Below, in pieces: positions 1 through 64,000 of a stretch of 64,000 nucleotides of DNA. The notes beneath the pieces are model-generated. The model did not search any database and had not been told where the DNA came from. It worked only from the letters and a program-made list of their open reading frames with translations. How positions within the stretch are numbered: position 1 is the first letter of the stretch; each line of letters opens with the position of its first letter. Origin of the DNA: Candidatus Saccharimonadota bacterium (GTDB taxonomy: Bacteria > Patescibacteriota > Saccharimonadia > Saccharimonadales > UBA4665); contig JAQBRT010000001.1 in NCBI GenBank assembly GCA_028286345.1, positions 496,001-560,000 of the forward strand, read 5' to 3'. The position numbers and the translations under genes were made by a program.

Positions 1-47
1 CCGCTAGGGGTCTCGTGTCCATAACATAAAGTATAGACTAAATGATG

Positions 48-338
48 CTAATAACTGACGGTATCAACGGTTTGTAGATCGGCGAGGGCCGACGTCATAG
101 AATCATAGTCACTATCTGCATAACTTTGGGCATCTTCGATCTGTCGATTAGCATCTTCGATGTTGGAATTTGCCTCATCAATAGTATTTTTCAGGTTACT
201 AACATCGCCTTGAAGTGACGATACTTCATCCTGTGCCTCAGTCTTTTCCTTGTTAGCCGTGCTCACGCTCGAATATAGACAAAGACAGGCAATCACCAGG
301 ACTACAATCCAGCCTACATAAGATTCTTCTTTTCGCAC
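48..338 (-). CDS. Small membrane-anchored coiled-coil protein
   Basis: No family recognised. The protein has a short basic N-terminus (RKEE), one membrane segment (about residues 9-26, hydrophobic run ending SSVSTA) and then about 65 residues rich in Glu, Asp, Gln, Asn and Ser with heptad-like leucine spacing, read as an extracytoplasmic coiled coil. No catalytic motif is visible. I place the start at a GTG lying 8 nt after a TATAGG -10-like hexamer, in keeping with the leaderless pattern of the window; a TTG two codons upstream (344) is the alternative. It lies just downstream of the G5-domain gene on the same strand, so a shared surface role is possible but unproven. Confidence 0.6.
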   Translation of the reverse strand: MRKEESYVGWIVVLVIACLCLYSSVSTANKEKTEAQDEVSSLQGDVSNLKNTIDEANSNIEDANRQIEDAQSYADSDYDSMTSALADLQTVDTVSY

Positions 339-354
339 TATCAAGCCCTATAAG

Positions 355-969
355 TTAAAGCCATGTTGATACACCACCGTGATGAGAACATGTGCCTGAA
401 CGCGATTGACTAAAGCTATATGTACCATCAACGCATCGGGCGGTTGCGCCAGCAGGTGCGCTACTGCTTTCGTACGGACTACAAACCGTGTTGCCGGCAG
501 AGTTTACATATGTACCATTTGGACAAGATGGTTGGGCAGGTGCAACATAGGTACCAACGGTTGTAACTTGGGTAACTGGCGGTTGAGTTATGGCCTCGCT
601 TTTAAGGACTTTGTTGGTTTGCTTGCCATCGGTGAGTGTCAGCTCATACGTCAGCGTTTTTACACCATTGACTCCTGCTGTGGTGATCTTTGTTGTGCCT
701 TTTGCGGTAGCTGCATCTTCGACAGTTGTGCTTTCAAAAACAATGGGCTGTGCTTCAGTAACAGTTTTAGTCGTGATAACTGGTACGTGTTTTGCGGGCT
801 TAGCCGATGTCTGCTTGATTTTTGCAGCAGCATCACTAGAGTTAGCTCCGGTATTTGAATTGAGATTTTGATTGTGGCCGCCTGCGCTGACTAAAACAAG
901 AGTTCCAAAAACCAATAATGCGCGTTTAGCGAACGATAGTCCCTTAAACCATACAAAGGCTTTTTTCAT
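355..969 (-). CDS. Secreted or anchored G5-domain protein with C-terminal DUF3761-like domain
   Basis: The N-terminus has Lys residues followed by a hydrophobic stretch (about 13-30), a signal peptide or anchor. A Ser/Thr/Ala/Asn-rich linker leads to a G5-like domain (about residues 67-142: TKTVTEAQPIVFEST, then a KGTTK-x-GVNGVKTLTYE pattern ending in VGTY). The C-terminal 55 residues carry paired cysteines and end GTCSHHGGVSTW, the signature of DUF3761. G5 domains are known in wall-binding and peptidoglycan- or glycan-associated proteins; DUF3761 has no known function. A TATAGT hexamer lies 10 nt before the ATG. A role at the cell surface, perhaps contact with a host cell wall, is inference. 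Confidence 0.75.
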   Translation of the reverse strand: MKKAFVWFKGLSFAKRALLVFGTLVLVSAGGHNQNLNSNTGANSSDAAAKIKQTSAKPAKHVPVITTKTVTEAQPIVFESTTVEDAATAKGTTKITTAGVNGVKTLTYELTLTDGKQTNKVLKSEAITQPPVTQVTTVGTYVAPAQPSCPNGTYVNSAGNTVCSPYESSSAPAGATARCVDGTYSFSQSRSGTCSHHGGVSTWL

Positions 970-1036
970 GCTAACTGTGACTATAAGCTATTTTTAAGAA
1001 TAAGTTAAGATTTGATATTAGTTATAATGCTTAAGT

Positions 1037-1615
1037 ATGACCGCCCGCACCCACGACCTAGCCGCCATAACCGCCCTCGGCGTTGTCTTTATATTGCGCC
1101 CGTCAGCAACTATCACCCTTAGCACGGCCATCGTTGCTGTTTTGGCGAACCTGATAGGCGGCATCACCCCAGACATCGACCAGCCCACCGCTCCACTTTG
1201 GCGTAACCTGCCAATTGGCAAATATTTTGGACGGATGTTTGGAATGCTCAATGGCGGTCACCGCTTCCTAACGCACTCATTAGTAGGACTATACTTGTTC
1301 GGCCTGGCTGCGCACTGGTTCTTGCAGCTTGTGCACCCAATCACTGGCAGTGTTGACCTCGACCTTGTCTGGCGAGCCTTTATGCTCGGTATGTTATCGC
1401 ACCTAGTCATGGACACACTCACCAAAGAGGGTGTGCCGTGGCTGCTACCGATACCTATTAAGTTTGGTGTGCCGCCGCTCAAGCGCTTGCGGATTACGAC
1501 GGGCAAGGCAGGCGAGACTCTGCTGGTGTTCCCGGCGCTCATCCTATTCAACATCGCCTTTTACTTTGCGCACTACCACCAATTACTCAACATTTTGCAC
1601 CGTCACATAACGTAG
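1037..1615 (+). CDS. YdjM/DUF457-type membrane-bound metal-dependent hydrolase
   Basis: The 192-residue protein has about four hydrophobic segments and the conserved polar motifs of the YdjM family: THDLAA near the start, GGITPDIDQPTA (about 41-52), HRFLTHS (about 75-81) and a MLSHLVMDTLTKEGVPWLLPI block (about 118-138). The His/Asp residues in these blocks are the presumed metal ligands. E. coli YdjM is an SOS-regulated inner-membrane protein of unknown substrate; no LexA box was found here. A perfect TATAAT hexamer sits 8 nt before the ATG with no Shine-Dalgarno sequence, so the mRNA is probably leaderless. Confidence 0.8.
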   Translation: MTARTHDLAAITALGVVFILRPSATITLSTAIVAVLANLIGGITPDIDQPTAPLWRNLPIGKYFGRMFGMLNGGHRFLTHSLVGLYLFGLAAHWFLQLVHPITGSVDLDLVWRAFMLGMLSHLVMDTLTKEGVPWLLPIPIKFGVPPLKRLRITTGKAGETLLVFPALILFNIAFYFAHYHQLLNILHRHIT

Positions 1616-1705
1616 TTGGCAAGCGACTTCTTCTCGGAGACAGCCGTACTTTGCAATGCCGATCAGGTCTGACATAATTCAATCAGTAATCAAACAGAGG
1701 GTATT

Positions 1706-2593
1706 ATGGCTAAAGTGCAGCGACGGGTAGACTATTACAAGATCACAGCTCAAGATGGAGATAATGGGCTCTTTGGAGAAAAGCTCAAGGAAATTTGCGA
1801 AAACTTAACTCCCCAACAAAGAGAAATGGGAGTGCACAGCACAAGTTTAAATATTGAGATTATTGACTCAGATTCAGGTGATAATCTGATAAGAGGGTCT
1901 ATAAAGCAGATTCGAAGCGTAGCTCCTAGTAAGCGCAAAAAGGGAAAAATTGAAACACGACCCGTCGAGCTCGAGGCCGATGAGGGTATAGACGAAAAGA
2001 CTCACTTTATATATTGTCCCGATACTTCGTATATTTGCATTGAGTATAACTATCATGGGCCAAAAATTACCCTGCTCCTAGAAGTAATTAATAAGCTCTA
2101 TAAACAGGAAATTGACCCTGACGCAAAGCGATCGGGGTATACGTGGATGCAAAACGGTAACGCTCTCGAGAAAGTCTTGGAGAAAAGACAAATCAGAGCC
2201 GTCCAGGCTAAGCTCATTGACCCAAGCACAGTCGAAGGTTTAGGAGAGCCTGACTTGCCGGGGGTTTATGAACAATTTAAAGCACCCAGGAATGCGACGA
2301 TAGAGTTTGCTATTAAGTCAAAGGCTCGTGGTGCCTTTGCTATGCAAATACAAGATTTTAAGCGCCTATTTATAGGCAATCGTTTCGATTTGCAAAACTA
2401 TGAGCGCTTAAAAGTGACAGTTGTGGATGAGGAAACTGGCAAAGATAAGCTCTATGATTTGGTCAAAGACAAGCTCCAGGATGAATTTAGTGTAGATCTA
2501 CGAGAAGGAACAAGCGAAATTGACACTGAAAATATCATTGGAATAATGGAAAGGCTGCTTGATAATATAAAAGAGAATTACGTCGTAGGTTAG
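1706..2593 (+). CDS. Hypothetical cytoplasmic protein, first gene of an AT-rich two-gene module
   Basis: Not recognised with confidence. The 295-residue protein is charged, has no signal peptide or membrane segment, and contains a block FIYCPDTSYICIEYNYHGPK (about 101-120) reminiscent of the central part of DUF4747/DUF6731-like proteins seen in accessory regions; this resemblance is from memory and weak. It is clearly richer in A/T than the flanking genes and uses ATA, AGA and AGG codons that neighbours avoid, a sign of recent acquisition. It starts 12 nt after AGAGGG and is followed after 12 nt by a small membrane protein gene with its own AGGAGG site, so the two form an operon. Confidence 0.65.
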   Translation: MAKVQRRVDYYKITAQDGDNGLFGEKLKEICENLTPQQREMGVHSTSLNIEIIDSDSGDNLIRGSIKQIRSVAPSKRKKGKIETRPVELEADEGIDEKTHFIYCPDTSYICIEYNYHGPKITLLLEVINKLYKQEIDPDAKRSGYTWMQNGNALEKVLEKRQIRAVQAKLIDPSTVEGLGEPDLPGVYEQFKAPRNATIEFAIKSKARGAFAMQIQDFKRLFIGNRFDLQNYERLKVTVVDEETGKDKLYDLVKDKLQDEFSVDLREGTSEIDTENIIGIMERLLDNIKENYVVG

Positions 2594-2605
2594 GAGGATA
2601 TAACC

Positions 2606-3058
2606 GTGCCTAAAATTAGCTACGTAGTAAAAATAATTTCTATCGAAGTGCTTGCTTCTGCAGTCTCGGGGCTTTTGGCATGTGTTGCTTCATTTCACTA
2701 TCAACTTCATCTCAAGCTTAACTTCGACTCGCTTGTTAATGCCCTCGTAAGCTTAAACTCAGGAATAATTATAGCTATTTTCTTGGCATTGTTTCATAGT
2801 TCTAACGCTAATATAGAAAACTTTAGAAAATTTACGAAGGCAGCAAAACAGTTATACATGATTTTTCTAATTAACTGCATAATTGCTTGCGTCGCTACGT
2901 TATTTGTCGCTAATACTAACTCAGGTTTTGTAATCAAAGCACTAAGAGATCAGCAATCGCTAAACATTATCTTTACTATCGTTTCCATTGCGGTGTCATT
3001 AGTGAATGTAAATCTTGTGTATAAACTGATCTCAATCCAGTTTCGGGATCGTAGCTAA
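2606..3058 (+). CDS. Hypothetical four-helix membrane protein, partner of the preceding gene
   Basis: This 150-residue protein shows four hydrophobic segments (about residues 8-30, 48-65, 82-102 and 119-142) joined by short charged loops. No enzymatic motif is visible. It begins with GTG preceded by AGGAGG at ideal spacing, the Shine-Dalgarno overlapping the stop of the upstream gene, which shows translational linkage. Its base composition is AT-rich like its partner and unlike the MFS gene that follows. A soluble protein plus small multi-pass membrane protein in an acquired island is a layout found in several abortive-infection modules, but that function is only inference. Confidence 0.65.
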   Translation: MPKISYVVKIISIEVLASAVSGLLACVASFHYQLHLKLNFDSLVNALVSLNSGIIIAIFLALFHSSNANIENFRKFTKAAKQLYMIFLINCIIACVATLFVANTNSGFVIKALRDQQSLNIIFTIVSIAVSLVNVNLVYKLISIQFRDRS

Positions 3059-3112
3059 TCTTGGCTCACAACAATCTGTTATTATGAAGGGAACCAAGGA
3101 GTACCCGTAAAC

Positions 3113-4819
3113 ATGTCCAAAACGACCGAGAAACCCAAAAAGCACACTTCAGCCCAAGAACACTCCGCAACTTTCACGCACCGTCAGCGCACTCTTGCGC
3201 TAGTCGTCGTGTCTATGGGCTTTGTGATTGATCTGTTAGATAACACAATCGTTAACGTCGCCATTCCAACTATCCAGAGCAACCTTGGTGCCAGTTACGC
3301 TATGATCCAGTGGATCTTGGCTGGTTATGCCATGACCTTTGCGCTGCTGCTGATTACCGGCGGCCGTATGGGCGACGTTTTTGGCTACAAGAAGCTATTC
3401 TTGGGTGGTGTTGCCGGCTTTACGCTCGCTAGCCTACTGAGCGGTCTGGCTGTTAACCCAACAATGCTCGTTGTGTCCCGGCTTTTCCAGGGGTCAATGG
3501 CCGCCCTGATGGTGCCGCAAGTTATGTCCTTAATGCAGGTGATGTATAAACCGGAAGAGCGTGGGGCTATTAATGGCCTGTTTGGGGCGCTTGGTGGCCT
3601 GGCGGCCTCGCTTGGGCCAGTTATTGGTGGTTTGCTGATCAAGGTCAATGTTGCCGGCCTCAGCTGGCGTCCGCTGTTCCTGATTAACATCCCAGTTGGT
3701 ATCCTGACGCTACTTGCTGGCTTTAAGTATCTTCCGGACGGTAAATCATCGCACCCGCTCAAGCTTGACCTGGTTGGTACCGGCATTGTGTTGGTGGCCA
3801 TGACGCTGCTAGTCTTCCCGCTGATCCAGGGCCGTGAACTAGGCTGGCCACTGTGGGCGTACCTCATGTTAGCCGCTTCTATCCCGGCCTTTGCCATCTT
3901 TGCCAAGTGGCAGAAGGTTAAGAACCGCCGTGATGGTTCGCCGCTGATTGCGCCGTCGCTGTTTGAAAAGCGGTCATTTGCAGCCGGCCTTGGCATTAAC
4001 ATGATTTTTGAAGCTGCCATGCTTGGCTTCTTCCTGACCTTTACGCTTGTACTACAGATTGGCCTTGGCTTTAGCGCCATCCACGCCGCGCTGACCGGTT
4101 TGCCAGTGGCGCTCGGTATTGGCTTTACCATGGCAACATTTGGCCAAAAGGTTATTCCTGCGCTTGGCCGCCGCGCCATTTGGATCGGCACTACAATCAT
4201 GTCGCTTGGCCTATTTATTTTGAGCCTGGTGCTGCACCATTACGCTTTTGCTACAGCAAGCTGGCAGCTAATTCCTGGCCAGTTAATGGTTGGTATTGGC
4301 ATGGGCTTTGTCTTTGCCTCATTGTTTGCAGTCGTCCTTAGTGGCGTTGATGTAAAACACGCCGGGTCGGCTTCCGGTATCCTAAACGCCATCCAGCAAG
4401 TTGGTGGCGCCATTGGAATTGCCCTGATTGGCGTGGTCTTCTTTGGCCAGCTCAACCATGCCGCCGCCAACAGTTTTAATCTGCAGGCTCCAGAGCTCAG
4501 CCACAAGTTAACCGCGCTCCACGTTCCAGTCGATGTACAAGGCCTGATCATTGCCAGAACCAAGCAATGTTTTGTTGATCGCTCCCATGAAAAGGATAGC
4601 CAAGTTATCCCAGCTAGCTGTGTACAGAAAGACCTCTACCAAAACAAAGCTATCGGCGATGCTATCACCTCGAGTGCCCTCAAAGCCAACAGCGCCAACT
4701 TTAACCATGCCTTCAAATACGGTATGGTCTTCGAGGTCTCGTTACTGGCACTAGTCTTTGGTCTAAGCTGGGTGCTGCCAAAGCGCATCGACAAATCAGC
4801 CTACGCTGAAGCGTTCTAG
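3113..4819 (+). CDS. DHA2-family MFS drug efflux transporter (EmrB/QacA type)
   Basis: The 568-residue length and about 14 hydrophobic segments fit the DHA2 (14-TMS) drug:H+ antiporters. Key motifs are present: LDNTIVNVAIP (42-52) in TM1, motif A GRMGDVFGYKKLF (84-96) between TM2 and TM3, and motif C with GLAASLGPVIGG in TM5. The long extracytoplasmic loop before the last helix contains two cysteines (KQCF and ASCVQK), possibly a disulfide. Expression seems conventional: TATTAT, then AAGGAG about 10 nt before the ATG. The substrate cannot be told from sequence; multidrug or lipophilic-cation export is the family norm. Confidence 0.9.
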   Translation: MSKTTEKPKKHTSAQEHSATFTHRQRTLALVVVSMGFVIDLLDNTIVNVAIPTIQSNLGASYAMIQWILAGYAMTFALLLITGGRMGDVFGYKKLFLGGVAGFTLASLLSGLAVNPTMLVVSRLFQGSMAALMVPQVMSLMQVMYKPEERGAINGLFGALGGLAASLGPVIGGLLIKVNVAGLSWRPLFLINIPVGILTLLAGFKYLPDGKSSHPLKLDLVGTGIVLVAMTLLVFPLIQGRELGWPLWAYLMLAASIPAFAIFAKWQKVKNRRDGSPLIAPSLFEKRSFAAGLGINMIFEAAMLGFFLTFTLVLQIGLGFSAIHAALTGLPVALGIGFTMATFGQKVIPALGRRAIWIGTTIMSLGLFILSLVLHHYAFATASWQLIPGQLMVGIGMGFVFASLFAVVLSGVDVKHAGSASGILNAIQQVGGAIGIALIGVVFFGQLNHAAANSFNLQAPELSHKLTALHVPVDVQGLIIARTKQCFVDRSHEKDSQVIPASCVQKDLYQNKAIGDAITSSALKANSANFNHAFKYGMVFEVSLLALVFGLSWVLPKRIDKSAYAEAF

Positions 4820-4820
4820 T

Positions 4821-5069
4821 TTATTTTTCGCGGGAGTTGTGGTTGCGAATGGTTTCTTCGATGGTGGCCTGCAGATTTTTGAGGTCTTGCAGGTTGCTCA
4901 TACGGACGCTGGCCACCACGTCAGCAAAAACCTGGTCGCCGTCTTGGCTGCGCACTTGAAAAAAGTTAAGTGTTGGGATGTCGCCCTCGCTACTTATAAA
5001 TACGCCATGCCCGTCCGAGGCAATGGTGGGCACAAGGTGCGTGAGCCTTAAGTTATTTTGTCCGTCCAT
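4821..5069 (-). CDS. Small DUF3467-like protein
   Basis: This 82-residue soluble protein has a pattern NFFQVRSQDGDQVFADVVASVRMS followed by a C-terminal amphipathic helix, resembling the small DUF3467 proteins, whose function is unknown. The assignment is tentative. It starts 8 nt after the CNNM/CBS transporter gene on the same strand, with TAGGAGGAAC just before its ATG, so it is the second gene of that operon. It ends 2 nt from the stop of the convergent MFS gene, leaving no room for a separate terminator. Confidence 0.6.
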   Translation of the reverse strand: MDGQNNLRLTHLVPTIASDGHGVFISSEGDIPTLNFFQVRSQDGDQVFADVVASVRMSNLQDLKNLQATIEETIRNHNSREK

Positions 5070-5077
5070 AGTTCCTC

Positions 5078-6073
5078 CTATAATTCTGCTTGGTGCCGCA
5101 TGCGGTCAGATTCGTCTTCAATTTCGTGGCCAACGATTTCTTCGAGCAAGTCTTCGATGGTTACAATGCCAATGATCTTGTCATCCTTTTCGATGGGGAT
5201 GAGGTGGCTGCCGGCGGCAATAAACTTGCGGAACATGGTGTCGAGCGCCGTCATGCTGCCAACCAATTGGGTAGGGTACAAGATCATGTCATCAACGCGG
5301 AAGTGGTTGCCATCAAAATCGATGTCAACCAAATCTTTCATGAGCATGACGCCGTAACACTTGGTAAGCTGCCGGTCAAAAATCGGTATACGGCTAAAGC
5401 CTTGCTCTTTGATCTCATCGATTCGTGAATCGTTCAGCATGGTATCAGTAGTTAACCAGTAAACATGGCGGATGTCAGTCATAATTTCTTTGACGCGTTT
5501 TTCACTTAAAGACAGGGCGCCACGCATAATCTCGATTTCGTCTTCGTCTAGCTCGCTGGTTTCGTTAGTCAGGTGCTCATTAATAAGCAGGCCCAGTTCG
5601 CCGCGGCTTTGCAGGCGACGCTTTTCGTGGGGGAAGAGGCGGTCAAGTAGTATCTGGAGCGGTTTGCTGGCTGGCCAGGTAATGTACTTCATGGCCAAAA
5701 GCACGATGTAGAAACGGTTGGTCCAAACCAGGGGGCTCTTGCTAAACAACGCTTGCGGTATAACTTCGCCAAAGACCACAATTAACAGTGTGCTCAGGGC
5801 GCCAGCGACAAAACCGTTAAACCGTTCGCCAAGCACCAGTGAACTGGCCGAGACCACGGCGACATTAGTAAACAGGATACTGCCGAGCAACAAGTGGACG
5901 TTTTTGCGGATTGGCAGGATGCGCTTGGCTGCCTTGTTGCCGAGCTTGGCTTTGCGCCGCAGGTCGGCCATGTCGAGTGACATGGTGGCAATATTAAGGC
6001 CGGAACAAACGGCCGACATCATGACAAGTAGGAGAACTTCGCCCGCAATTAACAGGTCATGGCTAATCTCCAT
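5078..6073 (-). CDS. CNNM-domain/CBS-pair membrane transporter (HlyC/CorC family)
   Basis: The N-terminal half (residues 1 to about 150) is a CNNM/DUF21 domain with hydrophobic helices and the motifs SGLNIATMSLD and FGEVIPQALFSK; the C-terminal half holds two CBS domains, including the SRIPIFDRQ region and a final GIVTIEDLLEEIVGHEIEDE. At 331 residues it ends right after the CBS pair and lacks the CorC/HlyC C-terminal domain of longer homologues. The family is linked to Mg2+ or Co2+ efflux, with CBS domains sensing nucleotides. A TATACT hexamer near 6130 would give a leader of about 50 nt containing GGAG. The gene is divergent from the DUF475 gene. Confidence 0.88.
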   Translation of the reverse strand: MEISHDLLIAGEVLLLVMMSAVCSGLNIATMSLDMADLRRKAKLGNKAAKRILPIRKNVHLLLGSILFTNVAVVSASSLVLGERFNGFVAGALSTLLIVVFGEVIPQALFSKSPLVWTNRFYIVLLAMKYITWPASKPLQILLDRLFPHEKRRLQSRGELGLLINEHLTNETSELDEDEIEIMRGALSLSEKRVKEIMTDIRHVYWLTTDTMLNDSRIDEIKEQGFSRIPIFDRQLTKCYGVMLMKDLVDIDFDGNHFRVDDMILYPTQLVGSMTALDTMFRKFIAAGSHLIPIEKDDKIIGIVTIEDLLEEIVGHEIEDESDRMRHQAEL

Positions 6074-6182
6074 TAACGCGGGACTCCAATAGAAACTCCA
6101 AGAAAGAGGCTAAGCATCGTATGGCAACTAGTATAACGCGAAACGCTCGTGCTTGCCAACCGGAGGTGGTACCATAGTAGGA

Positions 6183-7193
6183 ATGATTCGCTACTTTGGC
6201 ACATCTGTCTTCCTCACCGTTGCTGCAATCGTCTATGCCTTGTTTGGCATAAGCCCTGCTGCGGCCGTCTCCACTGCCATCCTGATCGCTATCGAGGTGG
6301 CTTTTAGCTTTGATAACGCCATCATCAACGCCAAAATCCTGGAGCGCCTGTCCAAAACCTGGCAGCAGCTCTTCCTGACCATAGGTATGATTTTTGCCAT
6401 CGTCGGTATGCGCTTTGTCTTCCCGATCTTAATTGTCATGGTCACCGCCCATTTGCCATGGCACCAGGTAATTGACGACGCGCTGCACCACCCTAAAACC
6501 TATGGCGAACACCTGGCCGAGGCCCACGCCAGCATCTCGGCCTTTGGCGGCGGCTTTTTACTAGTACTGACTCTGTACTTCTTATTTGATGACGTCCGCA
6601 AAGAGATCTGGCTGGAGCGTATTGAGCGGCCGCTTCAAAAAATTGGCGGCAATGTCTTGCTGCCACCATTTATTGCGGCGCTAGCCGTGGGCGTTGTTGG
6701 CCTGTTTGCCGGCCACGAACAGGGCGTGGTGCTACGCGCCGGCCTGGTTGGCGTTGCTAGTTACACCCTTATAAAACTGTTCATCGACGGCCTAGGCAAA
6801 CTCTCTGGCAACGACAATAGCACTAAACAATATACCGGCTGGGGTGCGTTCTTAGCCTTTATGTACCTGCAAATCCTCGATGCCAGCTTTAGCTTTGACG
6901 GCGTGCTTGGCGCCTTTGCTATCACCGATAAAATTGTCCTGATAGCCCTCGGTCTGGGTGTTGGCGCTATCTGGGTGCGCAGCCTAACCGTTTACATGGT
7001 CCGCAAGGGTACGCTCAGCGCCTACATATACCTTGAGCATGGTGCCCATTACGCCATTTTTGTGCTGGCCGCCGCGCTGCTGGGCAGTATTTTCTTTGAA
7101 GTTCCAGACGCCCTCACTGGTATAGTCGGCCTTGGCGTCATTGGCTCATCGTTCCTCGCCTCGCGCCAGGCCCTCCATGCCCGCCACCGATAG
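6183..7193 (+). CDS. DUF475 integral membrane protein (TerC superfamily)
   Basis: The protein of about 336 residues is highly hydrophobic and carries the two TerC-type acidic membrane motifs, AFSFDNAIINAKIL near residue 40 and ASFSFDGVLGAFAI near residue 240, an internal duplication typical of the family. A cytoplasmic HHPKTYGEHLAEAHA loop is His-rich. TerC-like proteins are connected with metal-ion homeostasis and tellurite resistance; the substrate here is unknown. I prefer the ATG at 6183 because a TACCAT hexamer lies 7 nt upstream; an in-frame ATG 30 nt earlier lacks any signal. It overlaps the following glycosylase gene by 17 nt. Confidence 0.85.
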   Translation: MIRYFGTSVFLTVAAIVYALFGISPAAAVSTAILIAIEVAFSFDNAIINAKILERLSKTWQQLFLTIGMIFAIVGMRFVFPILIVMVTAHLPWHQVIDDALHHPKTYGEHLAEAHASISAFGGGFLLVLTLYFLFDDVRKEIWLERIERPLQKIGGNVLLPPFIAALAVGVVGLFAGHEQGVVLRAGLVGVASYTLIKLFIDGLGKLSGNDNSTKQYTGWGAFLAFMYLQILDASFSFDGVLGAFAITDKIVLIALGLGVGAIWVRSLTVYMVRKGTLSAYIYLEHGAHYAIFVLAAALLGSIFFEVPDALTGIVGLGVIGSSFLASRQALHARHR

Positions 7194-7758
7194 CCTCACA
7201 CAGGCACTAAACGGCCCGGTTGAGCAGGTTGCCCAGCGTCTGCTAGGCTGTTTACTCGTCCGTGAGCTAGATGGCCAAGAAGTTATCTGCCGGATTGTCG
7301 AAACCGAGGCCTACCATCAGTCTGATGCCGCCAGCCACAGCTACAAGGGTCGTACCCCGCGCACCGATGTCATGTTTGGCCCACCTGGCCACCTCTACGT
7401 CTACTTTACGTACGGCATGCATTATTGCTGCAACATTGTCACTGGCCCGGCAGGCGAGGGCTCTGCCGTACTGATCAGGGCTGTAGAACCAATCGAAGGC
7501 CTGGATATAATGCGCCAACACCGCCCAAAAGCCAGCGGCAAAGAGTTGACCAATGGCCCGGCAAAGCTCTGCCAAGCCCTGGATATTAATAAATTACTAA
7601 ATGGCCACAACCTCAACCAAAAACCGCTAAAACTACAGCTAAAAAGCCCTGTAAAACCGGCCGATATTGTCCAAACAACCCGCATTGGTATCAGCCAGGC
7701 AAAAGATGTGCAATGGCGCTTCTATCTTCGGTCCAGTCACTATGTGTCAAAGCTGTGA
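7177..7758 (+). CDS. mpg: DNA-3-methyladenine glycosylase (AAG/MPG family)
   Basis: The 193-residue protein matches the human AAG/MPG-type glycosylase that removes alkylated purines in base excision repair. Visible motifs are IVETEAYHQSDAASHSY with the catalytic Glu, the GRTPRTDVMFGPPGHLYVYFTYGMHYCCN block that forms the base-binding pocket, and ELTNGPAKLCQAL. Length agrees with bacterial members. The start chosen lies inside the end of the DUF475 gene; longer in-frame starts are less likely because they fall deep in that gene. The gene is followed by a hairpin-rich 100-nt stretch and a strong terminator. Confidence 0.9.
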   Translation: MPATDSLTQALNGPVEQVAQRLLGCLLVRELDGQEVICRIVETEAYHQSDAASHSYKGRTPRTDVMFGPPGHLYVYFTYGMHYCCNIVTGPAGEGSAVLIRAVEPIEGLDIMRQHRPKASGKELTNGPAKLCQALDINKLLNGHNLNQKPLKLQLKSPVKPADIVQTTRIGISQAKDVQWRFYLRSSHYVSKL

Positions 7759-7827
7759 CACATGTCACGTTGCATTTTTATTTTGTTAGGCATAAGCTGG
7801 TTACAGGAAGTGTGAGGCTTCCTAAAT
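7759..7827 (+). other. Short intergenic stretch with promoter-like spacing and a hairpin
   Basis: Between the glycosylase stop and the terminator lie TTGCAT (near 7770), then 17 nt, then TAAGCT, and a perfect hairpin AGGAAG/CTTCCT at about 7805-7823. It also contains one copy of the recurrent GCATAAGC word (7790-7797). This could be a tiny RNA gene or simply the 3' end of the upstream mRNA; I cannot decide. Confidence 0.3.
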
Positions 7828-7860
7828 AAACCCGGCCGAATCGTATCGCGCCGGGTTTTT
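7828..7860. terminator. Bidirectional intrinsic terminator
   Basis: A 9-bp stem AAACCCGGC/GCCGGGTTT (7828-7836 with 7850-7858) encloses a 13-nt loop and is flanked by A and T runs on its two sides, so it can stop transcription from the glycosylase gene on plus and from the Fur gene on minus. It is one of only two strong intrinsic terminators visible in the window. Confidence 0.85.
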
Positions 7861-8282
7861 TAGGCCCTTGGAGAGCAGTCAGAACAAAGGCCAAATAGCT
7901 CAAGCTGGTGGCTTTTGAGCGTAAAGTCATGCGCTGCAGCTAACGCTTGTAGCTGGGCCTCTAGCGAAACGTCTTCTGTGATCTCAATGTGTTTGCCGCA
8001 GGCCTGGCAGGTCAGGTGATGGTGGTGGCCTTGGAAGATGTCGCTAAGCTCGAGTTTGTATTTCCAGCCAATTGATAGGCGCTGGACAACGCCCAGGCGC
8101 TCAAACAGCATGACCGTGCGGTAGACGCTGGAGCGGTCAACTCCTGGGCAGCGCTTTTCTAACTCGGCCATGGTCAAGGGGTCACTGTTTTGCAGTGCCG
8201 TAAAGACTGCCCGGCGCGGTGCTGTAATATTTTGGCCGTGCTCTTGTAGATAGGTTATAAGCTGGCTGAGGTCATGCGACAT
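7860..8282 (-). CDS. Fur-family metalloregulator
   Basis: The 140-residue protein has the N-terminal winged helix (PRRAVFTALQ ... VDRSSVYRTVMLFERLGVV, about 22-68) and the C-terminal dimerisation domain with metal-binding His and Cys: HHHHLTCQACGKH (about 88-100) and HQLELFGLCSDC (about 125-136), giving two CxxC pairs for a structural zinc. Which metal is sensed (Fe, Zn or peroxide) cannot be told; divergence from a ZIP transporter favours zinc or iron. TAAAGT lies 6 nt before the ATG, so the transcript is leaderless. Dyads in the 66-nt divergent region are candidate operators. Confidence 0.9.
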   Translation of the reverse strand: MSHDLSQLITYLQEHGQNITAPRRAVFTALQNSDPLTMAELEKRCPGVDRSSVYRTVMLFERLGVVQRLSIGWKYKLELSDIFQGHHHHLTCQACGKHIEITEDVSLEAQLQALAAAHDFTLKSHQLELFGLCSDCSPRA

Positions 8283-8285
8283 GCT

Positions 8286-8342
8286 GCAACTTTAGCACGA
8301 ATTGCGACAAATTTGCAAAAAGCCTCGGTACTCCCGTAGACT
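8286..8342. promoter_or_regulatory. Divergent Fur/ZIP promoter region with candidate operator dyads
   Basis: The minus promoter -10 for the Fur gene is TAAAGT (8289-8294), and the plus -10 for the ZIP gene is TAGACT (8337-8342). Between them TTGCGA-N5-TTGCAA (8302-8318) is a 17-bp imperfect dyad, and GCAA-N12-TTGC (8286-8305) is an overlapping weaker one that covers the Fur -10. Neither matches the classical Fur, Zur or PerR box from memory, so operator function is inference. Confidence 0.45.
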
Positions 8343-8348
8343 CCAAGC

Positions 8349-9074
8349 ATGACACCAATACTTATATCTTTCGCAGCCTTTTTATCAACCTTTTGCGGCG
8401 GCATTACGGCCGTCAAAAATATTAAACGCTTACATTATGTACTAGGGCTTACCGCTGGCGTTATTTTGGGAGTTGTTGCCTTTGATCTATTGCCTGAGAT
8501 TTTTAAATTGGCCTACGCCAACCACATTGATCCCACCAAGCCAATGATCGCCCTGGTCGTTGGCTTTTTATTGTTCCACATCGTCGAGAAAAACTTATTG
8601 ATTCACCACGCCCACGAATCCGAGTACGGCAAGCACAAACACCCCCAAGTTGGCATGCTGTCGGCCTTGGCGTTATCTGGCCACAGCTTCTTGGACGGCG
8701 TCGGCATAGGCCTGGGCTTTCATGTTAATACCACTGTTGGTATTGCCGTAGCGCTTGCCGTGATTGGCCACGATTTTGCTGACGGCCTCAACACCGTAAC
8801 GCTCATGCTGAACCACAAAAACCCCATCAAGCGGGCTACCAAGTTTTTGCTGCTAGATGCCATCGCTCCCGTCTTGGGCGCTATTTCTACCTTGTTCTTC
8901 ACGCTGTCTGACGCCAATTTGGTACTCTACCTGGGTTTCTTTGCCGGCTTCTTGCTTTACATTGGTGCCAGCGACATCTTGCCACAAGCCCACGAAGAAA
9001 ATTCGTCACGGCGCACGATTGCTTTAACCGTGCTCGGCACCGCCTTTATCTTCCTGGTAACGCGCGCTCTCTAA
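8349..9074 (+). CDS. ZIP-family metal transporter
   Basis: The 241-residue, multi-helix protein has the ZIP metal-site motifs HSFLDGVGIG in TM4 and HDFADGLNTV in TM5, and an upstream His-rich loop HHAHESEYGKHKHP between TM3 and TM4. It should import Zn2+ or other divalent cations across the cytoplasmic membrane. It is transcribed divergently from the Fur-family gene with adjacent promoters and candidate operator dyads between, so metal-dependent repression is likely. TAGACT lies 6 nt before the ATG, predicting a leaderless mRNA. Confidence 0.92.
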   Translation: MTPILISFAAFLSTFCGGITAVKNIKRLHYVLGLTAGVILGVVAFDLLPEIFKLAYANHIDPTKPMIALVVGFLLFHIVEKNLLIHHAHESEYGKHKHPQVGMLSALALSGHSFLDGVGIGLGFHVNTTVGIAVALAVIGHDFADGLNTVTLMLNHKNPIKRATKFLLLDAIAPVLGAISTLFFTLSDANLVLYLGFFAGFLLYIGASDILPQAHEENSSRRTIALTVLGTAFIFLVTRAL

Positions 9075-9116
9075 TAAAGTTGCGCGACATGGGTTAACGG
9101 CGTATATTTCGTCGTA

Positions 9117-10127
9117 ATGATTGGGGATTACGAAGCACTCCATCCACGAGATGTGGTAAGCCAAGAGCAATCCAAGCTCGAGGTCTTACTGCCAACACTC
9201 GAAGAGGAGATGGACATGTGGAACCTCAAATTTTCGATTGAACCGGATGATGAGAAGCGCGCACAACTTGGCGAAGAAGCGAAAGCCAGCCTGAATGAAC
9301 AATGGCCATTTGTGGGTGATGTTTTTATGGTTAGTGGTAAGTGGTATGGCCGTGAAATGTCATCCGATTTGCTCGGCATTCACTTTTCAGAAATCCGCGC
9401 TGCCGATGCGTTTACAATTGCCCAAAGCGCTGGCTTTGCCCTTACTGAGCGGCGTGGAATACAAACAGTTGGTTTTGCTTTTTACGCAGAAACACTGGGG
9501 ATAGACCGCGAAACAGTCGAGGGGGCACTCACTACTAAACGCGTGGCGCCCCATGATGAGTCTACGCTCGCGTTTGTCCGTTCGGCATGGGAAGATGAAA
9601 ACGCACTGATTGAAGGCGCCACTGAGGGGCTGCTTTCTGTCCACGGCCTGTTTAAACTGCAGTTCCGGCCAAACTCAACGTTCTACCGAGTTAAGCATGC
9701 TAAACAGCTCAAGTTTGTTACTGGGCTGCTCGATCAAGCCAATGAGGCGGCCACTGCACCTGGCCATAGCCTGCCTTTTATGACGGTTTCTGACCGCTTG
9801 ATAACCCGGACCAACACCTCGTCCCCCTATGGTTTCCGAACTATGTGGCCAGAAGAAGGGCAACCCAATATTTACATAGAAGGGGAACTGCTTGGCGCCA
9901 CGCTCATTGAGCGGGAGCTGCTTGATGCCAAACCGTTTACATCACCAAAAGATTTTATATACCCAGAGGCCGGGCTAACACTTATCATTAAGCCTCTTCG
10001 GAGCTCTGTCGATCCCAAATTCTTGCCACCCCAAGTGCTAGTACCAATTGGCCATTGCTATGAGATTGGCCTTGGCAGAAACTACGACGATAATGACGAA
10101 GTAGTTGTTGATGAGATTGAAAACTAG
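9117..10127 (+). CDS. Hypothetical protein, lineage-specific
   Basis: No family recognised. The 336-residue protein is soluble and acidic, begins with a Glu-rich helical region, and ends in a run of acidic residues (YDDNDEVVVDEIEN). It has no transmembrane segment, no cysteine-rich motif and no recognisable nucleotide-binding loop. Codon use matches the neighbouring housekeeping genes, so it seems resident rather than newly acquired. TATATT lies 8 nt before the ATG. It is flanked by the ZIP transporter and rmuC, neither of which suggests a role. Confidence 0.7.
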   Translation: MIGDYEALHPRDVVSQEQSKLEVLLPTLEEEMDMWNLKFSIEPDDEKRAQLGEEAKASLNEQWPFVGDVFMVSGKWYGREMSSDLLGIHFSEIRAADAFTIAQSAGFALTERRGIQTVGFAFYAETLGIDRETVEGALTTKRVAPHDESTLAFVRSAWEDENALIEGATEGLLSVHGLFKLQFRPNSTFYRVKHAKQLKFVTGLLDQANEAATAPGHSLPFMTVSDRLITRTNTSSPYGFRTMWPEEGQPNIYIEGELLGATLIERELLDAKPFTSPKDFIYPEAGLTLIIKPLRSSVDPKFLPPQVLVPIGHCYEIGLGRNYDDNDEVVVDEIEN

Positions 10128-10163
10128 TTACGACTTACCCCTGAAAACTGTTAAAATAAACCT

Positions 10164-11231
10164 ATGATCATAGCGGTTATCGTTTTGGGGATCCTGATAC
10201 TGGGGGTTATTGGTATGTTGGTGCTGGTACTGCGCCGCTCTTCCACGCCTGCCACAGACGGTGGTGCCGCACTGCTGCTTAAGGCTGATATGACCGAGCT
10301 CAATAACACCGTCGGTGCACTTAAAGACAGCCTGCAAAAACAGCTGGTAGAACAGATGGGTGCCAGCAGTAAAAACATGCAGGCCCAATGGGCGTCCAGC
10401 AACAAGATCCTGACAGAAGTCACGCAGCGCCTTACAGAACTCGATAAAACTAATAAAAACGTTGGTGACATTGCCGGCGAGCTCAAGATGCTGCAAAACG
10501 TCCTGCAAAACCCCAAGCAGCGCGGAGTAATCGGCGAGTTTTACTTGGAGCAAATCCTAAAAAACACTTTGCCGCCTGGTGCTTTTGAGCTGCAATACAG
10601 GATTACTGAAGGCCTGATTGTTGATGCAGCCATTAAGCTCGACGACAAAATCCTCCCCGTAGACAGCAAGTTTTCGCTCGAAAACTATAACCGTTTGATT
10701 GACTGCGCAGACAACGAGCGCGAGGGCCTAGAAAGGCTTTTCAAAACCGATATCAAGAACCGTATAGATGAAACCAGCAAGTACATCTTGCCCGGCAAGG
10801 GCACGCTCGACCAAGCGCTGATGTTTATTCCATCCGAGGCAATTTATTACGACCTGCTGGCCAATAAAGTTGGCCTTAGTGCTGTTAGTGGCCGTAACCT
10901 GATACAGTACGCCAGCGAAAAAAAGGTAACCATTGTTGGCCCAAGCACCCTAAGCGCCATGCTACAAACCATCATCCAAGGCCTGCGCTCCATGGAGATT
11001 CACCGCGACACAGAAAAAATCCGCAAAAACATCGAACAGCTGCAAAAACACCTACTAGCCCACAACGCCTACATGGGTAAACTGGGTGCCAGCTTGGGCA
11101 CCACCGTTGGCCACTTCAACACTACTTACAAAGAACTGGGCAAGATCGACCGCGACATCGTCAAGATCGCCGAAACCGAAGCCACCGTAGACCCTATGGT
11201 CCTTGAAAAGCCCAACCTTATCGACGAATAA
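10164..11231 (+). CDS. rmuC: DNA recombination protein RmuC homologue
   Basis: One N-terminal membrane helix (about residues 2-22) is followed by a coiled-coil region and then the RmuC domain: KQRGVIGEFYLEQILKN (near 116), ITEGLIVDAAIKL and LPVDSKFSLENYNRL, the core of a PD-(D/E)XK-like nuclease fold. RmuC restrains DNA inversion and rearrangement in E. coli. At 355 residues it is shorter than the E. coli protein but keeps the full conserved domain. TAAAAT lies 6 nt before the ATG. Its 3' end overlaps the convergent HIT gene by 14 nt. Confidence 0.9.
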   Translation: MIIAVIVLGILILGVIGMLVLVLRRSSTPATDGGAALLLKADMTELNNTVGALKDSLQKQLVEQMGASSKNMQAQWASSNKILTEVTQRLTELDKTNKNVGDIAGELKMLQNVLQNPKQRGVIGEFYLEQILKNTLPPGAFELQYRITEGLIVDAAIKLDDKILPVDSKFSLENYNRLIDCADNEREGLERLFKTDIKNRIDETSKYILPGKGTLDQALMFIPSEAIYYDLLANKVGLSAVSGRNLIQYASEKKVTIVGPSTLSAMLQTIIQGLRSMEIHRDTEKIRKNIEQLQKHLLAHNAYMGKLGASLGTTVGHFNTTYKELGKIDRDIVKIAETEATVDPMVLEKPNLIDE

Positions 11232-11649
11232 GCAAATAAGGCTTGCGCAAAAACAGGAAAAAATTAGCCCGCTTATTGTTGGTTTTGATCAGATGGGTGT
11301 GCTGGTGCGGTACCGATTTAGAACTGTTATCTTTTTCTCGGGCATAAATGTTGTAGCCCTGCTCCTGGTAGTCGGCAATTATTGCCATAACTTCGGCCCG
11401 CTCATCTTCTGTAAGGTCATGCAGCGACTCGATGTGCCGGCTTGGCACGACCATCAAGTGGCTAGTCACTTTCATAAATTCCCAGTACTGGTAGGGATAT
11501 AGGTTCTTAATGACGCTTGCGTGGAGATAATTTTTAACGAGCAAGTTGCCAGCATCTTCACAAAATGGGCATTTTTTGGCACCTTTGCGCAGTTGCTTGT
11601 GGGATTTGTCAGGATTGTAGTGTTTTTCGAGTTTTCGGGAACGGTACAT
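11218..11649 (-). CDS. HIT-family nucleotide hydrolase/transferase
   Basis: The C-terminal half carries the histidine triad SVPHQHTHLIKT (about 111-122), the catalytic H-x-H-x-H motif of the HIT superfamily, whose members split nucleoside phosphoramidates or dinucleoside polyphosphates. Upstream, MVVPSRHIESLHDLTEDE matches the HIT fold helix region, and CPFCED near residue 28 may hold a metal. The Lys/Arg-rich N-terminus (about 27 residues) is longer than minimal HIT proteins. TATACT lies 6 nt before the ATG, so the mRNA is leaderless. Confidence 0.85.
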   Translation of the reverse strand: MYRSRKLEKHYNPDKSHKQLRKGAKKCPFCEDAGNLLVKNYLHASVIKNLYPYQYWEFMKVTSHLMVVPSRHIESLHDLTEDERAEVMAIIADYQEQGYNIYAREKDNSSKSVPHQHTHLIKTNNKRANFFLFLRKPYLLIRR

Positions 11650-11665
11650 CTGGCCAGTATACCAA

Positions 11666-12991
11666 CTATTTCTGGGTCTTAAATAGGTCGAGTGCCAAAG
11701 CGGCCGTCCAGCTAAAGTTCATGGCGCCGGCGGCTTGGCCGGTGTGCGGGTCAAAGTACTCGGAGCAGCCGGACTTTTCGACCATCTCTAGCGTGCTTTC
11801 GCGCAGGGCAGCTGCGTGGTCTTTGTAGCCGTAGCGCTCCAGGCCATCAATAATCAGCCAATTCATGTTTACCCAGCTTGGACCCTGCCAGTATAGGCGA
11901 GGATGAAACCAGAAAGAGTTGGCGGTTACGCTAGGAACCGGGTAGGCGGTGCCAAAGGCCTGGTCGTTTTCTAGCATTTTAACCAGTTTAGCGGCCGTTT
12001 CTTTGCTGATTGAGCCGGCATACAGCGGCAACAGCGTGGCCACGGTAGGTATTTTAAGCAGCCGGTGGGTGATAAAGTCGCGCGAGTAATACTGGCCGGA
12101 GTAGGGGTCGTACAGCTGTTCAAAGGCGGTTTCGGTCTTCTTGATGCTGGCGTCTAAGCCCTCGGGCAGATCTTCGCGGATGGTTTTGGCAATATCGCGC
12201 AAATGCTGGTTGGCCCGGATAAAGATACTGTTAAAAGCCAAATCTTCAATGGCAAACAGCCCGTGGTCTAGGATTTTATTAATGTCATAGCCTTTACGGC
12301 GCAGGCGGCGTTGGATGTCGAACAGCGTCAGGGCCTCAACCGTCGAAAAGCGTTCGTCTATTGGCACCGAGCGGGTATCGCGGCGGAACAGGTTGATCAC
12401 CCGGTCGAGGTGAGTTTTTTCGATGATCGTAATCCAAACCGGCAGCTGGTGCTCGTGCATTTCGGCCATCCACGGCGGCGTGTTGTCTAGGCCGGTTTCC
12501 CAGGGATGAATCTGGAGCATCAGTCCCTCTTTGTGCGGGTCGCGTTCGGTGTAGAGCCACTGGTGGTAGCTGACCAGCGCCGGCCACATCATGCGGTACC
12601 AACTGCGGCGTTCAGGTAGGGCCAGCTTTTTGCCAACTTGGACTATGGCTTCGGCCAGCATTGGTGGCTGGGTGATGCCCGTGGTAGCTACGCCATTGGG
12701 CGCGTAAGGGTTGAGCCAGCTGCGCCAGATGTTGCGGTCGGTGCGGTAGGCGGCGTCATCGCGGAAAATAATGTTGGGCAGCATCCCATTATGCCACTGG
12801 CCGCGGATCAGGCTGGTTAGCTCAGTCTGGGCGCGTTCAACATCGATGTGGCGCAGGCCAATAGCTACAAAACAGCTGTCCCACAGCCACTGGTGCGGGT
12901 AGAGGCCATGTGCTGGCTGGGTGTAGTTGCCGCGGTCATTCATCTCAAGAACTGCCGTGCACTGATCAACAAGGGAAGGCGAGTCCTGCAT
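11666..12991 (-). CDS. Six-hairpin glycosidase, GH63/mannosylglycerate hydrolase-like
   Basis: The 441-residue protein has an (alpha/alpha)6-barrel signature: GLYPHQWLWDSCFVAIGL near residue 30, where the Asp is the probable acid catalyst, DPHKEGLMLQIHPWETGLDN, and RLYWQGPSWVNMNWLIIDGL near the C-terminus. These motifs are shared by GH63 glucosidases and MgH-type hydrolases acting on glucosyl- or mannosyl-glycerate and trehalose-like substrates. No signal peptide is present, so it acts in the cytoplasm. I place the start at the ATG that follows TATACT by 9 nt; a 50-codon in-frame upstream extension has no support. Confidence 0.85.
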   Translation of the reverse strand: MQDSPSLVDQCTAVLEMNDRGNYTQPAHGLYPHQWLWDSCFVAIGLRHIDVERAQTELTSLIRGQWHNGMLPNIIFRDDAAYRTDRNIWRSWLNPYAPNGVATTGITQPPMLAEAIVQVGKKLALPERRSWYRMMWPALVSYHQWLYTERDPHKEGLMLQIHPWETGLDNTPPWMAEMHEHQLPVWITIIEKTHLDRVINLFRRDTRSVPIDERFSTVEALTLFDIQRRLRRKGYDINKILDHGLFAIEDLAFNSIFIRANQHLRDIAKTIREDLPEGLDASIKKTETAFEQLYDPYSGQYYSRDFITHRLLKIPTVATLLPLYAGSISKETAAKLVKMLENDQAFGTAYPVPSVTANSFWFHPRLYWQGPSWVNMNWLIIDGLERYGYKDHAAALRESTLEMVEKSGCSEYFDPHTGQAAGAMNFSWTAALALDLFKTQK

Positions 12992-13083
12992 ATGCTTATC
13001 AGTATACCGCGCATCCAACAGATGCAAACTATAGATAAACTTGACCAGATATGTTATAATATGACCAAAGCAAGGTCTAATAG

Positions 13084-14451
13084 ATGGAATTTGGCAGTAC
13101 AGATAGACGGTTCGAGGTGGCTGCTGCCGAAGAAGCGGCACTTATTACAGTGCTAGAAGCATTTGATGACCACGAATTCCTCAAGTTTACGCCAAACGGG
13201 CTTGACCTGTACCGTAACGAGCGCATTGGCACCCAAACTAAAAGTTTTAGTATTGGCAATGTGCAGCACACCATGGATGCCGGCACCTATGAGCCGGTAC
13301 TGGTTGGACAGTACCCATCACTGCACGATTTTATAGCAAGCCATCACAAAAACCCCGAACCGGACACACACCAGCCACTCACCCAAACCAATGAGTCTGC
13401 CAAGGCCTGGGAGCAGACACTGCCCACTATAGACAACATGCGCGATGCAGCTGTTGCTGAAATTGAAACCAGGCAAACTAACTTTCATTACGAAGTTGTT
13501 ATGTGCGGAGCCTGCGACGGCGAATCGGCAACTATCCATGAATGCAATTGCATGCAGCACGGTTCAACCTATGAAGACATACTAAGCGGTGTCGTTGTTG
13601 AGACTGTTGAGACAGGCGCACCAGACTCAGACTGTAAAAGCTGCTGCGGCACTGGCCTGGCAGCAACGGAATGCCGAAGTTGCCTTGGTGCAGGTTTTAT
13701 AAACTTATACCCCGAAGTGCGGCTGCTTAACATAGCGACAAATGAAAGCATTATATTGTCGCTCGACCTGGCGCATATTATTGCTGCTGGCGAGCTAGTA
13801 CTCGGCGGCCATTTGGTTGACACAAAAGGCTACCTTGAATCATGCTATGAGCTCTTTAGTGATGTGCATGGTTACCTGGTACGTGAGCTTGAAAAACTGG
13901 GTGTTAGTGCCGAAGATTCAATCCGGGTTCTGGGCAAGAAGCTGCAAGCCTTAGATTTTCACGATGCCGAAATGACAATCGCCCAAGCCGAGTGGCGGCA
14001 GCTACCTGACGGTACTACCGAGAGTTCCACGATTAGCGAAGAAAACATTATTGATGGCCTGCGGCAGGCGCAGGTCCAACTAGCTGGCTTTTTTGCCAAG
14101 CCGGTCATAACCCTGGAGCACTACCGTTTCGATCCGGCAGCCGCCCGTGTTACAGCAGCGAAACTGGGACAAGTAATGACAGATGGTGCAGTGGTTGAAG
14201 AAACCACCTTTGCCGCCCGTCCGGCCCGCCGCCTGCACGAAGCTTTTAACGACCTGGTGGCATTAGCTGCCAGCAAAGGCTACACGCTTGGGTACGACCA
14301 AAGCCCGCTTAATGGCCACGATGTTGGCCCAGCCTTTCATGTTTTTGACCAAAATGGCCAATACAAACAGGCATTGTACGTGGCGTCACACCTCCAGACG
14401 GCCCTGGAAAATTCGTGGTTTGAGCTATTAGAACTTAACGATAATTCGTAA
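13084..14451 (+). CDS. Hypothetical protein with DnaJ-type cysteine cluster
   Basis: Not assignable to a family. The 455-residue protein has a central cysteine-rich segment with pairs at Cys141/144, Cys154/156, Cys184/187 and Cys197/200; two have the CxxCxGxG-like form of DnaJ zinc centres (CKSCCGTG and CRSCLGAG). This suggests two zinc sites, but no J domain is present. The flanking regions are soluble with mixed charge. A TATAAT hexamer lies 23 nt before the ATG, giving a short leader without a clear Shine-Dalgarno. The end overlaps the convergent yajQ gene by 17 nt. Confidence 0.7.
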   Translation: MEFGSTDRRFEVAAAEEAALITVLEAFDDHEFLKFTPNGLDLYRNERIGTQTKSFSIGNVQHTMDAGTYEPVLVGQYPSLHDFIASHHKNPEPDTHQPLTQTNESAKAWEQTLPTIDNMRDAAVAEIETRQTNFHYEVVMCGACDGESATIHECNCMQHGSTYEDILSGVVVETVETGAPDSDCKSCCGTGLAATECRSCLGAGFINLYPEVRLLNIATNESIILSLDLAHIIAAGELVLGGHLVDTKGYLESCYELFSDVHGYLVRELEKLGVSAEDSIRVLGKKLQALDFHDAEMTIAQAEWRQLPDGTTESSTISEENIIDGLRQAQVQLAGFFAKPVITLEHYRFDPAAARVTAAKLGQVMTDGAVVEETTFAARPARRLHEAFNDLVALAASKGYTLGYDQSPLNGHDVGPAFHVFDQNGQYKQALYVASHLQTALENSWFELLELNDNS

Positions 14452-14929
14452 AACTAAGCGGGAAGTCAAAATCCTGCTGTTTGAGTAGTTGCATAACGCC
14501 CTGTAGGTCGTCTTTGCTGGAGCTCATGACGCGCACGGTGTCGCCCTGGATCTGGGGCTTCACTTTGGGGAATTGTTCACGGATAACAGCGGTGACCTTT
14601 TTGGCCTTATCCTGGTCTAAGCCTTGCTTAAACGGCACCTCTTTGGTGGTTTTTAAGTTAGATTCCACAATTTCCTTGGTAACATCCAGGACTTTCTGTG
14701 ATTGCTCGCGGCTGGCCAGCTTTTTGCGCACAATATCGAGGATGGCCTCTATCTGCCACTCGCCGCTGCCGGTTACTTTGATGCCTTTTTTATCATCCAG
14801 CCACTCAATAGCGGCCGGGGTGCCCTTAAAGTCGTAGCGGCTGGTCATTTCGCGCTCTGCTTGGTCGAAAACATTATTCATCTCGGCTTTGTCGTACTCC
14901 GAAACCACATCAAAAGAAAAATTTGCCAT
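14435..14929 (-). CDS. yajQ: YajQ family nucleotide-binding protein
   Basis: The 164-residue length and the full set of family motifs (FSFDVVSEYDKAEMNNVFDQ at the N-terminus, RYDFKGT near residue 31, and the C-terminal DTVRVMSSSKDDLQGVMQ) identify YajQ/DUF520. Family members bind nucleotides, including cyclic di-GMP in Xanthomonas, and affect transcription or phage interactions elsewhere; no partner is visible here. TATACT lies 6 nt before the ATG, one of the cleanest leaderless starts in the window. Confidence 0.95.
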   Translation of the reverse strand: MANFSFDVVSEYDKAEMNNVFDQAEREMTSRYDFKGTPAAIEWLDDKKGIKVTGSGEWQIEAILDIVRKKLASREQSQKVLDVTKEIVESNLKTTKEVPFKQGLDQDKAKKVTAVIREQFPKVKPQIQGDTVRVMSSSKDDLQGVMQLLKQQDFDFPLSFTNYR

Positions 14930-14967
14930 GACTACAGTATAGAACAGATTGGCTACGGTAGTGAAAT

Positions 14968-15438
14968 CTAGTCGTTGTCCCAGCGCATGGCGCGTGGCAG
15001 GCCAACAAAAATGAACTTCTCAAAATCGGCTTCATAAATGGTCATCGTACCCGGAATAACCGCTTTAGAGCGTTCCGGCGTAAACCGTATGCGTGGCTGT
15101 AGGCCTTGTTCGCGCAGCTCCTGGGCTTTTTTGCGTGCCGGGAAAGCGTCTGTGATGGTGCCGCAGACAGTTTTCAGCTCAGTTACCGGCCTGAGCAAGG
15201 CGCGATCAAAATTAAACATCTTGCCTTCTAGGTTGGCAGTAACAATTTCGGTGTCTTTTACATGAGTGGTGCGTACCCAGTTTAGCTCAACGTATTGGCC
15301 TACACGCAGCCAGTGGGGGTCAGAAAAATGAAAGCGGCCGTCTATCTGTTCGGGAATCTGATGGGCTAGGGGTTGCTCAAGGTTGATCACCGTAAGATCA
15401 ATCATTGGTTCCTTGCCGAGCGTTTCTATGTACGCCAT
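14968..15438 (-). CDS. Hypothetical soluble protein
   Basis: No family recognised. The start chosen (MAYIETLGKEPMID) lies 8 nt after AAGGG and about 35 nt after TACACT, and gives about 156 residues; a 16-codon extension upstream overlaps the promoter. The protein is rich in beta-prone segments, with two cysteine-poor halves and a basic patch (FPARKKAQELREQG). It is followed on the same strand by yajQ after 38 nt, but yajQ has its own promoter, so the two need not be co-transcribed. Confidence 0.65.
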   Translation of the reverse strand: MAYIETLGKEPMIDLTVINLEQPLAHQIPEQIDGRFHFSDPHWLRVGQYVELNWVRTTHVKDTEIVTANLEGKMFNFDRALLRPVTELKTVCGTITDAFPARKKAQELREQGLQPRIRFTPERSKAVIPGTMTIYEADFEKFIFVGLPRAMRWDND

Positions 15439-15550
15439 TTGGGTTTCCCTTATTTTGGTTATGTTAACCCCAGTGTACCCCCGCATACCGCATATGCCAA
15501 TTGTTTTATATGCATCAAAATAACACTGCTGGTATACTGATGGATAAGAT

Positions 15551-16606
15551 ATGAACTACCAAAATCCTCAGGTTGCTGAAGTTGCCCAACTGCTGAAAAA
15601 CAGGTTAGCCGAACTACCCAACAAATCCGACATTTTTAAATCCATAGAACTTAAAGCGTTATATGACGAACTTAAAGTCCTCCCCGCCGACCAGCGTGCC
15701 GGCTTTGGCGCCGAAGTTAATGCTCTCCGCCAAGAACTCCAGGGTTTGCTAGCCTCAGGCTCCCAAGCTGCCGAAGCCCTGCCGCCAATTGATGTTACTG
15801 CGCCATTTGACGTTAACGTTGCGCCTGCCGACCGCCCAGTGCTGCTGCCAACAGAACAGGGCAGCAAACACCCGCTGATGACCGAGCTGGAAACCGTTTT
15901 AGATATTTTCTACCGTATGGGCTTTACCGCTGTAGAATCACCAGAAATTGATGATGATTACCACATGTTTGGCGCCCTCAACTTCCCAGAAGGCCACCCC
16001 GCCCGCGACGACTACGACACCTTTATGACCACCCAAACAGATAAGAACGGCAAACAGTTTATCGCGCCAGCCCACACCAGCACCATGCAGAACCGCGTTC
16101 TCAAACAGTACAAACCCAACCTGGCCGCCGGCGAGCCAATTGCTGTAGTTATCCCCGGCCGCGTCTTCCGCAACGAAGACCTCGATGCCCGCCACGAGCA
16201 CACTTTTTACCAGCTCGAAGGCGTTTACGTTGGCAAAGGCATCCACGCCGGCAACCTGATAGCCACGCTTAAAACTTTCCTGGAAGAGTATTACGGCAAA
16301 GCCCTAGAAGTTAAAACCCAGCCTTTCTACTTCCCATTCACCGAACCATCGTTCGAGTTTGCCCTCAGCTGCCCATTCTGCGACAAGGCCGGCTGCAACG
16401 TCTGCTCTTACTCTGGCTGGATCGAGCTACTTGGCTGCGGCATGATTCACCCCAATGTCCTTAGTGAAGCCGGCATCGACCCTAACGAATACACTGGTTT
16501 TGCTTGGGGCGGCGGCATTGACCGCTTGGTCATGATGAAAAACAACATCGAAGACATCCGCCACTTCGAATCTGCCCGCCTAGAATTTTTGAGGCAGTTC
16601 TCATGA
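15551..16606 (+). CDS. pheS: Phenylalanyl-tRNA synthetase alpha subunit
   Basis: The catalytic subunit of the heterotetrameric enzyme that charges tRNA-Phe. Class II motif 2 is visible as GRVFRNEDLDARHEHTFYQLEG, preceded by HTSTMQNR and followed by PFYFPFTEPSFEF and the motif 3 region GFAWGGGIDRLVMMKN. A Cys-rich insert CPFCDKAGCNVCSYSGW is a zinc-like site found in many bacterial PheS proteins. At 351 residues the length is normal. TATACT lies 12 nt before the ATG. The stop overlaps the next start as ATGA, opening a four-gene coupled operon that ends with pheT. Confidence 0.97.
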   Translation: MNYQNPQVAEVAQLLKNRLAELPNKSDIFKSIELKALYDELKVLPADQRAGFGAEVNALRQELQGLLASGSQAAEALPPIDVTAPFDVNVAPADRPVLLPTEQGSKHPLMTELETVLDIFYRMGFTAVESPEIDDDYHMFGALNFPEGHPARDDYDTFMTTQTDKNGKQFIAPAHTSTMQNRVLKQYKPNLAAGEPIAVVIPGRVFRNEDLDARHEHTFYQLEGVYVGKGIHAGNLIATLKTFLEEYYGKALEVKTQPFYFPFTEPSFEFALSCPFCDKAGCNVCSYSGWIELLGCGMIHPNVLSEAGIDPNEYTGFAWGGGIDRLVMMKNNIEDIRHFESARLEFLRQFS

Positions 16607-17148
16607 AGAAATTAATTTTATTAGGCGATAGTCTATTTGGCCAAGCCGGTAAGCACCGTATTGAAATGCTGGAATTAGCACTTAACAACAATTACGACAT
16701 CTACAATTGCGCAGCTGGCGGCTGGGACACGAACGACATCGTAAAGAAATCGGCATATTTAGCTGGCTTAAAGCCAGATGTCATGGTGTTGTCCGTGGGC
16801 ACTAACGATATTGCTTCATGGCACCATGTTTCGCTCCAGCAATTTGAGGATAACCTTCTTCGGATTTTAGAAATTTGGAAAGACTCCAAAGTTATCTTTT
16901 TCTTGCCACCACCACTTAATGAAGCTGCACAAGAAGCGCCTAAGATTCGCCGTAACAGTGACTTAAAGCAGTATCAGCAGGTTGCCGTTCAGATCTGTAA
17001 GGAGCGCGGTGTTACTTATATAAACTCTTGGGATATTTTTGGGCCACTACTTGATGCTGGTGATAGCTATCATATAGACGACGGTGTACACCTCAGCGAT
17101 GATGGTTACAGTATTACATGGTCAGAAGTTGCAAAGGTGCTGGCATGA
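16603..17148 (+). CDS. SGNH/GDSL-family hydrolase
   Basis: The 181-residue protein holds the SGNH catalytic blocks: GDSLFG (8-13, catalytic Ser), a Gly in block II (AAGGWDTND), GTNDIASW (about 66-73, catalytic Asn) and DGVHLSDDGY near the C-terminus with the Asp/His pair. No signal peptide is seen, so it is cytoplasmic. The family includes acyl esterases and lipases acting on varied substrates. It is placed between pheS and a Nudix gene with ATGA overlaps on both sides, which guarantees co-translation with the synthetase; a role in synthetase proofreading or in hydrolysing aminoacyl esters is speculation. Confidence 0.9.
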   Translation: MKKLILLGDSLFGQAGKHRIEMLELALNNNYDIYNCAAGGWDTNDIVKKSAYLAGLKPDVMVLSVGTNDIASWHHVSLQQFEDNLLRILEIWKDSKVIFFLPPPLNEAAQEAPKIRRNSDLKQYQQVAVQICKERGVTYINSWDIFGPLLDAGDSYHIDDGVHLSDDGYSITWSEVAKVLA

Positions 17149-17600
17149 CCGATAGGTTCAAAATGATCGGCGCTGTCTACGCATTGCTGCGTAAGGATGA
17201 CAAAGTCTTGTTGCTTCGGCGAGCAAATACTGGCTACCAAGATGGCAAATTCGGCCTCGTATCTGGGCACATGAACGGCGGCGAACCAGCAACCAAAGCT
17301 ATGATCCGTGAAGCTCAGGAAGAAGCAGGTGTAACCATTGCTCCAGAGGATCTCAAGCTAGTACATGTCACACATAAGATTAGTAGCCAGGCCGGTGGCC
17401 AAGATGAACGGCTTGAACTGTTTTTTGAAGCAAGTAACTGGGACGGCGAAATTACCAACGCAGAACCACACAAATGTACCGAATTGACCTGGTTCCCTAT
17501 AAACGATCTGCCAACCGACACGATTCCTTTTATTAAACTTGTCATCCAAAACATTGTCGCCGGCAAAATGTTCAGTGAATATGAAATGGAGCCAGCATGA
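17145..17600 (+). CDS. Nudix hydrolase
   Basis: About 151 residues with a complete Nudix box, GHMNGGEPATKAMIREAQEEAGV, holding the REXXEE metal-binding core. The region before it (YALLRKDDKVLLLRRANTGYQDGKF) fits nucleotide-binding members. Substrate cannot be told; (d)NTP or nucleotide-sugar cleavage is the family norm. The start is the ATG overlapping the SGNH stop, and its own stop overlaps the pheT start, so it is locked into the pheS-pheT operon. A longer in-frame start nine codons upstream is less likely. Confidence 0.92.
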   Translation: MTDRFKMIGAVYALLRKDDKVLLLRRANTGYQDGKFGLVSGHMNGGEPATKAMIREAQEEAGVTIAPEDLKLVHVTHKISSQAGGQDERLELFFEASNWDGEITNAEPHKCTELTWFPINDLPTDTIPFIKLVIQNIVAGKMFSEYEMEPA

Positions 17601-20122
17601 AAGTAAGTTTGACCGCCATTAAATGGCAGGGCTACAACGACTTGTTTGACCTTGGCGTCGATGCCTTGGTTGAAAAAATCGGTGCCCAGCTGGGCGCTGT
17701 TGAAGAAGTGATTGACCTTGGCAAAAAGTATGACGGGGTGATTGTTGCCAAAGTTGTCAGCTGCGTTGACCACCCAGACGCTGACCGCCTCCACATTTGT
17801 TTAGTTGATGACGGCGGCGTTGCCAAAGATGTTGAGCGCAACCAAGATGGCTTCGTGCAGGTTGTTTGTGGTGCCCCTAACGTCCGCGAGGGAATGCTCG
17901 TTGCCTGGCTACCACCAGGTGCCACAGTGCCCGCCACGGCCGACAAAGACCCGTTTGTACTCGAAGCCCGCGCTTTGCGTGGCCAGACCAGCAATGGCAT
18001 GTTGGCTAGCGCCTCAGAGCTGGCGCTCAGCGACAACCACGATGGCTTACTAGAGATTGACCAGGCGCAAAGCGTTTGGACACCAGAAGGCGACAAAAAC
18101 CCCGCGCCCGGCATGCCATTTAAGCTGCTGTACGGCCTAGATGACACCATCATTGATATAGAGAACAAGATGTTCACCCACCGCCCGGACTGTTTTGGCC
18201 TGCTTGGTGTTGGCCGGGAAATTGCCGGAATTCAGCACAAAGCTTTCAAAAGCCCTGACTGGTACCTGGAAGACCCAACTTTCCCAAGCGGTGACGGCCT
18301 GCCATTAACAGTCAAAAACGAACTGCCAGAACTTGTGTCGCGGTTTGTAGCTGCCAGCCTTAAAAATATTACGGTCGGGCCAAGCCCAATCTGGCTGCAA
18401 AGTTTCCTAACCAGGCTTAGCGTTAAATCGATCAACAATATTGTTGATGTGACTAATTACATAATGCTGCTAACCGGCCAACCGTTGCACGCCTACGACT
18501 ATGACAAAGTAAAGGCATTGAGCGACGGCGAAGCAACAATTACTGTACGGCACGCACTCGAAAACGAAGAGATAACTTTGCTTAACGGCAAGACCATACA
18601 GCCACGCAAAGAAGCCATCATGATTGCAACCAACAAGAAGCTTATCGGTGTTGGTGGCGTTATGGGCGGTGCCGATACCGAAGTCGACAACAACACCAAA
18701 AATATAATTTTGGAGTGCGCCACCTTTGATATGTACTCAATCCGCCGCACCTCAATGGCCCATGGCCTGTTTACCGATGCTGTCACGCGCAACAATAAGG
18801 GCCAGTCGCCATTGCAAAACGACCGCATAACCGCCCAGGCGATTAGCATGATTATCGAGCATGCCGGTGGCGAAATCGCCAGCGATGTTATTGACGAAGC
18901 CCAGCTGAAACCACAAAAACCCGTCACTGTAACAGCCGAGTTTATTAATGAACGGCTTGGCCTACAGCTAACGGCAGATGCCATGCGTGACCTGCTGGAA
19001 AACGTCGAGTTTACAGTTGTCATAAATGGCAGTGAACTTACCATCCAGGCACCGTTTTGGCGCACCGATATCGAGATCGCCGAAGACGTCGTTGAGGAAG
19101 TTGGCCGCCTCTACGGCTTTGACCACTTGCCGCTCGAATTGCCTAAACGTAGCATTACGCCCACCCGCAAGGACCCGTTATTAGAACTCAAAAGCCAACT
19201 GCGAGACCGCTTATCACGCGCCGGTGCCAACGAGGTTTTAACTTACAGCTTTGTGCACAGCAAGCTACTGGAGCGCGCCGGGCAGCCAGCCGACCAAGCC
19301 TTTGCCCTCAGCAACGCCCTCAGCCCCGACCTACAAAACTACCGCCTATCGCTCATGCCCAGCCTACTCGACAAAGTACACCCTAATGTTAAGGCCGGCT
19401 ACGACCACTTTGTGCTGTTTGAACTGGGCAAAGGCCACAACACCAACCGCCTAGACGAAGATGGCCTGCCAATAGAATTCGAAATCCTCGAAGCCGTAGT
19501 TGCTGCCAGTGGCAAAGCCGCACCAAAAGGCGCCGCCTTTTACGAAGCCCGCAGCTATCTTGAGTACTTACTGCAACCTTATGGCATAGACTTAGAATTC
19601 CGCCCCGTAAAAGAGCCCAGCCTGCTCCCAGCTATGCAAGTCTTTGACCAGCAGCGACTGGCATTAGTCTACGCCAAAGGTAGTGACAAATTAATTGGCG
19701 CCGTCGGCGAGTTTACCCCAAGTGTGCGCAAAAACTTTAAGCTGTCACATTACAGCGCTGGTTTTAATATCAGCCTGGTTGGCTTGCAAAAGTCTATGTC
19801 CGCCAGTTCTAGTTACGTACCGCTGCCACGCTTCCCTAAAGTAGAGCAGGACATTTGCCTAAAAGTTAGCACTGACCTGCCATTTCAGGAACTAGCCGAC
19901 TTTGTCGTCGCAGAACTGCACAAAGCCCGCGACCCAGAGACCCGGGCCGTGATCACGCCAATTGATAGCTACCAGCGCGAAGACGACCCAGGCCACAAGC
20001 AAATAACCTTCCGCATAAGCATTGCCCACTTCGAAAAAACTATGACCGACACTGAAGTTAACGGCCTGTTAGACGTCGTTGCCCAGGCTGCCAAAACAAC
20101 CTACTCAGCCGAGCGAATATAG
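17597..20122 (+). CDS. pheT: Phenylalanyl-tRNA synthetase beta subunit
   Basis: At 841 residues this is a full bacterial PheT. Domains in order: short N-terminal domain, EMAP-like tRNA-binding OB fold (about 40-155, CVDHPDADRLHICLVD and VVCGAPNVREG), B3/B4 editing module (about 220-390), B5 domain (about 415-490), catalytic-like core (GRLYGFDHLP), and a C-terminal anticodon-binding ferredoxin-like domain (PRFPKVEQDICL to YSAERI). It pairs with pheS, from which it is separated by two small hydrolase genes, an unusual arrangement. Start overlaps the Nudix stop. Confidence 0.97.
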   Translation: MKVSLTAIKWQGYNDLFDLGVDALVEKIGAQLGAVEEVIDLGKKYDGVIVAKVVSCVDHPDADRLHICLVDDGGVAKDVERNQDGFVQVVCGAPNVREGMLVAWLPPGATVPATADKDPFVLEARALRGQTSNGMLASASELALSDNHDGLLEIDQAQSVWTPEGDKNPAPGMPFKLLYGLDDTIIDIENKMFTHRPDCFGLLGVGREIAGIQHKAFKSPDWYLEDPTFPSGDGLPLTVKNELPELVSRFVAASLKNITVGPSPIWLQSFLTRLSVKSINNIVDVTNYIMLLTGQPLHAYDYDKVKALSDGEATITVRHALENEEITLLNGKTIQPRKEAIMIATNKKLIGVGGVMGGADTEVDNNTKNIILECATFDMYSIRRTSMAHGLFTDAVTRNNKGQSPLQNDRITAQAISMIIEHAGGEIASDVIDEAQLKPQKPVTVTAEFINERLGLQLTADAMRDLLENVEFTVVINGSELTIQAPFWRTDIEIAEDVVEEVGRLYGFDHLPLELPKRSITPTRKDPLLELKSQLRDRLSRAGANEVLTYSFVHSKLLERAGQPADQAFALSNALSPDLQNYRLSLMPSLLDKVHPNVKAGYDHFVLFELGKGHNTNRLDEDGLPIEFEILEAVVAASGKAAPKGAAFYEARSYLEYLLQPYGIDLEFRPVKEPSLLPAMQVFDQQRLALVYAKGSDKLIGAVGEFTPSVRKNFKLSHYSAGFNISLVGLQKSMSASSSYVPLPRFPKVEQDICLKVSTDLPFQELADFVVAELHKARDPETRAVITPIDSYQREDDPGHKQITFRISIAHFEKTMTDTEVNGLLDVVAQAAKTTYSAERI

Positions 20123-20123
20123 C

Positions 20124-21878
20124 ATGAAAGCCATCAAGCAATTTGCCAGCAGCCTAGTGCTGCTGAGCCTGCTGCTGCTTAGCCACACAATGCCAGCCCA
20201 CGCGGCTGGCTATGACTTTACGGTCAATGACTTCAACGCTGATTACACATTAAGTAATACCCAAAAGCATGGCGAAATGAAAGTTGTTGAAGTAATCGAC
20301 CTGACTTATCTATATGAACACCACGGCATTTTGCGGGCCATTCCTAACTCCTACAAAAAACACACCCTGAATATCCATGATGTAACCGTTACGTCTACGT
20401 CCGGCGCGCCAACACAGTTTACGGCCTCCAAACAAAACGGTAATACCGTCTTCAAAATTGGCGACCCTGCTAGAACCATAACCGGCCGCCAGAACTACAA
20501 AATCAGCTATACCGTCGATAATGTGATTGGTTTTTATCCGGACCACGACGAGCTCTACTGGGACATCAATGGCGATCAGTGGAATGAAGACTTTACACAT
20601 GTCAGCGCCACTATCCATCTGCCAGCCGGCCTGAAGCACAGCGGCAACCAACCTCTCTGTTACAGCGGAGGTTACGGCTCTACTAGCCAAGATTGCACAG
20701 TCACTACTAATGGCCAAACAATTGCCGCCGAGACCAAAAACGGCCTGGCCAGCGACCAAACGCTCAGCATCGTGGCCGGCTTCCAAAAGGGTTATTTTGC
20801 ACCGTTTACTTTTGCCGACTGGGTACAGCAATACGCGCCAAAGATTATTGCCACACTCATACTGCCAGCGGTAGCATTTATTATCTGCTTTCAACGTTGG
20901 CGTAGCTTTGGCCGTGACGAGCGGGGCAGGGGCGTAATCATTGCCTACTATGACGTGCCTAATGGGCTCAAGCCAATAGAGGTTGGCACCTTGCTCGACT
21001 TTAAAACCGATAATAAAGACATCAGCGCTACCATTATTGACCTGGCGGTCCGGCACTACATTAAAATCATCGAAACACGCAAGGACAAACTCATTGGCAA
21101 GGACGACCTTAGCTACTCCCTGGAGCTGGTTAATAATGACATGGCCGGCCTCAGCGCCGTAGAATCGCAGCTGCTGTCCAGCCTGTTTGGCCAACTAACG
21201 GTCGGCGAGCAAATAAACCTCAAAACCAAAGCCAATGCCCTCTATACTGCTGCCCAGGTCGCCCGTAGTGCCACGACCAGCGGCTTAACCACAGCCGGAT
21301 ACTTTAAGCGAGACCCGTCAAAAGTTAACTCAAAGCTACTAACGGTGGTGATTATTGGCCTCATGGTCCTAACATTTATTGGTAGCGCGCTTGGGCCGGT
21401 TCCACTGATCAGTATTATCCTTACGCTTGGCATAATGTTTGGCTTTAGCCGGATTATGCCCGCCCGCACCAAGCTCGGTGTTGAAACGCTTGAGCACATC
21501 AAAGGCCTCAAATTGTTCCTGCAGGTCACTGAGGCTGAGCGGTTTAAAAAGCTGCAAGGCCCCAACGCCGCTTACGCTGCCAGCCCGGAACCTGTTAAGA
21601 CCGTCGACCTGTTTGAAAAGCTCTTGCCATACGCCATGGTGCTGGGTGTCGAAAAAGAGTGGGCCGGCCAGTTTGCTAACCTCTACAGCCAGCCGCCAAG
21701 CTGGTATGGTGGTAACCTTAGTACATTCAGCACTCTCTATCTGTTAAATAACCTCAATAGTGGCTTTGCGGGCGCCGTTAACACAGCCTTTAGCGCACCA
21801 CGCAGCTCGGGTAGCAGCGGCTTCTCCGGCGGCGGTTTTTCTGGTGGTGGTGGTGGTGGTGGCGGGGGCGGCTGGTAG
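20124..21878 (+). CDS. DUF2207 membrane protein with Gly-rich tail
   Basis: A 584-residue DUF2207 protein. A signal peptide (about 1-27, ending in AHA) precedes an extracytoplasmic beta-rich domain with the conserved DLTYLYEHHGILRAIP block; a first membrane helix (about 238-258) is followed by a cytoplasmic region and then two helices near 415-450. The last 30 residues end in a run of glycines before a terminal Trp, a hallmark of this family. Function is unknown; DUF2207 proteins are common in CPR and wall-bearing bacteria. It begins one base after the pheT stop, so it joins that operon. Confidence 0.88.
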   Translation: MKAIKQFASSLVLLSLLLLSHTMPAHAAGYDFTVNDFNADYTLSNTQKHGEMKVVEVIDLTYLYEHHGILRAIPNSYKKHTLNIHDVTVTSTSGAPTQFTASKQNGNTVFKIGDPARTITGRQNYKISYTVDNVIGFYPDHDELYWDINGDQWNEDFTHVSATIHLPAGLKHSGNQPLCYSGGYGSTSQDCTVTTNGQTIAAETKNGLASDQTLSIVAGFQKGYFAPFTFADWVQQYAPKIIATLILPAVAFIICFQRWRSFGRDERGRGVIIAYYDVPNGLKPIEVGTLLDFKTDNKDISATIIDLAVRHYIKIIETRKDKLIGKDDLSYSLELVNNDMAGLSAVESQLLSSLFGQLTVGEQINLKTKANALYTAAQVARSATTSGLTTAGYFKRDPSKVNSKLLTVVIIGLMVLTFIGSALGPVPLISIILTLGIMFGFSRIMPARTKLGVETLEHIKGLKLFLQVTEAERFKKLQGPNAAYAASPEPVKTVDLFEKLLPYAMVLGVEKEWAGQFANLYSQPPSWYGGNLSTFSTLYLLNNLNSGFAGAVNTAFSAPRSSGSSGFSGGGFSGGGGGGGGGGW

Positions 21879-21915
21879 ACGTGCTATTGCGCTAAAACAC
21901 CTATCATGGTAGTAT
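21879..21915 (+). promoter_or_regulatory. Candidate promoter for the structured RNA
   Basis: TTGCGC (21887-21892), a 17-nt spacer and TAGTAT (21910-21915) form a sigma70-like promoter directly after the DUF2207 stop. It would start transcription near 21922, just ahead of the paired 5' end of the structured RNA. Support comes only from spacing and position. Confidence 0.45.
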
Positions 21916-21960
21916 ATACCGACCTTTGGTTGAGCCAATCCGGTTCCCAGAGCGCACTTT

Positions 21961-22568
21961 GACAGGTATGAAAATATTTTAAGCTAGGAGTTTATCTCCA
22001 TAGCCAATCCTGCTGCAACGCTTACCCCTAAGTGTTCCGACAGGATTGTCTATGTTATAGACAAACTCCAGGGCATGCTGGTTGCTAAGCAATGATGCGT
22101 AGCTCCCCCCTACGCTAGTTGTGATGCAGGTTCAAATCCTGCAATGTCCACTGGAGAGGGGTGTGAGCCAACGTTGGTGGCGGTCGCCAGCAGTGACTCC
22201 ATTCAGGGGCAGGAATGACGCTTCTCCCAGTGCAGCCGGCACCCCGGATGCCAGGCGCATTAGCGTGCACCTCTCTCCTTAACTTCATAAAGATAGATCT
22301 GCAGGGACTCATTGGTGAGCGCACGACACCTTAACACTTGGGGTGTACGGCAACCGCTAGTTGAGCACGACTAGTTAGATTATCTGAGGCTACAGGTAGT
22401 CTGCCAGTGGGTTCCGGAGGGGCGGTCGTGCAGATTGCACATAAAAGGCCAGCGCTTCAGCGCCTCCCCGGCCTGTCCGCCCCTCTCTAAGCTTTGAAGA
22501 AGGACTGGTGTCCACCCGGCCTAACCGCCATCAACACACCATCCCCAAAAACTATTTTCATACCTGTC
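21961..22568 (+). ncRNA. Large structured non-coding RNA of unassigned class, with tRNA-like domain
   Basis: There is no credible gene for 755 nt here, but secondary structure is dense. The ends pair perfectly over 16 bp (21961-21976 with 22553-22568). Inside, in order: a hairpin at 21983-22003; CAATCCTG/CAGGATTG (22005-22012/22041-22048) around a 6-bp hairpin; GTCTAT/ATAGAC (22048-22062); a cloverleaf-like domain at 22066-22156 with D-like, anticodon-like (6 bp, 7-nt loop) and consensus T-psi-C arms (GCAGG-TTCAAAT-CCTGC); an 11-bp stem (22153-22163/22268-22278); and a 9-bp stem (22417-22425/22477-22485) around two hairpins. I do not see the conserved cores of RNase P, tmRNA, SRP RNA, 6S RNA or group I/II introns. 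Exact ends are inferred from the outer stem. Confidence 0.65.
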
Positions 22569-22633
22569 CTTCTTCCAAAGTTTACGACCCGATGTGGTCG
22601 CAGGTTTTGAAAGAAGTAGGTACAATACAACTA

Positions 22634-24415
22634 ATGAAACAAATCTGGCGCGTTATTACCTTTACCCGTGAGCTGTGGCGCTACTACCTGTTAGTGAGCG
22701 TTTTTACCATTTTGCTGGCCGGCATGAGCCAGTTGCAGCCGTTGTTTACCAAAGGCACCATTGACCAGATAACCAAGTTGTCCCATGGCGGCCATCCAGA
22801 TATAACACTGGTGGCAATTTTTGCCATCGCCATCTTTTTAAGTGACTTTGGTGCCACCATTTTTAGCAATATCGGTGGCCACATTGGTGATCTGCTGATG
22901 ATCAAGCAGCAGCGATTGCTGAGTGAGCGCTATTTTAAACACCTGCTGAGTTTGCCGCAGCAGTACTTTGACACTGAGCTTACAGGCAAAATTATCAACC
23001 GCATGTCACGCGGCATCAGCCAGATTAGCCAGTTTACCCAGATGATGAGCAATAACTTCTTGCAGTTTATCTTCAGCACGGTATTTTCACTGATCATTGT
23101 CTTTTACTATTCATGGCAGGTTGGCCTAATGCTCACGCTGCTGTATCCGGTTTTTATTTGGCTGACAACCCGCACCAGCAGCCGGTGGCAGGGCTACCAA
23201 AAGACGATTAACGCCGAGCAGGACGCTGCCAGTGGCCGCTTTGCCGAGGCGATTGGCCAGGTCAAGGTCGTTAAAAGCTATCTGCAAGAGAAGCGCGAGC
23301 TGAGCGTTTTTAGCAAGCACCTTGGCACCGCCGTTAAGACAACAAAGCCCCAGAGCATGTTTTGGCACAAGCAAGATGTTGTCCGCCGCAGCGTGCTCAA
23401 TGTTATTTTCTTGGCAATTTACGCCTACATTTTTATTGCAGCCGCCCACGGCCGTTATTCTATTAGCACGATGGTGTTGCTGATCCAGTACGCTGCCCTA
23501 ATCCGCATCCCAATTTTTAGCATCAGCTTCTTGGTTGACCAAACGCAGCGCACAATCAGTAATACCAAAGACTATTTTGAAGCTATGGATGAGCAGCCAG
23601 CGATTGTTGACGCTGACGCCGCCTCGGAGCTAAAGGTGACCGAGGCTGCTATTAACTTTAAAGACGTAACCTTTGCCTACAAAGACGGCAATGCGGTTCT
23701 AAAAGGCGTGTCCTTTGACCTGCCAGCCGACAGCAAGACAGCGCTGGTTGGCGAGAGTGGTGAAGGCAAGACAACTATCACCAGCATGCTCCTACGCCTC
23801 TACTCAGTAGATTCCGGCAGTATTACCATAGATGGCCAGGACATTACGCATGTAACCCAGGCCAGCCTACGCCAGAACATTGCCGTTGTTTTCCAAGAGC
23901 CGGCCTTGTTTAGCGGCACGGTTCGGGAAAACATTGCCTACGCCAACCCTCGCGCTACCGACAAACAGGTGATTGCCGCTGCCAATGCCGCCAATGCCCA
24001 TGAGTTTATCAGCAAGTTTGATAAGGGCTACGACAGCGAAATTGGCGAACGCGGCCTCAAACTCAGTGGAGGCCAAAAACAGCGCCTGGCAATAGCCCGA
24101 GCCCTCTTAAAAGATGCACCAATCCTTATCCTAGACGAAGCCACCAGCAGCCTAGACAGTAAGAGCGAGCGCATGGTCCAAGAAGCTCTAGAACGCCTCA
24201 TGAAAGGCCGCACAACGCTGATTATTGCCCACCGCCTCAGTACCATCCAGGCTGTTGACCAGATTGTCACCATTAGGGGTGGCCTGGTTGACGAAGTAGG
24301 CAGCCCGGCAAACCTAGCCAAAAGCAAAGGCATTTATGCCCAATTGCTTGAGTTGCAGTCGCAATCTAGCGAGAGCAACAAGAAGAAGCTCAAAAACTAC
24401 GAAATTGCCGGCTAA
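22634..24415 (+). CDS. ABC exporter, fused permease and ATPase (MsbA/ABCB type)
   Basis: The N-terminal 320 residues form a six-helix exporter domain; the C-terminal ATPase has Walker A GESGEGKTT, Q-loop VVFQEPAL, signature LSGGQKQRLAIARAL, Walker B ILILDEATSSLD and the H-loop IIAHRLST. The protein of 593 residues should work as a homodimer exporting lipids, drugs or peptides; substrate unknown. I place the start at the ATG 7 nt after TACAAT. An in-frame upstream extension to 22508 would run through the structured RNA, is rich in Pro/His/Thr and looks non-coding. Confidence 0.92.
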   Translation: MKQIWRVITFTRELWRYYLLVSVFTILLAGMSQLQPLFTKGTIDQITKLSHGGHPDITLVAIFAIAIFLSDFGATIFSNIGGHIGDLLMIKQQRLLSERYFKHLLSLPQQYFDTELTGKIINRMSRGISQISQFTQMMSNNFLQFIFSTVFSLIIVFYYSWQVGLMLTLLYPVFIWLTTRTSSRWQGYQKTINAEQDAASGRFAEAIGQVKVVKSYLQEKRELSVFSKHLGTAVKTTKPQSMFWHKQDVVRRSVLNVIFLAIYAYIFIAAAHGRYSISTMVLLIQYAALIRIPIFSISFLVDQTQRTISNTKDYFEAMDEQPAIVDADAASELKVTEAAINFKDVTFAYKDGNAVLKGVSFDLPADSKTALVGESGEGKTTITSMLLRLYSVDSGSITIDGQDITHVTQASLRQNIAVVFQEPALFSGTVRENIAYANPRATDKQVIAAANAANAHEFISKFDKGYDSEIGERGLKLSGGQKQRLAIARALLKDAPILILDEATSSLDSKSERMVQEALERLMKGRTTLIIAHRLSTIQAVDQIVTIRGGLVDEVGSPANLAKSKGIYAQLLELQSQSSESNKKKLKNYEIAG

Positions 24416-24486
24416 AAACCTCGCCGGCTGGCCACCAATCCGCTATACTAGGTACAAGTCAGAAATCAACAGGAGGAGTAACATTC

Positions 24487-25053
24487 ATGGCATCTAAACG
24501 CGATCGCGCTTTTGCGCTATTTGGGGCAATTTTATTCTTAGGAACATCTTCAGCCCTGACCGTCGCGGTCATCATCACCCTTATCAACCAGCATAAAAAG
24601 CCAGATAGTGGCGCGGCCAGCCAGGCAAGCACCACTACGGCTACAACTAAGGAGGCAACTAAAGTGGACAACACCAAATTACAAGGCACTAAACTCGCCA
24701 GCTTTACCCCAGTAGCAACCATCGATAAGCTCCAAGCTGTCGACACCACCCCTGGCACCGGCGATACCGTAAAAGCCGGCGACAGCGTTAACGTTGACTA
24801 CACCGGCGCTGTTGCAGCAACCGGCGTTATCTTCCAGAGCTCTCTAGACAGCGGCCAGCCAGTCAGCTTTGGCCTTACCCAGGTCATTAAGGGCTGGACA
24901 GACGGCATTCCTGGCATGAAAGTCGGTGGCACCCGCCGCTTACTGATCCCAGCCGCCTTGGCCTACGGCGCCAACCCGCCATCAGGTTCCGGTATTCCAG
25001 CTAATGCTGACCTGGTGTTTGACGTCACCTTGCATTCCGTTACCCACAAATAG
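24487..25053 (+). CDS. Membrane-anchored FKBP-type peptidyl-prolyl isomerase
   Basis: One membrane helix (about residues 10-34) and a Thr/Ala-rich linker precede a C-terminal FKBP domain of about 100 residues: VNVDYTGAVAATGVIFQSS, QVIKGWTDGIPGMKVGG and LLIPAALAYG are the core blocks. The usual FDSS position is FQSS, so one active-site Asp is replaced by Gln, which may lower activity. It likely assists folding of exported proteins at the outer face of the membrane. Expression uses TATACT near 24450 and an AGGAGGAG Shine-Dalgarno about 8 nt before the ATG. Confidence 0.92.
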   Translation: MASKRDRAFALFGAILFLGTSSALTVAVIITLINQHKKPDSGAASQASTTTATTKEATKVDNTKLQGTKLASFTPVATIDKLQAVDTTPGTGDTVKAGDSVNVDYTGAVAATGVIFQSSLDSGQPVSFGLTQVIKGWTDGIPGMKVGGTRRLLIPAALAYGANPPSGSGIPANADLVFDVTLHSVTHK

Positions 25054-25086
25054 CGAAACGTACTAAAAAACACAATATATAGCGTC

Positions 25087-25115
25087 TTGAATTTTGCGTA
25101 AGCGCTATATATACT
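25087..25115 (+). promoter_or_regulatory. Sigma70-type promoter with 20-mer element shared with GAPDH
   Basis: TTGAAT (25087-25092), exactly 17 nt, then TATACT (25110-25115). The spacer starts a 20-mer, TTTGCGTAAGCGCTATATAT (25093-25112), that recurs with one change in the GAPDH promoter (29859-29878). An inverted copy ATATAGCG lies upstream near 25076, so the element could also pair as a dyad. A shared repressor or activator site is the natural reading. Confidence 0.6.
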
Positions 25116-25299
25116 GAAATTACAGTCAGATGTACCTTACGCTTTGGCAGCAAATTACAATACAAATAACAAACATTTGCCAAAAAGCAGCCGACTGAGC
25201 CAGACGAGAGATCTGGCACGGAGCGGCGGGCGCGTATCCCTTAAAACGGATGTGCCGTACTTACATCGTCTAAAAAATCTAAACAGAGGGAACCCAATC
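25116..25299 (+). other. Long structured 5' leader of the glutaredoxin-thioredoxin reductase operon
   Basis: From the promoter to the ATG there are about 180 nt, very long for this window. Visible pairs are TTTGGCA/TGCCAAA (about 25142 and 25185), GCCAGA/TCTGGC with a 7-nt loop (about 25199-25217), and GATGT/ACATC (about 25248-25266). No known riboswitch consensus was recognised. A second TACAAT at about 25155 could serve an internal start. A regulatory leader is plausible but unproven. Confidence 0.4.
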
Positions 25300-25548
25300 A
25301 TGGTCAAAAACATCACCATTTTTACTACAAACACTTGCGGCTATTGCCAGATGGTCAAGCGCTATCTTGGTGCTAAAGGCATGACCTGGGAAGAAGTAAA
25401 CCTCGATGAGCATCCTCACCGCCAAGCAGAAGCCCTGAAACTCTCAGGTGCTTTGACCGTTCCTGTCACCGTTGTCACTAAGCAGGATGACTCACAAGAG
25501 GTCATTGTTGGGTACAACCTGGCCCGCCTAGCCCCAGCAGTCGCTTAA
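25300..25548 (+). CDS. Glutaredoxin/NrdH-like redoxin
   Basis: This 82-residue thioredoxin-fold protein has the active-site motif CGYC (13-16) within TTNTCGYCQMVKRYL and the cis-Pro loop TVPVTV near residue 54. It is the probable electron carrier reduced by the thioredoxin reductase encoded next, since no glutathione enzymes are visible and the two genes overlap by one base (TAATG). It starts 10 nt after AGAGGG; in-frame codons upstream fall in the structured leader. Likely targets are ribonucleotide reductase or peroxide-handling enzymes (inference). Confidence 0.88.
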   Translation: MVKNITIFTTNTCGYCQMVKRYLGAKGMTWEEVNLDEHPHRQAEALKLSGALTVPVTVVTKQDDSQEVIVGYNLARLAPAVA

Positions 25549-26492
25549 TGAGTGATATCCCTACACACGATGTAATTATGATTGGCGCCGGTCCGGCTGC
25601 GCTAACTGCTGCTATCTATACCACCCGAGAAGACATCGACACGCTGTTATTTGAGCGTGGCGTTGTTGGCGGCTTGGCTGCTGTTACCGACAAAATCGAT
25701 AACTACCCCGGATTCCCGGACGGCATCGATGGCTTAACTTTGGCTGACGAACTTCGCAAGCAGGCCGAACGCTTCGGTGCCGTTATCGAACTTGGCGAAG
25801 TCACCAACATCCACGATGAGGGCGAATACAAGCGCCTAGAGACCACCAGCGGCGATATGCGTGCCAAAGCTATCCTGATTGCCACCGGCAGCGATTATAA
25901 GAAAACCGGTGCCCCAGGCGAGGCTGAGTACTATGCCCGCGGCGTCCACTATTGTGCTACCTGTGATGGCGCCTTTTACCGCGACAAAAAAATTGCCGTC
26001 ATTGGCGGTGGTAACTCTGCTATCCAGGAAGCTATTTTCCTAACCCGTTACGCCACGCACATTGATTTGTTAGTGCGCTCCACCATCAAAGCCAGCGATG
26101 TCCTGCAGAAAGAGCTCCAAGAATACGTTGATTCCGGCAAAATCACCATCCACCTAGGCACTACAACAGATGAAATTGTTGGTAAAGACAACATGGTTGT
26201 CCGCGTCGATGCTACCAAAGACGGTAATAAAGTCTCGTTTGATGTCGACGGCGTCTTTATTTTTGTAGGTTTGTTGCCAAACTCCCAGTTCTTAGTACCC
26301 CTATCGGTCAAACTCGACGAAATCGGCTTTGTTATGACCGACCAACACCTCCAAACCAGCATGCCCGGCGTCTTTGCGGCCGGTGATATCCGCTCCGGTG
26401 CCACCATGCAGATCGCTTCAGCGGCCGGCGAAGGCGCCACCGCCGCCCTCAAGATCCGCGAATTCCTCGAAGGCCACGTTAAAGCCGCCTAA
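25548..26492 (+). CDS. trxB: Thioredoxin reductase
   Basis: A 314-residue low-molecular-weight flavoprotein. FAD binding: GAGPAALTAAIY near residue 13; redox-active CATC at 136-139; NADPH-binding GGGNSAIQEA; and the final FAD motif GVFAAGDIRS. It transfers electrons from NADPH to the redoxin encoded just upstream. The start overlaps the redoxin stop by one base. The final four bases overlap the convergent Nudix gene. Confidence 0.96.
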   Translation: MSDIPTHDVIMIGAGPAALTAAIYTTREDIDTLLFERGVVGGLAAVTDKIDNYPGFPDGIDGLTLADELRKQAERFGAVIELGEVTNIHDEGEYKRLETTSGDMRAKAILIATGSDYKKTGAPGEAEYYARGVHYCATCDGAFYRDKKIAVIGGGNSAIQEAIFLTRYATHIDLLVRSTIKASDVLQKELQEYVDSGKITIHLGTTTDEIVGKDNMVVRVDATKDGNKVSFDVDGVFIFVGLLPNSQFLVPLSVKLDEIGFVMTDQHLQTSMPGVFAAGDIRSGATMQIASAAGEGATAALKIREFLEGHVKAA

Positions 26493-26881
26493 GCAGTTGC
26501 CGCAGCCAGAACTATAGCTTGCTTGATCTCTTTTTCGATAACGTAATTATCAAGCTCAGCGGGTGTAACCCAGGCAAATTCCTGGTGCTCATGACTTAAA
26601 ACCACATCAGAAGTAGCCGTTTTGCAGGCGAAAAACAGGGCAACGATGTGTTTTAACTCGCCCTCGGGTTTAGCAAACCACTCGTCAACGTGGATAACAG
26701 TGCCAACAACCAGGTCGGAGATGCCGGTTTCTTCCATGGTTTCGCGCTTCAGGCCGTCTTCGAGTTTTTCGCCGCGCTCTAAGCGGCCGCCAACAGCTTG
26801 CCATCGTTCGCCCTCGCGGACGATTAAAAACTTGCCATCGGCATTTTGGATTACGGCTTTGACGGCAACCTGGGTGTCCAT
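26489..26881 (-). CDS. Nudix hydrolase
   Basis: 130 residues with a complete Nudix box GGRLERGEKLEDGLKRETMEETGI (REXXEE form). The compact size and the WQAVGG lead-in resemble small MutT-like pyrophosphohydrolases; substrate unknown. Its ATG shares one base with the stop of the upstream FAD/NAD oxidoreductase gene (TAATG), so both are co-translated, and it ends overlapping trxB by 4 nt in a convergent arrangement without terminator. Confidence 0.92.
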   Translation of the reverse strand: MDTQVAVKAVIQNADGKFLIVREGERWQAVGGRLERGEKLEDGLKRETMEETGISDLVVGTVIHVDEWFAKPEGELKHIVALFFACKTATSDVVLSHEHQEFAWVTPAELDNYVIEKEIKQAIVLAAATA

Positions 26882-27588
26882 TAGTAGTCCTTATAGTTAG
26901 GGAAGAAATCGCCAACCAGCTGGCTGGGGCGCAAACCAGCTTTTTTGAGGTCGGCGTGGATCTGCTCGACCATTGGCTCGGGGCCGGAGACGTAAACTAG
27001 GGTATCTTCGGTAGGTTTTTCTAGGCCGAGGATCATTTCGGCGCTAATGTGGCCGCGTTCGCCGCCCCAGGATTCGGTTGGATCTTGTACGACAATTGTG
27101 GCGTGGACGCCGGCGTTAGCAAAGGTGTCCTGGAAAATGATTTCATCTTCGCTATGTACGGCATAGAGCAGTTTAATAGGCCGTGTCTCGCGCGTCGATG
27201 CTAGCCAGCTCAAGATGCTATGAAACGGCGTAATGCCAATGCCACCGGCCACAAATACCAGCGGTGTCTGGGTCATTTTTGGTAATACAAAATCGCCCAT
27301 CGGGTCGCTCATATCTACGGGCGTCCCAGATTTTAGCCCGCGCAGGGTCTGCTTAAAGGTGCTGGTCGGACCCTCTAAAGGGAATTTGGTGGTAATCGTC
27401 AGGAACTCATCGGTCGGTGAGCTGCTGAGGGTGAACCAGTGCTTTTGGCCGCGTTCGTCAGCCTCGGCGTGAGGTAAACTAAGCTGGATAAACTGGCCGG
27501 CGGTGTAGTCAAACGGACGCTCCGGCTTAAAGTAGAACGTAATAATATTGGCCGCCTCATGGGCGGAGTGGTCAAAAGTCACCTGCAT
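26881..27588 (-). CDS. FAD/NAD(P)-binding ferredoxin reductase-like oxidoreductase
   Basis: About 235 residues of ferredoxin-NADP reductase fold. The FAD domain contains AGQFIQLSLPH and HWFTLSSSP (the RxYS-type motif altered to HWFTLS), and the NAD domain holds VFVAGGIGITPFHSIL and YVSGPEPMVEQI. There is no iron-sulfur or globin domain attached. Electron partners are unknown; the redoxin and trxB genes next door hint at redox upkeep. The start is the ATG 6 nt after TATACT; a 78-codon in-frame extension overlaps the GDPD gene and is rejected. Confidence 0.88.
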   Translation of the reverse strand: MQVTFDHSAHEAANIITFYFKPERPFDYTAGQFIQLSLPHAEADERGQKHWFTLSSSPTDEFLTITTKFPLEGPTSTFKQTLRGLKSGTPVDMSDPMGDFVLPKMTQTPLVFVAGGIGITPFHSILSWLASTRETRPIKLLYAVHSEDEIIFQDTFANAGVHATIVVQDPTESWGGERGHISAEMILGLEKPTEDTLVYVSGPEPMVEQIHADLKKAGLRPSQLVGDFFPNYKDY

Positions 27589-27602
27589 GCAAACAGTATA
27601 AC

Positions 27603-28259
27603 TTACTTCTGGAAGCGGTCGGGGTAGTCGGTGTAGATACCGTAAATGCCGTAACGTTCCCAGCGTTTGGCTTTGGCAACATCGTTGACGGTAAATGGCG
27701 AAATTAGCCAGCCACGCTTGGCCATAGGAACCAGGAATGGTTTCCACAACCACATTTGGTACATTCCCAGCCTTTTTGTGCCCAGCTTGCGGGCCCGGCG
27801 TGTTGCCCGGGTGCCGGACCACATGTCGTTGACTACCAAGGGCAGGTCGGGCAGGGTAGCGTGGATGGTGCGGAGAAGGCTGTAGTCAAACGAGGCCACA
27901 GAAACGCGGTAATCTTGGGGCAGCTCTTTGAGGATGGCAATAATTGGCTGCGCCGGCACTTGCGGTTTTACTTCTACAATAACCGATACGCGGCCGCCAA
28001 TGGCCGAAAGGGCCTCTTCAAGCGTTGCCAAGTCTGGCTTGTGGGCTTTCAGCTCATCAAGATCGGTATTGGGAACAGATAGCTTGTTGCCTGCAGGGTC
28101 TACTAAGTGGTCATCATGTAACAGTATGGGAACTTGGTCCCTGGTAAGGCGAACATCGAACTCAATCCCATCGACATCATGCTCAAGCGCTTTACGGATA
28201 GAGGCAATCGTATTTTCTGGCGCTAGCCCTTTTGCGCCTCGGTGACCAATAATTTTCAT
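27603..28259 (-). CDS. Glycerophosphodiester phosphodiesterase
   Basis: The 218-residue cytoplasmic protein has the GDPD catalytic blocks IIGHRGAKGLAPENT (His6, Arg7, Glu14) and DGIEFDVRLTRDQVPILLHDDHL, with the later VEVKPQ metal ligands. It releases sn-glycerol-3-phosphate from deacylated lipids. TACACT lies 7 nt before the ATG, overlapping a TACAAT that serves the divergent pyrophosphatase gene, so the two promoters share bases. Confidence 0.93.
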   Translation of the reverse strand: MKIIGHRGAKGLAPENTIASIRKALEHDVDGIEFDVRLTRDQVPILLHDDHLVDPAGNKLSVPNTDLDELKAHKPDLATLEEALSAIGGRVSVIVEVKPQVPAQPIIAILKELPQDYRVSVASFDYSLLRTIHATLPDLPLVVNDMWSGTRATRRARKLGTKRLGMYQMWLWKPFLVPMAKRGWLISPFTVNDVAKAKRWERYGIYGIYTDYPDRFQK

Positions 28260-28301
28260 TACTCATAGTGTACAATAACTGATGAATAAAGGAGTAAAAA
28301 C

Positions 28302-28823
28302 ATGACTGAACTTTCTTATGGTAGCGACGCTCCGGCAGTAGTGAACGTTGTCATCGAAATTCGCAAAGGCGAACGCAACAAGTACGAATTCGACAAAGAC
28401 ACCGGCCGCCTATTTTTGGACCGCGTTAACGGCACTACCCTTGGCTACCCAACCGATTACGGCTATGTACCAAATACGCTCTGCGACGACGGCGACCCAC
28501 TCGACGCCCTGCTGATCATCGACGAATCCGTACCACACGGTACAGTCGTGCCATCACGTGTCCTCGGTGTCCTCTACTTTGAAGACGACGGCGAAATGGA
28601 CGAAAAGCTAATCGTTGTCCCGGCAGATGATATCAGCAAAGACCACCTTAAAGACCTGGCCGACCTTGGCGAAAACTTCCAAAAAGTCATCGAACACTTC
28701 TACAGTCACTACAAAGACTGGAAAAAGGGTTGGACCGGCGTTGACGGCCAGCTTAAAGGCTGGGGTAATGCCGAGGCCGCCCAAAAAGTCATCAGCGACT
28801 CTATCGCCCGCGCCCAGGCCTAG
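28302..28823 (+). CDS. ppa: Inorganic pyrophosphatase, family I
   Basis: 173 residues with the signature DGDPLDALLI (the metal-binding Asp triad), the YEFDKDTGRLFLDR and YPTDYGYVPNTLCDDG regions and C-terminal HYKDWKKGW. It hydrolyses pyrophosphate from biosynthesis. TACAAT near 28272 and AAGGAG about 9 nt before the ATG give a conventional start. Two Nudix genes follow at once (2-nt gap, then 1-nt overlap), forming a pyrophosphate-bond housekeeping operon. Confidence 0.97.
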   Translation: MTELSYGSDAPAVVNVVIEIRKGERNKYEFDKDTGRLFLDRVNGTTLGYPTDYGYVPNTLCDDGDPLDALLIIDESVPHGTVVPSRVLGVLYFEDDGEMDEKLIVVPADDISKDHLKDLADLGENFQKVIEHFYSHYKDWKKGWTGVDGQLKGWGNAEAAQKVISDSIARAQA

Positions 28824-28825
28824 TT

Positions 28826-29422
28826 ATGCGCAAAGTCGTCCCCACTAACGCATCATTTATTCCAGATAATGCCAGCTGCGCTTTTAAAGGCGACATTTTT
28901 AGTGTGTACACCTGGCCCCAAGCCATGTTTGACGGCAGTACCAAGCAGTTCGAAATGCTCAAACGCCCAGATACGGTGCAGGCAATTATTGTAAAAGGCG
29001 ACCAAATCCTGCTGGTCCACGACGAGCAGCCTGGCCGCAGTGTCCGGACGCACTTTCCGGGTGGCCGCGTTGATCTGGAAGACGAATCGTGGCTTGCTGC
29101 CGCTGAGCGCGAAATCCTTGAGGAAACCGGCCTAACATTAGCCAACTGGAAGCTAATTGATGTCCAGCAGCCAATCGTCAAAATTGAATGGTTTACCCCT
29201 GTTTATCTGGCTACCAACATTACGGCAGAAATTCCGCAAAACATTGACGCCGGCGGCGAAAAGATCGAGGTCATTTGGCGCTCATTCGATGCAGTCCGGG
29301 CCAGCGTCATAAGCGGTGCTGAGCCAACCATGCAGTACCTTTTGCCGTTGTTTAACCGCCTGCAATCACTCGATGACCTGCTGAACGCGCCAGAGTTTGC
29401 CGGCCAAGAAGTAGACCTCTAA
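28826..29422 (+). CDS. Nudix hydrolase, ADP-ribose pyrophosphatase-like
   Basis: 198 residues with a Nudix box GGRVDLEDESWLAAAEREILEETGL and an extra N-terminal region of about 55 residues, as in ADP-ribose or nucleotide-sugar pyrophosphatases. The substrate is inferred from size only. It lies 2 nt after the ppa stop and overlaps the next Nudix start by one base. Confidence 0.9.
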   Translation: MRKVVPTNASFIPDNASCAFKGDIFSVYTWPQAMFDGSTKQFEMLKRPDTVQAIIVKGDQILLVHDEQPGRSVRTHFPGGRVDLEDESWLAAAEREILEETGLTLANWKLIDVQQPIVKIEWFTPVYLATNITAEIPQNIDAGGEKIEVIWRSFDAVRASVISGAEPTMQYLLPLFNRLQSLDDLLNAPEFAGQEVDL

Positions 29423-29850
29423 TGCGCATCCAGCCGGTCGCCAAAACGGTTCTTGTCAATGACCGCAATGAGATCTTGCTACTTAGGCGCAGCCCAACAG
29501 ATGTGGTGCGCCCAGGCACTGCCGACTTTCCTGGCGGTTCAGTAGACCCTGGTGAAGACATCATGGAGGCTGCCGTCCGCGAAATTAAAGAAGAGTCCGG
29601 CCTAATCATTGAGCGTGATGCAATCAAGCTAGCCTACGCCAAAACCAGCCCACCATCCACCGACGGCACTATTTTGATCAGGCTGCTGTTTATAGCCAAA
29701 AGCCCACCAAACCCAGAGGTACAACTCAGTTACGAACATGACAAATATTGGTGGCATCCGCTCAGCGAGACCATGGAAGAAATGGACCATACCGCTTGGG
29801 CAGACGGGCTGGAGTTTATAAAAGGGCACCAATTACTGGCATTGTTATAG
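29422..29850 (+). CDS. Nudix hydrolase
   Basis: 142 residues, with Nudix box GGSVDPGEDIMEAAVREIKEESGL. The N-terminal VLVNDRNEILLLRRSPTD is typical of nucleotide-sanitising members. It is the third gene of the ppa operon, co-translated with the preceding Nudix gene through TAATG. Having two consecutive Nudix genes of different length argues for different substrates. Confidence 0.9.
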   Translation: MRIQPVAKTVLVNDRNEILLLRRSPTDVVRPGTADFPGGSVDPGEDIMEAAVREIKEESGLIIERDAIKLAYAKTSPPSTDGTILIRLLFIAKSPPNPEVQLSYEHDKYWWHPLSETMEEMDHTAWADGLEFIKGHQLLALL

Positions 29851-29858
29851 AACATAGC

Positions 29859-29888
29859 TTTGCATAAGCGCTATATATGGGGTACAAT
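29859..29888 (+). promoter_or_regulatory. GAPDH promoter with the shared 20-mer element
   Basis: TTGCAT (29860-29865), exactly 17 nt, then TACAAT (29883-29888). The 20-mer TTTGCATAAGCGCTATATAT (29859-29878) differs by a single base from that in the glutaredoxin-trxB promoter and lies between -35 and -10. Transcription would leave a leader of about 40 nt with AAGGACA ahead of the ATG. Confidence 0.65.
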
Positions 29889-29934
29889 CGGGTTATAAAA
29901 CCATAAAACCAATACAGTAAACAAGGACATACGC

Positions 29935-30963
29935 ATGAAAACCAAGGTGGGCATTAACGGTTTCGGACGGATTGGACGCAACGCTTTTAAAATTGCGTTT
30001 GAACGCAGCGACCTCGAAATCGTCGCCGTCAACGATTTAACAGATACCAAAACACTGGCATACCTCCTAAAACACGACAGCAACTACGGCACTTACGGCA
30101 AAGAAGTCGGCTACGACGACACTGGCATTATTGTGGATGGCCAGCACATTAAAGTCTGTGCCGAAAAAGACCCAGCCGCGCTGCCCTGGAGCGACCTAAA
30201 AGTAGACCTAGTCATAGAGTCAACCGGCCGTTTTACGGATAAAGAAAGCGCCGGGCTGCACATCCAGGCTGGTGCCAAGCGGGTAGTTATCTCTGGTCCT
30301 ACTAAGAGCGATGGCGTTGATACCATCGTGCTCGGTGCCAATGACGACAAGCTCGAGAACTCCACCGAAATTATTAGCAATGCCAGCTGTACCACCAACT
30401 CGCTGGCCGCAGTTATGGCTATCCTTGATTCTGAGTTTGGTGTAGAAAAGTCACTGCTGACCACTGTTCATAGCTACACTGCCAGCCAAGCGCTGCAAGA
30501 CGCGCCAAGCAAAGACCTACGCGAAGGCCGCAATGCTGCCGAAAACATCGTGCCTACTACTACCGGCGCAGCAATTGCCGTTACCCTCACATTGCCGCAG
30601 CTTAAAGACAAGTTTGATGGCCTCAGTATACGTGTTCCGACCCCTGTTGTTTCACTATCAGACATTACAGCATTACTTAAGCGCGACGTTACCGTCGAAG
30701 AGCTCAACAATGCTTTCAAAAAAGCCGCCAAAGAGCCATTTTACCAAGGTATTTTGGCCGTCAGCGAAGAGCCACTGGTATCGAGTGATTACATCGGCAA
30801 CAGCCACTCTGGCACCGTTGATCTGCTGCTTACTAAAGTTGTTGCTGGCAACCTGGTAAAAGTCATGGTTTGGTACGACAACGAATGGGGCTACTCCAAC
30901 CGCCTCGTAGAAGTTGTTGCCGACGCCGGCCGCGCCCTGCACAAAACTGGTCACCACGCCTAA
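29935..30963 (+). CDS. gap: Glyceraldehyde-3-phosphate dehydrogenase, type I
   Basis: 342 residues; NAD-binding GINGFGRIGRNAF at the N-terminus with Asp34 (VAVNDL) favouring NAD+, catalytic Cys152 in SNASCTTNSL, and the His about residue 179 in TTVHSYTASQ. It oxidises glyceraldehyde-3-phosphate in lower glycolysis. It opens a run of sugar-phosphate genes on the same strand and is followed after 8 nt by a small membrane protein gene. Its promoter shares a 20-mer with the trxB operon. Confidence 0.97.
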   Translation: MKTKVGINGFGRIGRNAFKIAFERSDLEIVAVNDLTDTKTLAYLLKHDSNYGTYGKEVGYDDTGIIVDGQHIKVCAEKDPAALPWSDLKVDLVIESTGRFTDKESAGLHIQAGAKRVVISGPTKSDGVDTIVLGANDDKLENSTEIISNASCTTNSLAAVMAILDSEFGVEKSLLTTVHSYTASQALQDAPSKDLREGRNAAENIVPTTTGAAIAVTLTLPQLKDKFDGLSIRVPTPVVSLSDITALLKRDVTVEELNNAFKKAAKEPFYQGILAVSEEPLVSSDYIGNSHSGTVDLLLTKVVAGNLVKVMVWYDNEWGYSNRLVEVVADAGRALHKTGHHA

Positions 30964-30971
30964 GGAGTACA

Positions 30972-31205
30972 ATGCCTGTTCAGTCATCAAAAACAAGTCT
31001 CAAGAGTCCCAGCATATTCTTGGCTATCGGGCTGCTCATGTTGGCGTACGCCGTCTATACCTATAAGTCACTGGCATCAGATGGTAATTTGGCTATTGTG
31101 GCGTTGTTAGCGGCACCGGCTCTGTTTTTGTTCGGTACAGCTGTAACAGTTCCAGCGGGTCTCATATTGATTAAGCGGTTCTTTCAAAGAAAACACGCAA
31201 AGTGA
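30972..31205 (+). CDS. Small two-helix membrane protein
   Basis: No family recognised. The 77-residue protein has two hydrophobic helices (about 16-33 and 43-64) and a basic C-terminus (IKRFFQRKHAK). GGAGTACA gives a Shine-Dalgarno 4-8 nt before its ATG. It sits 8 nt after gap, and its stop overlaps the GTG start of rpiB, so it is co-translated with sugar-phosphate enzymes. Why a membrane peptide is embedded there is unknown. Confidence 0.65.
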   Translation: MPVQSSKTSLKSPSIFLAIGLLMLAYAVYTYKSLASDGNLAIVALLAAPALFLFGTAVTVPAGLILIKRFFQRKHAK

Positions 31206-31648
31206 AAATATACATTGGTGCCGACCACAACGGATTCGAGTTTAAGCGCCTGATCACCGAGCGGCTTAAGGCTGCCGGCCATGAAGTGATTGACGAAGGC
31301 GGCGTTAGTGTTAACCCGGAAGACGATTTTCCGCAGTTTGCCGGTAAAGTTGTTACCCGGCTCTTAAACGACGAAGACAAAGAAGCCAAAGGCATCTTAA
31401 TCTGCGGCAGTGGACAGGGCATGTGCATGGCTGCCAACCGGTTTAAGGGCATCCGCGCCTCATTGTGCTGGAACCTGGACGAAGCCCGTTCGGCCCGCAA
31501 CGACGACAACAGTAATGTCCTATGCCTTTCATCCAAATACACCAGCTTTGACGATGCCAGCGCCATAATTACTACCTGGATCAATACACCCTTTGCGGCT
31601 GCACCGCGCTTTATCCGCCGCCTAAAAGAGCTCGACGAACTGGGGTAA
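31202..31648 (+). CDS. rpiB: Ribose-5-phosphate isomerase B
   Basis: 148 residues with RpiB/LacAB signatures: YIGADHNGFEFK at the N-terminus, CGSGQGMCMAANRFKGIRA (catalytic Cys and anion hole), and ARNDDNSNVLCL. It interconverts ribose-5-phosphate and ribulose-5-phosphate. Translation begins at GTG overlapping the preceding stop (GTGA). It is followed after 1 nt by rpe, giving the isomerase and epimerase of the non-oxidative pentose-phosphate branch together. Confidence 0.94.
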   Translation: MKIYIGADHNGFEFKRLITERLKAAGHEVIDEGGVSVNPEDDFPQFAGKVVTRLLNDEDKEAKGILICGSGQGMCMAANRFKGIRASLCWNLDEARSARNDDNSNVLCLSSKYTSFDDASAIITTWINTPFAAAPRFIRRLKELDELG

Positions 31649-31649
31649 T

Positions 31650-32276
31650 ATGGCAATAATTTGCCCAACCATCACGGCTTTTGACTCGCAGACCTACCGC
31701 GAGCAGATGAATGTTGCCCGCGAGCTGTCGCCGCGCGTCCACGTAGACCTAATGGACGGCGAGTTTGCGCCCTCGCGCTCGCCAGTACTCGATAACCTGT
31801 GGCTGCCGCACAATGTCGAAGTTGACCTGCATCTTATGTACCAAAACCCGATGGAAGCGCTGCCGCACATCTTGCGACTCAAGCCACGGATGGTAATTAT
31901 CCATAACGAAGTCGGCGTCCACCATATGCACTTTGCGGCCGAACTACACAAAGCCGGCATCGAAGTTGGCCTGGCACTATTGCAAGACACCCCCGTGGAG
32001 TGGGCCTACCAGATTATGCACAGCTTTGACCACGTGCTGATATTTAGCGGCCATCTGGGCTACCACGGCGGTGAGGCCGACCTGCAACTGCTCGATAAAG
32101 TTAAGAAAGTCCGCGAGCACCACCCCGACGCCGAAATTGGCTGGGACGGAGGTATTAACGACCAGAACATCCAGGCGCTGGTCGAGGCCGGCGTGGAAGT
32201 CTTAAACGTCGGCGGTTATATTCAAAAAAGTGCTGACCCGCATGCCGCCTACCGTACGCTGCAACAGCTTATTTAA
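31650..32276 (+). CDS. rpe: Ribulose-phosphate 3-epimerase
   Basis: The 208-residue TIM-barrel protein keeps the metal ligands His and Asp in RVHVDLMDG, His in DLHLM and Asp in GWDGGIN. Several surrounding positions differ from typical Rpe (ICPTITAFD for the usual PSIL block; HLGYHGGEADLQLLDKV for the phosphate loop), so it is a divergent member and may prefer another pentulose or hexulose phosphate. The neighbours rpiB, transketolase and aldolase support the pentose-phosphate role. It overlaps the convergent gene by 4 nt. Confidence 0.85.
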   Translation: MAIICPTITAFDSQTYREQMNVARELSPRVHVDLMDGEFAPSRSPVLDNLWLPHNVEVDLHLMYQNPMEALPHILRLKPRMVIIHNEVGVHHMHFAAELHKAGIEVGLALLQDTPVEWAYQIMHSFDHVLIFSGHLGYHGGEADLQLLDKVKKVREHHPDAEIGWDGGINDQNIQALVEAGVEVLNVGGYIQKSADPHAAYRTLQQLI

Positions 32277-33031
32277 CTTGCTCGTTTGAGCAGCGCCGCT
32301 ACCCGGTGGCCAATAGTTCTTGGGTTGTAATGGATTGAATCGTGAGCGTGTGGCGCAAAAAAGGCACGGCGCTTGCCGCTATCCTCAAGCACATCCTGAA
32401 TAATGCTTTCCCTAATTGCGGTTGAGTAGTGCGTCATATCAAGACGGCCAAAGCGGACAGCTCCAATATTTTTAGGCGTTGCTGCGAGCACATGAACGTT
32501 TTGGCCATTGGCTTCATAATATAGCGGGTAATGATAATCGATGTCTGAGAAAGCACCGGCGGGCAGTGTAACGCCAGACGGGTTCTTGAGCGTAGGTATG
32601 GTAACAGTTTTCCAGGTGTAGAGCGTTTCCTCGCCATGGTGCTTAACAACACCCACTGGCGTCCGTTCTTCATCAACCAGAATAGTTACGGGCCTTTCAT
32701 GCCCTCCGAAAGTGGTGGTGTCTTGCAGTGATCGCACAAGCTGCAACTCGGCTTCGCGGCAAAACACGTGATCAATGCTTTGCTTGATGTTTCCACTGTC
32801 TGCTTCTAGTAGGCTAAGCGCGGCCTTACCGTAGCGACTAACCGGCAGATATGGTTCAAGCGGCACGCTATTCTCGCCGTACATGCGCAGCAGGGAATCA
32901 AAGCGGTTCAGTTGGCCAAAAATGGTAACACAAGGGCCGTACTCAGCCAGTTGTGTCTGCGCTTCTTCGTCCATGGTCATGGTGGACATATCAAGGTCAA
33001 CGTTTTCAAGTTCGCGCGCAAAGCTCTTCAT
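32273..33031 (-). CDS. Hypothetical protein
   Basis: No family recognised. The 252-residue soluble protein has no membrane segment or obvious catalytic motif; a His-rich C-terminal region (FFAPHAHDSIHYNPRT) could bind metal. TATAGT lies 9 nt before the ATG. It stands alone on the minus strand inside the central-carbon cluster, and its 5' region abuts that of the transketolase N-terminal subunit gene, giving a divergent promoter pair. Confidence 0.65.
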   Translation of the reverse strand: MKSFARELENVDLDMSTMTMDEEAQTQLAEYGPCVTIFGQLNRFDSLLRMYGENSVPLEPYLPVSRYGKAALSLLEADSGNIKQSIDHVFCREAELQLVRSLQDTTTFGGHERPVTILVDEERTPVGVVKHHGEETLYTWKTVTIPTLKNPSGVTLPAGAFSDIDYHYPLYYEANGQNVHVLAATPKNIGAVRFGRLDMTHYSTAIRESIIQDVLEDSGKRRAFFAPHAHDSIHYNPRTIGHRVAALLKRAS

Positions 33032-33111
33032 TACGTGGATACTATACCATGAATTATCAATACCACAACACAGTGGTCACTCTGGTAGTATCTGGTATAA
33101 TCACAAGCAGA

Positions 33112-33969
33112 ATGACCAAAAAATTACCGATTGCTCAATTGGAAGTCATCGCAAATGATATTCGCGAGGATATTATCCATATGCTTGAGCACGCCGGCAG
33201 CGGCCACAGTGCCGGTCCACTTGGCCTGGCGGACATTTTTACGGCACTTTATTTTGACGTCATGAAGCACGACCCTCAAAACCCGGACTGGGATGAGCGT
33301 GACATATTGCTACTGAGCAACGGCCACTGCGTACCGGTACGCTACGCCACCATGGCCCATGCTGGCTTCTTTCCTAAAAAAGAGCTGTTAACGCTACGCA
33401 AGCTTGGTTCGCGTTTGCAGGGCCACCCGGAACGGACTCGTCTGCCTGGCCTAGAAACCACCAGCGGGCCTTTAGGCAGCGGCCTTAGCCAAGGTGCCGG
33501 CGTTGCGCTCGCACTGCGCATGGACAAACAGCTAACCCGCCGCGTTTACGTAATCATGGGCGATGGTGAACTCGACGAGGGCAACATCTGGGAAGCCGCC
33601 ATGCTAGCCGGCAAAGAAAAGCTCAATAACATCACTGGTATTATCGACCGCAACAACATCCAGATTGATGGCCCAACCGAGCTCATCATGCCGCTAGAAG
33701 ACCTCAAGGGCAAATGGGAAGCCTTTGGCTGGCATGTCCTAGAAATCAATGGCAACGACATTGAAGCCGTAATTGATGCCTGCGAAATGGCCAAAGCTAT
33801 CCATGAAAAGCCAGTTATGATCATTGCCCACACTATCCCTGGCAAGGGTGTAGACTTTATGGAAAACGACTTCCACTGGCACGGCGCACCGCCAAACCAC
33901 GAACAAGCCGTTAAAGCGCTCCACGAACTGCGTACCCTTGGCGGCAAAATTAGGAGCGAACATGAATAA
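33112..33969 (+). CDS. Transketolase, N-terminal (thiamine diphosphate) subunit
   Basis: 285 residues covering the ThDP-binding half: GSGHSAGPLGLADIFTALYF, LSNGHCVPVRYA, and the GDG-x(n)-N motif MGDGELDEGNIWEAAM ... DRNNIQIDG. The other half is a separate gene 300 nt downstream, as in archaea and many CPR. The start is the ATG 10 nt after a perfect TATAAT; a 53-codon in-frame extension reads back through the divergent promoter and is rejected. Its stop overlaps the next small gene by 8 nt. Confidence 0.93.
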   Translation: MTKKLPIAQLEVIANDIREDIIHMLEHAGSGHSAGPLGLADIFTALYFDVMKHDPQNPDWDERDILLLSNGHCVPVRYATMAHAGFFPKKELLTLRKLGSRLQGHPERTRLPGLETTSGPLGSGLSQGAGVALALRMDKQLTRRVYVIMGDGELDEGNIWEAAMLAGKEKLNNITGIIDRNNIQIDGPTELIMPLEDLKGKWEAFGWHVLEINGNDIEAVIDACEMAKAIHEKPVMIIAHTIPGKGVDFMENDFHWHGAPPNHEQAVKALHELRTLGGKIRSEHE

Positions 33970-34273
33970 AGCAGGTTTTAACCAATATAAGAAAGCAAAA
34001 GCTAAGTTCCATCGCAGCCCGTGGTTTATTCTGGGTACATGGGTTCTCGGCTTTGGTAGCATTGGCCTGCTTTATTTGTCCGGGCGCGTTTTATCCAATG
34101 ATATTGCCGGTTTCCGTTCTTGTAGCGACAGCAATGGCATTGTAGTCCTTAACTGCGGAAAATCGTCGCTCAACGTAGGTGACTTGGTGTTGTTTGTCCT
34201 GTTTATTGCCTGCATAGCGCTAACGATGAGCTTATTTACCGCCGGTTGGCGGATGTTACAGAGGGCCAAATGA
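33962..34273 (+). CDS. Small two-helix membrane protein between the transketolase subunits
   Basis: 103 residues, not recognised. It has a basic N-terminus (KKAKAKFHRS), a first helix (about 22-40), a loop with two cysteines (RSCSD and LNCGKSS, possibly a disulfide outside the cell) and a second helix (about 72-95). It begins within the last codons of the N-terminal transketolase gene and ends overlapping the C-terminal subunit start (ATGA), so all three are coupled. Such a gene splitting a transketolase operon is unusual. Confidence 0.7.
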   Translation: MNKAGFNQYKKAKAKFHRSPWFILGTWVLGFGSIGLLYLSGRVLSNDIAGFRSCSDSNGIVVLNCGKSSLNVGDLVLFVLFIACIALTMSLFTAGWRMLQRAK

Positions 34274-35256
34274 GCGATATGTACCTAGCCGACATTACCG
34301 GCAAGCTTCAGAGCGAGTCGACTCGCAAAGGTTTTGGCCGCGGCTTACTCGAAGCCGGCAAACGCGACGTCAATGTTGTGGCGGCCTGCGCAGACCTAAC
34401 GGAATCTACCCAGATGAGCTTATTTAAAGCCGAGTTCCCGGAGCGCTTTATTGAAATTGGCGTGGCCGAGCAAAACCTGGCCACTGTTGGTGCCGGCATG
34501 GCAGCCATGGGCAAAATACCCTTTGTTAGCAGCTATGCTGCCTTTAGCCCAGGCCGTAACTGGGAACAAATCCGCACTACAGCCTGTTTAAACGAGCGGC
34601 CGGTTAAAATTGTCGGCTCGCACGCCGGCCTTAGTGTTGGCCCTGATGGTGCTACGCACCAGATGCTCGAAGACATCGCCCTAATGCGCGTCCTGCCAAA
34701 CATGATTGTAATTGCGCCCTGCGATTCTGTGGAAGCCGAAAAAGCCACGCTCGCCCTAGCCGCCGATAAAGTCCACCCTGGCTACTTGCGCCTAGCCCGC
34801 GAAGACACGCCAATTATTACAACTAGCAAAACACCATTTGAGATCGGCAAAGCCTATGTCCTAGAGCAGGGCATTGACGTCACCATCATCGCTACCGGCA
34901 CCATGACATACCAGGCTCTGGTGGCGGCCGAGAAACTGTATAAAGATGGGATTGAAGCTGAGATCGTGCATGTACCTACTATTAAGCCACTTGATGCTGA
35001 AACGATCCTGAAAAGCGTCCGCAAAACTGGTTGCGTGGTGACGGTCGAAGAAGGCCAGATCAACGGCGGCCTTGGCGGCGCCATCGCCGAACTATTGGCC
35101 GAAAACTTGCCCTCACCAATGCGCCGCATTGGCATGAAAGACCACTTTGGCGAATCCGGCGAACCCAGCGAACTTCGCGAGCATTTTGGACTAGACACCA
35201 AGCACATCCGCTTAGCAGCCCATGAAGTCACCGACAAGAAAGATAAGAGGGGGTAG
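34270..35256 (+). CDS. Transketolase, C-terminal (pyrimidine-binding) subunit
   Basis: 328 residues with the pyrimidine-binding domain (ERFIEIGVAEQNLATVGAGMAAMGKIPF holding the catalytic Glu; HAGLSVGPDGATHQ) and the C-terminal domain (CVVTVEEGQINGGLGGAIAE). It completes the two-subunit transketolase with the gene 300 nt upstream. The start overlaps the small membrane protein gene. The stop lies 2 nt before the aldolase ATG. Confidence 0.93.
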   Translation: MSDMYLADITGKLQSESTRKGFGRGLLEAGKRDVNVVAACADLTESTQMSLFKAEFPERFIEIGVAEQNLATVGAGMAAMGKIPFVSSYAAFSPGRNWEQIRTTACLNERPVKIVGSHAGLSVGPDGATHQMLEDIALMRVLPNMIVIAPCDSVEAEKATLALAADKVHPGYLRLAREDTPIITTSKTPFEIGKAYVLEQGIDVTIIATGTMTYQALVAAEKLYKDGIEAEIVHVPTIKPLDAETILKSVRKTGCVVTVEEGQINGGLGGAIAELLAENLPSPMRRIGMKDHFGESGEPSELREHFGLDTKHIRLAAHEVTDKKDKRG

Positions 35257-35258
35257 GC

Positions 35259-36173
35259 ATGCCATTAACACTACAACAGATTAGACAAAACTGTATGCAA
35301 GCGCGCCAGCGTATGCAGCAAGCCCGCGATGAAGGCTGGGCCTTTGGCGCCTTTAACCTAGACGACGAAGCGACTTTGAAAGCTGCTGTCCAAGCCGCCG
35401 CCGCCAAAAACGCCCCAATCTTGGTAGAAGTCAGCCAGGGCGAAGTCGATGACATTGGCATTAATAACGTCCGCGACATGGTCGACAACTTTAAGTACGA
35501 GTACGGCGTTGAAGTTTACGTCAACCTCGACCACAGCCCATCTGTCGAATCTGCCATGGACGGCATTGAAGCCGGTTTTGAGTTTATCCACATTGATGTT
35601 TCCCAAGCCAACCACGATGCCAGCGACGAAGAAATCATTGCCGCCACCAAACAGATCGTAGAGTATGCAAAACTCACCGGTGCCCTGGTCGAAAGCGAGC
35701 CGCACTACTTTGGCGGCAGCAGCAACGTCCACAAAGAAGACATCGACTACGAAGAGATCAAGAAGACCTTTAGCACGCCCGAAGGCGCCCGGGCTTTCGT
35801 TGATGCCACCGGCATCGACACCTTTGCCGCCGCCGTGGGCAATTTGCACGGCAAGTACCCTGTACCCAAGGTTATCGATTTAGACTTATTGCGACAAATT
35901 CGCAATTCTATCGACTGCAATATCTCATTGCATGGTGGTAGCGATACTCCCGGCCATTACTTCCGCGACGCTGTCCGGATTGGCGTCAGCAAGGTAAATA
36001 TTAACAGCGACATGCGCTTCGCCTACCGCACGGCCCTCGAGAAAATCCTCAAAGAAAACCCCGATGAGTACTCGGTCGCTAAACTGGTCAGTAAAGAAGT
36101 CGTTGCCGCCGTCCAAGCCGTTGTGGAAAGCAAAATTGACGACCTCAACTCTGCTGGCAAAGCATTAGTGTAG
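35259..36173 (+). CDS. fba: Class II fructose-bisphosphate aldolase
   Basis: 304 residues with the class II zinc ligands and catalytic residues visible: Asp/His in VNLDHSPS, ESEPHYFGGSS, GNLHGKYP, SLHGGSDTPG and KVNINSDMRFAY. It cleaves fructose-1,6-bisphosphate or works in reverse; tagatose-bisphosphate is an alternative substrate in this family. GGGGGTAGG just before the ATG serves as Shine-Dalgarno and contains the stop of the transketolase gene. Confidence 0.93.
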   Translation: MPLTLQQIRQNCMQARQRMQQARDEGWAFGAFNLDDEATLKAAVQAAAAKNAPILVEVSQGEVDDIGINNVRDMVDNFKYEYGVEVYVNLDHSPSVESAMDGIEAGFEFIHIDVSQANHDASDEEIIAATKQIVEYAKLTGALVESEPHYFGGSSNVHKEDIDYEEIKKTFSTPEGARAFVDATGIDTFAAAVGNLHGKYPVPKVIDLDLLRQIRNSIDCNISLHGGSDTPGHYFRDAVRIGVSKVNINSDMRFAYRTALEKILKENPDEYSVAKLVSKEVVAAVQAVVESKIDDLNSAGKALV

Positions 36174-36221
36174 ATGATACACTTTAAGGCATAAGCAATA
36201 TAAAACTTAGGGTGGGAACAA

Positions 36222-37223
36222 GTGGCAGATCAGCTCGACGTCATTAGCATCGGCGATATCGTAACGGATGCGTTTATTAAATTAGAAGATGACAAAGCTG
36301 TCACTTACCAAAACGACCAAGGTAAGTGGTTGGCTATGCCTTTTGGCACCAAGCTACCGTATGACCACGTCGAGATTTTAGACGCCGTTGGTAATGCTGC
36401 CAACGCCGCGGTGGCATTTGCGCGTCTAGGCCTGAACACTGCCTTTGTTACCAATGTTGGTGGCGACCAAGCGGGCCGCGACATGATCGTCCAACTTCAA
36501 AAAGAGAAAGTCGACCACCGTTTTGTCCGCATTAACGCCGATAAAAACAGTAATTACCACTATGTCCTCTGGTATAAAGAAGAACGCACCATCCTGATTA
36601 AGCACGAAGAGTACGACTACCACTGGCCGCACCTGCGCCCAGATGAAACGCCGCGCTGGGTGTACTTTAGCTCGATCAGCGACCACGCCCTGCCATACCA
36701 CGACCAAGTAGCCGATTGGCTCGACGAAAACCCGGACGTTAAGCTGGCCTTCCAGCCAGGAACTTTCCAAATGGAAGCCGGAATTGAGCGCCTAAAGCGG
36801 ATTTACGCCCGCACCGAAGTTTTGTTCTTGAACCGCGAAGAAGCCGTCCTGGTTTCCGGCGGTAATTACGATGACATCCACGACCTGATGAACCGCCTCC
36901 ATGTCCTAGGGCCAAAGATTGTGGTTATTACCGATGGTCCAGCCGGGGCTTATGCCTCAGATGGCCAAACCCGCCTCCAAATGCCATTGTATCCAGACCC
37001 AGCACCTCCAAAAGAACGCACTGGGGCCGGGGATGCTTTTGCTTCGACTTTTGTGGCCGCACTTGCCAAGGGCAACACTATTGAAGGCGCACTGCAATGG
37101 GCACCAATTAACTCGATGAATGTGGTCCAAGAAGTTGGTGCCCAGAAAGGCTTACTGTCTGAAAAACAGCTCAGTGAACTGCTCCGCAACTCGCCGGATT
37201 GGTACAAGGCAAAACCATTCTAA
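36222..37223 (+). CDS. PfkB/ribokinase-family carbohydrate kinase
   Basis: 333 residues with both family signatures: GNAANAAVAFARLG near residue 51 and RTGAGDAFASTFVAALAKG near residue 265, where the Asp is the catalytic base. Translation starts at GTG preceded by AGGGTGGG. Substrate cannot be assigned; its place right after aldolase raises the possibility of a sugar-phosphate kinase filling a missing phosphofructokinase step, but ribokinase or other functions are equally open. One copy of the GCATAAGC word lies in the 48-nt upstream gap. Confidence 0.88.
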   Translation: MADQLDVISIGDIVTDAFIKLEDDKAVTYQNDQGKWLAMPFGTKLPYDHVEILDAVGNAANAAVAFARLGLNTAFVTNVGGDQAGRDMIVQLQKEKVDHRFVRINADKNSNYHYVLWYKEERTILIKHEEYDYHWPHLRPDETPRWVYFSSISDHALPYHDQVADWLDENPDVKLAFQPGTFQMEAGIERLKRIYARTEVLFLNREEAVLVSGGNYDDIHDLMNRLHVLGPKIVVITDGPAGAYASDGQTRLQMPLYPDPAPPKERTGAGDAFASTFVAALAKGNTIEGALQWAPINSMNVVQEVGAQKGLLSEKQLSELLRNSPDWYKAKPF

Positions 37224-37306
37224 AACCGTATGCGTTTTGCCACGCTTATGCTAATCTGTAAGTGTAAGCACTATGTGTAACAAAAACAGCAAGGGTATCG
37301 CTTAAG

Positions 37307-38545
37307 ATGACGCGTTTCCTCTCAGAGTCGCTCGGGGCTGCAGAACCGTACTTTCAAACGGAACTGCGCAAGTTAGAACGGGCACACGGCAACCCGAGTG
37401 CCGATATTTCGCTGTCTACTAAAACCGAGCGCGAAGCCCGCGCCAAAGTCCGCGAACTGGGCTTAGATCCAAAAGATACCACCGGCAAAGAACTATACCA
37501 AGCATTGCTGGAGCGCGTCCGCGCTGACGATGCCCGGCTGGTCAAGACGCTGCGGACCCGGGCTGCTACCCACATATCCGCCGAAGGCGATATTGTTGCC
37601 GGCATGGTCCACGCCCTCAAAGATGCCAAAATTGTCCACTCTGGGCTGGCGCTTAAGAGCACCAAATTCAAAACACTTATGAAACGTAACCCGCCCAAGC
37701 GGGCCATGAAACGTCTTGGGTACCGGTCGCTCGATTCTTACCTCAAGCATGAAAGTCCGGCACTGGTCCTGACGGCCGCCCGCCTCTGTGAAAATGCTGC
37801 TTGGCAAAAAACTTTGCTGGATGAGTATAAAAAACTTAAATCCAGTGACTTTGAAGCCCGGACAGTGACAATTGCCCATCCCAACACTGCCCGCTGGCAG
37901 GATTTGGCCCACAGCAGCGTCGCTACAACCCGCCACAATGTACTTAGCCTGCCTGAGCTGGGCGCAGTCGTAATTTTGCCACTACCGGCAAATGCGCCAG
38001 CCGGTGCCACTACTGCCAGCCTGGCATTTGCGCTGCATGCCCTCAATGACCTGCGGGCCAGCAGTTCGTTCCTTAAGTTGTCACTCATGCGCCGCGATTT
38101 TGGTGCCGCCGTCCAAACAGTAGCTAAGGGGCAGCCAGCCCTCGAGGCCACAATTCTTGACCAAGTTGTGCCATGGCACATAGTCCAGCGTTATTATGGC
38201 CGCTTGCAGCACCTGTTTAATGAAGACTTATTTGCGCCGCACATCCAGCTCGAAGATATGTCTTGGCCAATGGTAGAAGAGTTTTTGAGCCATATTGAGC
38301 CAACGCTTGAGTTCTGGCACGAGTCGGCAGCCCTTGGCATTTTGGCCGAACACCAGCCAGTATCGCTCAATATCGTTGATGCGGCGCTTAACCTATGTAA
38401 CCAGTTGCCGTTTGACCAGCGCATAGTCCAGTATTATCAGCAATCGCTTTGGCATGAAATTGTATTAAAATATCTAAAGCACGACACGGTCGAATCATCA
38501 GTTATGAGCCAGTTGCAACCGCAGCTTGAGCTTGCGACCAATTAA
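37307..38545 (+). CDS. Hypothetical protein, probably helical
   Basis: No family recognised. The 412-residue protein is soluble, Leu/Ala/Lys-rich and predicted mostly helical, with conserved-looking basic stretches (MKRNPPKRAMKRLGYRSLDSY) that might contact nucleic acid. The 83-nt upstream gap contains GCTTATGC (37244-37251) and a related GTAAGCACTATGTG word near 37264. The SLOG-family gene follows after 12 nt with its own AAGGGGG site, so the two are probably co-transcribed. Confidence 0.65.
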   Translation: MTRFLSESLGAAEPYFQTELRKLERAHGNPSADISLSTKTEREARAKVRELGLDPKDTTGKELYQALLERVRADDARLVKTLRTRAATHISAEGDIVAGMVHALKDAKIVHSGLALKSTKFKTLMKRNPPKRAMKRLGYRSLDSYLKHESPALVLTAARLCENAAWQKTLLDEYKKLKSSDFEARTVTIAHPNTARWQDLAHSSVATTRHNVLSLPELGAVVILPLPANAPAGATTASLAFALHALNDLRASSSFLKLSLMRRDFGAAVQTVAKGQPALEATILDQVVPWHIVQRYYGRLQHLFNEDLFAPHIQLEDMSWPMVEEFLSHIEPTLEFWHESAALGILAEHQPVSLNIVDAALNLCNQLPFDQRIVQYYQQSLWHEIVLKYLKHDTVESSVMSQLQPQLELATN

Positions 38546-38557
38546 GGGGGTAGGGTT

Positions 38558-39124
38558 ATGTATCAAATTTGTGTTTCTGGGGCTGCTAAAGGCGAAAGTG
38601 TCGAAGAGGGCAAGGAACTAGCTTACGCGCTTGGCGCGGCTATTGCCAAGGCCGGACATACGCTACTAACAGGGGCGACAGTCGGCCTGCCAAATTACGC
38701 TGCCGAGGGTTACAAGAAAGCCGGCGGCCGGATGAGCGTTGGCATCAGCCCAGCAGCCAGCAAGGTTGAGCACGTCATGAAATATCGCCTGCCTACCGAA
38801 GCCTATGACACCATCCTGTACTGTGGTTTGCACTACGTTGGCCGCGACACGCTCTTAATTACTTCGAGTGACGCAGTGATTAGTATTGGCGGCCGCCTTG
38901 GCACCCTACACGAGTTCACTATTGCTATGGAAACGGACACGCCAATCGCTTTCTTGCAAGGTGCCGGCGGTGTCAGCCAACAGATCCAAACTCTGATGGA
39001 ACTGGCCCATCCGCTTCACAGCGGCGCCTACGTTGATTTCAATGAAGATGCTGACGAATTGGTTAAGACCTTGACGGCTCACCTCGACAAAGAGCATGCT
39101 AAGTATAAGAAGTTATACGCATAA
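38558..39124 (+). CDS. SLOG/LOG-family Rossmann nucleotide-binding protein
   Basis: 188 residues of the LOG/DprA-like Rossmann fold (TIGR00725-type): SGAAKGESVEEGKELAYALGAAIAKAGHTLLTGATVGLPNYAAEG at the N-terminus and SIGGRLGTLHEFTIAMET near residue 110, the position of the PGGxGTxxE motif, here GGRLGTLHE. LOG proteins release cytokinin-like bases from nucleotides; SLOG relatives sense nucleotide signals. Which applies cannot be told. Confidence 0.82.
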   Translation: MYQICVSGAAKGESVEEGKELAYALGAAIAKAGHTLLTGATVGLPNYAAEGYKKAGGRMSVGISPAASKVEHVMKYRLPTEAYDTILYCGLHYVGRDTLLITSSDAVISIGGRLGTLHEFTIAMETDTPIAFLQGAGGVSQQIQTLMELAHPLHSGAYVDFNEDADELVKTLTAHLDKEHAKYKKLYA

Positions 39125-39134
39125 AGGAGTAGCT

Positions 39135-39890
39135 ATGAAAATCAACCAAAAAGGTTTTAGCGCAGTCGAAAGCCTGCTTCTTTTTGTTGTGCTGGCAATT
39201 ATCGTAGGTACGGGCTACTTTGTCTTTAATAGCCAAAAACAGGCCAATGCCACCCTGGATGCGGCCAATGCCACCGCGTCCAGCAGCAGTGTGCCGACCA
39301 AGAAAAAGATAGTTGCAAAAACCCCAAAGCAGCTTACGTTTAAGTCGACCCTAAGCAGTACGACCTTTAAGTATCCTGAAACCTGGAAGCTAAGCGGGGG
39401 TGTGACCGATGGCGTGTCTGGCAACCGTGACGAGTACAAACTCACCAGCGCTGACGGTAAAGTTGTCCTTACCTGGGAGAACGGTATTGGTGGTCTAGGT
39501 GGGGCTTGTGATGACACGGTGCCGGTTACTACCAAAAATGCCGACCTTGGCCCGTGTCCCGAGTTTACCGTAGTAAGCAAAGAACCACTCAAGAGCACTA
39601 CTGGTTTGTATGTAGTCAGCGGTGTAGTTACTAGTGATGGGGCAACTTTTGTGCCATGGCTGGCCGTCGAAAACAAAGATGGTGTGGTTGAGTCGATGCG
39701 CAGCATGGGCTACGACGTCTTTACCTTACCAAGCCAAACAACAAATGACGGCGGATCAATCTTTACGACTGGCAGTGTCAGCATTGGGAATGGAGACAAC
39801 AAGTTTACTTCGTTAGCCGCTGCAAAAGCCTATCTTTCAAGCCCAACGATGGCTGAGGCCCAGCAAATCCTGTCCAGTCTGAGCTTCTAG
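39135..39890 (+). CDS. Type IV prepilin-like protein
   Basis: The N-terminus reads MKINQKG followed by [18 protein letters not shown], a class III prepilin signal: cleavage after Gly7, Phe at +1, Glu at +5, then a hydrophobic helix. The remaining 225 residues form a Thr/Ser-rich globular region with one cysteine pair (GGACDDT and GPCPEF). Length (251 residues) is greater than a major pilin, so a minor pilin or pseudopilin is likely. AAAGGAG precedes the ATG. A PilB/GspE ATPase gene about 17 kb away could power assembly. Confidence 0.85.
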
Positions 39891-39928
39891 TCTGGCGCCA
39901 ATCGGGCCAGAGGCGGTACAATGGTAGG

Positions 39929-41893
39929 ATGCCTAAGTTTAAAATTGCCTCAGACTTTCAGCCAACCGGTGACCAGCCGGCGGCTATTGCCCAATTGACT
40001 GCCGGCCTTGAGGCTGGTGAAAAGCACCAGACACTGCTGGGCGTAACCGGTTCCGGTAAGACCTTTACCATGGCCAACCTTATCCAGAATACGCAGAAGC
40101 CGACGCTGATCTTAAGCCACAACAAAACTCTGGCGGCCCAGCTGTACGGTGAGTTTAAACACTTTTTCCCAGATAACGCCGTCCATTACTTTGTGTCGTA
40201 CTTTGATTACTACCAGCCAGAAGCCTATATTGCCCGCAGCGATACCTTTATTGAAAAAGACAGCCAGATTAATGAAGAAATCGACCGGTTGCGCCACGCT
40301 GCCACCGACGCGCTCTTAAGCCGTAAAGATGTGATTATCGTGGCCAGTGTCAGCTGTATCTACGGCATTGGCTCGGTCGATGACTATAACGGCCTGTCGG
40401 TTGAGGTAAAAGCTGGCGAGCGCCGGGTGCGCGATAAATTCCTGCGTCAACTAACGGACATCCAGTACCAGCGTAATGACATTGACTTTCACCGTGGTAC
40501 TTTCCGGGTCCGTGGTGACGTCGTCGATGTTTTTCCAGCAGGTGAAGAACTAGCTTACCGCATCGAATTCTTTGGTGATGAGATAGAGCGGATTATCAAA
40601 ATTGACCCGCTTACTGGCGAAATCCTGGCCACCCTCGATTCTTATAAGATTTTCCCAAGCAGCCACTACGTAACGCCTCAGGATAAGCTCAAAGTCGCGC
40701 TTGGCAAAATTGACCAGGAACTGCACGACCGCGTTGCCCAGTTTAAGATGGAAAACAAACTCATCGAAGCCCAGCGCATCGAGCAGCGCACCCGTTTTGA
40801 CCTGGAAATGCTTGAGGAAACCGGTTTTGTGAAAGGCATCGAAAACTACAGCCGCTACCTGACCAACCGCGAGCCAGGCGAGCAGCCCGCCACTTTAATG
40901 GACTACTTCCCGGATGACTACTTGCTGCTGGTTGATGAATCGCACATGTCTATCCCGCAAGTCCGGGGCATGTATAACGGCGACCGGGCGCGCAAAGAGG
41001 TGTTGGTAGAATATGGCTTCCGGCTGCCCAGCGCCCTCGATAACCGCCCGCTGACTTTTACCGAGTTTGAACGCCATGTTAACCAAGCTGTATATGTTTC
41101 GGCTACCCCGGCCGAGTATGAGCTTAGCCGCAGCCCAGAGCCCGCCCAGCAGGTCATACGCCCAACTGGCTTGCTTGACCCACCAATCGAAGTCCGCCCG
41201 GTTGAGGGCCAAGTAGATGACCTGATTGCCGAAATCCGGGCCACCATAGACAAGCAGGAGCGCGTGCTAGTCACGACGCTTACCAAACGCATGTCCGAGG
41301 ACTTGTCTGAGTATTTACAAGAACTCGGCATGAAAGTCGCCTACCTCCACAGCGATGTTGATACCCTGGACCGCACCGACATCCTGCGCGACCTGCGCCT
41401 AGGCATCTACGACGTGCTGGTTGGCATTAACCTGCTGCGGGAAGGCCTCGACTTGCCCGAGGTTTCGTTAGTTGCAATCCTAGACGCCGATAAAGAAGGC
41501 TTTTTGCGAAGTAAACAAGCACTTGTGCAGACTGTTGGCCGGGCCGCCCGCCATGAAGAGGGTAGGGTGATTATGTACGCCGACAGGGTAACCGACAGCA
41601 TGCAATATACCATCGACGAAACCACCCGCCGCCGTAAGATCCAGGAGGCCTACAACGCTAAGCATGGTATTACCCCAACTGGTATAAAACGCGCTGTCGA
41701 AAAAGGTATGCGCCCAGACCTACCCGAAGAAGCCAAACGTGCCAAGCTTGACCTCAAGAAAATTCCCAAGGACGAATACGGCAGCCTCATCAAAGACCTG
41801 TCCTCGCAAATGGAACTGGCCGCCGCCAACCTACAGTTTGAGACCGCCGCCGAACTGCGCGATCTTATTGAACAAATCAAGCAAAAGGCGTAG
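39929..41893 (+). CDS. uvrB: UvrABC system protein B
   Basis: 654 residues, full length. Walker [14 protein letters not shown] (near 39), the beta-hairpin region [21 protein letters not shown], helicase motifs DESHMS and [34 protein letters not shown] and motif [11 protein letters not shown], plus the C-terminal UVR domain ([17 protein letters not shown]) that contacts UvrC. It verifies damage in nucleotide excision repair. TACAAT lies 6 nt before the ATG, so the transcript is leaderless. uvrA and uvrC are not in the window. Confidence 0.98.
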
Positions 41894-41903
41894 GATAATC
41901 GGC

Positions 41904-42458
41904 ATGACGGAGTTTGATAAAGAACATTTTTCGGCCAACCTGATGCGGGCTACCGAACGCTTCCAGGCTGCCAGCGGCAAGCTTGGAAAAGCAGCTACGT
42001 GGGCGGTGGCTGGTTCAAGGTCGCCATCTTACCTTCAGCTCAACTGGCAGGAAGTATCAGAGGAGGCCGTGCCCAAAACTCAATGGCTGAACTTTAACGG
42101 CAACCCTGGCGCTGGCCCAATCCCACGCTTGTGGCGTACTGCTTATTTACTAACTATGAGCAGGAATGAGATTGACCTCCTGCAAAGTACCATCCCTGAA
42201 GCCCGCCCAGCCGTAGCAATAAAAACTGGTGACCTGGTACAGATTGGCACCCATCCATATTTAAAATTTGGTAATTATTACACAGATGAGGCCGCCATCG
42301 CCGGCCGCGAAGGCCAAGGCGCAGTAACAGTAACGGCAGGGTTGTGGACACCCGAACCCGAAAAATTACTGGTACCGCAAACCTTAACGCTCGCCGAACA
42401 GCGCCTCTTTTTGGCGCGCTTTGAAGAACCGTTTTTGCGCAACATCCAAGTTATTTAG
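41904..42458 (+). CDS. Hypothetical protein
   Basis: No family recognised. 184 residues, soluble, with Trp-rich N-terminal half and a segment LVQIGTHPYLKFGNYYTDE. The start (MTEFDKEHF) follows TAGGAT by 7 nt; a longer in-frame reading through the end of uvrB has a different composition and is rejected. It overlaps the convergent alpha/beta hydrolase gene by 4 nt. Confidence 0.6.
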   Translation: MTEFDKEHFSANLMRATERFQAASGKLGKAATWAVAGSRSPSYLQLNWQEVSEEAVPKTQWLNFNGNPGAGPIPRLWRTAYLLTMSRNEIDLLQSTIPEARPAVAIKTGDLVQIGTHPYLKFGNYYTDEAAIAGREGQGAVTVTAGLWTPEPEKLLVPQTLTLAEQRLFLARFEEPFLRNIQVI

Positions 42459-43504
42459 CTGGATTTAACTAACTGTAGGCCGTGTAAGATGTGCCGGTAA
42501 TCTAGTTCAGCGGCAGAGCGGCCTTCTGAAAGCTGGTCAGCCAGGCGGCCAAAACGCAAGGCGATGTTGCCAATAATCTTGGTATCAATGCCAGCACCGT
42601 GGCCACCATCCGGGCGGACAAAGCGGACGTTCGGGCGGTCGCCGAGGATCTGGCGGTAGGTTTTAGCATCGTTAACACCGCAGAGACGGAAAAAGGCGAT
42701 AGTGGCGTGCATATCAAGCGGGGTACGGGCCGCCATCATACCAGCCTCACCGCTCATTAGCGGGCGGCCAGTTCGGATAAACTGTTTGCCACCTTCTCGT
42801 GATAAGTCGGCAGTTTTTGAGAGGTGCTTGCCCCTTCCAGGTGAAGTAAGTGTGTGCCCAACTGCTAAGGCAAGCAGGCCCAAATCAAGCGGCAGCCGGA
42901 TGCCCTTTTTTATCGTTTCGAGGTCTGAACGGATTGGGAGGGCATTGCATGGATCGGTGAGGTTGGAATAAATGACATTGCGTCCAAAGTCCTCAGCGTA
43001 GGCATTGGTGCCAAAGGCCAGCATTGAGCCGCGTGAGTAACCCTCGACAGCAATTTGTTTGGCAGATAAATAGCCCAAACTAGAGAAGTAATCAAGGACT
43101 TTGTGGGTGTTAAACGCGCTTTGCGAGAGAGGAAGTGATGATCCAATTTCTGGGCCTTTGATTATAACGTTAAAGCCCATGCTCATCAGTTTGCGGGCAA
43201 CATCGGTGTTGAGGCCTTCGGGCTGAGTGCCCCAGGCAGTATCTTTAACTACCCAGACGTCCGAGCGCGGGTTAGCGGCTTCAAAACGGACAACTTTATA
43301 GCTGGTGTTAGTATCGTCATCCATGGAGAGCAGCTGGGGGTAAGCAATGCCGTATTCGCCCTGTGGCTGAACCGGCAGGTTAACTACACTAGAAGCGTCT
43401 ACATTGCCGTCGTAATCAGGCAATATATAATCGCTATACAAAACACCCTTCTCAGTGGGAGAAGGGTGGGAGGTCGATTGCGGAAATGTTTCTGCCGTGG
43501 TCAT
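42455..43504 (-). CDS. Alpha/beta-hydrolase-fold protein
   Basis: About 349 residues. The nucleophile elbow GYSRG (in AVEGYSRGSMLAFG) and a C-terminal GGHGAG with the probable catalytic His mark an alpha/beta hydrolase; an Asp lies before it (VRPDGG). No signal peptide. Substrate unknown. The start follows a TATTAT hexamer by about 40 nt with no clear Shine-Dalgarno; an extension of 17 codons upstream crosses that promoter. The early coding region holds a 9-bp perfect hairpin (43446-43468) that may influence translation. Confidence 0.75.
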   Translation of the reverse strand: MTTAETFPQSTSHPSPTEKGVLYSDYILPDYDGNVDASSVVNLPVQPQGEYGIAYPQLLSMDDDTNTSYKVVRFEAANPRSDVWVVKDTAWGTQPEGLNTDVARKLMSMGFNVIIKGPEIGSSLPLSQSAFNTHKVLDYFSSLGYLSAKQIAVEGYSRGSMLAFGTNAYAEDFGRNVIYSNLTDPCNALPIRSDLETIKKGIRLPLDLGLLALAVGHTLTSPGRGKHLSKTADLSREGGKQFIRTGRPLMSGEAGMMAARTPLDMHATIAFFRLCGVNDAKTYRQILGDRPNVRFVRPDGGHGAGIDTKIIGNIALRFGRLADQLSEGRSAAELDYRHILHGLQLVKSS

Positions 43505-43634
43505 AAGTTTTTTGTCTCTGCTTGTGTGAAATATCTTACTGCATAATATTCCCATTGCTTATGCTTTGTAAAGTGCGTAATTGGTCACTTTTTGCCACAG
43601 ATAGAGATAAGCGGTATACTCTCTGTAAACGCCC

Positions 43635-45641
43635 ATGCAAAACCTGTTTGAAGTCTACCTACTCAATGAAGCAATTTCTGCCGACCAGTGGCGGACACTT
43701 TATAACTCGATCCATCAATACGCTGGAAAACTCAGCAAGTTCGACATTATTTTTATGTGTACCGACAATGTTGTGCGCTATTTTGTCCGCTCCGAACAAA
43801 ATCTAGCAGCCTTATCGACCAATATTGATGGCTTGCTACTGCGCCCGGTTGATGCCACGGAGCTAAACCTGCCAGAGCAGCACCGTAAGCAGCGCTTTGT
43901 ATCGTTTGTAACCGGTGGCAGCCTGCTTGACCTTAAAGAAAAGTACCACGTCAAAAAGTCGCTCGATCTGCAATATGTCGTTTTTAGCATCCGGATCATT
44001 AACGATGGAACAGCCAATGTTTCGGCCAATATGTATTTCCTGGGGGCTGGTGATGCCTGGTTCCATGCCAAAAAGAAGATGCTTAAGTTCCCAGCGCATC
44101 TGCTGGCTGTCGATTTTGCAGGCAATACCCGATATATGCATCGCCAAACGCCGCGCTACCTCAACATAGAAAAATCTATGCACATGCTTGTCAGCCAGAA
44201 CCTCAACGCAGTCTTCGAGGTGGACACTTTCCCATACTTCTCAAATAACTATTACCTCAACATTACGAACTACGAGTTTGATAAACACTCCTTTATTATC
44301 GGTGCCAGCGGTAGCGGTAAGTCTAAATTTATCAGCCTATTTGTTGATCGCCTGCAGCAAACGGCGCTCAATATGAACTACCGCGTCATTGTGATTGACC
44401 CTCACGCCTCACTGGCTGAGGACTTTAAAGGCATGCCGAGCTCAAAGGTTATCACCTTTAGTGACGAGAGCACGGAGCTCTTTGCCAGTGCTGGCGCTGA
44501 TACTTCCGCTGCCACCGAGCTGACAGCCACACTCTTTAAGTCCCTGCTGGCTGACCAGTACACGCCCCGCCTTGACCGAACCTTACGCTTTGCGTTGTTT
44601 GTGCTGTTTACTGCTCAAAACATGTCGCTCGACATGCTCAAGCGATTCCTCACAGAGATAGAGCTGCGCAATCAAGTGCTAGACCATGTTCGTGAATTTG
44701 TGCCGACAAACATCGCCAAGTTCTTCGGGGGCGACTTTAACGAAATTCGCACACAGTACTACAACGAGGTTATCTCCCCAGTGGTGTCGTTGGTGGACGA
44801 AATGCAGCTTCAGCCGGCGCTGGTTGGCAACGGCAATGTTTCATTGGCCAAGACAGTCAATGACAACTTCCTGACAGTTTTCTCGCTCAACAAAGTCAAA
44901 ATGGGCGAAAAAGTCGTTAAAACCGTGGCTGGCTTGCTGATCCAACAGATATTTTTGCTGGCGCAGTCGCATGCCTTTAATCAAAAAGTTATCATGATAA
45001 TTGATGAAGTCTCGGTAGTCCAAACGCCAGCTCTGGCTTCAATTCTGGCTGAGGCGCGCAAATACAACCTGTCAGTCTTCCTTACCCAACAGTATTTTGG
45101 TCAAATCGATGACGACCTCAAAGCAGCAATTTTTGCCAATGTCTACAACTACTATGTCTTCCGAACCTCCGAAGAAGACGCCCGAGCCCTCGAAGGCAAC
45201 CTCAAGCTCGAGATTCCTAAGGAGCTAATCGAGCAGGAAAACGCCCGCGGTATCAAGGAGCAGGATCTTCGTGTGAGAATGCTGACCGAGCTTCACCCTC
45301 GGGAGTGTATTGCTCGCTTGCTCGCTAAAGGCCAGCTCAACCCTTGTATTAAATTACGTACCATGGACGCGCCACAACGCGCAGCCGTAACGACGGCCAA
45401 CCCGGCCAGCCTGACGCTATACGAACAGGTTGCTGAAACCATCAATCTGCCATCGAAGTTTGTGGAAACAGCCTCTCCGGCAATCGCCGCCCCAGCGCAG
45501 CCTGCCGGAGCTGCGCCGCCACCCGGCTCAGCGCCAACGGCAGCGATGGCGACACCAACCATGAGCATGAATCTCAGCGAAATCATGGCAATGCAATCAT
45601 CAGGAAGAAAACCAGTTAACAAAAGAAAGGAGACGACATGA
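43635..45641 (+). CDS. HerA/VirB4-like P-loop ATPase
   Basis: The 668-residue protein has an N-terminal domain of about 210 residues without known motif, then a HerA-FtsK superfamily ATPase: Walker A GASGSGKS (223-230), VIVIDPHASLAEDF, Walker B VIMIIDEVSVVQ (about 450-461), an FLTQQYFGQID block as in TrwB/VirD4/HerA proteins, and the RTSEEDARALEG helix. The last 90 residues are Ala/Pro-rich and disordered. Such ATPases pump DNA or protein through hexameric rings; no relaxase or pilus channel genes are adjacent. Its stop overlaps the next start (ATGA). Confidence 0.85.
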   Translation: MQNLFEVYLLNEAISADQWRTLYNSIHQYAGKLSKFDIIFMCTDNVVRYFVRSEQNLAALSTNIDGLLLRPVDATELNLPEQHRKQRFVSFVTGGSLLDLKEKYHVKKSLDLQYVVFSIRIINDGTANVSANMYFLGAGDAWFHAKKKMLKFPAHLLAVDFAGNTRYMHRQTPRYLNIEKSMHMLVSQNLNAVFEVDTFPYFSNNYYLNITNYEFDKHSFIIGASGSGKSKFISLFVDRLQQTALNMNYRVIVIDPHASLAEDFKGMPSSKVITFSDESTELFASAGADTSAATELTATLFKSLLADQYTPRLDRTLRFALFVLFTAQNMSLDMLKRFLTEIELRNQVLDHVREFVPTNIAKFFGGDFNEIRTQYYNEVISPVVSLVDEMQLQPALVGNGNVSLAKTVNDNFLTVFSLNKVKMGEKVVKTVAGLLIQQIFLLAQSHAFNQKVIMIIDEVSVVQTPALASILAEARKYNLSVFLTQQYFGQIDDDLKAAIFANVYNYYVFRTSEEDARALEGNLKLEIPKELIEQENARGIKEQDLRVRMLTELHPRECIARLLAKGQLNPCIKLRTMDAPQRAAVTTANPASLTLYEQVAETINLPSKFVETASPAIAAPAQPAGAAPPPGSAPTAAMATPTMSMNLSEIMAMQSSGRKPVNKRKETT

Positions 45642-46333
45642 CACCAGCGCAAGCCCAAGAACTACTCGACAAAATCATCGGTCAAGTTTTTGGTTACCAA
45701 AACCCGCTATCGCTTGAGCAATTCATGCAAAAGTACGCGTTTGATATTCGCCTCCCGATCCAAGTCAACGACAGTACCACCGGTGAGGTGACATGGGCAG
45801 GTTCAAATAATGCTTCCAAGTTCATTACCATGGCCAATGCCCGTAAGCGTGGTGAGGATCAAGACTTAATGCCCGCCCGACCTCTCCCGGATATTCAGAG
45901 CATTCTTGCGGCCTGGAGTGAGACAAACTTTATGTCCACCGAACGCCAAATGGAAGCCATAAATATTGCCGAGAGCGACAATATTGTCCAATCAGAAAAC
46001 GTCTTTCGTTCGCAGTTTATCCAGCGATCCAAGAATATATTGTTTAGCGATGTTATGCATGACAGTGAATTCATCGCTGCCTCACAGCGATCACAAACTT
46101 CAAGCTTTAGCGTAAAAGTTGATGACAGCCAAAATGTCTCGAATAGTTTCTTTGTAACCTGGAGCAATAAGGTCAATAACAGCTTCTTCATTAACGACTG
46201 TTTTGACGTGACGGACTGCATGTTTTGCACCAATACAGCAGGCAAGCAGTACTGCATCGCCAACATGCAATATACCGAAGAAGAATACAAACGCATTAAG
46301 GACATGGTTGTCCGATGGATACTGACAAGCTAA
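45638..46333 (+). CDS. CPR-type repeat protein with C-terminal Cys/Tyr motif
   Basis: 231 residues. From about residue 107 the sequence repeats a short unit ending in Asn/Asp-Ser (SDNIVQSENVFRSQFIQRS, SKNILFSDVMHDSEFI, NVSNSFFVTWSNKVNNSFFIND), a pattern expected of a beta-solenoid. It ends CMFCTNTAGKQYCIANMQYTEEEY, a motif I recall from many CPR proteins often mis-annotated as caib/baif enzymes. The Cys residues could bind metal. Coupled by ATGA to the HerA-like ATPase gene, it is probably that enzyme's partner. Function unknown. Confidence 0.75.
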   Translation: MTPAQAQELLDKIIGQVFGYQNPLSLEQFMQKYAFDIRLPIQVNDSTTGEVTWAGSNNASKFITMANARKRGEDQDLMPARPLPDIQSILAAWSETNFMSTERQMEAINIAESDNIVQSENVFRSQFIQRSKNILFSDVMHDSEFIAASQRSQTSSFSVKVDDSQNVSNSFFVTWSNKVNNSFFINDCFDVTDCMFCTNTAGKQYCIANMQYTEEEYKRIKDMVVRWILTS

Positions 46334-46962
46334 TGGGCGATTGGTTTAGGCATTTTGTACCTGGTAAAACGGCGCTGATAGTTGTTGATAAGCAGAATGC
46401 CTACATGGATGAGGCGGTCCTGGCTGACCGAAGCTATTCGCTCTCAGAAATGGGTAAGGCCAACTTTGTTAATCTGGAGCACTTTATTGAAGCGGCCAGG
46501 GCTGCTGGTGTGCCGGTGATTTGGACGCAGATGTATGAGTCAGTTGCCATGCCACAAGAACCGGTTCGGGAAAAAATGCTGCGTGATGTTGCCGAGGGTT
46601 ATGTAGTGATCGATTCTCGGCCGGGTAATGCTCAGTATGCGTTTCATGGCAGGGTGCAGCCATTGGATAATGAGACGATCATTCCCAAAGAGCACTACGA
46701 TGCCTTTAGTAACCCCTCATTGCATCAATCCCTCCAAGCTTTGGGTGTTGAATCAGTGATCTTGTGCGGCGGGTTTGCGTCACGCTGTGTAGTCGCGACG
46801 TCTTTTGGCGCCAATACCCATGATTATCATCTGATGATTGCCTCTGACGCAGTTATTGATCCTGCCAGCTTTGAGCCAGAAATACCGACGACTAGCAAAA
46901 TTATTGATGCAATATTGGGCTACCATGCGCCTGTTGCTGAAATTATTACTAATTGGCAATAA
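46333..46962 (+). CDS. Isochorismatase-like cysteine hydrolase
   Basis: About 209 residues of the isochorismatase-like fold with the full triad: Asp in TALIVVDKQNAYMD, Lys in IIPKEHYDAF and Cys in LCGGFASRCVVATSFGA with its cis-peptide. The family includes nicotinamidases and other amide hydrolases; no substrate can be named. The start proposed overlaps the upstream stop (TAATG); an ATG six codons earlier, inside the preceding gene, is possible. It is the third gene of the HerA-like ATPase operon. Confidence 0.88.
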   Translation: MGDWFRHFVPGKTALIVVDKQNAYMDEAVLADRSYSLSEMGKANFVNLEHFIEAARAAGVPVIWTQMYESVAMPQEPVREKMLRDVAEGYVVIDSRPGNAQYAFHGRVQPLDNETIIPKEHYDAFSNPSLHQSLQALGVESVILCGGFASRCVVATSFGANTHDYHLMIASDAVIDPASFEPEIPTTSKIIDAILGYHAPVAEIITNWQ

Positions 46963-47015
46963 AACAGCCAATCTGATCTAGCATCTAACTAGCTGATCTT
47001 CTATACTGTTACCAA

Positions 47016-47309
47016 ATGGCAAAACTATCCCGGGAAGATATATTAAAATTGGCTCGGCTCGCACGCCTCGACCTCTCTGATGACGAGATTACGGAATACA
47101 GTTCAGAACTATCCGAAATCTTGCAGTACGTTGAGCTCCTGCAGTCGGTTGATGTTGACGGCTTAGAGCCGACCAACCAGGTAACAGGCCTGACTAATGT
47201 TACTCGCGCTGACGAAGTGCGTGACTATGGTTACGCACCGGGTGATTTGCTCAAGAATTTGCCGGACCAAGAAGACGGCCAGATTAAAGTCAAACGGATG
47301 GTCGGTTAA
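47016..47309 (+). CDS. gatC: Asp-tRNA(Asn)/Glu-tRNA(Gln) amidotransferase subunit C
   Basis: 97 residues, typical GatC: LSREDILKLARLARLDLSDDEI at the N-terminus and LEPTNQVTGLTNVTRADEV in the middle. It holds GatA and GatB together in the transamidation of misacylated Glu-tRNA(Gln) or Asp-tRNA(Asn). TATACT lies 8 nt before the ATG, so the gat operon seems to start with a leaderless mRNA. The stop overlaps the gatA start by one base. Confidence 0.96.
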   Translation: MAKLSREDILKLARLARLDLSDDEITEYSSELSEILQYVELLQSVDVDGLEPTNQVTGLTNVTRADEVRDYGYAPGDLLKNLPDQEDGQIKVKRMVG

Positions 47310-48721
47310 TGGGCGCTTGGCTACCAATTGCCGAGATCGCTGCCAAAGTGGCCGCTGGCGAACTAAAAGCTACTGATCTTGTTGAGCAATCCCTGAAAGC
47401 TATCGAAGGTAACAAAGAATTTGATGCCATTATTGTGACCTTGGCCAGTAATGCCCGTGCCCGTGCCGCAGCCGTTGACGCTGGTGATAACAAAGGCCGC
47501 CTAGCCGGTGTACCGTTTATTGCCAAGGATAACTTCCTGGTCTTTGGTGCCGACACCACTGCCGCTAGCAACATTTTGCGTGGCTTTGAAGCGCCGTATC
47601 AAGCAACAGCCATCAACCGCTTAGAGGCCGAAGGCGCCATCTGTGTTGCCAAAGCCAACTTAGATGCCTTTGCCCATGGTGCCAGCACCGAAAACTCCGA
47701 TTTTATGACTACTAAAAACCCGCACGATAAAACCCGTGTTCCCGGCGGTTCCTCGGGCGGTTCGGCAGCGTCTGTTGCTTTAGAACTGGCACCGTTTGCG
47801 CTCGGTACTGACACTGGCGGTTCTATCCGCCAGCCGTCCAGCTTTACTGGCGTTGTTGGCTACAAGCCAACCTACGGCACCATTAGCCGTTCGGGCGTGG
47901 TGGCCATGGGCAGCTCGCTCGACGTGATTGGCCCAATGGCCCGCACAGTAGAAGACGCCGCCCTTATTTTTGACGTTATGGCAGGCCGTGACGACCTCGA
48001 CGGCACAACAATTGAGCGTGACAGCGCCGGCTACACCGGCCTGAGTGGTGACATTGTCGGCAAAAAGATCGGCATTATCAAAGAATATATGGGTGAAGGC
48101 TTAGATGAGGGTGTCAAGGGCGTGATTACAGAGGCCGCTGACAAACTCAAGGCCGCCGGTGCTGAGATTACAGAAGTCAGCCTGCCATCACTGCCAACTG
48201 CGCTTGCCGTATACTACATCCTTTGTCCGGCCGAGGTCAGCAGTAACCTAGGCCGCTACGATGGCCAGCGCTACGGCCATCACGCCAGCGATGCTAAAAA
48301 CCTCGACCAAAGTTACACCCACGCCCGCGGACAAGGCTTTGGCAAAGAAGCCAAGCGCCGCATTATGATTGGCACCTATGTACTTAGTAGCGGCTACTAC
48401 GACGCCTACTACAAAAAGGCCCAAACTGTCCGCACCAAACTTATCAACGAGTTCAATAAAGCTTTTGAGGAAGTGGACTTTTTACTGGGTCCAGTTGCCC
48501 CAACCACCGCCTTTACCATCGGTGCCAACGCCGATGACCCGCTGCAAATGTACCTCAGCGACGTTATGACTGTTGGTGCCAATTTAGTAGGCATTCCAGC
48601 GATCAGCTTACCGGCAGGCCTGAGTGAAAACCTGCCAGTCGGCCTACAGCTAATGGCGCCACAGCGTTCTGACCGTGCTTTGCTAGAGCTAGCCCAAGCC
48701 GCAGAGGGGTTGCTCGTATGA
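47309..48721 (+). CDS. gatA: Asp-tRNA(Asn)/Glu-tRNA(Gln) amidotransferase subunit A
   Basis: 470 residues of the amidase-signature family. The Ser-cisSer-Lys triad is visible: Lys in PFIAKDN, then PGGSSGGSAASVA and the nucleophile Ser in TDTGGSIRQPSSF. It releases ammonia from glutamine for GatB. Start overlaps gatC (TAATG), and the stop overlaps the small HEPN-like gene that separates it from gatB. Confidence 0.97.
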   Translation: MGAWLPIAEIAAKVAAGELKATDLVEQSLKAIEGNKEFDAIIVTLASNARARAAAVDAGDNKGRLAGVPFIAKDNFLVFGADTTAASNILRGFEAPYQATAINRLEAEGAICVAKANLDAFAHGASTENSDFMTTKNPHDKTRVPGGSSGGSAASVALELAPFALGTDTGGSIRQPSSFTGVVGYKPTYGTISRSGVVAMGSSLDVIGPMARTVEDAALIFDVMAGRDDLDGTTIERDSAGYTGLSGDIVGKKIGIIKEYMGEGLDEGVKGVITEAADKLKAAGAEITEVSLPSLPTALAVYYILCPAEVSSNLGRYDGQRYGHHASDAKNLDQSYTHARGQGFGKEAKRRIMIGTYVLSSGYYDAYYKKAQTVRTKLINEFNKAFEEVDFLLGPVAPTTAFTIGANADDPLQMYLSDVMTVGANLVGIPAISLPAGLSENLPVGLQLMAPQRSDRALLELAQAAEGLLV

Positions 48722-49128
48722 CCGTCAATGCCATGATATTTGTGATTATTGCCGTTGGCCTGATGATCTTGGGCCTGATGATGTTTGTTAAAAACCGCCC
48801 GCGCAAACTGGATGTTAATAAGTACACCAACCGCTGGAAAGAGCTGCAGAGCAATTGCGCTACCCGCAAAACCTGGCCCCTGGCAATAATTGAAGCTGAT
48901 AATTTGTTGGACGATGCACTGCGTGCCTGCAACTTTAGGGGTAAGACTACCGGTGAGCGCATGGTTGCTGCCCAGCACCAACTGACCAGCAATGACACTG
49001 CTTGGTTTGCCCACAAGCTGCGCAACCGCATTGTCCATGAAGATGTCCGTAAAATAAGAAAACAAGATGTATTTGAAGCCCTTGCTGGCTTCCGCCAAGC
49101 ACTGCGCGACCTTGGAGCACTCAAATGA
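48718..49128 (+). CDS. Membrane-anchored HEPN-like small protein within the gat operon
   Basis: 136 residues: one N-terminal helix in the membrane (about 5-24) and a cytoplasmic helical domain. This domain contains AIIEADNLLDDALRACNF and, at residues 102-107, RNRIVH, which fits the R-x4-6-H motif of HEPN ribonuclease domains; the following HEDVRK and the C-terminal helix also fit that fold. It is coupled to gatA and gatB by 4-nt overlaps on both sides. HEPN identity is a motif-based inference; an RNase acting on tRNA would suit the context but is unproven. Confidence 0.72.
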   Translation: MTVNAMIFVIIAVGLMILGLMMFVKNRPRKLDVNKYTNRWKELQSNCATRKTWPLAIIEADNLLDDALRACNFRGKTTGERMVAAQHQLTSNDTAWFAHKLRNRIVHEDVRKIRKQDVFEALAGFRQALRDLGALK

Positions 49129-50564
49129 TAGACCCCAAAGTCCGAGGCCAATATACCGCTACGATTGGTATTGAATGCCATGTGCAGCTCAAGACTAAGA
49201 CCAAACTGTTTTCTGCTGTTGGCAACGATGCCCGCGAAGCGCCGCCCAACACCCTTGTTAACCACATTGATTTTGGCCTGCCTGGCGCACTGCCAGTGCT
49301 CAACAAAGAAGCTGTGCACCTAGCTTGCAAAGCGGCTTTTGCCCTAGGCACTGTGCCAGAACGCTTTAGCAAGTTTGACCGCAAACACTATTTTTACCCT
49401 GACCTGCCTATGGGCTACCAGATCACCCAGTTTGACGAACCGATCATGAAGGGTGGCTTTATTAACATTTTGGTTGATGGCGAGGAGCGCCTAATCCGCA
49501 TCCACCACACCCACATGGAAGCCGATGCTGGCAAAAGTGTGCACCCAACCGGCAAAGATTACAGCTTGGTCGACCTTAACCGTGCCGGCACGCCGCTGCT
49601 AGAGATCGTCAGTGAACCAGACATGCACTCTGCCAAAGAGGCCAAAGCCTACGCCCGCGAACTCAACCTGCGTATGCGCTACGCCGACGTTTCCGACGCC
49701 AACCTCTTCTACGGCAACATGCGTTTTGATGTTAACGTTTCGGTTAGTAAGACCGACGAACTCGGCACCCGCACAGAAACTAAGAACCTCAACAGTTTTA
49801 AATCGGTCGAGAAAACCGTCGATTACGAGATTATCCGCCAGATTGAACAACTAGAAAAAGGCGAACCAATCGTCCAGGAAACCCGCGGCTGGGACGATGC
49901 CAAACAGCGTACCTTTAGCCAGCGCACCAAAGAAAACGCCGACGACTACCGCTACATGCCCGACCCAGACATTCCGCCCCTAGTCCTAGAAGACAACTAC
50001 ATCACCAGCGTCAAAGCGGAGATGCCAGAATTACCAGATGACTACCGCCAAAAATTCAGCCAAATCGGCGTCGATAAAGCGGTTATTGAAGATATTATTG
50101 CCACCCCAGAAACCGCCAAGCTTGTGTCCCGCGTCTACGAATCGGCTGGTGCCGACCACGCCCGCCGTATAGCTTTTTGGATGATGCAACCAGCTAGCGA
50201 TGAAGACACTGAAGCCGAGGCCCAAACTGCCTCAGACGATGCACTGGTCAAGCTCTCAGAACTCGTTGCCGCCAACAAACTCAGCTCCACCGCTGCCAAA
50301 GAAGTGCTAACTGAGTTATTGAAGGGCGCCACCGACCCAGAAAAAGTCGCCGCCGATAAAAACCTCCTCCAAGTTTCCGACGAGGGTGCCATTAATGACA
50401 TCGTTACCCAGGTACTCGCAGAAAACGCCAAAGCCGCCGAAGACGTAAAGAACGGCGAAATGAAAGCCATCGGCTTCCTAGTTGGCCAAGTCATGAAGAA
50501 CAGCCAAGGCAAGGCCAACCCAGCAATGGCGACTGAGTTGATAAAAAAGCAACTAGGCCTGTAA
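49125..50564 (+). CDS. gatB: Asp-tRNA(Asn)/Glu-tRNA(Gln) amidotransferase subunit B
   Basis: 479 residues, full GatB: IGIECHVQLKTKTKLFSAVGN and DFGLPGALPVLNKEAVHLACKAAFALG at the N-terminus, KHYFYPDLPMGYQITQ, DLNRAGTPLLEIVSEPDM and a C-terminal YqeY-like tail domain (AIGFLVGQVMKNSQGKANPAMATELI). It phosphorylates and amidates the misacylated tRNA. It is the last gene of gatC-gatA-X-gatB. Confidence 0.97.
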   Translation: MIDPKVRGQYTATIGIECHVQLKTKTKLFSAVGNDAREAPPNTLVNHIDFGLPGALPVLNKEAVHLACKAAFALGTVPERFSKFDRKHYFYPDLPMGYQITQFDEPIMKGGFINILVDGEERLIRIHHTHMEADAGKSVHPTGKDYSLVDLNRAGTPLLEIVSEPDMHSAKEAKAYARELNLRMRYADVSDANLFYGNMRFDVNVSVSKTDELGTRTETKNLNSFKSVEKTVDYEIIRQIEQLEKGEPIVQETRGWDDAKQRTFSQRTKENADDYRYMPDPDIPPLVLEDNYITSVKAEMPELPDDYRQKFSQIGVDKAVIEDIIATPETAKLVSRVYESAGADHARRIAFWMMQPASDEDTEAEAQTASDDALVKLSELVAANKLSSTAAKEVLTELLKGATDPEKVAADKNLLQVSDEGAINDIVTQVLAENAKAAEDVKNGEMKAIGFLVGQVMKNSQGKANPAMATELIKKQLGL

Positions 50565-50619
50565 AGGGCTTGCGAAAAAATTTACAGAAGTGGTAAGCTA
50601 AAGCTACTACAGTATTACT

Positions 50620-50880
50620 ATGACTACTACAGACACGACCCTCCTTATTATCCTGACCAGCCTCTTGAGCATTTTTATTCTTGTGTGCATCGCCATTGCC
50701 GTGGTGATTTTTAAACTTGTCCGCGCTGTACAGGCCGTGGTGGTTAAGGCCGAATCAGTTGTTGATTCCGTCGAGGCTGCAGCCGAGGTCTTTAAAGACG
50801 CCAGCGGCAAGATGGCCATGATCAAGCTTATTCGCAATATTGTTGATTTAGCGCATGGTAAAAAAGGAGGCAAGAAATAA
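50620..50880 (+). CDS. Small single-helix membrane protein
   Basis: 86 residues; one hydrophobic helix (about 8-33) then an amphipathic Val/Ala/Glu-rich helix and a Lys/Gly-rich tail (GKKGGKK). It resembles the DUF948/YtxH-partner type of small proteins, tentatively. TACAGT lies 6 nt before the ATG. It overlaps the regulatory GGAGG for the next gene, a YtxH-like protein, with which it forms an operon. Confidence 0.7.
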   Translation: MTTTDTTLLIILTSLLSIFILVCIAIAVVIFKLVRAVQAVVVKAESVVDSVEAAAEVFKDASGKMAMIKLIRNIVDLAHGKKGGKK

Positions 50881-50881
50881 T

Positions 50882-51283
50882 ATGGGTAAAAACGCGAAAC
50901 GATTTGCAGCTGGTGCAGCCATTGCCGGTGTAGCCGGTTATCTGGCAGGCCTGCTAACTGCTCCTAAGAGTGGTAAAGAAACACGCGACGACATCAAAGA
51001 CGTTGCCAGCCGCGGCGTATCCGAGGCAGAAAAAGACCTAAAAGCCCTACACACCGAACTTAGCAAGCTGCTTGATGAAGCCAAGACTCAGGGCGAAAAG
51101 CTAACCGACAAAGCCCAAAAAGAACTCGGTGACCTGGTAGAAAAAGCTAAAGACACCAAAGAGAAAGCCCGCGAAGTTTTAAGTGCTATCCACGAGGGCG
51201 ACGCTGAAGACAAAGAGCTCAGCAAAGCTATCAAAGACGCCAACGACGCCATCGACCACATCAAAAAGTACCTAAAGAAATAG
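50882..51283 (+). CDS. YtxH-domain general stress-like protein
   Basis: 133 residues. The N-terminal FAAGAAIAGVAGYLAGLLTAPKSGKETRDDI is the YtxH (gas vesicle/stress protein-like) signature: a short Gly/Ala membrane helix followed by APKSGKETR. The remaining 95 residues form a long Lys/Glu/Ala coiled coil. AAAAGGAGG lies about 11 nt before the ATG, inside the end of the previous gene. Likely a membrane-associated structural or stress protein. Confidence 0.82.
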   Translation: MGKNAKRFAAGAAIAGVAGYLAGLLTAPKSGKETRDDIKDVASRGVSEAEKDLKALHTELSKLLDEAKTQGEKLTDKAQKELGDLVEKAKDTKEKAREVLSAIHEGDAEDKELSKAIKDANDAIDHIKKYLKK

Positions 51284-51333
51284 TCCGTCTGAGGTATACT
51301 AGGGGGAAAGAATAACACCTCTGGAGGGTAGCC

Positions 51334-54300
51334 TTGGCCGCATCAAAACCACTCGCACCGAGTGACTATGTGCATCTGCACAACCACACGCAGTACAGCC
51401 TTCTTGATGGTTTAACCAAAGTACCTGCGCTTATTGACTACGTCCAAGAACAGGGCATGGAAGCGGTTGCCATGACCGACCATGGCACAATGAGCGGCAC
51501 TATTGAGTTTTATAAAGAGGCCACCGCCAAAGGCATCAAGCCGATTATTGGCATGGAAACCTATGTGGCCGCCCGTGGCTTCCGCGATAAGGACCCAGGC
51601 AAAGACAAGCCTAACTTCCACCTGATTTTGCTGGCCATGAACCAGCAGGGTTACCAAAACCTTATGGCGCTGAGCACCATCGCCAATTTGGAAGGGTTTT
51701 ACTACAAACCACGCATCGACCATGAATTATTAGAGAAGCACAATGAGGGCCTGATTGCCCTGAGCGGCTGTATTGGTGGTGAAGTGGGCGATTTGCTGCG
51801 CAATGACCAATATGAGGCTGCCAAAGAAGTCGCGGCTTGGTATCAAAAACATTTTGGCGACCGCTACTACCTCGAGGTTCAGGACCATGGCCACCCGGAC
51901 CACCCTAGCAGATGGGACGAGCAGGTCGGTGTTAACCAGGGGCTGCTCAAGATAGGCAAAGAGCTGGGAATTAACTGCGTCGTAACCTGCGATGCACACT
52001 ACCTTAAGCACGAGGATCAAGAGGCCCACGAGCTGCTACTTTGCGTCCAAACCGGTTCTTTTTTAAGCGACGAAAAACGTATGAGCCTCAAGAACTTTGA
52101 ACTGCACGTCACCGAACCGACAGAAGTTATTAAGCGCTGGGGCAAAGACCACCCCGAAGTTATCCGTAATACAAAAGCCATCGCCGACCGTTGTAATGTC
52201 GAGATTGAACTTGGTAAAATCCTGATCCCAAAGTTCCCAACACCCCGCGGTGAAACTGAACGGTCATATCTGGAAAAGCTGGTCTACAAAGGCCTGGCTT
52301 GGCGCTACGGCAACATCCCAGAAGTCGAGGCCTCAACACTAAGTGTGGCCGATGCCAAAAAGATAATCCCCGAACATGTCTTAGAACGCACCGCCTTTGA
52401 GATGGGAGTCATCGACCAGATGGGCTTTAACGGCTACTTCTTGATCATCTCTGACTTTATAGGCTGGGGCAAAGCCCAAGGAATTGTTTTTGGACCGGGC
52501 CGTGGCAGCGCCGCCGGATCAATAATTTCCTATGCCCTCAAAATTACCGAGCTTGACCCGCTCGAATACGATCTGCTGTTTGAGCGCTTCCTAAACCCCG
52601 ACCGTATCTCCATGCCCGATGTTGACATCGATATCCAGGACACCCGCCGCAACGAAGTCATCCAGTACTGTGTCGAAAAGTATGGCACCGACCGGGTTGC
52701 CAACATCGTGACCTTTGGCCGGATGGCCGCCCGCAACGCCGTCCGCGACACAGCCCGCGTACTGCAGGTGCCCTACGCCGAAGCTGACCGCTTAGCCAAA
52801 ATGATCCCGCCGCCCATCCAGGGCCGGCATATCCCACTAGAAACGTCGCTCAAGAACGACCATGACCTCAAGCGCGAGTACGAAACCAATGAGAACTCCA
52901 GGAAAGTTTTTGACCTGGCAGTGCAGCTTGAAGGCACGATCCGTAGCCACGGCGTCCATGCCGCCGGCGTGGTGATTGCCCCCGAAGATATCGTTTACTA
53001 CACTCCGCTCGAAATGGCCCAAAAGGGTGTAGTGGCCACACAGTATTCGATGGGCCCGGTTGAAGAACTCGGCCTGCTCAAGATGGACTTCCTTGGCCTG
53101 TCCAACCTGACGATTATTAAAAACGCCCTCAGGATTATTAAGCGCGTCAATGGCGTGGACATCGACATTAACACCTTGCCGCTGGACGACAAAGAGACCT
53201 ATGAACTATTCCAGCGTGGCGACACCACGGGCGTCTTCCAGTTGGAATCAGCCGGCATGAAGCGTTACCTCAAGGACCTAAAGCCAACAGTTTTTGAAGA
53301 CATTGTGGCCATGGTGGCCTTGTACCGCCCGGGACCAATGCAGTTTATTGATGAGTTTATTGGCCGTAAGCACGGCGAGCGGACGATTAGCTATCCGCAC
53401 CCAAGCATGGAAAACTCGCTCAAAAATACCTACGGCGTGCTGGTCTACCAGGAGCAGGTGATGCAGATTAGTAAAGAGGTTTGTGGCTTTACCGGTGGTG
53501 ATGCCGACGTGCTGCGTAAAGCCATCGGCAAAAAGAATGCCCAAATGATGGCCAAAATGAAAGACAAAATGATCCAGGGCGGCCAAGAAGTCTCTGGTAT
53601 TGACCGGGCCCTGATGGAAAAGTTCTGGAAGCAGCTCGAAGACTTTGCGGCCTACTGTTTTAACAAATCACACGCCGCTTGTTACGGCTTAATCGCCTAC
53701 CAAACCGCCTATCTCAAAGCCCACTACCCAAGCGCTTTTATGGCCGCCGTTATGACCAGTGACTACGACGATACCGACCGCCTGGCCATCGAAATCACTG
53801 AATGTAAGCACATGGGCATCAAAGTCATGGCTCCTGATGTTAACGAATCTTTCCTGGAGTTTGCAGTCGTGCCAGAAACCGGCGCCATCCGTTTTGGCAT
53901 GAATGCCATTAAAAACGTTGGTACCGGTGCTGTAGAAGAAATTATCCGGGCCCGCGATGAAGCGCAATTTGTATCACTAGAAGATTATCTGGGCCGCGTT
54001 AACTGCCGCATAGTTAACCGCAAAGCCATGGAAAGCCTAATCAAAGCCGGTGCTTTTGACCGCTTTGGGGACCGCGCCATACTGCTGGCAAACATCGATT
54101 TGCTCCTGGCCTTTGCCTCACGCTTGCAGAAGCAGGCCAGCAGCGGCCAGACAGATTTATTTGGCAACCTTGAAGTACCAGTTCTGGAACAACCAAAACT
54201 AGAGCTGCAAATCCCGGCCGTTACGGCTGACCCGCGCGAACAACTACTCTGGGAGCGAGAACTGCTTGGCCTATATCTCAGCCAACACCCGCTCGAGTTG

Positions 54301-54972
54301 TTTGAGACGCTGCTTGCCGAACAAACCGTGCCACTCAACACCCTCAAGCCCGAGCATGACGGCAAATCAGTTAACATTGGCGGGGTGATCAGTGATGTCC
54401 GCGAAATCACCACCAAGAACGGCCAAAAAATGGCCTTCGTAAAACTCGAAGACCAATTTGGAGAAGTCGAAGTTATTTTATTCCCCAGCAGTTACCAGCA
54501 AACCATGGGCCTGTGGGAGCGCGATAAAGTAGTCATGATCCGCGGCAAAATCAATGCCAAGGACCGTGATGGCGGCAGGAGCAACGAGGCCAAAGTCATG
54601 GTTGACGACGCCCGCGAAATCACCGCTGCCCAAGCTTCCGCCTACCAGGCCACCGGCAAAAAGAAGAAAGTTCCAAAAGCCAAAGTACCGCTCAAAAAAA
54701 CCGCGACCACCAAGCGGCTTGATGACGATGATGCCGCACAACCTGCTGCCCAGCGCGTTTATATTCGCCTCAGTAACAGTAATGACCAGCAAACCCTGAT
54801 GAACCTCAAAGCAACCCTCGACAGCCACAGTGGTGAAACAGAAGTTGTATTAGTGCTTGGTGAAGCTGAAGCACGGCAGGCCATAAAGCTACCTGGCGGC
54901 ATTAACCGCGATGGCGAAGGCCTTGGCAAGCTTCAGGAACTCGTCGGTGCCGACAATCTCAAACTGCAATAA
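51334..54972 (+). CDS. dnaE: DNA polymerase III subunit alpha
   Basis: 1212 residues, DnaE type. Domains: PHP (HLHNHTQYSLLDG, MTDHGTMSG, GMETYV, FHLILLA, CDAHYLKHED), polymerase core with catalytic Asp residues in SMPDVDIDIQD and LLKMDFLGLSNL, tandem HhH region, and a C-terminal OB fold (NIGGVISDVREITTKNGQKMAFVKLED). All expected PHP metal ligands are present, so intrinsic proofreading by the PHP domain is likely. Translation starts at TTG, supported by GGAGGG 7 nt upstream and TATACT at about 51294; the next in-frame ATG is far inside. Confidence 0.97.
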   Translation: MAASKPLAPSDYVHLHNHTQYSLLDGLTKVPALIDYVQEQGMEAVAMTDHGTMSGTIEFYKEATAKGIKPIIGMETYVAARGFRDKDPGKDKPNFHLILLAMNQQGYQNLMALSTIANLEGFYYKPRIDHELLEKHNEGLIALSGCIGGEVGDLLRNDQYEAAKEVAAWYQKHFGDRYYLEVQDHGHPDHPSRWDEQVGVNQGLLKIGKELGINCVVTCDAHYLKHEDQEAHELLLCVQTGSFLSDEKRMSLKNFELHVTEPTEVIKRWGKDHPEVIRNTKAIADRCNVEIELGKILIPKFPTPRGETERSYLEKLVYKGLAWRYGNIPEVEASTLSVADAKKIIPEHVLERTAFEMGVIDQMGFNGYFLIISDFIGWGKAQGIVFGPGRGSAAGSIISYALKITELDPLEYDLLFERFLNPDRISMPDVDIDIQDTRRNEVIQYCVEKYGTDRVANIVTFGRMAARNAVRDTARVLQVPYAEADRLAKMIPPPIQGRHIPLETSLKNDHDLKREYETNENSRKVFDLAVQLEGTIRSHGVHAAGVVIAPEDIVYYTPLEMAQKGVVATQYSMGPVEELGLLKMDFLGLSNLTIIKNALRIIKRVNGVDIDINTLPLDDKETYELFQRGDTTGVFQLESAGMKRYLKDLKPTVFEDIVAMVALYRPGPMQFIDEFIGRKHGERTISYPHPSMENSLKNTYGVLVYQEQVMQISKEVCGFTGGDADVLRKAIGKKNAQMMAKMKDKMIQGGQEVSGIDRALMEKFWKQLEDFAAYCFNKSHAACYGLIAYQTAYLKAHYPSAFMAAVMTSDYDDTDRLAIEITECKHMGIKVMAPDVNESFLEFAVVPETGAIRFGMNAIKNVGTGAVEEIIRARDEAQFVSLEDYLGRVNCRIVNRKAMESLIKAGAFDRFGDRAILLANIDLLLAFASRLQKQASSGQTDLFGNLEVPVLEQPKLELQIPAVTADPREQLLWERELLGLYLSQHPLELFETLLAEQTVPLNTLKPEHDGKSVNIGGVISDVREITTKNGQKMAFVKLEDQFGEVEVILFPSSYQQTMGLWERDKVVMIRGKINAKDRDGGRSNEAKVMVDDAREITAAQASAYQATGKKKKVPKAKVPLKKTATTKRLDDDDAAQPAAQRVYIRLSNSNDQQTLMNLKATLDSHSGETEVVLVLGEAEARQAIKLPGGINRDGEGLGKLQELVGADNLKLQ

Positions 54973-55893
54973 CTAGCGGATGACACCGCCAGCGCGGGTT
55001 AATACAAACCCGGCAGTGGCGATAAAGACGATAGCCAGGTCAAAGGCCGGGTGGTGCATGACATATACTTCGCCTTGGGTAACCAAACGGCGCAAACGTA
55101 GCCCATGGCGCATCAGGAAGACCAGCAGCGCGCTGCTAGCTAACAGGGAAACGGCAAACATACTCCATGGTGCTTGGCCACCGGTTAGGAGCTGGACACG
55201 GGAAACGAGCTGCGACGGTGGCTGGGCGCGGTTGGTAGACCCAAGCGTTTTGGCAGTGACGTCACCGCTCTGGTTAGGGACTGTGAAGTGGATATTGGCA
55301 ACAGCACTGATCGGCTGGCCGTACATGGCAACGATAATTGTAGTGGGGCCAGCGCCTTGGTAATTTTGGCTGTGGGCAACGCCAAAACCAACTTGGGAAT
55401 AGCCGGCATTTAGCATGTTGGCCCGGTGTTCGGGGCTGTTCATCCAGCCAGTAATAGTGCTGCCTGCATCTGTAAAGCCGTAGGCCAGGTTTTCGCCAGC
55501 CTGTTGGTAGGCATAACCGGAGGCGTCAATAAATGTCCAAGGTGTTTTGCCTTGCGGCGAATTGTGGGACCAGTAGTTATGTGCGGCCATATCAGCGGCT
55601 TTGGCCTGGGCGGCCGCAGTCAGCTGCGTATCAAGTGTCAGGTCGGCCTCTTGCTGGTGTTCGCGTTGACTGTTGGTGTTCAAAAGTAGTGTTTGGGCCG
55701 AGAAGTCGCTTGAAGCGCCAAGCACTGCCGATTTGGCGGACCACAGGCTGCTAATAGCTAGTCCGATTACAACCATCATTAACATCGGTAGATAAGGCCA
55801 ATACGCTTTCACGTAGTGCTTATTTTGTTTGTGGTGCTGGCCATTCCGTTTTTGGTGGTGGCGCGTTGGTTTTGGTCGGGTTGCGAGTGCCAT
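54973..55893 (-). CDS. CAP/SCP-domain membrane protein
   Basis: 306 residues. A His/Lys/Gln-rich cytoplasmic start is followed by a membrane helix (about 34-52), an extracytoplasmic CAP domain (QLTAAAQAKAADMAAHNYWSH, GYAYQQAGENLAYGF, WMNSPEHRANMLNAGYSQVGFG) and two helices at the C-terminus. CAP proteins bind lipids or act as secreted effectors. I chose the ATG about 24 nt after TATAAT; 60 further in-frame codons upstream overlap the methyltransferase gene. Its stop directly abuts the dnaE stop with no gap. Confidence 0.88.
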   Translation of the reverse strand: MALATRPKPTRHHQKRNGQHHKQNKHYVKAYWPYLPMLMMVVIGLAISSLWSAKSAVLGASSDFSAQTLLLNTNSQREHQQEADLTLDTQLTAAAQAKAADMAAHNYWSHNSPQGKTPWTFIDASGYAYQQAGENLAYGFTDAGSTITGWMNSPEHRANMLNAGYSQVGFGVAHSQNYQGAGPTTIIVAMYGQPISAVANIHFTVPNQSGDVTAKTLGSTNRAQPPSQLVSRVQLLTGGQAPWSMFAVSLLASSALLVFLMRHGLRLRRLVTQGEVYVMHHPAFDLAIVFIATAGFVLTRAGGVIR

Positions 55894-55939
55894 ATTTGTT
55901 TTGAATTTTCTAGGCAGATTATAGCATAAACGGGAAGCT

Positions 55940-56437
55940 CTAGCCAGCAAAGCGGCAATGGTACAGTGCCATGGCGGCCGCCTGAACAACATTAAACGAC
56001 TCTTTTTTACCAAACATTGGAATCTCAACAATGCTGTCGCAGAGAGCCAGCAGTTCGGGCTCAATGCCTTCAACTTCGCGCCCTAAGAAGACTACAACTT
56101 TATCCGGTGGCCGGTAATCCGGCAATTTTATAGAACCGTCAGTCTGTTCGAGGGCAATAACAGCGTAGCCAGTGGCTTTGAGGGCGGTGATAGTGGCTGT
56201 AATGCTAGTGCTGCGCTCCCATGGCACAAGTTTTTCGGCATCCAGCGCCGTTTTACGGATTTGGTTATTAATTTTTTGGGCTAGGTGAGGCAAGCGGTCC
56301 TCTTTGTCTGATAAAGGGTAGGGAGTGTAACCACTAAAGATGACCCGCTGCACGCCAAGTCCTTCGGCGGTACGTAGCAATGAGCCAACATTATGGGTGC
56401 TGCGGATGTCGTGGGCAATAACAATGATCGAGCGCAT
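55940..56437 (-). CDS. SPOUT-family RNA methyltransferase (TrmH/SpoU type)
   Basis: 165 residues with the knotted SPOUT domain: NVGSLLRTAEGLGVQRVIF near the N-terminus and the C-terminal FLGREVEGIEPELLALCDSIVEIPMFGKKESFNVVQAAAMALY, which forms the S-adenosylmethionine site. It is a minimal single-domain enzyme for 2'-O-ribose methylation of tRNA or rRNA; target unknown. TATAGT lies 6 nt before the chosen ATG; an ATG six codons upstream lies inside the -10 region and is rejected. Divergent from the PilB/GspE gene. Confidence 0.92.
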   Translation of the reverse strand: MRSIIVIAHDIRSTHNVGSLLRTAEGLGVQRVIFSGYTPYPLSDKEDRLPHLAQKINNQIRKTALDAEKLVPWERSTSITATITALKATGYAVIALEQTDGSIKLPDYRPPDKVVVFLGREVEGIEPELLALCDSIVEIPMFGKKESFNVVQAAAMALYHCRFAG

Positions 56438-56485
56438 GCGATTACTATACCTCAAGACTACGCTTATGCTTTATACTTAGTAGCA

Positions 56486-58093
56486 ATGAGCCAAGATGCC
56501 CGATTAGATGAAGAACGCAGTACACAGCGCCGTGCCCAGGTGCTTAATTATAATTACGTCGACACATCACAAATTACCAACAAAGAACTGTTCCGCGATG
56601 TCCTCACTAACGAAGAACTTTACCGCTACAAAGCGATACCAATAACAAAAAACCAAAACGGCTTACTGTTTGGCATTTTAACCAACACCTCACAGCAGTC
56701 ACTAAAAGAATTACGCGACCGCTTCATTGACTACCGTGTGGGCTTTGCCATTATTTCTGAGACTGGCTACCGCGATTACATGAAGCTCTACGATCCGCCA
56801 AAACAGATTGAGTACCATGATATCGAGATTAACCAGGCTGGCACCGACCAATTAGTCGCCCAGGTTTCGCAAGTACTCGAGGGCGTCCGGGCTGACGACA
56901 TGCTGGCCTACCTGGTGAGCCAAGCCCACGGCTTGGGCGCCTCGGACATTCACCTAGAAACCCAAAAAGACTATGCCCGCATCCGGTTCCGCATTGATGG
57001 CGTGCTCCACCCCATAGCCCAGCTGCAGCCAGATAAATACCGCGTGCTTATCTCGGCAATTGCCAGCGCCGGTAATGTTTCCACCTCAACAGATGAAGCC
57101 CAGCAGGGCCACATTGCCCAGACGGTGAATATGGCCGATGGCTCAACGGTAGATATTAATGTCCGCCTAGAAACTGTGCCAACAATTAATGGCATGGACG
57201 TGGTGATGCGGCTGTTTAATATGGACGCCAGTAAATACAATCTCGAACGGCTTGGCCTAACCACCAGCGAACGCCAGGTCGTCGATGCCATTATTAGCCA
57301 ACCAAGCGGCCTAGTGATGGTCGTTGGCCCAACTGGCTCCGGTAAAACGACAACCCTCTACTCCATTTTGAACACGCTCAACACCGACGCCCGTAAAATT
57401 ATTACCATTGAAGACCCGGTAGAATACGGCTTCCCGGGGATTACCCAAATCCCAGTCCATCCCAACGAGAGTGGTGACGACAACAGCTTTGCCGATAAGT
57501 TACGGGCTGTGCTGCGGCTTGACCCGGACATTGTAATGGTTGGCGAGGTCCGCGACCACGATACCGCCAAAACGGCGCTCCAAGCGGCCTTAACCGGGCA
57601 CCTAGTACTTTGTACATTCCACGCCAGCTCGGCCGCTGCAGCCCTAACGCGCCTGGCTGATGTCATCGGCCAAAACCCTTTATTCGTATCAGCCATCCGC
57701 CTGATTATGGCCCAGCGTCTGGTGCGCCGCCTGGATCCCGAAACCAAAACCGCTTACGATCCTACTGAGGCCGAATGGCAACGCATTAACAGCGTGCTAG
57801 ATAGCCTGCCACCCGGCTATGAAAAGCCAAATGTTGAAGGCCTGCAACTGTACAAAGCCGGCAGCTCCGAAAAAAACCCCTATGGCTACGAAGGCCAAAT
57901 TGCCGTCCGCGAACAGTTCACCATGAGCGATGATTTACGCCACCTGCTCGAAAAACCAAGCAATAGCTTATCGGCTCAATCCATCGAAGAAGCTGCCCAC
58001 CACTCTGGCATGCTGACTATGTCCCAAGACGCCGTGCTTAAGGCCATCGCCGGCGAAACCAGCCTCGACGAAGTCTTCCGTGTTCTTGGCTGA
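56486..58093 (+). CDS. GspE/PilB-family type IV pilus or secretion ATPase
   Basis: 535 residues: an N-terminal region similar to GspE N1 domains, then the ATPase with Walker A GPTGSGKTTT, Asp box (ITIEDPVEY), Walker B LRLDPDIVMVGEVRD and His box GHLVLCTFHA. The CxxC...CxxC zinc finger usually found after QRLVRRL is absent (RRLDPETKTAYDPTEAEW instead), so the metal site has been lost. It should power pilus extension using pilins such as the one at 39135. TATACT lies 8 nt before the ATG. Confidence 0.93.
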   Translation: MSQDARLDEERSTQRRAQVLNYNYVDTSQITNKELFRDVLTNEELYRYKAIPITKNQNGLLFGILTNTSQQSLKELRDRFIDYRVGFAIISETGYRDYMKLYDPPKQIEYHDIEINQAGTDQLVAQVSQVLEGVRADDMLAYLVSQAHGLGASDIHLETQKDYARIRFRIDGVLHPIAQLQPDKYRVLISAIASAGNVSTSTDEAQQGHIAQTVNMADGSTVDINVRLETVPTINGMDVVMRLFNMDASKYNLERLGLTTSERQVVDAIISQPSGLVMVVGPTGSGKTTTLYSILNTLNTDARKIITIEDPVEYGFPGITQIPVHPNESGDDNSFADKLRAVLRLDPDIVMVGEVRDHDTAKTALQAALTGHLVLCTFHASSAAAALTRLADVIGQNPLFVSAIRLIMAQRLVRRLDPETKTAYDPTEAEWQRINSVLDSLPPGYEKPNVEGLQLYKAGSSEKNPYGYEGQIAVREQFTMSDDLRHLLEKPSNSLSAQSIEEAAHHSGMLTMSQDAVLKAIAGETSLDEVFRVLG

Positions 58094-58108
58094 TGATATA
58101 ATAGGAGC

Positions 58109-58444
58109 ATGTTATCAGATGAGAAGATCCTCTTTAAAGAGGCTATTGCTATTGATCCACTCGAGGTGGTCATTGATCCCGAAGCGCGGGACCAGCTTGA
58201 AGCTGGTGTAGGTTGGCAGAAGTTGAGAGCTTGCAACGGTGCCGACCCCGAACTCTTTTTTAGTCCCGACCAAAAAGATGGCCGTCCAACAGCCACACAA
58301 CGTGAAGCAATGAAGTGGTGTGCCGACTGCATAGTCAAACAGGCCTGCCTCCAATTTGCACTAGTAAATGATGAAGTTGCCGGAGTATGGGGCGGCCTGA
58401 CTACATTCCAGCGCCGCAACTTGGGCCGCAGACACGTGGCATAG
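58109..58444 (+). CDS. WhiB-like iron-sulfur regulator
   Basis: 111 residues with the WhiB signature: Cys42, then Cys71-x2-Cys74-x5-Cys80 as 4Fe-4S ligands, ADPELFFSP after the first cysteine, the turn GVWGG at 92-96 and a basic tail QRRNLGRRH that contacts DNA or sigma factor. WhiB-like proteins are redox or nitric-oxide sensors that work with the primary sigma factor and are best known in Actinobacteria; their presence in Saccharibacteria is unusual but conceivable for bacteria living on actinobacterial hosts. TATAAT lies 6 nt before the ATG (AGGAGC lies between). Confidence 0.88.
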   Translation: MLSDEKILFKEAIAIDPLEVVIDPEARDQLEAGVGWQKLRACNGADPELFFSPDQKDGRPTATQREAMKWCADCIVKQACLQFALVNDEVAGVWGGLTTFQRRNLGRRHVA

Positions 58445-58447
58445 GTG

Positions 58448-58476
58448 TTGCATATCTGTTAAAACTAGTGTAAACT
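58448..58476 (+). promoter_or_regulatory. Strong sigma70-type promoter of rplS
   Basis: TTGCAT (58448-58453), exactly 17 nt, TAAACT (58471-58476), then 9 nt to the ATG. Transcription should begin at or next to the start codon, giving a leaderless or nearly leaderless L19 mRNA. Confidence 0.7.
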
Positions 58477-58485
58477 ATCTCGGAT

Positions 58486-59007
58486 ATGGGAAACATTATT
58501 CAAGAAATTAGCAACAGCTTTAAGAAGAGCGCCGTCGTTGACGTTCGCAGCGGTGACACCGTAAAGGTCCACCAAAAAATCCGCGAAGGCAGCAAAGAGC
58601 GTATCCAGATCTTCCAAGGCTTAGTTATCCGCACAGACAACAAAGGCAGCCACACTAGCCGCATTACTGTCCGCCGCATTGCTAGCGGCGTTGGTGTAGA
58701 AAAGAGCTTCCTGCTGCACAGCCCCCTGGTTGTCGCTGTAGAAGTTACTAAGCGTTCTAAAGTTCGTCGCAACTACCTAAGCTACATGCGTGATCGTACT
58801 GGTAAAGCTGCCCGCCTAACTGGTGTAGACTTTGACCGCAGCATCAACAATATCCACGATGAAGCCGCCGAGGCTGAAGAAGCTGCCCTACACGAAGCCA
58901 AGCTTGCCGAAGGTGAAGCCAAAGCTGCTGAAAAAGCTGCTGCCGACGCCGCAGAAGAAGCCAAAGTAGCAGCTGCCCTGGCCGCCCGCGAAGCCACCGA
59001 AAGCTAA
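58486..59007 (+). CDS. rplS: Ribosomal protein L19 with long Ala/Glu C-terminal extension
   Basis: The first 115 residues are ordinary L19 (GDTVKVHQKIREGSKERIQIFQGLVI, SRITVRRIASGVGVEKSFLLHSP, VRRNYLSYMRDRTGKAARL). A tail of about 55 residues follows, made mainly of Ala, Glu and Lys (AEAEEAALHEAKLAEGEAKAAEKAA), a predicted single long helix absent from usual L19. L19 sits at the 30S-50S interface, so the tail may reach another ribosomal component. A kinase-like gene follows after 11 nt. Confidence 0.95.
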   Translation: MGNIIQEISNSFKKSAVVDVRSGDTVKVHQKIREGSKERIQIFQGLVIRTDNKGSHTSRITVRRIASGVGVEKSFLLHSPLVVAVEVTKRSKVRRNYLSYMRDRTGKAARLTGVDFDRSINNIHDEAAEAEEAALHEAKLAEGEAKAAEKAAADAAEEAKVAAALAAREATES

Positions 59008-59018
59008 ATAGCACAACA

Positions 59019-59783
59019 ATGGTCCGTATAACACATGCTCTAGAGCATAGTATTGGCACCGCCTATCAAGGCGGTGTTTTGCTTGCCGAACGTCAGGATG
59101 GCCTTGCCCAACTCTCCGGCTTACCTGGTGCGACCGCTCGCCTTATCCAGAAGCTTGCAGAAGACAAACCACAAGCTGCAGCTTCGCTGCTTGATGCTAA
59201 CGCACGGTTGCACGGCGGTTACCGCTACTTAGGCAGTGGTTTTGATGCTGTAGCTTACCGCCGCGGTAACACTGTATATAAGGTTAATCGCAGGTCTATG
59301 GACATGACTTCAGAGAAACGTGAGGCATTGGTCGTCCATCGACAAGAGCTTCGCACCGCCATTGCCAAATCCATGGGTCCAGTGATCTTGCCCGAGCTGC
59401 TCACTGTCGGTCCTCATCCGCTAGATGCTGATATCGAAGCAATGATTACGACGCAGCCTTATTGCGAACATGCCCCTCAATTTATTTTTCAAACGAACAA
59501 GACAGATGTAGATGCTTCTGCGCTGGCAGTAGTCTGTGAGAGTTACAGTGATGCTCCGGAAGTTCTAACTGACTTTATTGCTCGAAGCCGGGCCTACCTC
59601 ACCAACGAAAATTGTTTACCTGATACCAACGGGCCAGGCAATGTAATGCTAGGCGATATTGGCAACGGCCAAGATATTTATTTGGTCGATAGCGACCCGA
59701 TTACCAAAGAGCATATTCCGACCCAGCGCTTAGTTTTGGCCCAGTTAGAGAGCTTGGGTACGGCACTTCGCGATCACGCCTGA
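59019..59783 (+). CDS. Putative atypical protein kinase-like/phosphotransferase-fold protein
   Basis: No named family recognised. 254 residues show a kinase-like arrangement: glycine-rich loop LGSGFDAVAYRRGNTVYKV (71-89) with candidate catalytic Lys88, then PDTNGPGNVML (201-211) with Asp202 and Asn208 in catalytic-loop positions, and IYLVDSDPI (220-228) with Asp224/226 in place of the DFG Asp. The N-lobe/C-lobe spacing is short. Substrate unknown; aminoglycoside-phosphotransferase relatives are possible. It lies 11 nt after rplS and is probably co-transcribed. Confidence 0.65.
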   Translation: MVRITHALEHSIGTAYQGGVLLAERQDGLAQLSGLPGATARLIQKLAEDKPQAAASLLDANARLHGGYRYLGSGFDAVAYRRGNTVYKVNRRSMDMTSEKREALVVHRQELRTAIAKSMGPVILPELLTVGPHPLDADIEAMITTQPYCEHAPQFIFQTNKTDVDASALAVVCESYSDAPEVLTDFIARSRAYLTNENCLPDTNGPGNVMLGDIGNGQDIYLVDSDPITKEHIPTQRLVLAQLESLGTALRDHA

Positions 59784-59804
59784 ACAGCGTGCTACAATGC
59801 CAGC

Positions 59805-60359
59805 ATGATTGTCGGGATAGACGAAGTTGGCCGTGGCTGCTGGGCCGGGCCGCTAGTAGCTGGAGCTGTGATCTTAGGCGAGCCAATCGAAGGCCTTAAA
59901 GATTCCAAAAAACTCAGCAAACGTGAGCGCGAGCGGCTAACAGGGGAAATTAAGCGCAAGGCTGTAGCTATTGGGCTTGGTTGGGTCTGGCCGCACGAGA
60001 TTGACGAAATTGGCCTAACGGCCGCAGTTACCAAGGCCATGCGCGAAGCACTTGGACAAATCGGTGCAGACTATGATGAGGTTATTATTGACGGCCACTT
60101 AAACTTTTTGCCGGAAAATCCTAAGACTCAAGCGGTTATAAAAGCCGATGATACCGTGCCGGCAGTCAGTGCTGCTAGTATTGTCGCCAAGGTAGCCCGC
60201 GACCTATACATGGCTAAGATTGCCAGCAAGTTTCCGGGCTACGGCTTTGAAGCGCATGTTGGCTACGGTACGGCGGCGCACGTGACAGCACTAGCGCAAC
60301 TTGGGGTAAGCCCGATCCACCGTAAATCATTCAAGCCTATCCGGGCGATGCTACAATAG
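59805..60359 (+). CDS. rnhB: Ribonuclease HII
   Basis: 184 residues. GIDEVGRGCWAGPLVAGAVIL at the N-terminus carries the DEXGRG catalytic motif, a third Asp lies in VIIDGHLNF, and the conserved KVARDLYM/GYGTAAH region completes the active site. It removes RNA from RNA-DNA hybrids and single ribonucleotides. TACAAT lies 6 nt before the ATG. The next gene has its own TACAAT promoter inside the last codons of this one. Confidence 0.96.
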   Translation: MIVGIDEVGRGCWAGPLVAGAVILGEPIEGLKDSKKLSKRERERLTGEIKRKAVAIGLGWVWPHEIDEIGLTAAVTKAMREALGQIGADYDEVIIDGHLNFLPENPKTQAVIKADDTVPAVSAASIVAKVARDLYMAKIASKFPGYGFEAHVGYGTAAHVTALAQLGVSPIHRKSFKPIRAMLQ

Positions 60360-60363
60360 TCGG

Positions 60364-60708
60364 ATGAATACCACCCAGGCAGGCCGTAAAGCGGAGCGGG
60401 CCGCGGCACTCTACCTTGAGATGCGCGGCTTTAAAGTCCTAGAGCAAAACTTTCGCCGTGCACGATGCGAGGTCGACATTATCGCCACCAAAGACGGCGT
60501 TGCGCACCTGGTGGAAGTTAAATACCGCGCCAGCAATGACCAGGGTGGTGGCCTCGATGCGATTACCGCCACAAAGCTCAGGCAGATGCGTTTTGCCGCC
60601 GAAATTTGGGTCCAAGAAAGCAAGTGGCCAAGCGAATATGTGCTGTCAGCAATCGAAGTCGAAGGCCCAACCTTTGCCATCCTGAACTTCATGGAAGATG
60701 TATATTAG
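60364..60708 (+). CDS. YraN/UPF0102 family protein
   Basis: 114 residues of the UPF0102 family: TTQAGRKAERAAALYLEMRGFKVLEQNFRRARCEVDII then VAHLVEVKYRAS, the E-D-E-x-K pattern of an endonuclease-like fold. Function is unknown but it is widely found next to RNase HII, as here. TACAAT (overlapping the rnhB stop) lies 6 nt before the ATG. Confidence 0.92.
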   Translation: MNTTQAGRKAERAAALYLEMRGFKVLEQNFRRARCEVDIIATKDGVAHLVEVKYRASNDQGGGLDAITATKLRQMRFAAEIWVQESKWPSEYVLSAIEVEGPTFAILNFMEDVY

Positions 60709-60753
60709 GCAAGAAACTTGCCTGTAACAGCAATCGGGTGCATCATTAGGTAG

Positions 60754-61134
60754 ATGAAATTACGAAGACACCACACAGAAGTTGCCCCAATACTTGAGAT
60801 TGTTCCACCGCCTGTCGAAGAGAAAGTCGATCCGACTGAACCAATGGCTCTAAAGCCAGTTGACCCACGCATAGCGCGGATTGCCGAGCGGCTTAAGGTT
60901 GACCCGGATCAAGCATACGACCGCGCCCTGGATTTTGTTGATTACATTACCGCCCACGTTGCTGACTGGGGTGTAGTAACCTTACTGAGATCCGATGGCC
61001 AGCGCGTCTATTTTGATGATATTGGCCAGCAATCACATGGCATGCAACCCGACCGCACACACCACGAGGAAGACCCGGCAGAAACCCAACTCATGCGTTT
61101 ACCAGCTGTAGGGCCGCTCGAAGAGCAAGCCTAA
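60754..61134 (+). CDS. Hypothetical protein
   Basis: No family recognised. 126 residues: Pro-rich start (LEIVPPPVEEKVDPTEP), a helical middle (RIARIAERLKVDPDQAYDRALDFVDYI) and a His/Glu-rich tail (THHEEDPAETQ). No membrane segment. A weak CATCAT lies 7 nt before the ATG. It overlaps the convergent aminopeptidase gene by 4 nt. Confidence 0.55.
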   Translation: MKLRRHHTEVAPILEIVPPPVEEKVDPTEPMALKPVDPRIARIAERLKVDPDQAYDRALDFVDYITAHVADWGVVTLLRSDGQRVYFDDIGQQSHGMQPDRTHHEEDPAETQLMRLPAVGPLEEQA

Positions 61135-63701
61135 GCTAGCCAGTTTTTGACGGCCTCTTCATTGCGGTCGCGCCAAGCAATGCGGCTGCCAATCTCTTGC
61201 TCGGCAAGGGTAATATCCCGGGCAAGGGCAATGATGTTGCGCTTTGGACTAAAGAAGTCACTAAAGTCTTTAAGCTCGATGGCGCGGCTAAAAATGCTGC
61301 CCGCATAGCGTGGGAAGTAGCCATAGCTCTTTTCGCTTTCGAATTCTTTTTCGACCCAGCCCCAGTTATCAACCAGCCATTTCCAGGCAGTGGCGCGTGA
61401 ATAGCGGTTGCGCAACAACCAGACAAACCAGTGCATCAGGTCTTGGCGGCGGATAGTATCGCCAGTTAGGCGGCCGATCACTGTCTCGTAGCGCTCCTTA
61501 TCTTGAACGGAAGTTAGGGCCGAGGCGTACTCGTCGCGTTCTTCAGCACTCTTAGAGTTGTCGTGGAGTTTTAGTAAGCGTTCAAAGTCGGCCGGTGAAC
61601 CGTGGCGGGCGGCAATAAAGTAAACCACCGAACGGGTGCTTGATGACAAGTCGGAGGGTGTTTTAAAGGCTGCAAAGCGCTTAGCGCCTTCTTCGAGCAC
61701 TGCAAGAACTTTGGCACCTGCAGCCATGGCTATGACCAAGCCGCGCATGCGCAAGATGCTGGCGTCGTCTTCGGCGTGGTCGTCCCAGCCCAGGTCGGCC
61801 ACCAGTTTTTGGGTGAGGGTGGCGATCATGGTGTTTAGTTTGTCTTCGGCGGCTTCGTCACCTTCGATCAGGCGGCGGACTTCGGCAATTGAGGCGGCAA
61901 TATCGGCCCAAACGCTCTCACTGGTTTCGTTTTTATAGGCGCTGAGCAAGTCGAGCAGATCTGTAGTGGCTGTAAAACCACCGCGCTGCAGGAGCAAGTA
62001 GTTGTCCAGCAGCAATAGGCGGTCGATAGTACTAACTTCGCCGCCTTCTATGGCTTTAGTGATGGCGGCTAAATGCGTGCCATTAACGTATTGGGGTAAG
62101 AAGTAGCTGTGGCCGTCATGGTTGAGAATGAGCGCTTTGGTGCCTTTAGCTTCTTGAACGGTAGCTTCGGTGGCATCGAATAGCGGCTTGCTGAGCTCGG
62201 TTGTAGCGGCCAGGGGAACCTGCCACGGGGTGTTGTCTGTTGTTTTGGCACTTGGGTCACTCAGGAAGCGCTGCTGTTGTAAGCGCACATCAGCTTCACC
62301 TGGCTGCCAGTTAACAGATACAATCGGGAAGCCCGGACGGCTAATCCAGCCGTTCATGAACGAACCCACATCTTGCGAGCTGGCAGCACCAAGTGCAGCC
62401 CATAGGTCATCGGCCACGGTATTGCCGTAGGCGTGCTTGCCAAAATAATCAGTTAAGCCTTTACGAAACGCTTCTTCGCCGAGGTAATTGAGCAGCATGT
62501 ACAAGACGCTTCCGCCTTTTGCGTAAACAATTGACGGGTCAAACAGCGTGCTAATTTCGTCTGGGTGGTTTACGTCAGTGTGAATCGCTTGCACATCAAC
62601 CAGTGAGTCGCGGCGCTTTGCCGACGCCTCTTCGTGGCTAACAAACTGCTCCCAGATGTTCCATTCCGGGTAAAGTGCATCCACCGCGCGGTACTCCATC
62701 ATGTTGGCAAAGCTCTCATTGAGCCAAAGGTCGTCCCACCACTTCATAGTGACTAGGTTGCCAAACCACTGGTGGCTAATCTCGTGGGCCACAACCATGG
62801 CAATGTACTGCTTGGTCTCAATAGAGCTTGAGGATTCGTCATATAACATGGCGACTTCGCGGTAGGTAATTAGTCCCCAGTTTTCCATGGCACCGGCGCT
62901 AAAATCGGGCAGGGCGGCCATGTCTAGTTTTGGCAGCGGGTAGGGAACACCAAAGTAATCTTCAAAGAACTCTAAGGTCTTAACAGCGGTGTCTAAGGCA
63001 AACTGCGTGTTCTTAACATGCTCCGGCGTAGCGTAGGTGCGCACCGTGACACCATTTTTAGTCTTGGCATCCAAATAGCCAAGCTCGCCGTAAATAAAGG
63101 CCAGCAAGTAGGTGCTCATCTTGGGCGATGTCTCAAAAACTGTGGTTGTTAGGCCGTCTTTCATGGTCTCGGCCTTAACTGGCGTATTAGCAATGGCGAC
63201 TTCACCCTCAGGGTTCACCAGTGTTAGGTCAAAGGTAGCTTTGGCCTCCGGTTCGTCAATACAAGGGAAAGCTTCGCGGGCAAAATGGCTCTCAAACTGG
63301 GTGGCAATCAGCTGCTTCTGTTTGCCCTCGTGCTCAAATTTACAGGGGTAAATGCCGTTCATGGGCGTAGTAATTTTGCCGCTGAATTCTAGCGTTATGG
63401 TGTAATTGCCTGGGTAAAGCTGTTCGCTCGCGTGGATACGGGCTTCGTCATAAGAATCCTGGTTGTTGATGCGTTCCACCGCAACCTCGGTCTCGCCCTT
63501 TTTGTCGTGTTTAACAACAGTGGCTTTAGAGATGGTAAGGCCCTTTTGGTGAAAAGTAATACGCTCAGAGGGGCGGCCAACTTTTTTACCAGTTACCGTC
63601 ACTGTACCCGTAAATGTCATTGCCTCTCGGTCCGGCGCAAGGGTTAGCGCGTAGTTGTCGGGCTGAAATTGCTCATATAAACGGGTAACAGTTTTGGTCA
63701 T
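61131..63701 (-). CDS. pepN: M1-family aminopeptidase (PepN type)
   Basis: 856 residues, full M1 metallopeptidase. Substrate motif GAMENWG (about 271-277) and zinc site HEISHQWFGNLVTMKWWDDLWLNESFA (about 309-335, HExxH-x18-E) are intact. Domains: N-terminal beta sandwich (to about 190), catalytic (about 190-440) and an ERAP1-type helical C-terminal domain. No signal peptide, so it works in the cytoplasm on peptides, perhaps from host material. AAGGAGGG precedes the ATG; TAAACT lies near 63730. Confidence 0.97.
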   Translation of the reverse strand: MTKTVTRLYEQFQPDNYALTLAPDREAMTFTGTVTVTGKKVGRPSERITFHQKGLTISKATVVKHDKKGETEVAVERINNQDSYDEARIHASEQLYPGNYTITLEFSGKITTPMNGIYPCKFEHEGKQKQLIATQFESHFAREAFPCIDEPEAKATFDLTLVNPEGEVAIANTPVKAETMKDGLTTTVFETSPKMSTYLLAFIYGELGYLDAKTKNGVTVRTYATPEHVKNTQFALDTAVKTLEFFEDYFGVPYPLPKLDMAALPDFSAGAMENWGLITYREVAMLYDESSSSIETKQYIAMVVAHEISHQWFGNLVTMKWWDDLWLNESFANMMEYRAVDALYPEWNIWEQFVSHEEASAKRRDSLVDVQAIHTDVNHPDEISTLFDPSIVYAKGGSVLYMLLNYLGEEAFRKGLTDYFGKHAYGNTVADDLWAALGAASSQDVGSFMNGWISRPGFPIVSVNWQPGEADVRLQQQRFLSDPSAKTTDNTPWQVPLAATTELSKPLFDATEATVQEAKGTKALILNHDGHSYFLPQYVNGTHLAAITKAIEGGEVSTIDRLLLLDNYLLLQRGGFTATTDLLDLLSAYKNETSESVWADIAASIAEVRRLIEGDEAAEDKLNTMIATLTQKLVADLGWDDHAEDDASILRMRGLVIAMAAGAKVLAVLEEGAKRFAAFKTPSDLSSSTRSVVYFIAARHGSPADFERLLKLHDNSKSAEERDEYASALTSVQDKERYETVIGRLTGDTIRRQDLMHWFVWLLRNRYSRATAWKWLVDNWGWVEKEFESEKSYGYFPRYAGSIFSRAIELKDFSDFFSPKRNIIALARDITLAEQEIGSRIAWRDRNEEAVKNWLA

Positions 63702-63765
63702 AGTCCCTCCTTAGGTCAATCTATCTAGTTTAACAGATAGGAAGATTGAGGTTGTAAGAAATCAG

Positions 63766-63810
63766 CCAAATCCCCTGTACGATACTATGTATATGGTATA
63801 AGGGATTTGG
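63766..63810 (+). ncRNA. Imperfect long hairpin, candidate small RNA or leader element
   Basis: CCAAATCCC (63766-63774) pairs with GGGATTTGG (63802-63810); after one C-A mismatch the stem goes on for 5 bp (TGTAC with GTATA, one G-T pair), leaving a 15-nt loop. It is followed by GTAGT/ACTAC and the terminator 60 nt later. It may form the 5' part of a short terminated transcript. Class unknown. Confidence 0.4.
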
Positions 63811-63868
63811 TAGTTAGAGACTACGACTTTACAGGAAAGGCAAACTGCGCTATTATTAAAGGGTTCTG

Positions 63869-63893
63869 TCCGGCCGACTTGGTCGGATTTTTT
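63869..63893 (+). terminator. Intrinsic terminator ahead of the last gene
   Basis: TCCGGCC (63869-63875) pairs with GGTCGGA (63881-63887; one G-T pair), 5-nt loop, followed by six T. It is oriented on plus and ends 64 nt before the last start codon, so it ends a small upstream transcript or attenuates a longer leader of that gene. Confidence 0.75.
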
Positions 63894-63956
63894 CGTAAAG
63901 AGACCCCCAAATTTTGATCATTACAATTTAGAAATAACAAGAAAGGATCCTCCAAT

Positions 63957-64000
63957 ATGGACATGGATTTTAAACAATTAGGCGTTGCTATAAAAGCGAT
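63957..64000 (+). CDS. nusA: Partial CDS, probable transcription factor NusA N-terminus
   Basis: Only the first 14 codons lie in the window (MDMDFKQLGVAIKA). This opening is close to the N-termini of NusA proteins as I recall them, but is too short for certainty. It is preceded by AAAGGA about 10 nt and TACAAT about 30 nt upstream. The gene is cut by the window edge. Confidence 0.5.
   Translation, partial: MDMDFKQLGVAIKA

Follow-up and report, generated by a model that had tools for sequence, protein, structure and literature searches.

Large ornate RNAs are few in bacteria, and two of the described families stand closest to the locus studied here. GOLLD is linked to phages and prophages, often exceeds 800 nt, is associated with tRNAs and has an unknown function (PMC12286853). 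ROOL is a multi-armed large RNA, often encoded near tRNA genes and possibly RNA-only (PMC12286853). None of the large-RNA families that we considered comes from Saccharibacteria. We analysed a window of 64 kb (the whole stretch of DNA under study, from a Candidatus Saccharimonadota genome), in which a sequence-only reading had proposed a large structured RNA, similar in style to ROOL or GOLLD, between a DUF2207 gene and an ABC exporter gene. Our results make it likely that a structured RNA of some 600-700 nt is encoded here by a free-standing gene (+ strand, about 21922-22616) and that it belongs to a previously undescribed family, which we call here the pheT-exporter RNA. We found no description of it in the part of the literature that we covered.

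A strongly folded gap upstream of the exporter

The gene-free stretch reported in the sequence-only reading is indeed there, since 755 nt without a convincing gene separate the DUF2207 stop codon from the exporter ATG (Table 1). The paired ends noted in the same reading are exact (21961-21976 is the reverse complement of 22553-22568) and improbable by chance: an exact inverted match of at least 16 was reached by only 1 of 500 dinucleotide shuffles of the gap, and over 20 nt the arms still match at 95%. At least eight further helices had been counted, and we find more than eight with a pairing probability above 0.9. The arms P2, P4 and P5 are predicted with confidence; alternative folds compete in the P3 region, with a possible 12-bp long-range pairing between 22173-22184 and 22524-22535. 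The RNA is present in a single copy in its genome.

Table 1. Features of the RNA locus and its neighbours in the window.
Feature	Position	Strand	Basis or remarks
DUF2207 gene	stop 21878		Upstream neighbour of the RNA gap
Proposed sigma-70-like promoter	21887-21915	+	TTGCGC (21887-21892), 17-nt spacer, TAGTAT (21910-21915)
Conserved 5' segment	21925-21966	+	TTTGGTTGAG (21925-21934), ACTTTGACAGG (21956-21966), then P1
P1, 5' strand	21961-21980	+	Pairs with 22549-22568; covariation
P2, long hairpin arm	21987-22069	+	Pairing probability 0.92-0.99
tRNA-like domain	22071-22151	+	ARAGORN tRNA-Gly(CCC); 19 bits with RF00005; cloverleaf not the MFE
P3 region, alternative folds	22153-22280	+	Pairing probabilities, fold comparison
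P4, three-way-junction arm	22304-22415	+	Helix probabilities 0.94-0.98
P5, arm with two apical hairpins	22416-22486	+	Helix probabilities 0.93-0.99
P1, 3' strand	22549-22568	+	Pairs with 21961-21980; covariation
Hairpin H	22569-22616	+	Directly after P1; 7/8 outer pairs covary
ABC exporter (ABC_membrane + ABC_tran)	22634-24415	+	ATG 22634; neighbour used for finding relatives, outside the RNA

The minimum free energy of the gap has a z-score of -7.5 on the + strand and of -4.6 on the - strand. When 600-nt windows were scanned across the 64 kb, the RNA region reached -6.9 and the best window elsewhere -3.0. Control gaps elsewhere in the genome are mostly unstructured. Among those that fold strongly, several contain small coding genes, a terminator-like hairpin or tRNAs; at least one, a T-rich gap of 409 nt at L198:10651-11059 (G000:C2:790651-791059), has no such explanation. 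Long inverted repeats are nested in it, and its strands have z-scores of about -6.5 and -8. No known Rfam family matched the window RNA, nor its relatives outside their tRNA-like parts (gathering score for the whole window, E <=10 for the region, E <=1 for relatives). RNase P RNA and tmRNA, set aside in the sequence-only reading, have canonical copies elsewhere in the genome: the former (RF00010) at G000:C2:16905-17253 with 254 bits, the RNA region having no match, and the latter (RF00023) at G000:C2:346992-347377 with 59.6 bits, the RNA region not being among the matches.

Conserved frame and variable core

Whole-sequence blastn searches of 93 genomes of the family and 393 of the order returned only T-arm matches and chance matches, such as a dnaG coding match at L104 and a 21-mer at L105. 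Searching the 393 genomes with a single-sequence covariance model built on 22300-22490 yielded no relative. Since the exporter is widely conserved, we sought relatives beside it and examined the upstream DNA of about 107 orthologues, most of which had no gap there or a short one. Besides the window, nine other genomes were found to have the RNA (L207, L211, L281 (=L212), L216, L219, L224, L229, L165 and L172); the ten members span seven GTDB families of one order. The relatives' RNAs are 400-860 nt long, lie between pheT(-DUF2207) and the exporter, and fold strongly on the exporter's strand. In the eight members besides L165 and L172 the upstream gene is pheT or DUF2207, and L165 has a pheT-like frame upstream of the RNA. 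A 482-nt gene-free pheT-exporter gap in another genome (L178:1018-1500, G008; z -7.4) shows an end helix with a hairpin behind it, lacks the conserved box and is possibly a diverged member.

Several other folded gaps were rejected. The exporter gap of L158 is folded and has palindromic repeats, and those of L232, L234 and L262 (family f6) fold strongly on the + strand and are unrelated to the RNA family; L232 and L234 have a common terminator-like hairpin near the exporter, and L232 has repeats of the type AAAGCGGATTT. The 291-nt DUF2207-exporter gap at L112:7711-8001 folds strongly on both strands, has inverted ends (CTTGGGCACCTGCGC / GCGCAGGCACCCAAG) and looks like an inserted DNA element. 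The survey also turned up a LOOT RNA (RF03000, 63 bits) in an exporter-upstream gap (L162:1234-1361, - strand, G016) and, before the exporter of L200 (G033, ~4473-4984), a cluster of palindromic repeats of the TGTCATCCCAGGCT / AGTCTGGGATGACA type. At L105:1272-2281, between lysS-like and HD-like genes, a 36-bp perfect inverted repeat encloses ~940 nt with a small membrane-protein-like ORF.

The ten members have a common frame of sigma-70-like promoter, ACTTTRACAGG box and closing helix P1, the box itself being scored as present in most of them; most also have an NGTTGAG motif (before the box in the window, L207, L281, L216, L165 and L172) and hairpin H. The proposed promoter is a TTGNNN and TATAAT-like pair, 16 or 17 nt apart, about 65-95 nt upstream of the box (for example TTGCAT-17-TATAAT, TAGACA-17-TATAAT and TTGACT-17-TAAAAT). 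The window's own pair is weak when taken alone, with 7/12 consensus positions and an expected start near 21922, and a stricter promoter scan did not pick it up. P1 starts with RACAGG, ends with CCTGTY and is directly followed by H, after which L207, L216, L219 and L224, but not the window, have a terminator-like T-tract.

P1 and H show compensatory changes. Across the two helices in seven members, 96.6% of cells are paired and both sides have changed in 16 of 21 pairs, a score reached by none of 500 shuffles, while slid controls gave 35-54%. P1 alone, in nine members, is 98.3% paired with 9/13 compensatory pairs; the P1 counts are inflated because its partners were picked partly by pairing, whereas H was not selected in this way. 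There are exceptions: L172 lacks H or has a weak one, and L229 has a short P1 in a shifted position. The window RNA has every trait by which we propose to recognise the family: promoter, box, compensatory P1, H and position. The proposal of a large structured RNA is thus strengthened and extended by nine relatives, covarying end helices and same-strand structure in all members.

The cores are unalignable across genera, and as a result no core helix of the window has covariation support; for the same reason, standard homology searches miss the family. No core motif was significantly shared, CCAATC being present in 7/7 cores and reached in 1 of 30 shuffles. Even the congeners L165 and L172, whose exporters are 77% identical in protein, have RNAs that align over only ~20 nt at each end. 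Since the two exporter genes share only 70% identity at the DNA level, rapid drift could explain this just as well as an exchange of cores. Folding is nevertheless kept: the core-only z-score on the + strand is -5.4 to -10.5 in all members and always stronger than that of the - strand. The gaps of L219 and L224 are 84.8% identical (blastn) and keep a common fold, with six core pairs changed on both sides, several of them inside a clear tRNA-like domain. The frame (promoter, P1, H and pheT-exporter position) is conserved, while the core keeps its strong folding and not its sequence.

The embedded tRNA-like domain of the sequence-only reading is weaker in the window than that reading had it. It consists there of a 6-bp acceptor-like stem, a short D-like arm, an anticodon-like arm with a CTCCCCC loop and a T-arm, which is of consensus type. 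ARAGORN calls it a tRNA, but its score with the Rfam tRNA model is below the cutoff of 29 bits and the cloverleaf costs about 5 kcal/mol relative to the best fold. A good tRNA-Gly(CCC) is encoded at another place in the genome, as one of its 41 strong tRNAs. Given the sub-cutoff score, the fold, and the genome's own tRNA-Gly(CCC), tmRNA and RNase P RNA, this part of the window is at most a tRNA-like arm. The domain is clear in two relatives, which exceed the RF00005 cutoff (L219, 53.3 bits; L224, 49.7 bits), and in L229 we read a T-arm-like hairpin in the core sequence. With the window, a T-arm or full tRNA-like domain is thus found in 4/10 members, from three lineages. Neither tRNA-Ile(GAU) nor tRNA-Ala(UGC) is among the 41 strong tRNAs of the genome; an rRNA operon that is missing or interrupted by introns may carry both.

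The cores of L216, L281, L219 and L224 also contain a small ORF, in each case with a Shine-Dalgarno sequence (GGAGG/AAGG) 8 nt before a CTG, TTG or GTG start. L216 and L281 encode similar Cys-rich proteins of 52-53 aa (their alignment scores 147, shuffles at most 73). The ORF of L219 and L224 encodes a basic protein of 48 aa, unrelated to the Cys-rich type, and its codon changes are 6 synonymous and 6 non-synonymous. These small proteins had no Pfam or NCBIfam match above cutoff and no phage match, and the search found no viral relative of the Cys-rich protein. None of the ORFs in the window, L207, L211 or L165 was convincing.

A probable free-standing gene and its alternatives

A free-standing RNA gene fits the strand bias, the covarying end helices, the promoter-like and terminator-like ends and the fixed position better than do a leader, a tRNA or a DNA element. 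The weak promoter of the window and the lack of a T-tract after its H speak against this view, and for these reasons read-through into the exporter is possible. The RNA might then act in cis on the exporter, as a very long 5' leader in which P1, H and an alternative pairing would switch access to the exporter's start. It adjoins the exporter on the same strand, 17 nt lie between the end of H and the ATG, and in the window a 15/17 pairing between 22493-22509 and 22562-22578 would exclude both P1 and H. Yet 8 of 200 shuffles reach such a pairing and the relatives do not conserve it, so that the mutually exclusive pairings expected of a riboswitch or attenuator are not a trait of the family. In addition, four relatives have an H that looks like an intrinsic terminator placed ahead of the exporter, and most orthologous exporters have no such RNA. 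Finally, -10-like sequences (TACAAT/TATACT) lie 8-15 nt before the exporter ATG in the window (22620-22634), L207, L281 and L112, which suggests that the exporter may have a separate, near-leaderless mRNA. We thus regard a leader as unlikely.

A DNA element, either MITE-like or a recombination cassette, seems to us improbable. The P1 arms would be its terminal inverted repeats and the variable core an exchangeable cargo, in keeping with the patchy distribution and with ends that are conserved while the cores of even L165 and L172 cannot be aligned. However, the region is single copy, holds no transposase or other sizeable ORF, and has a conserved promoter and H outside the arms. The arms covary instead of staying identical, one strand folds more strongly in every member, and all members (which were sought beside the exporter) are found at one place.

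Slightly less probable still is a structured mRNA for small proteins whose fold would be secondary. The four ORFs with ribosome-binding sites and the Cys-rich type of L216 and L281 fit such a role, but the fold is strong in all members, including those without a convincing ORF, the two ORF types are unrelated, and the codon changes of L219 and L224 are evenly divided. An ordinary or decayed tRNA gene with random flanks, as the ARAGORN call might suggest, is very improbable given the low score, the good tRNA-Gly(CCC) elsewhere, the equally structured remainder of the region and the relatives without a tRNA-like part.

If the RNA is a free-standing gene, its transcription would start at its own promoter; the 5' segment would run into P1, which would join both ends around a core forming a multibranched set of stable arms, and H would close the 3' end. 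The frame, the covariation of P1 and H and the strand-specific folding are computed results. Since the fold is kept while the sequence is not, we infer a compact structural RNA with a scaffold-like role, acting alone or as an RNP, in which selection would act on the fold and not on the sequence. In some members tRNA enzymes could process or bind the tRNA-like arm, and where a core encodes a small protein, the RNA could be what that protein binds. We tentatively suggest a class of large RNAs of which the frame alone is conserved, whereas the core folds strongly but is almost free to be remodelled or swapped from one species to the next. It would sometimes include a tRNA-like domain and sometimes a small protein of RNA-binding type that starts at a non-AUG codon, so that scaffold and message would share one gene.

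The family would add a new kind of large bacterial RNA. Saccharibacteria genomes are mostly smaller than 1.5 Mb, and the 700 bases spent on this RNA suggest a real role. Other RNAs with a conserved frame could likewise have gone unnoticed elsewhere. As a frame, promoter, P1, H and locus offer a concrete handle for studies of expression, probing and cryo-EM.

Comparison with known RNAs

The likeness to ROOL and GOLLD stands as one of style and does not extend to sequence or covariance models: the GOLLD, ROOL and OLE models matched no member. Homo-oligomeric particles are a trait of those three families. OLE RNA is similarly a structured RNA of about 600 nt, but has a different context. Like tmRNA, the pheT-exporter RNA can hold a tRNA-like domain within a longer RNA and, in some relatives, a short reading frame; unlike in tmRNA, the tRNA-like part is an internal arm and not formed by joined ends, and the ORFs have their own Shine-Dalgarno sequences. 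The phage or prophage location of GOLLD and ROOL is not seen here, as the neighbours are pheT, DUF2207 and the ABC exporter. Searches of phage and plasmid DNA with the RNA sequence gave no match, and scanning viral contigs for the 5' box gave 120 random 15-mer matches, none with a paired 3' end and hairpin. ROOL is also multi-armed and large, but the RNA described here has no viral relatives in our searches and its core is not conserved. With GOLLD it has in common that it is a large ornate bacterial RNA whose conservation is uneven: one end of GOLLD is better conserved than the other (PMC12286853), whereas the pheT-exporter RNA, chromosomal and placed between pheT and the exporter, has conserved ends and a variable core.
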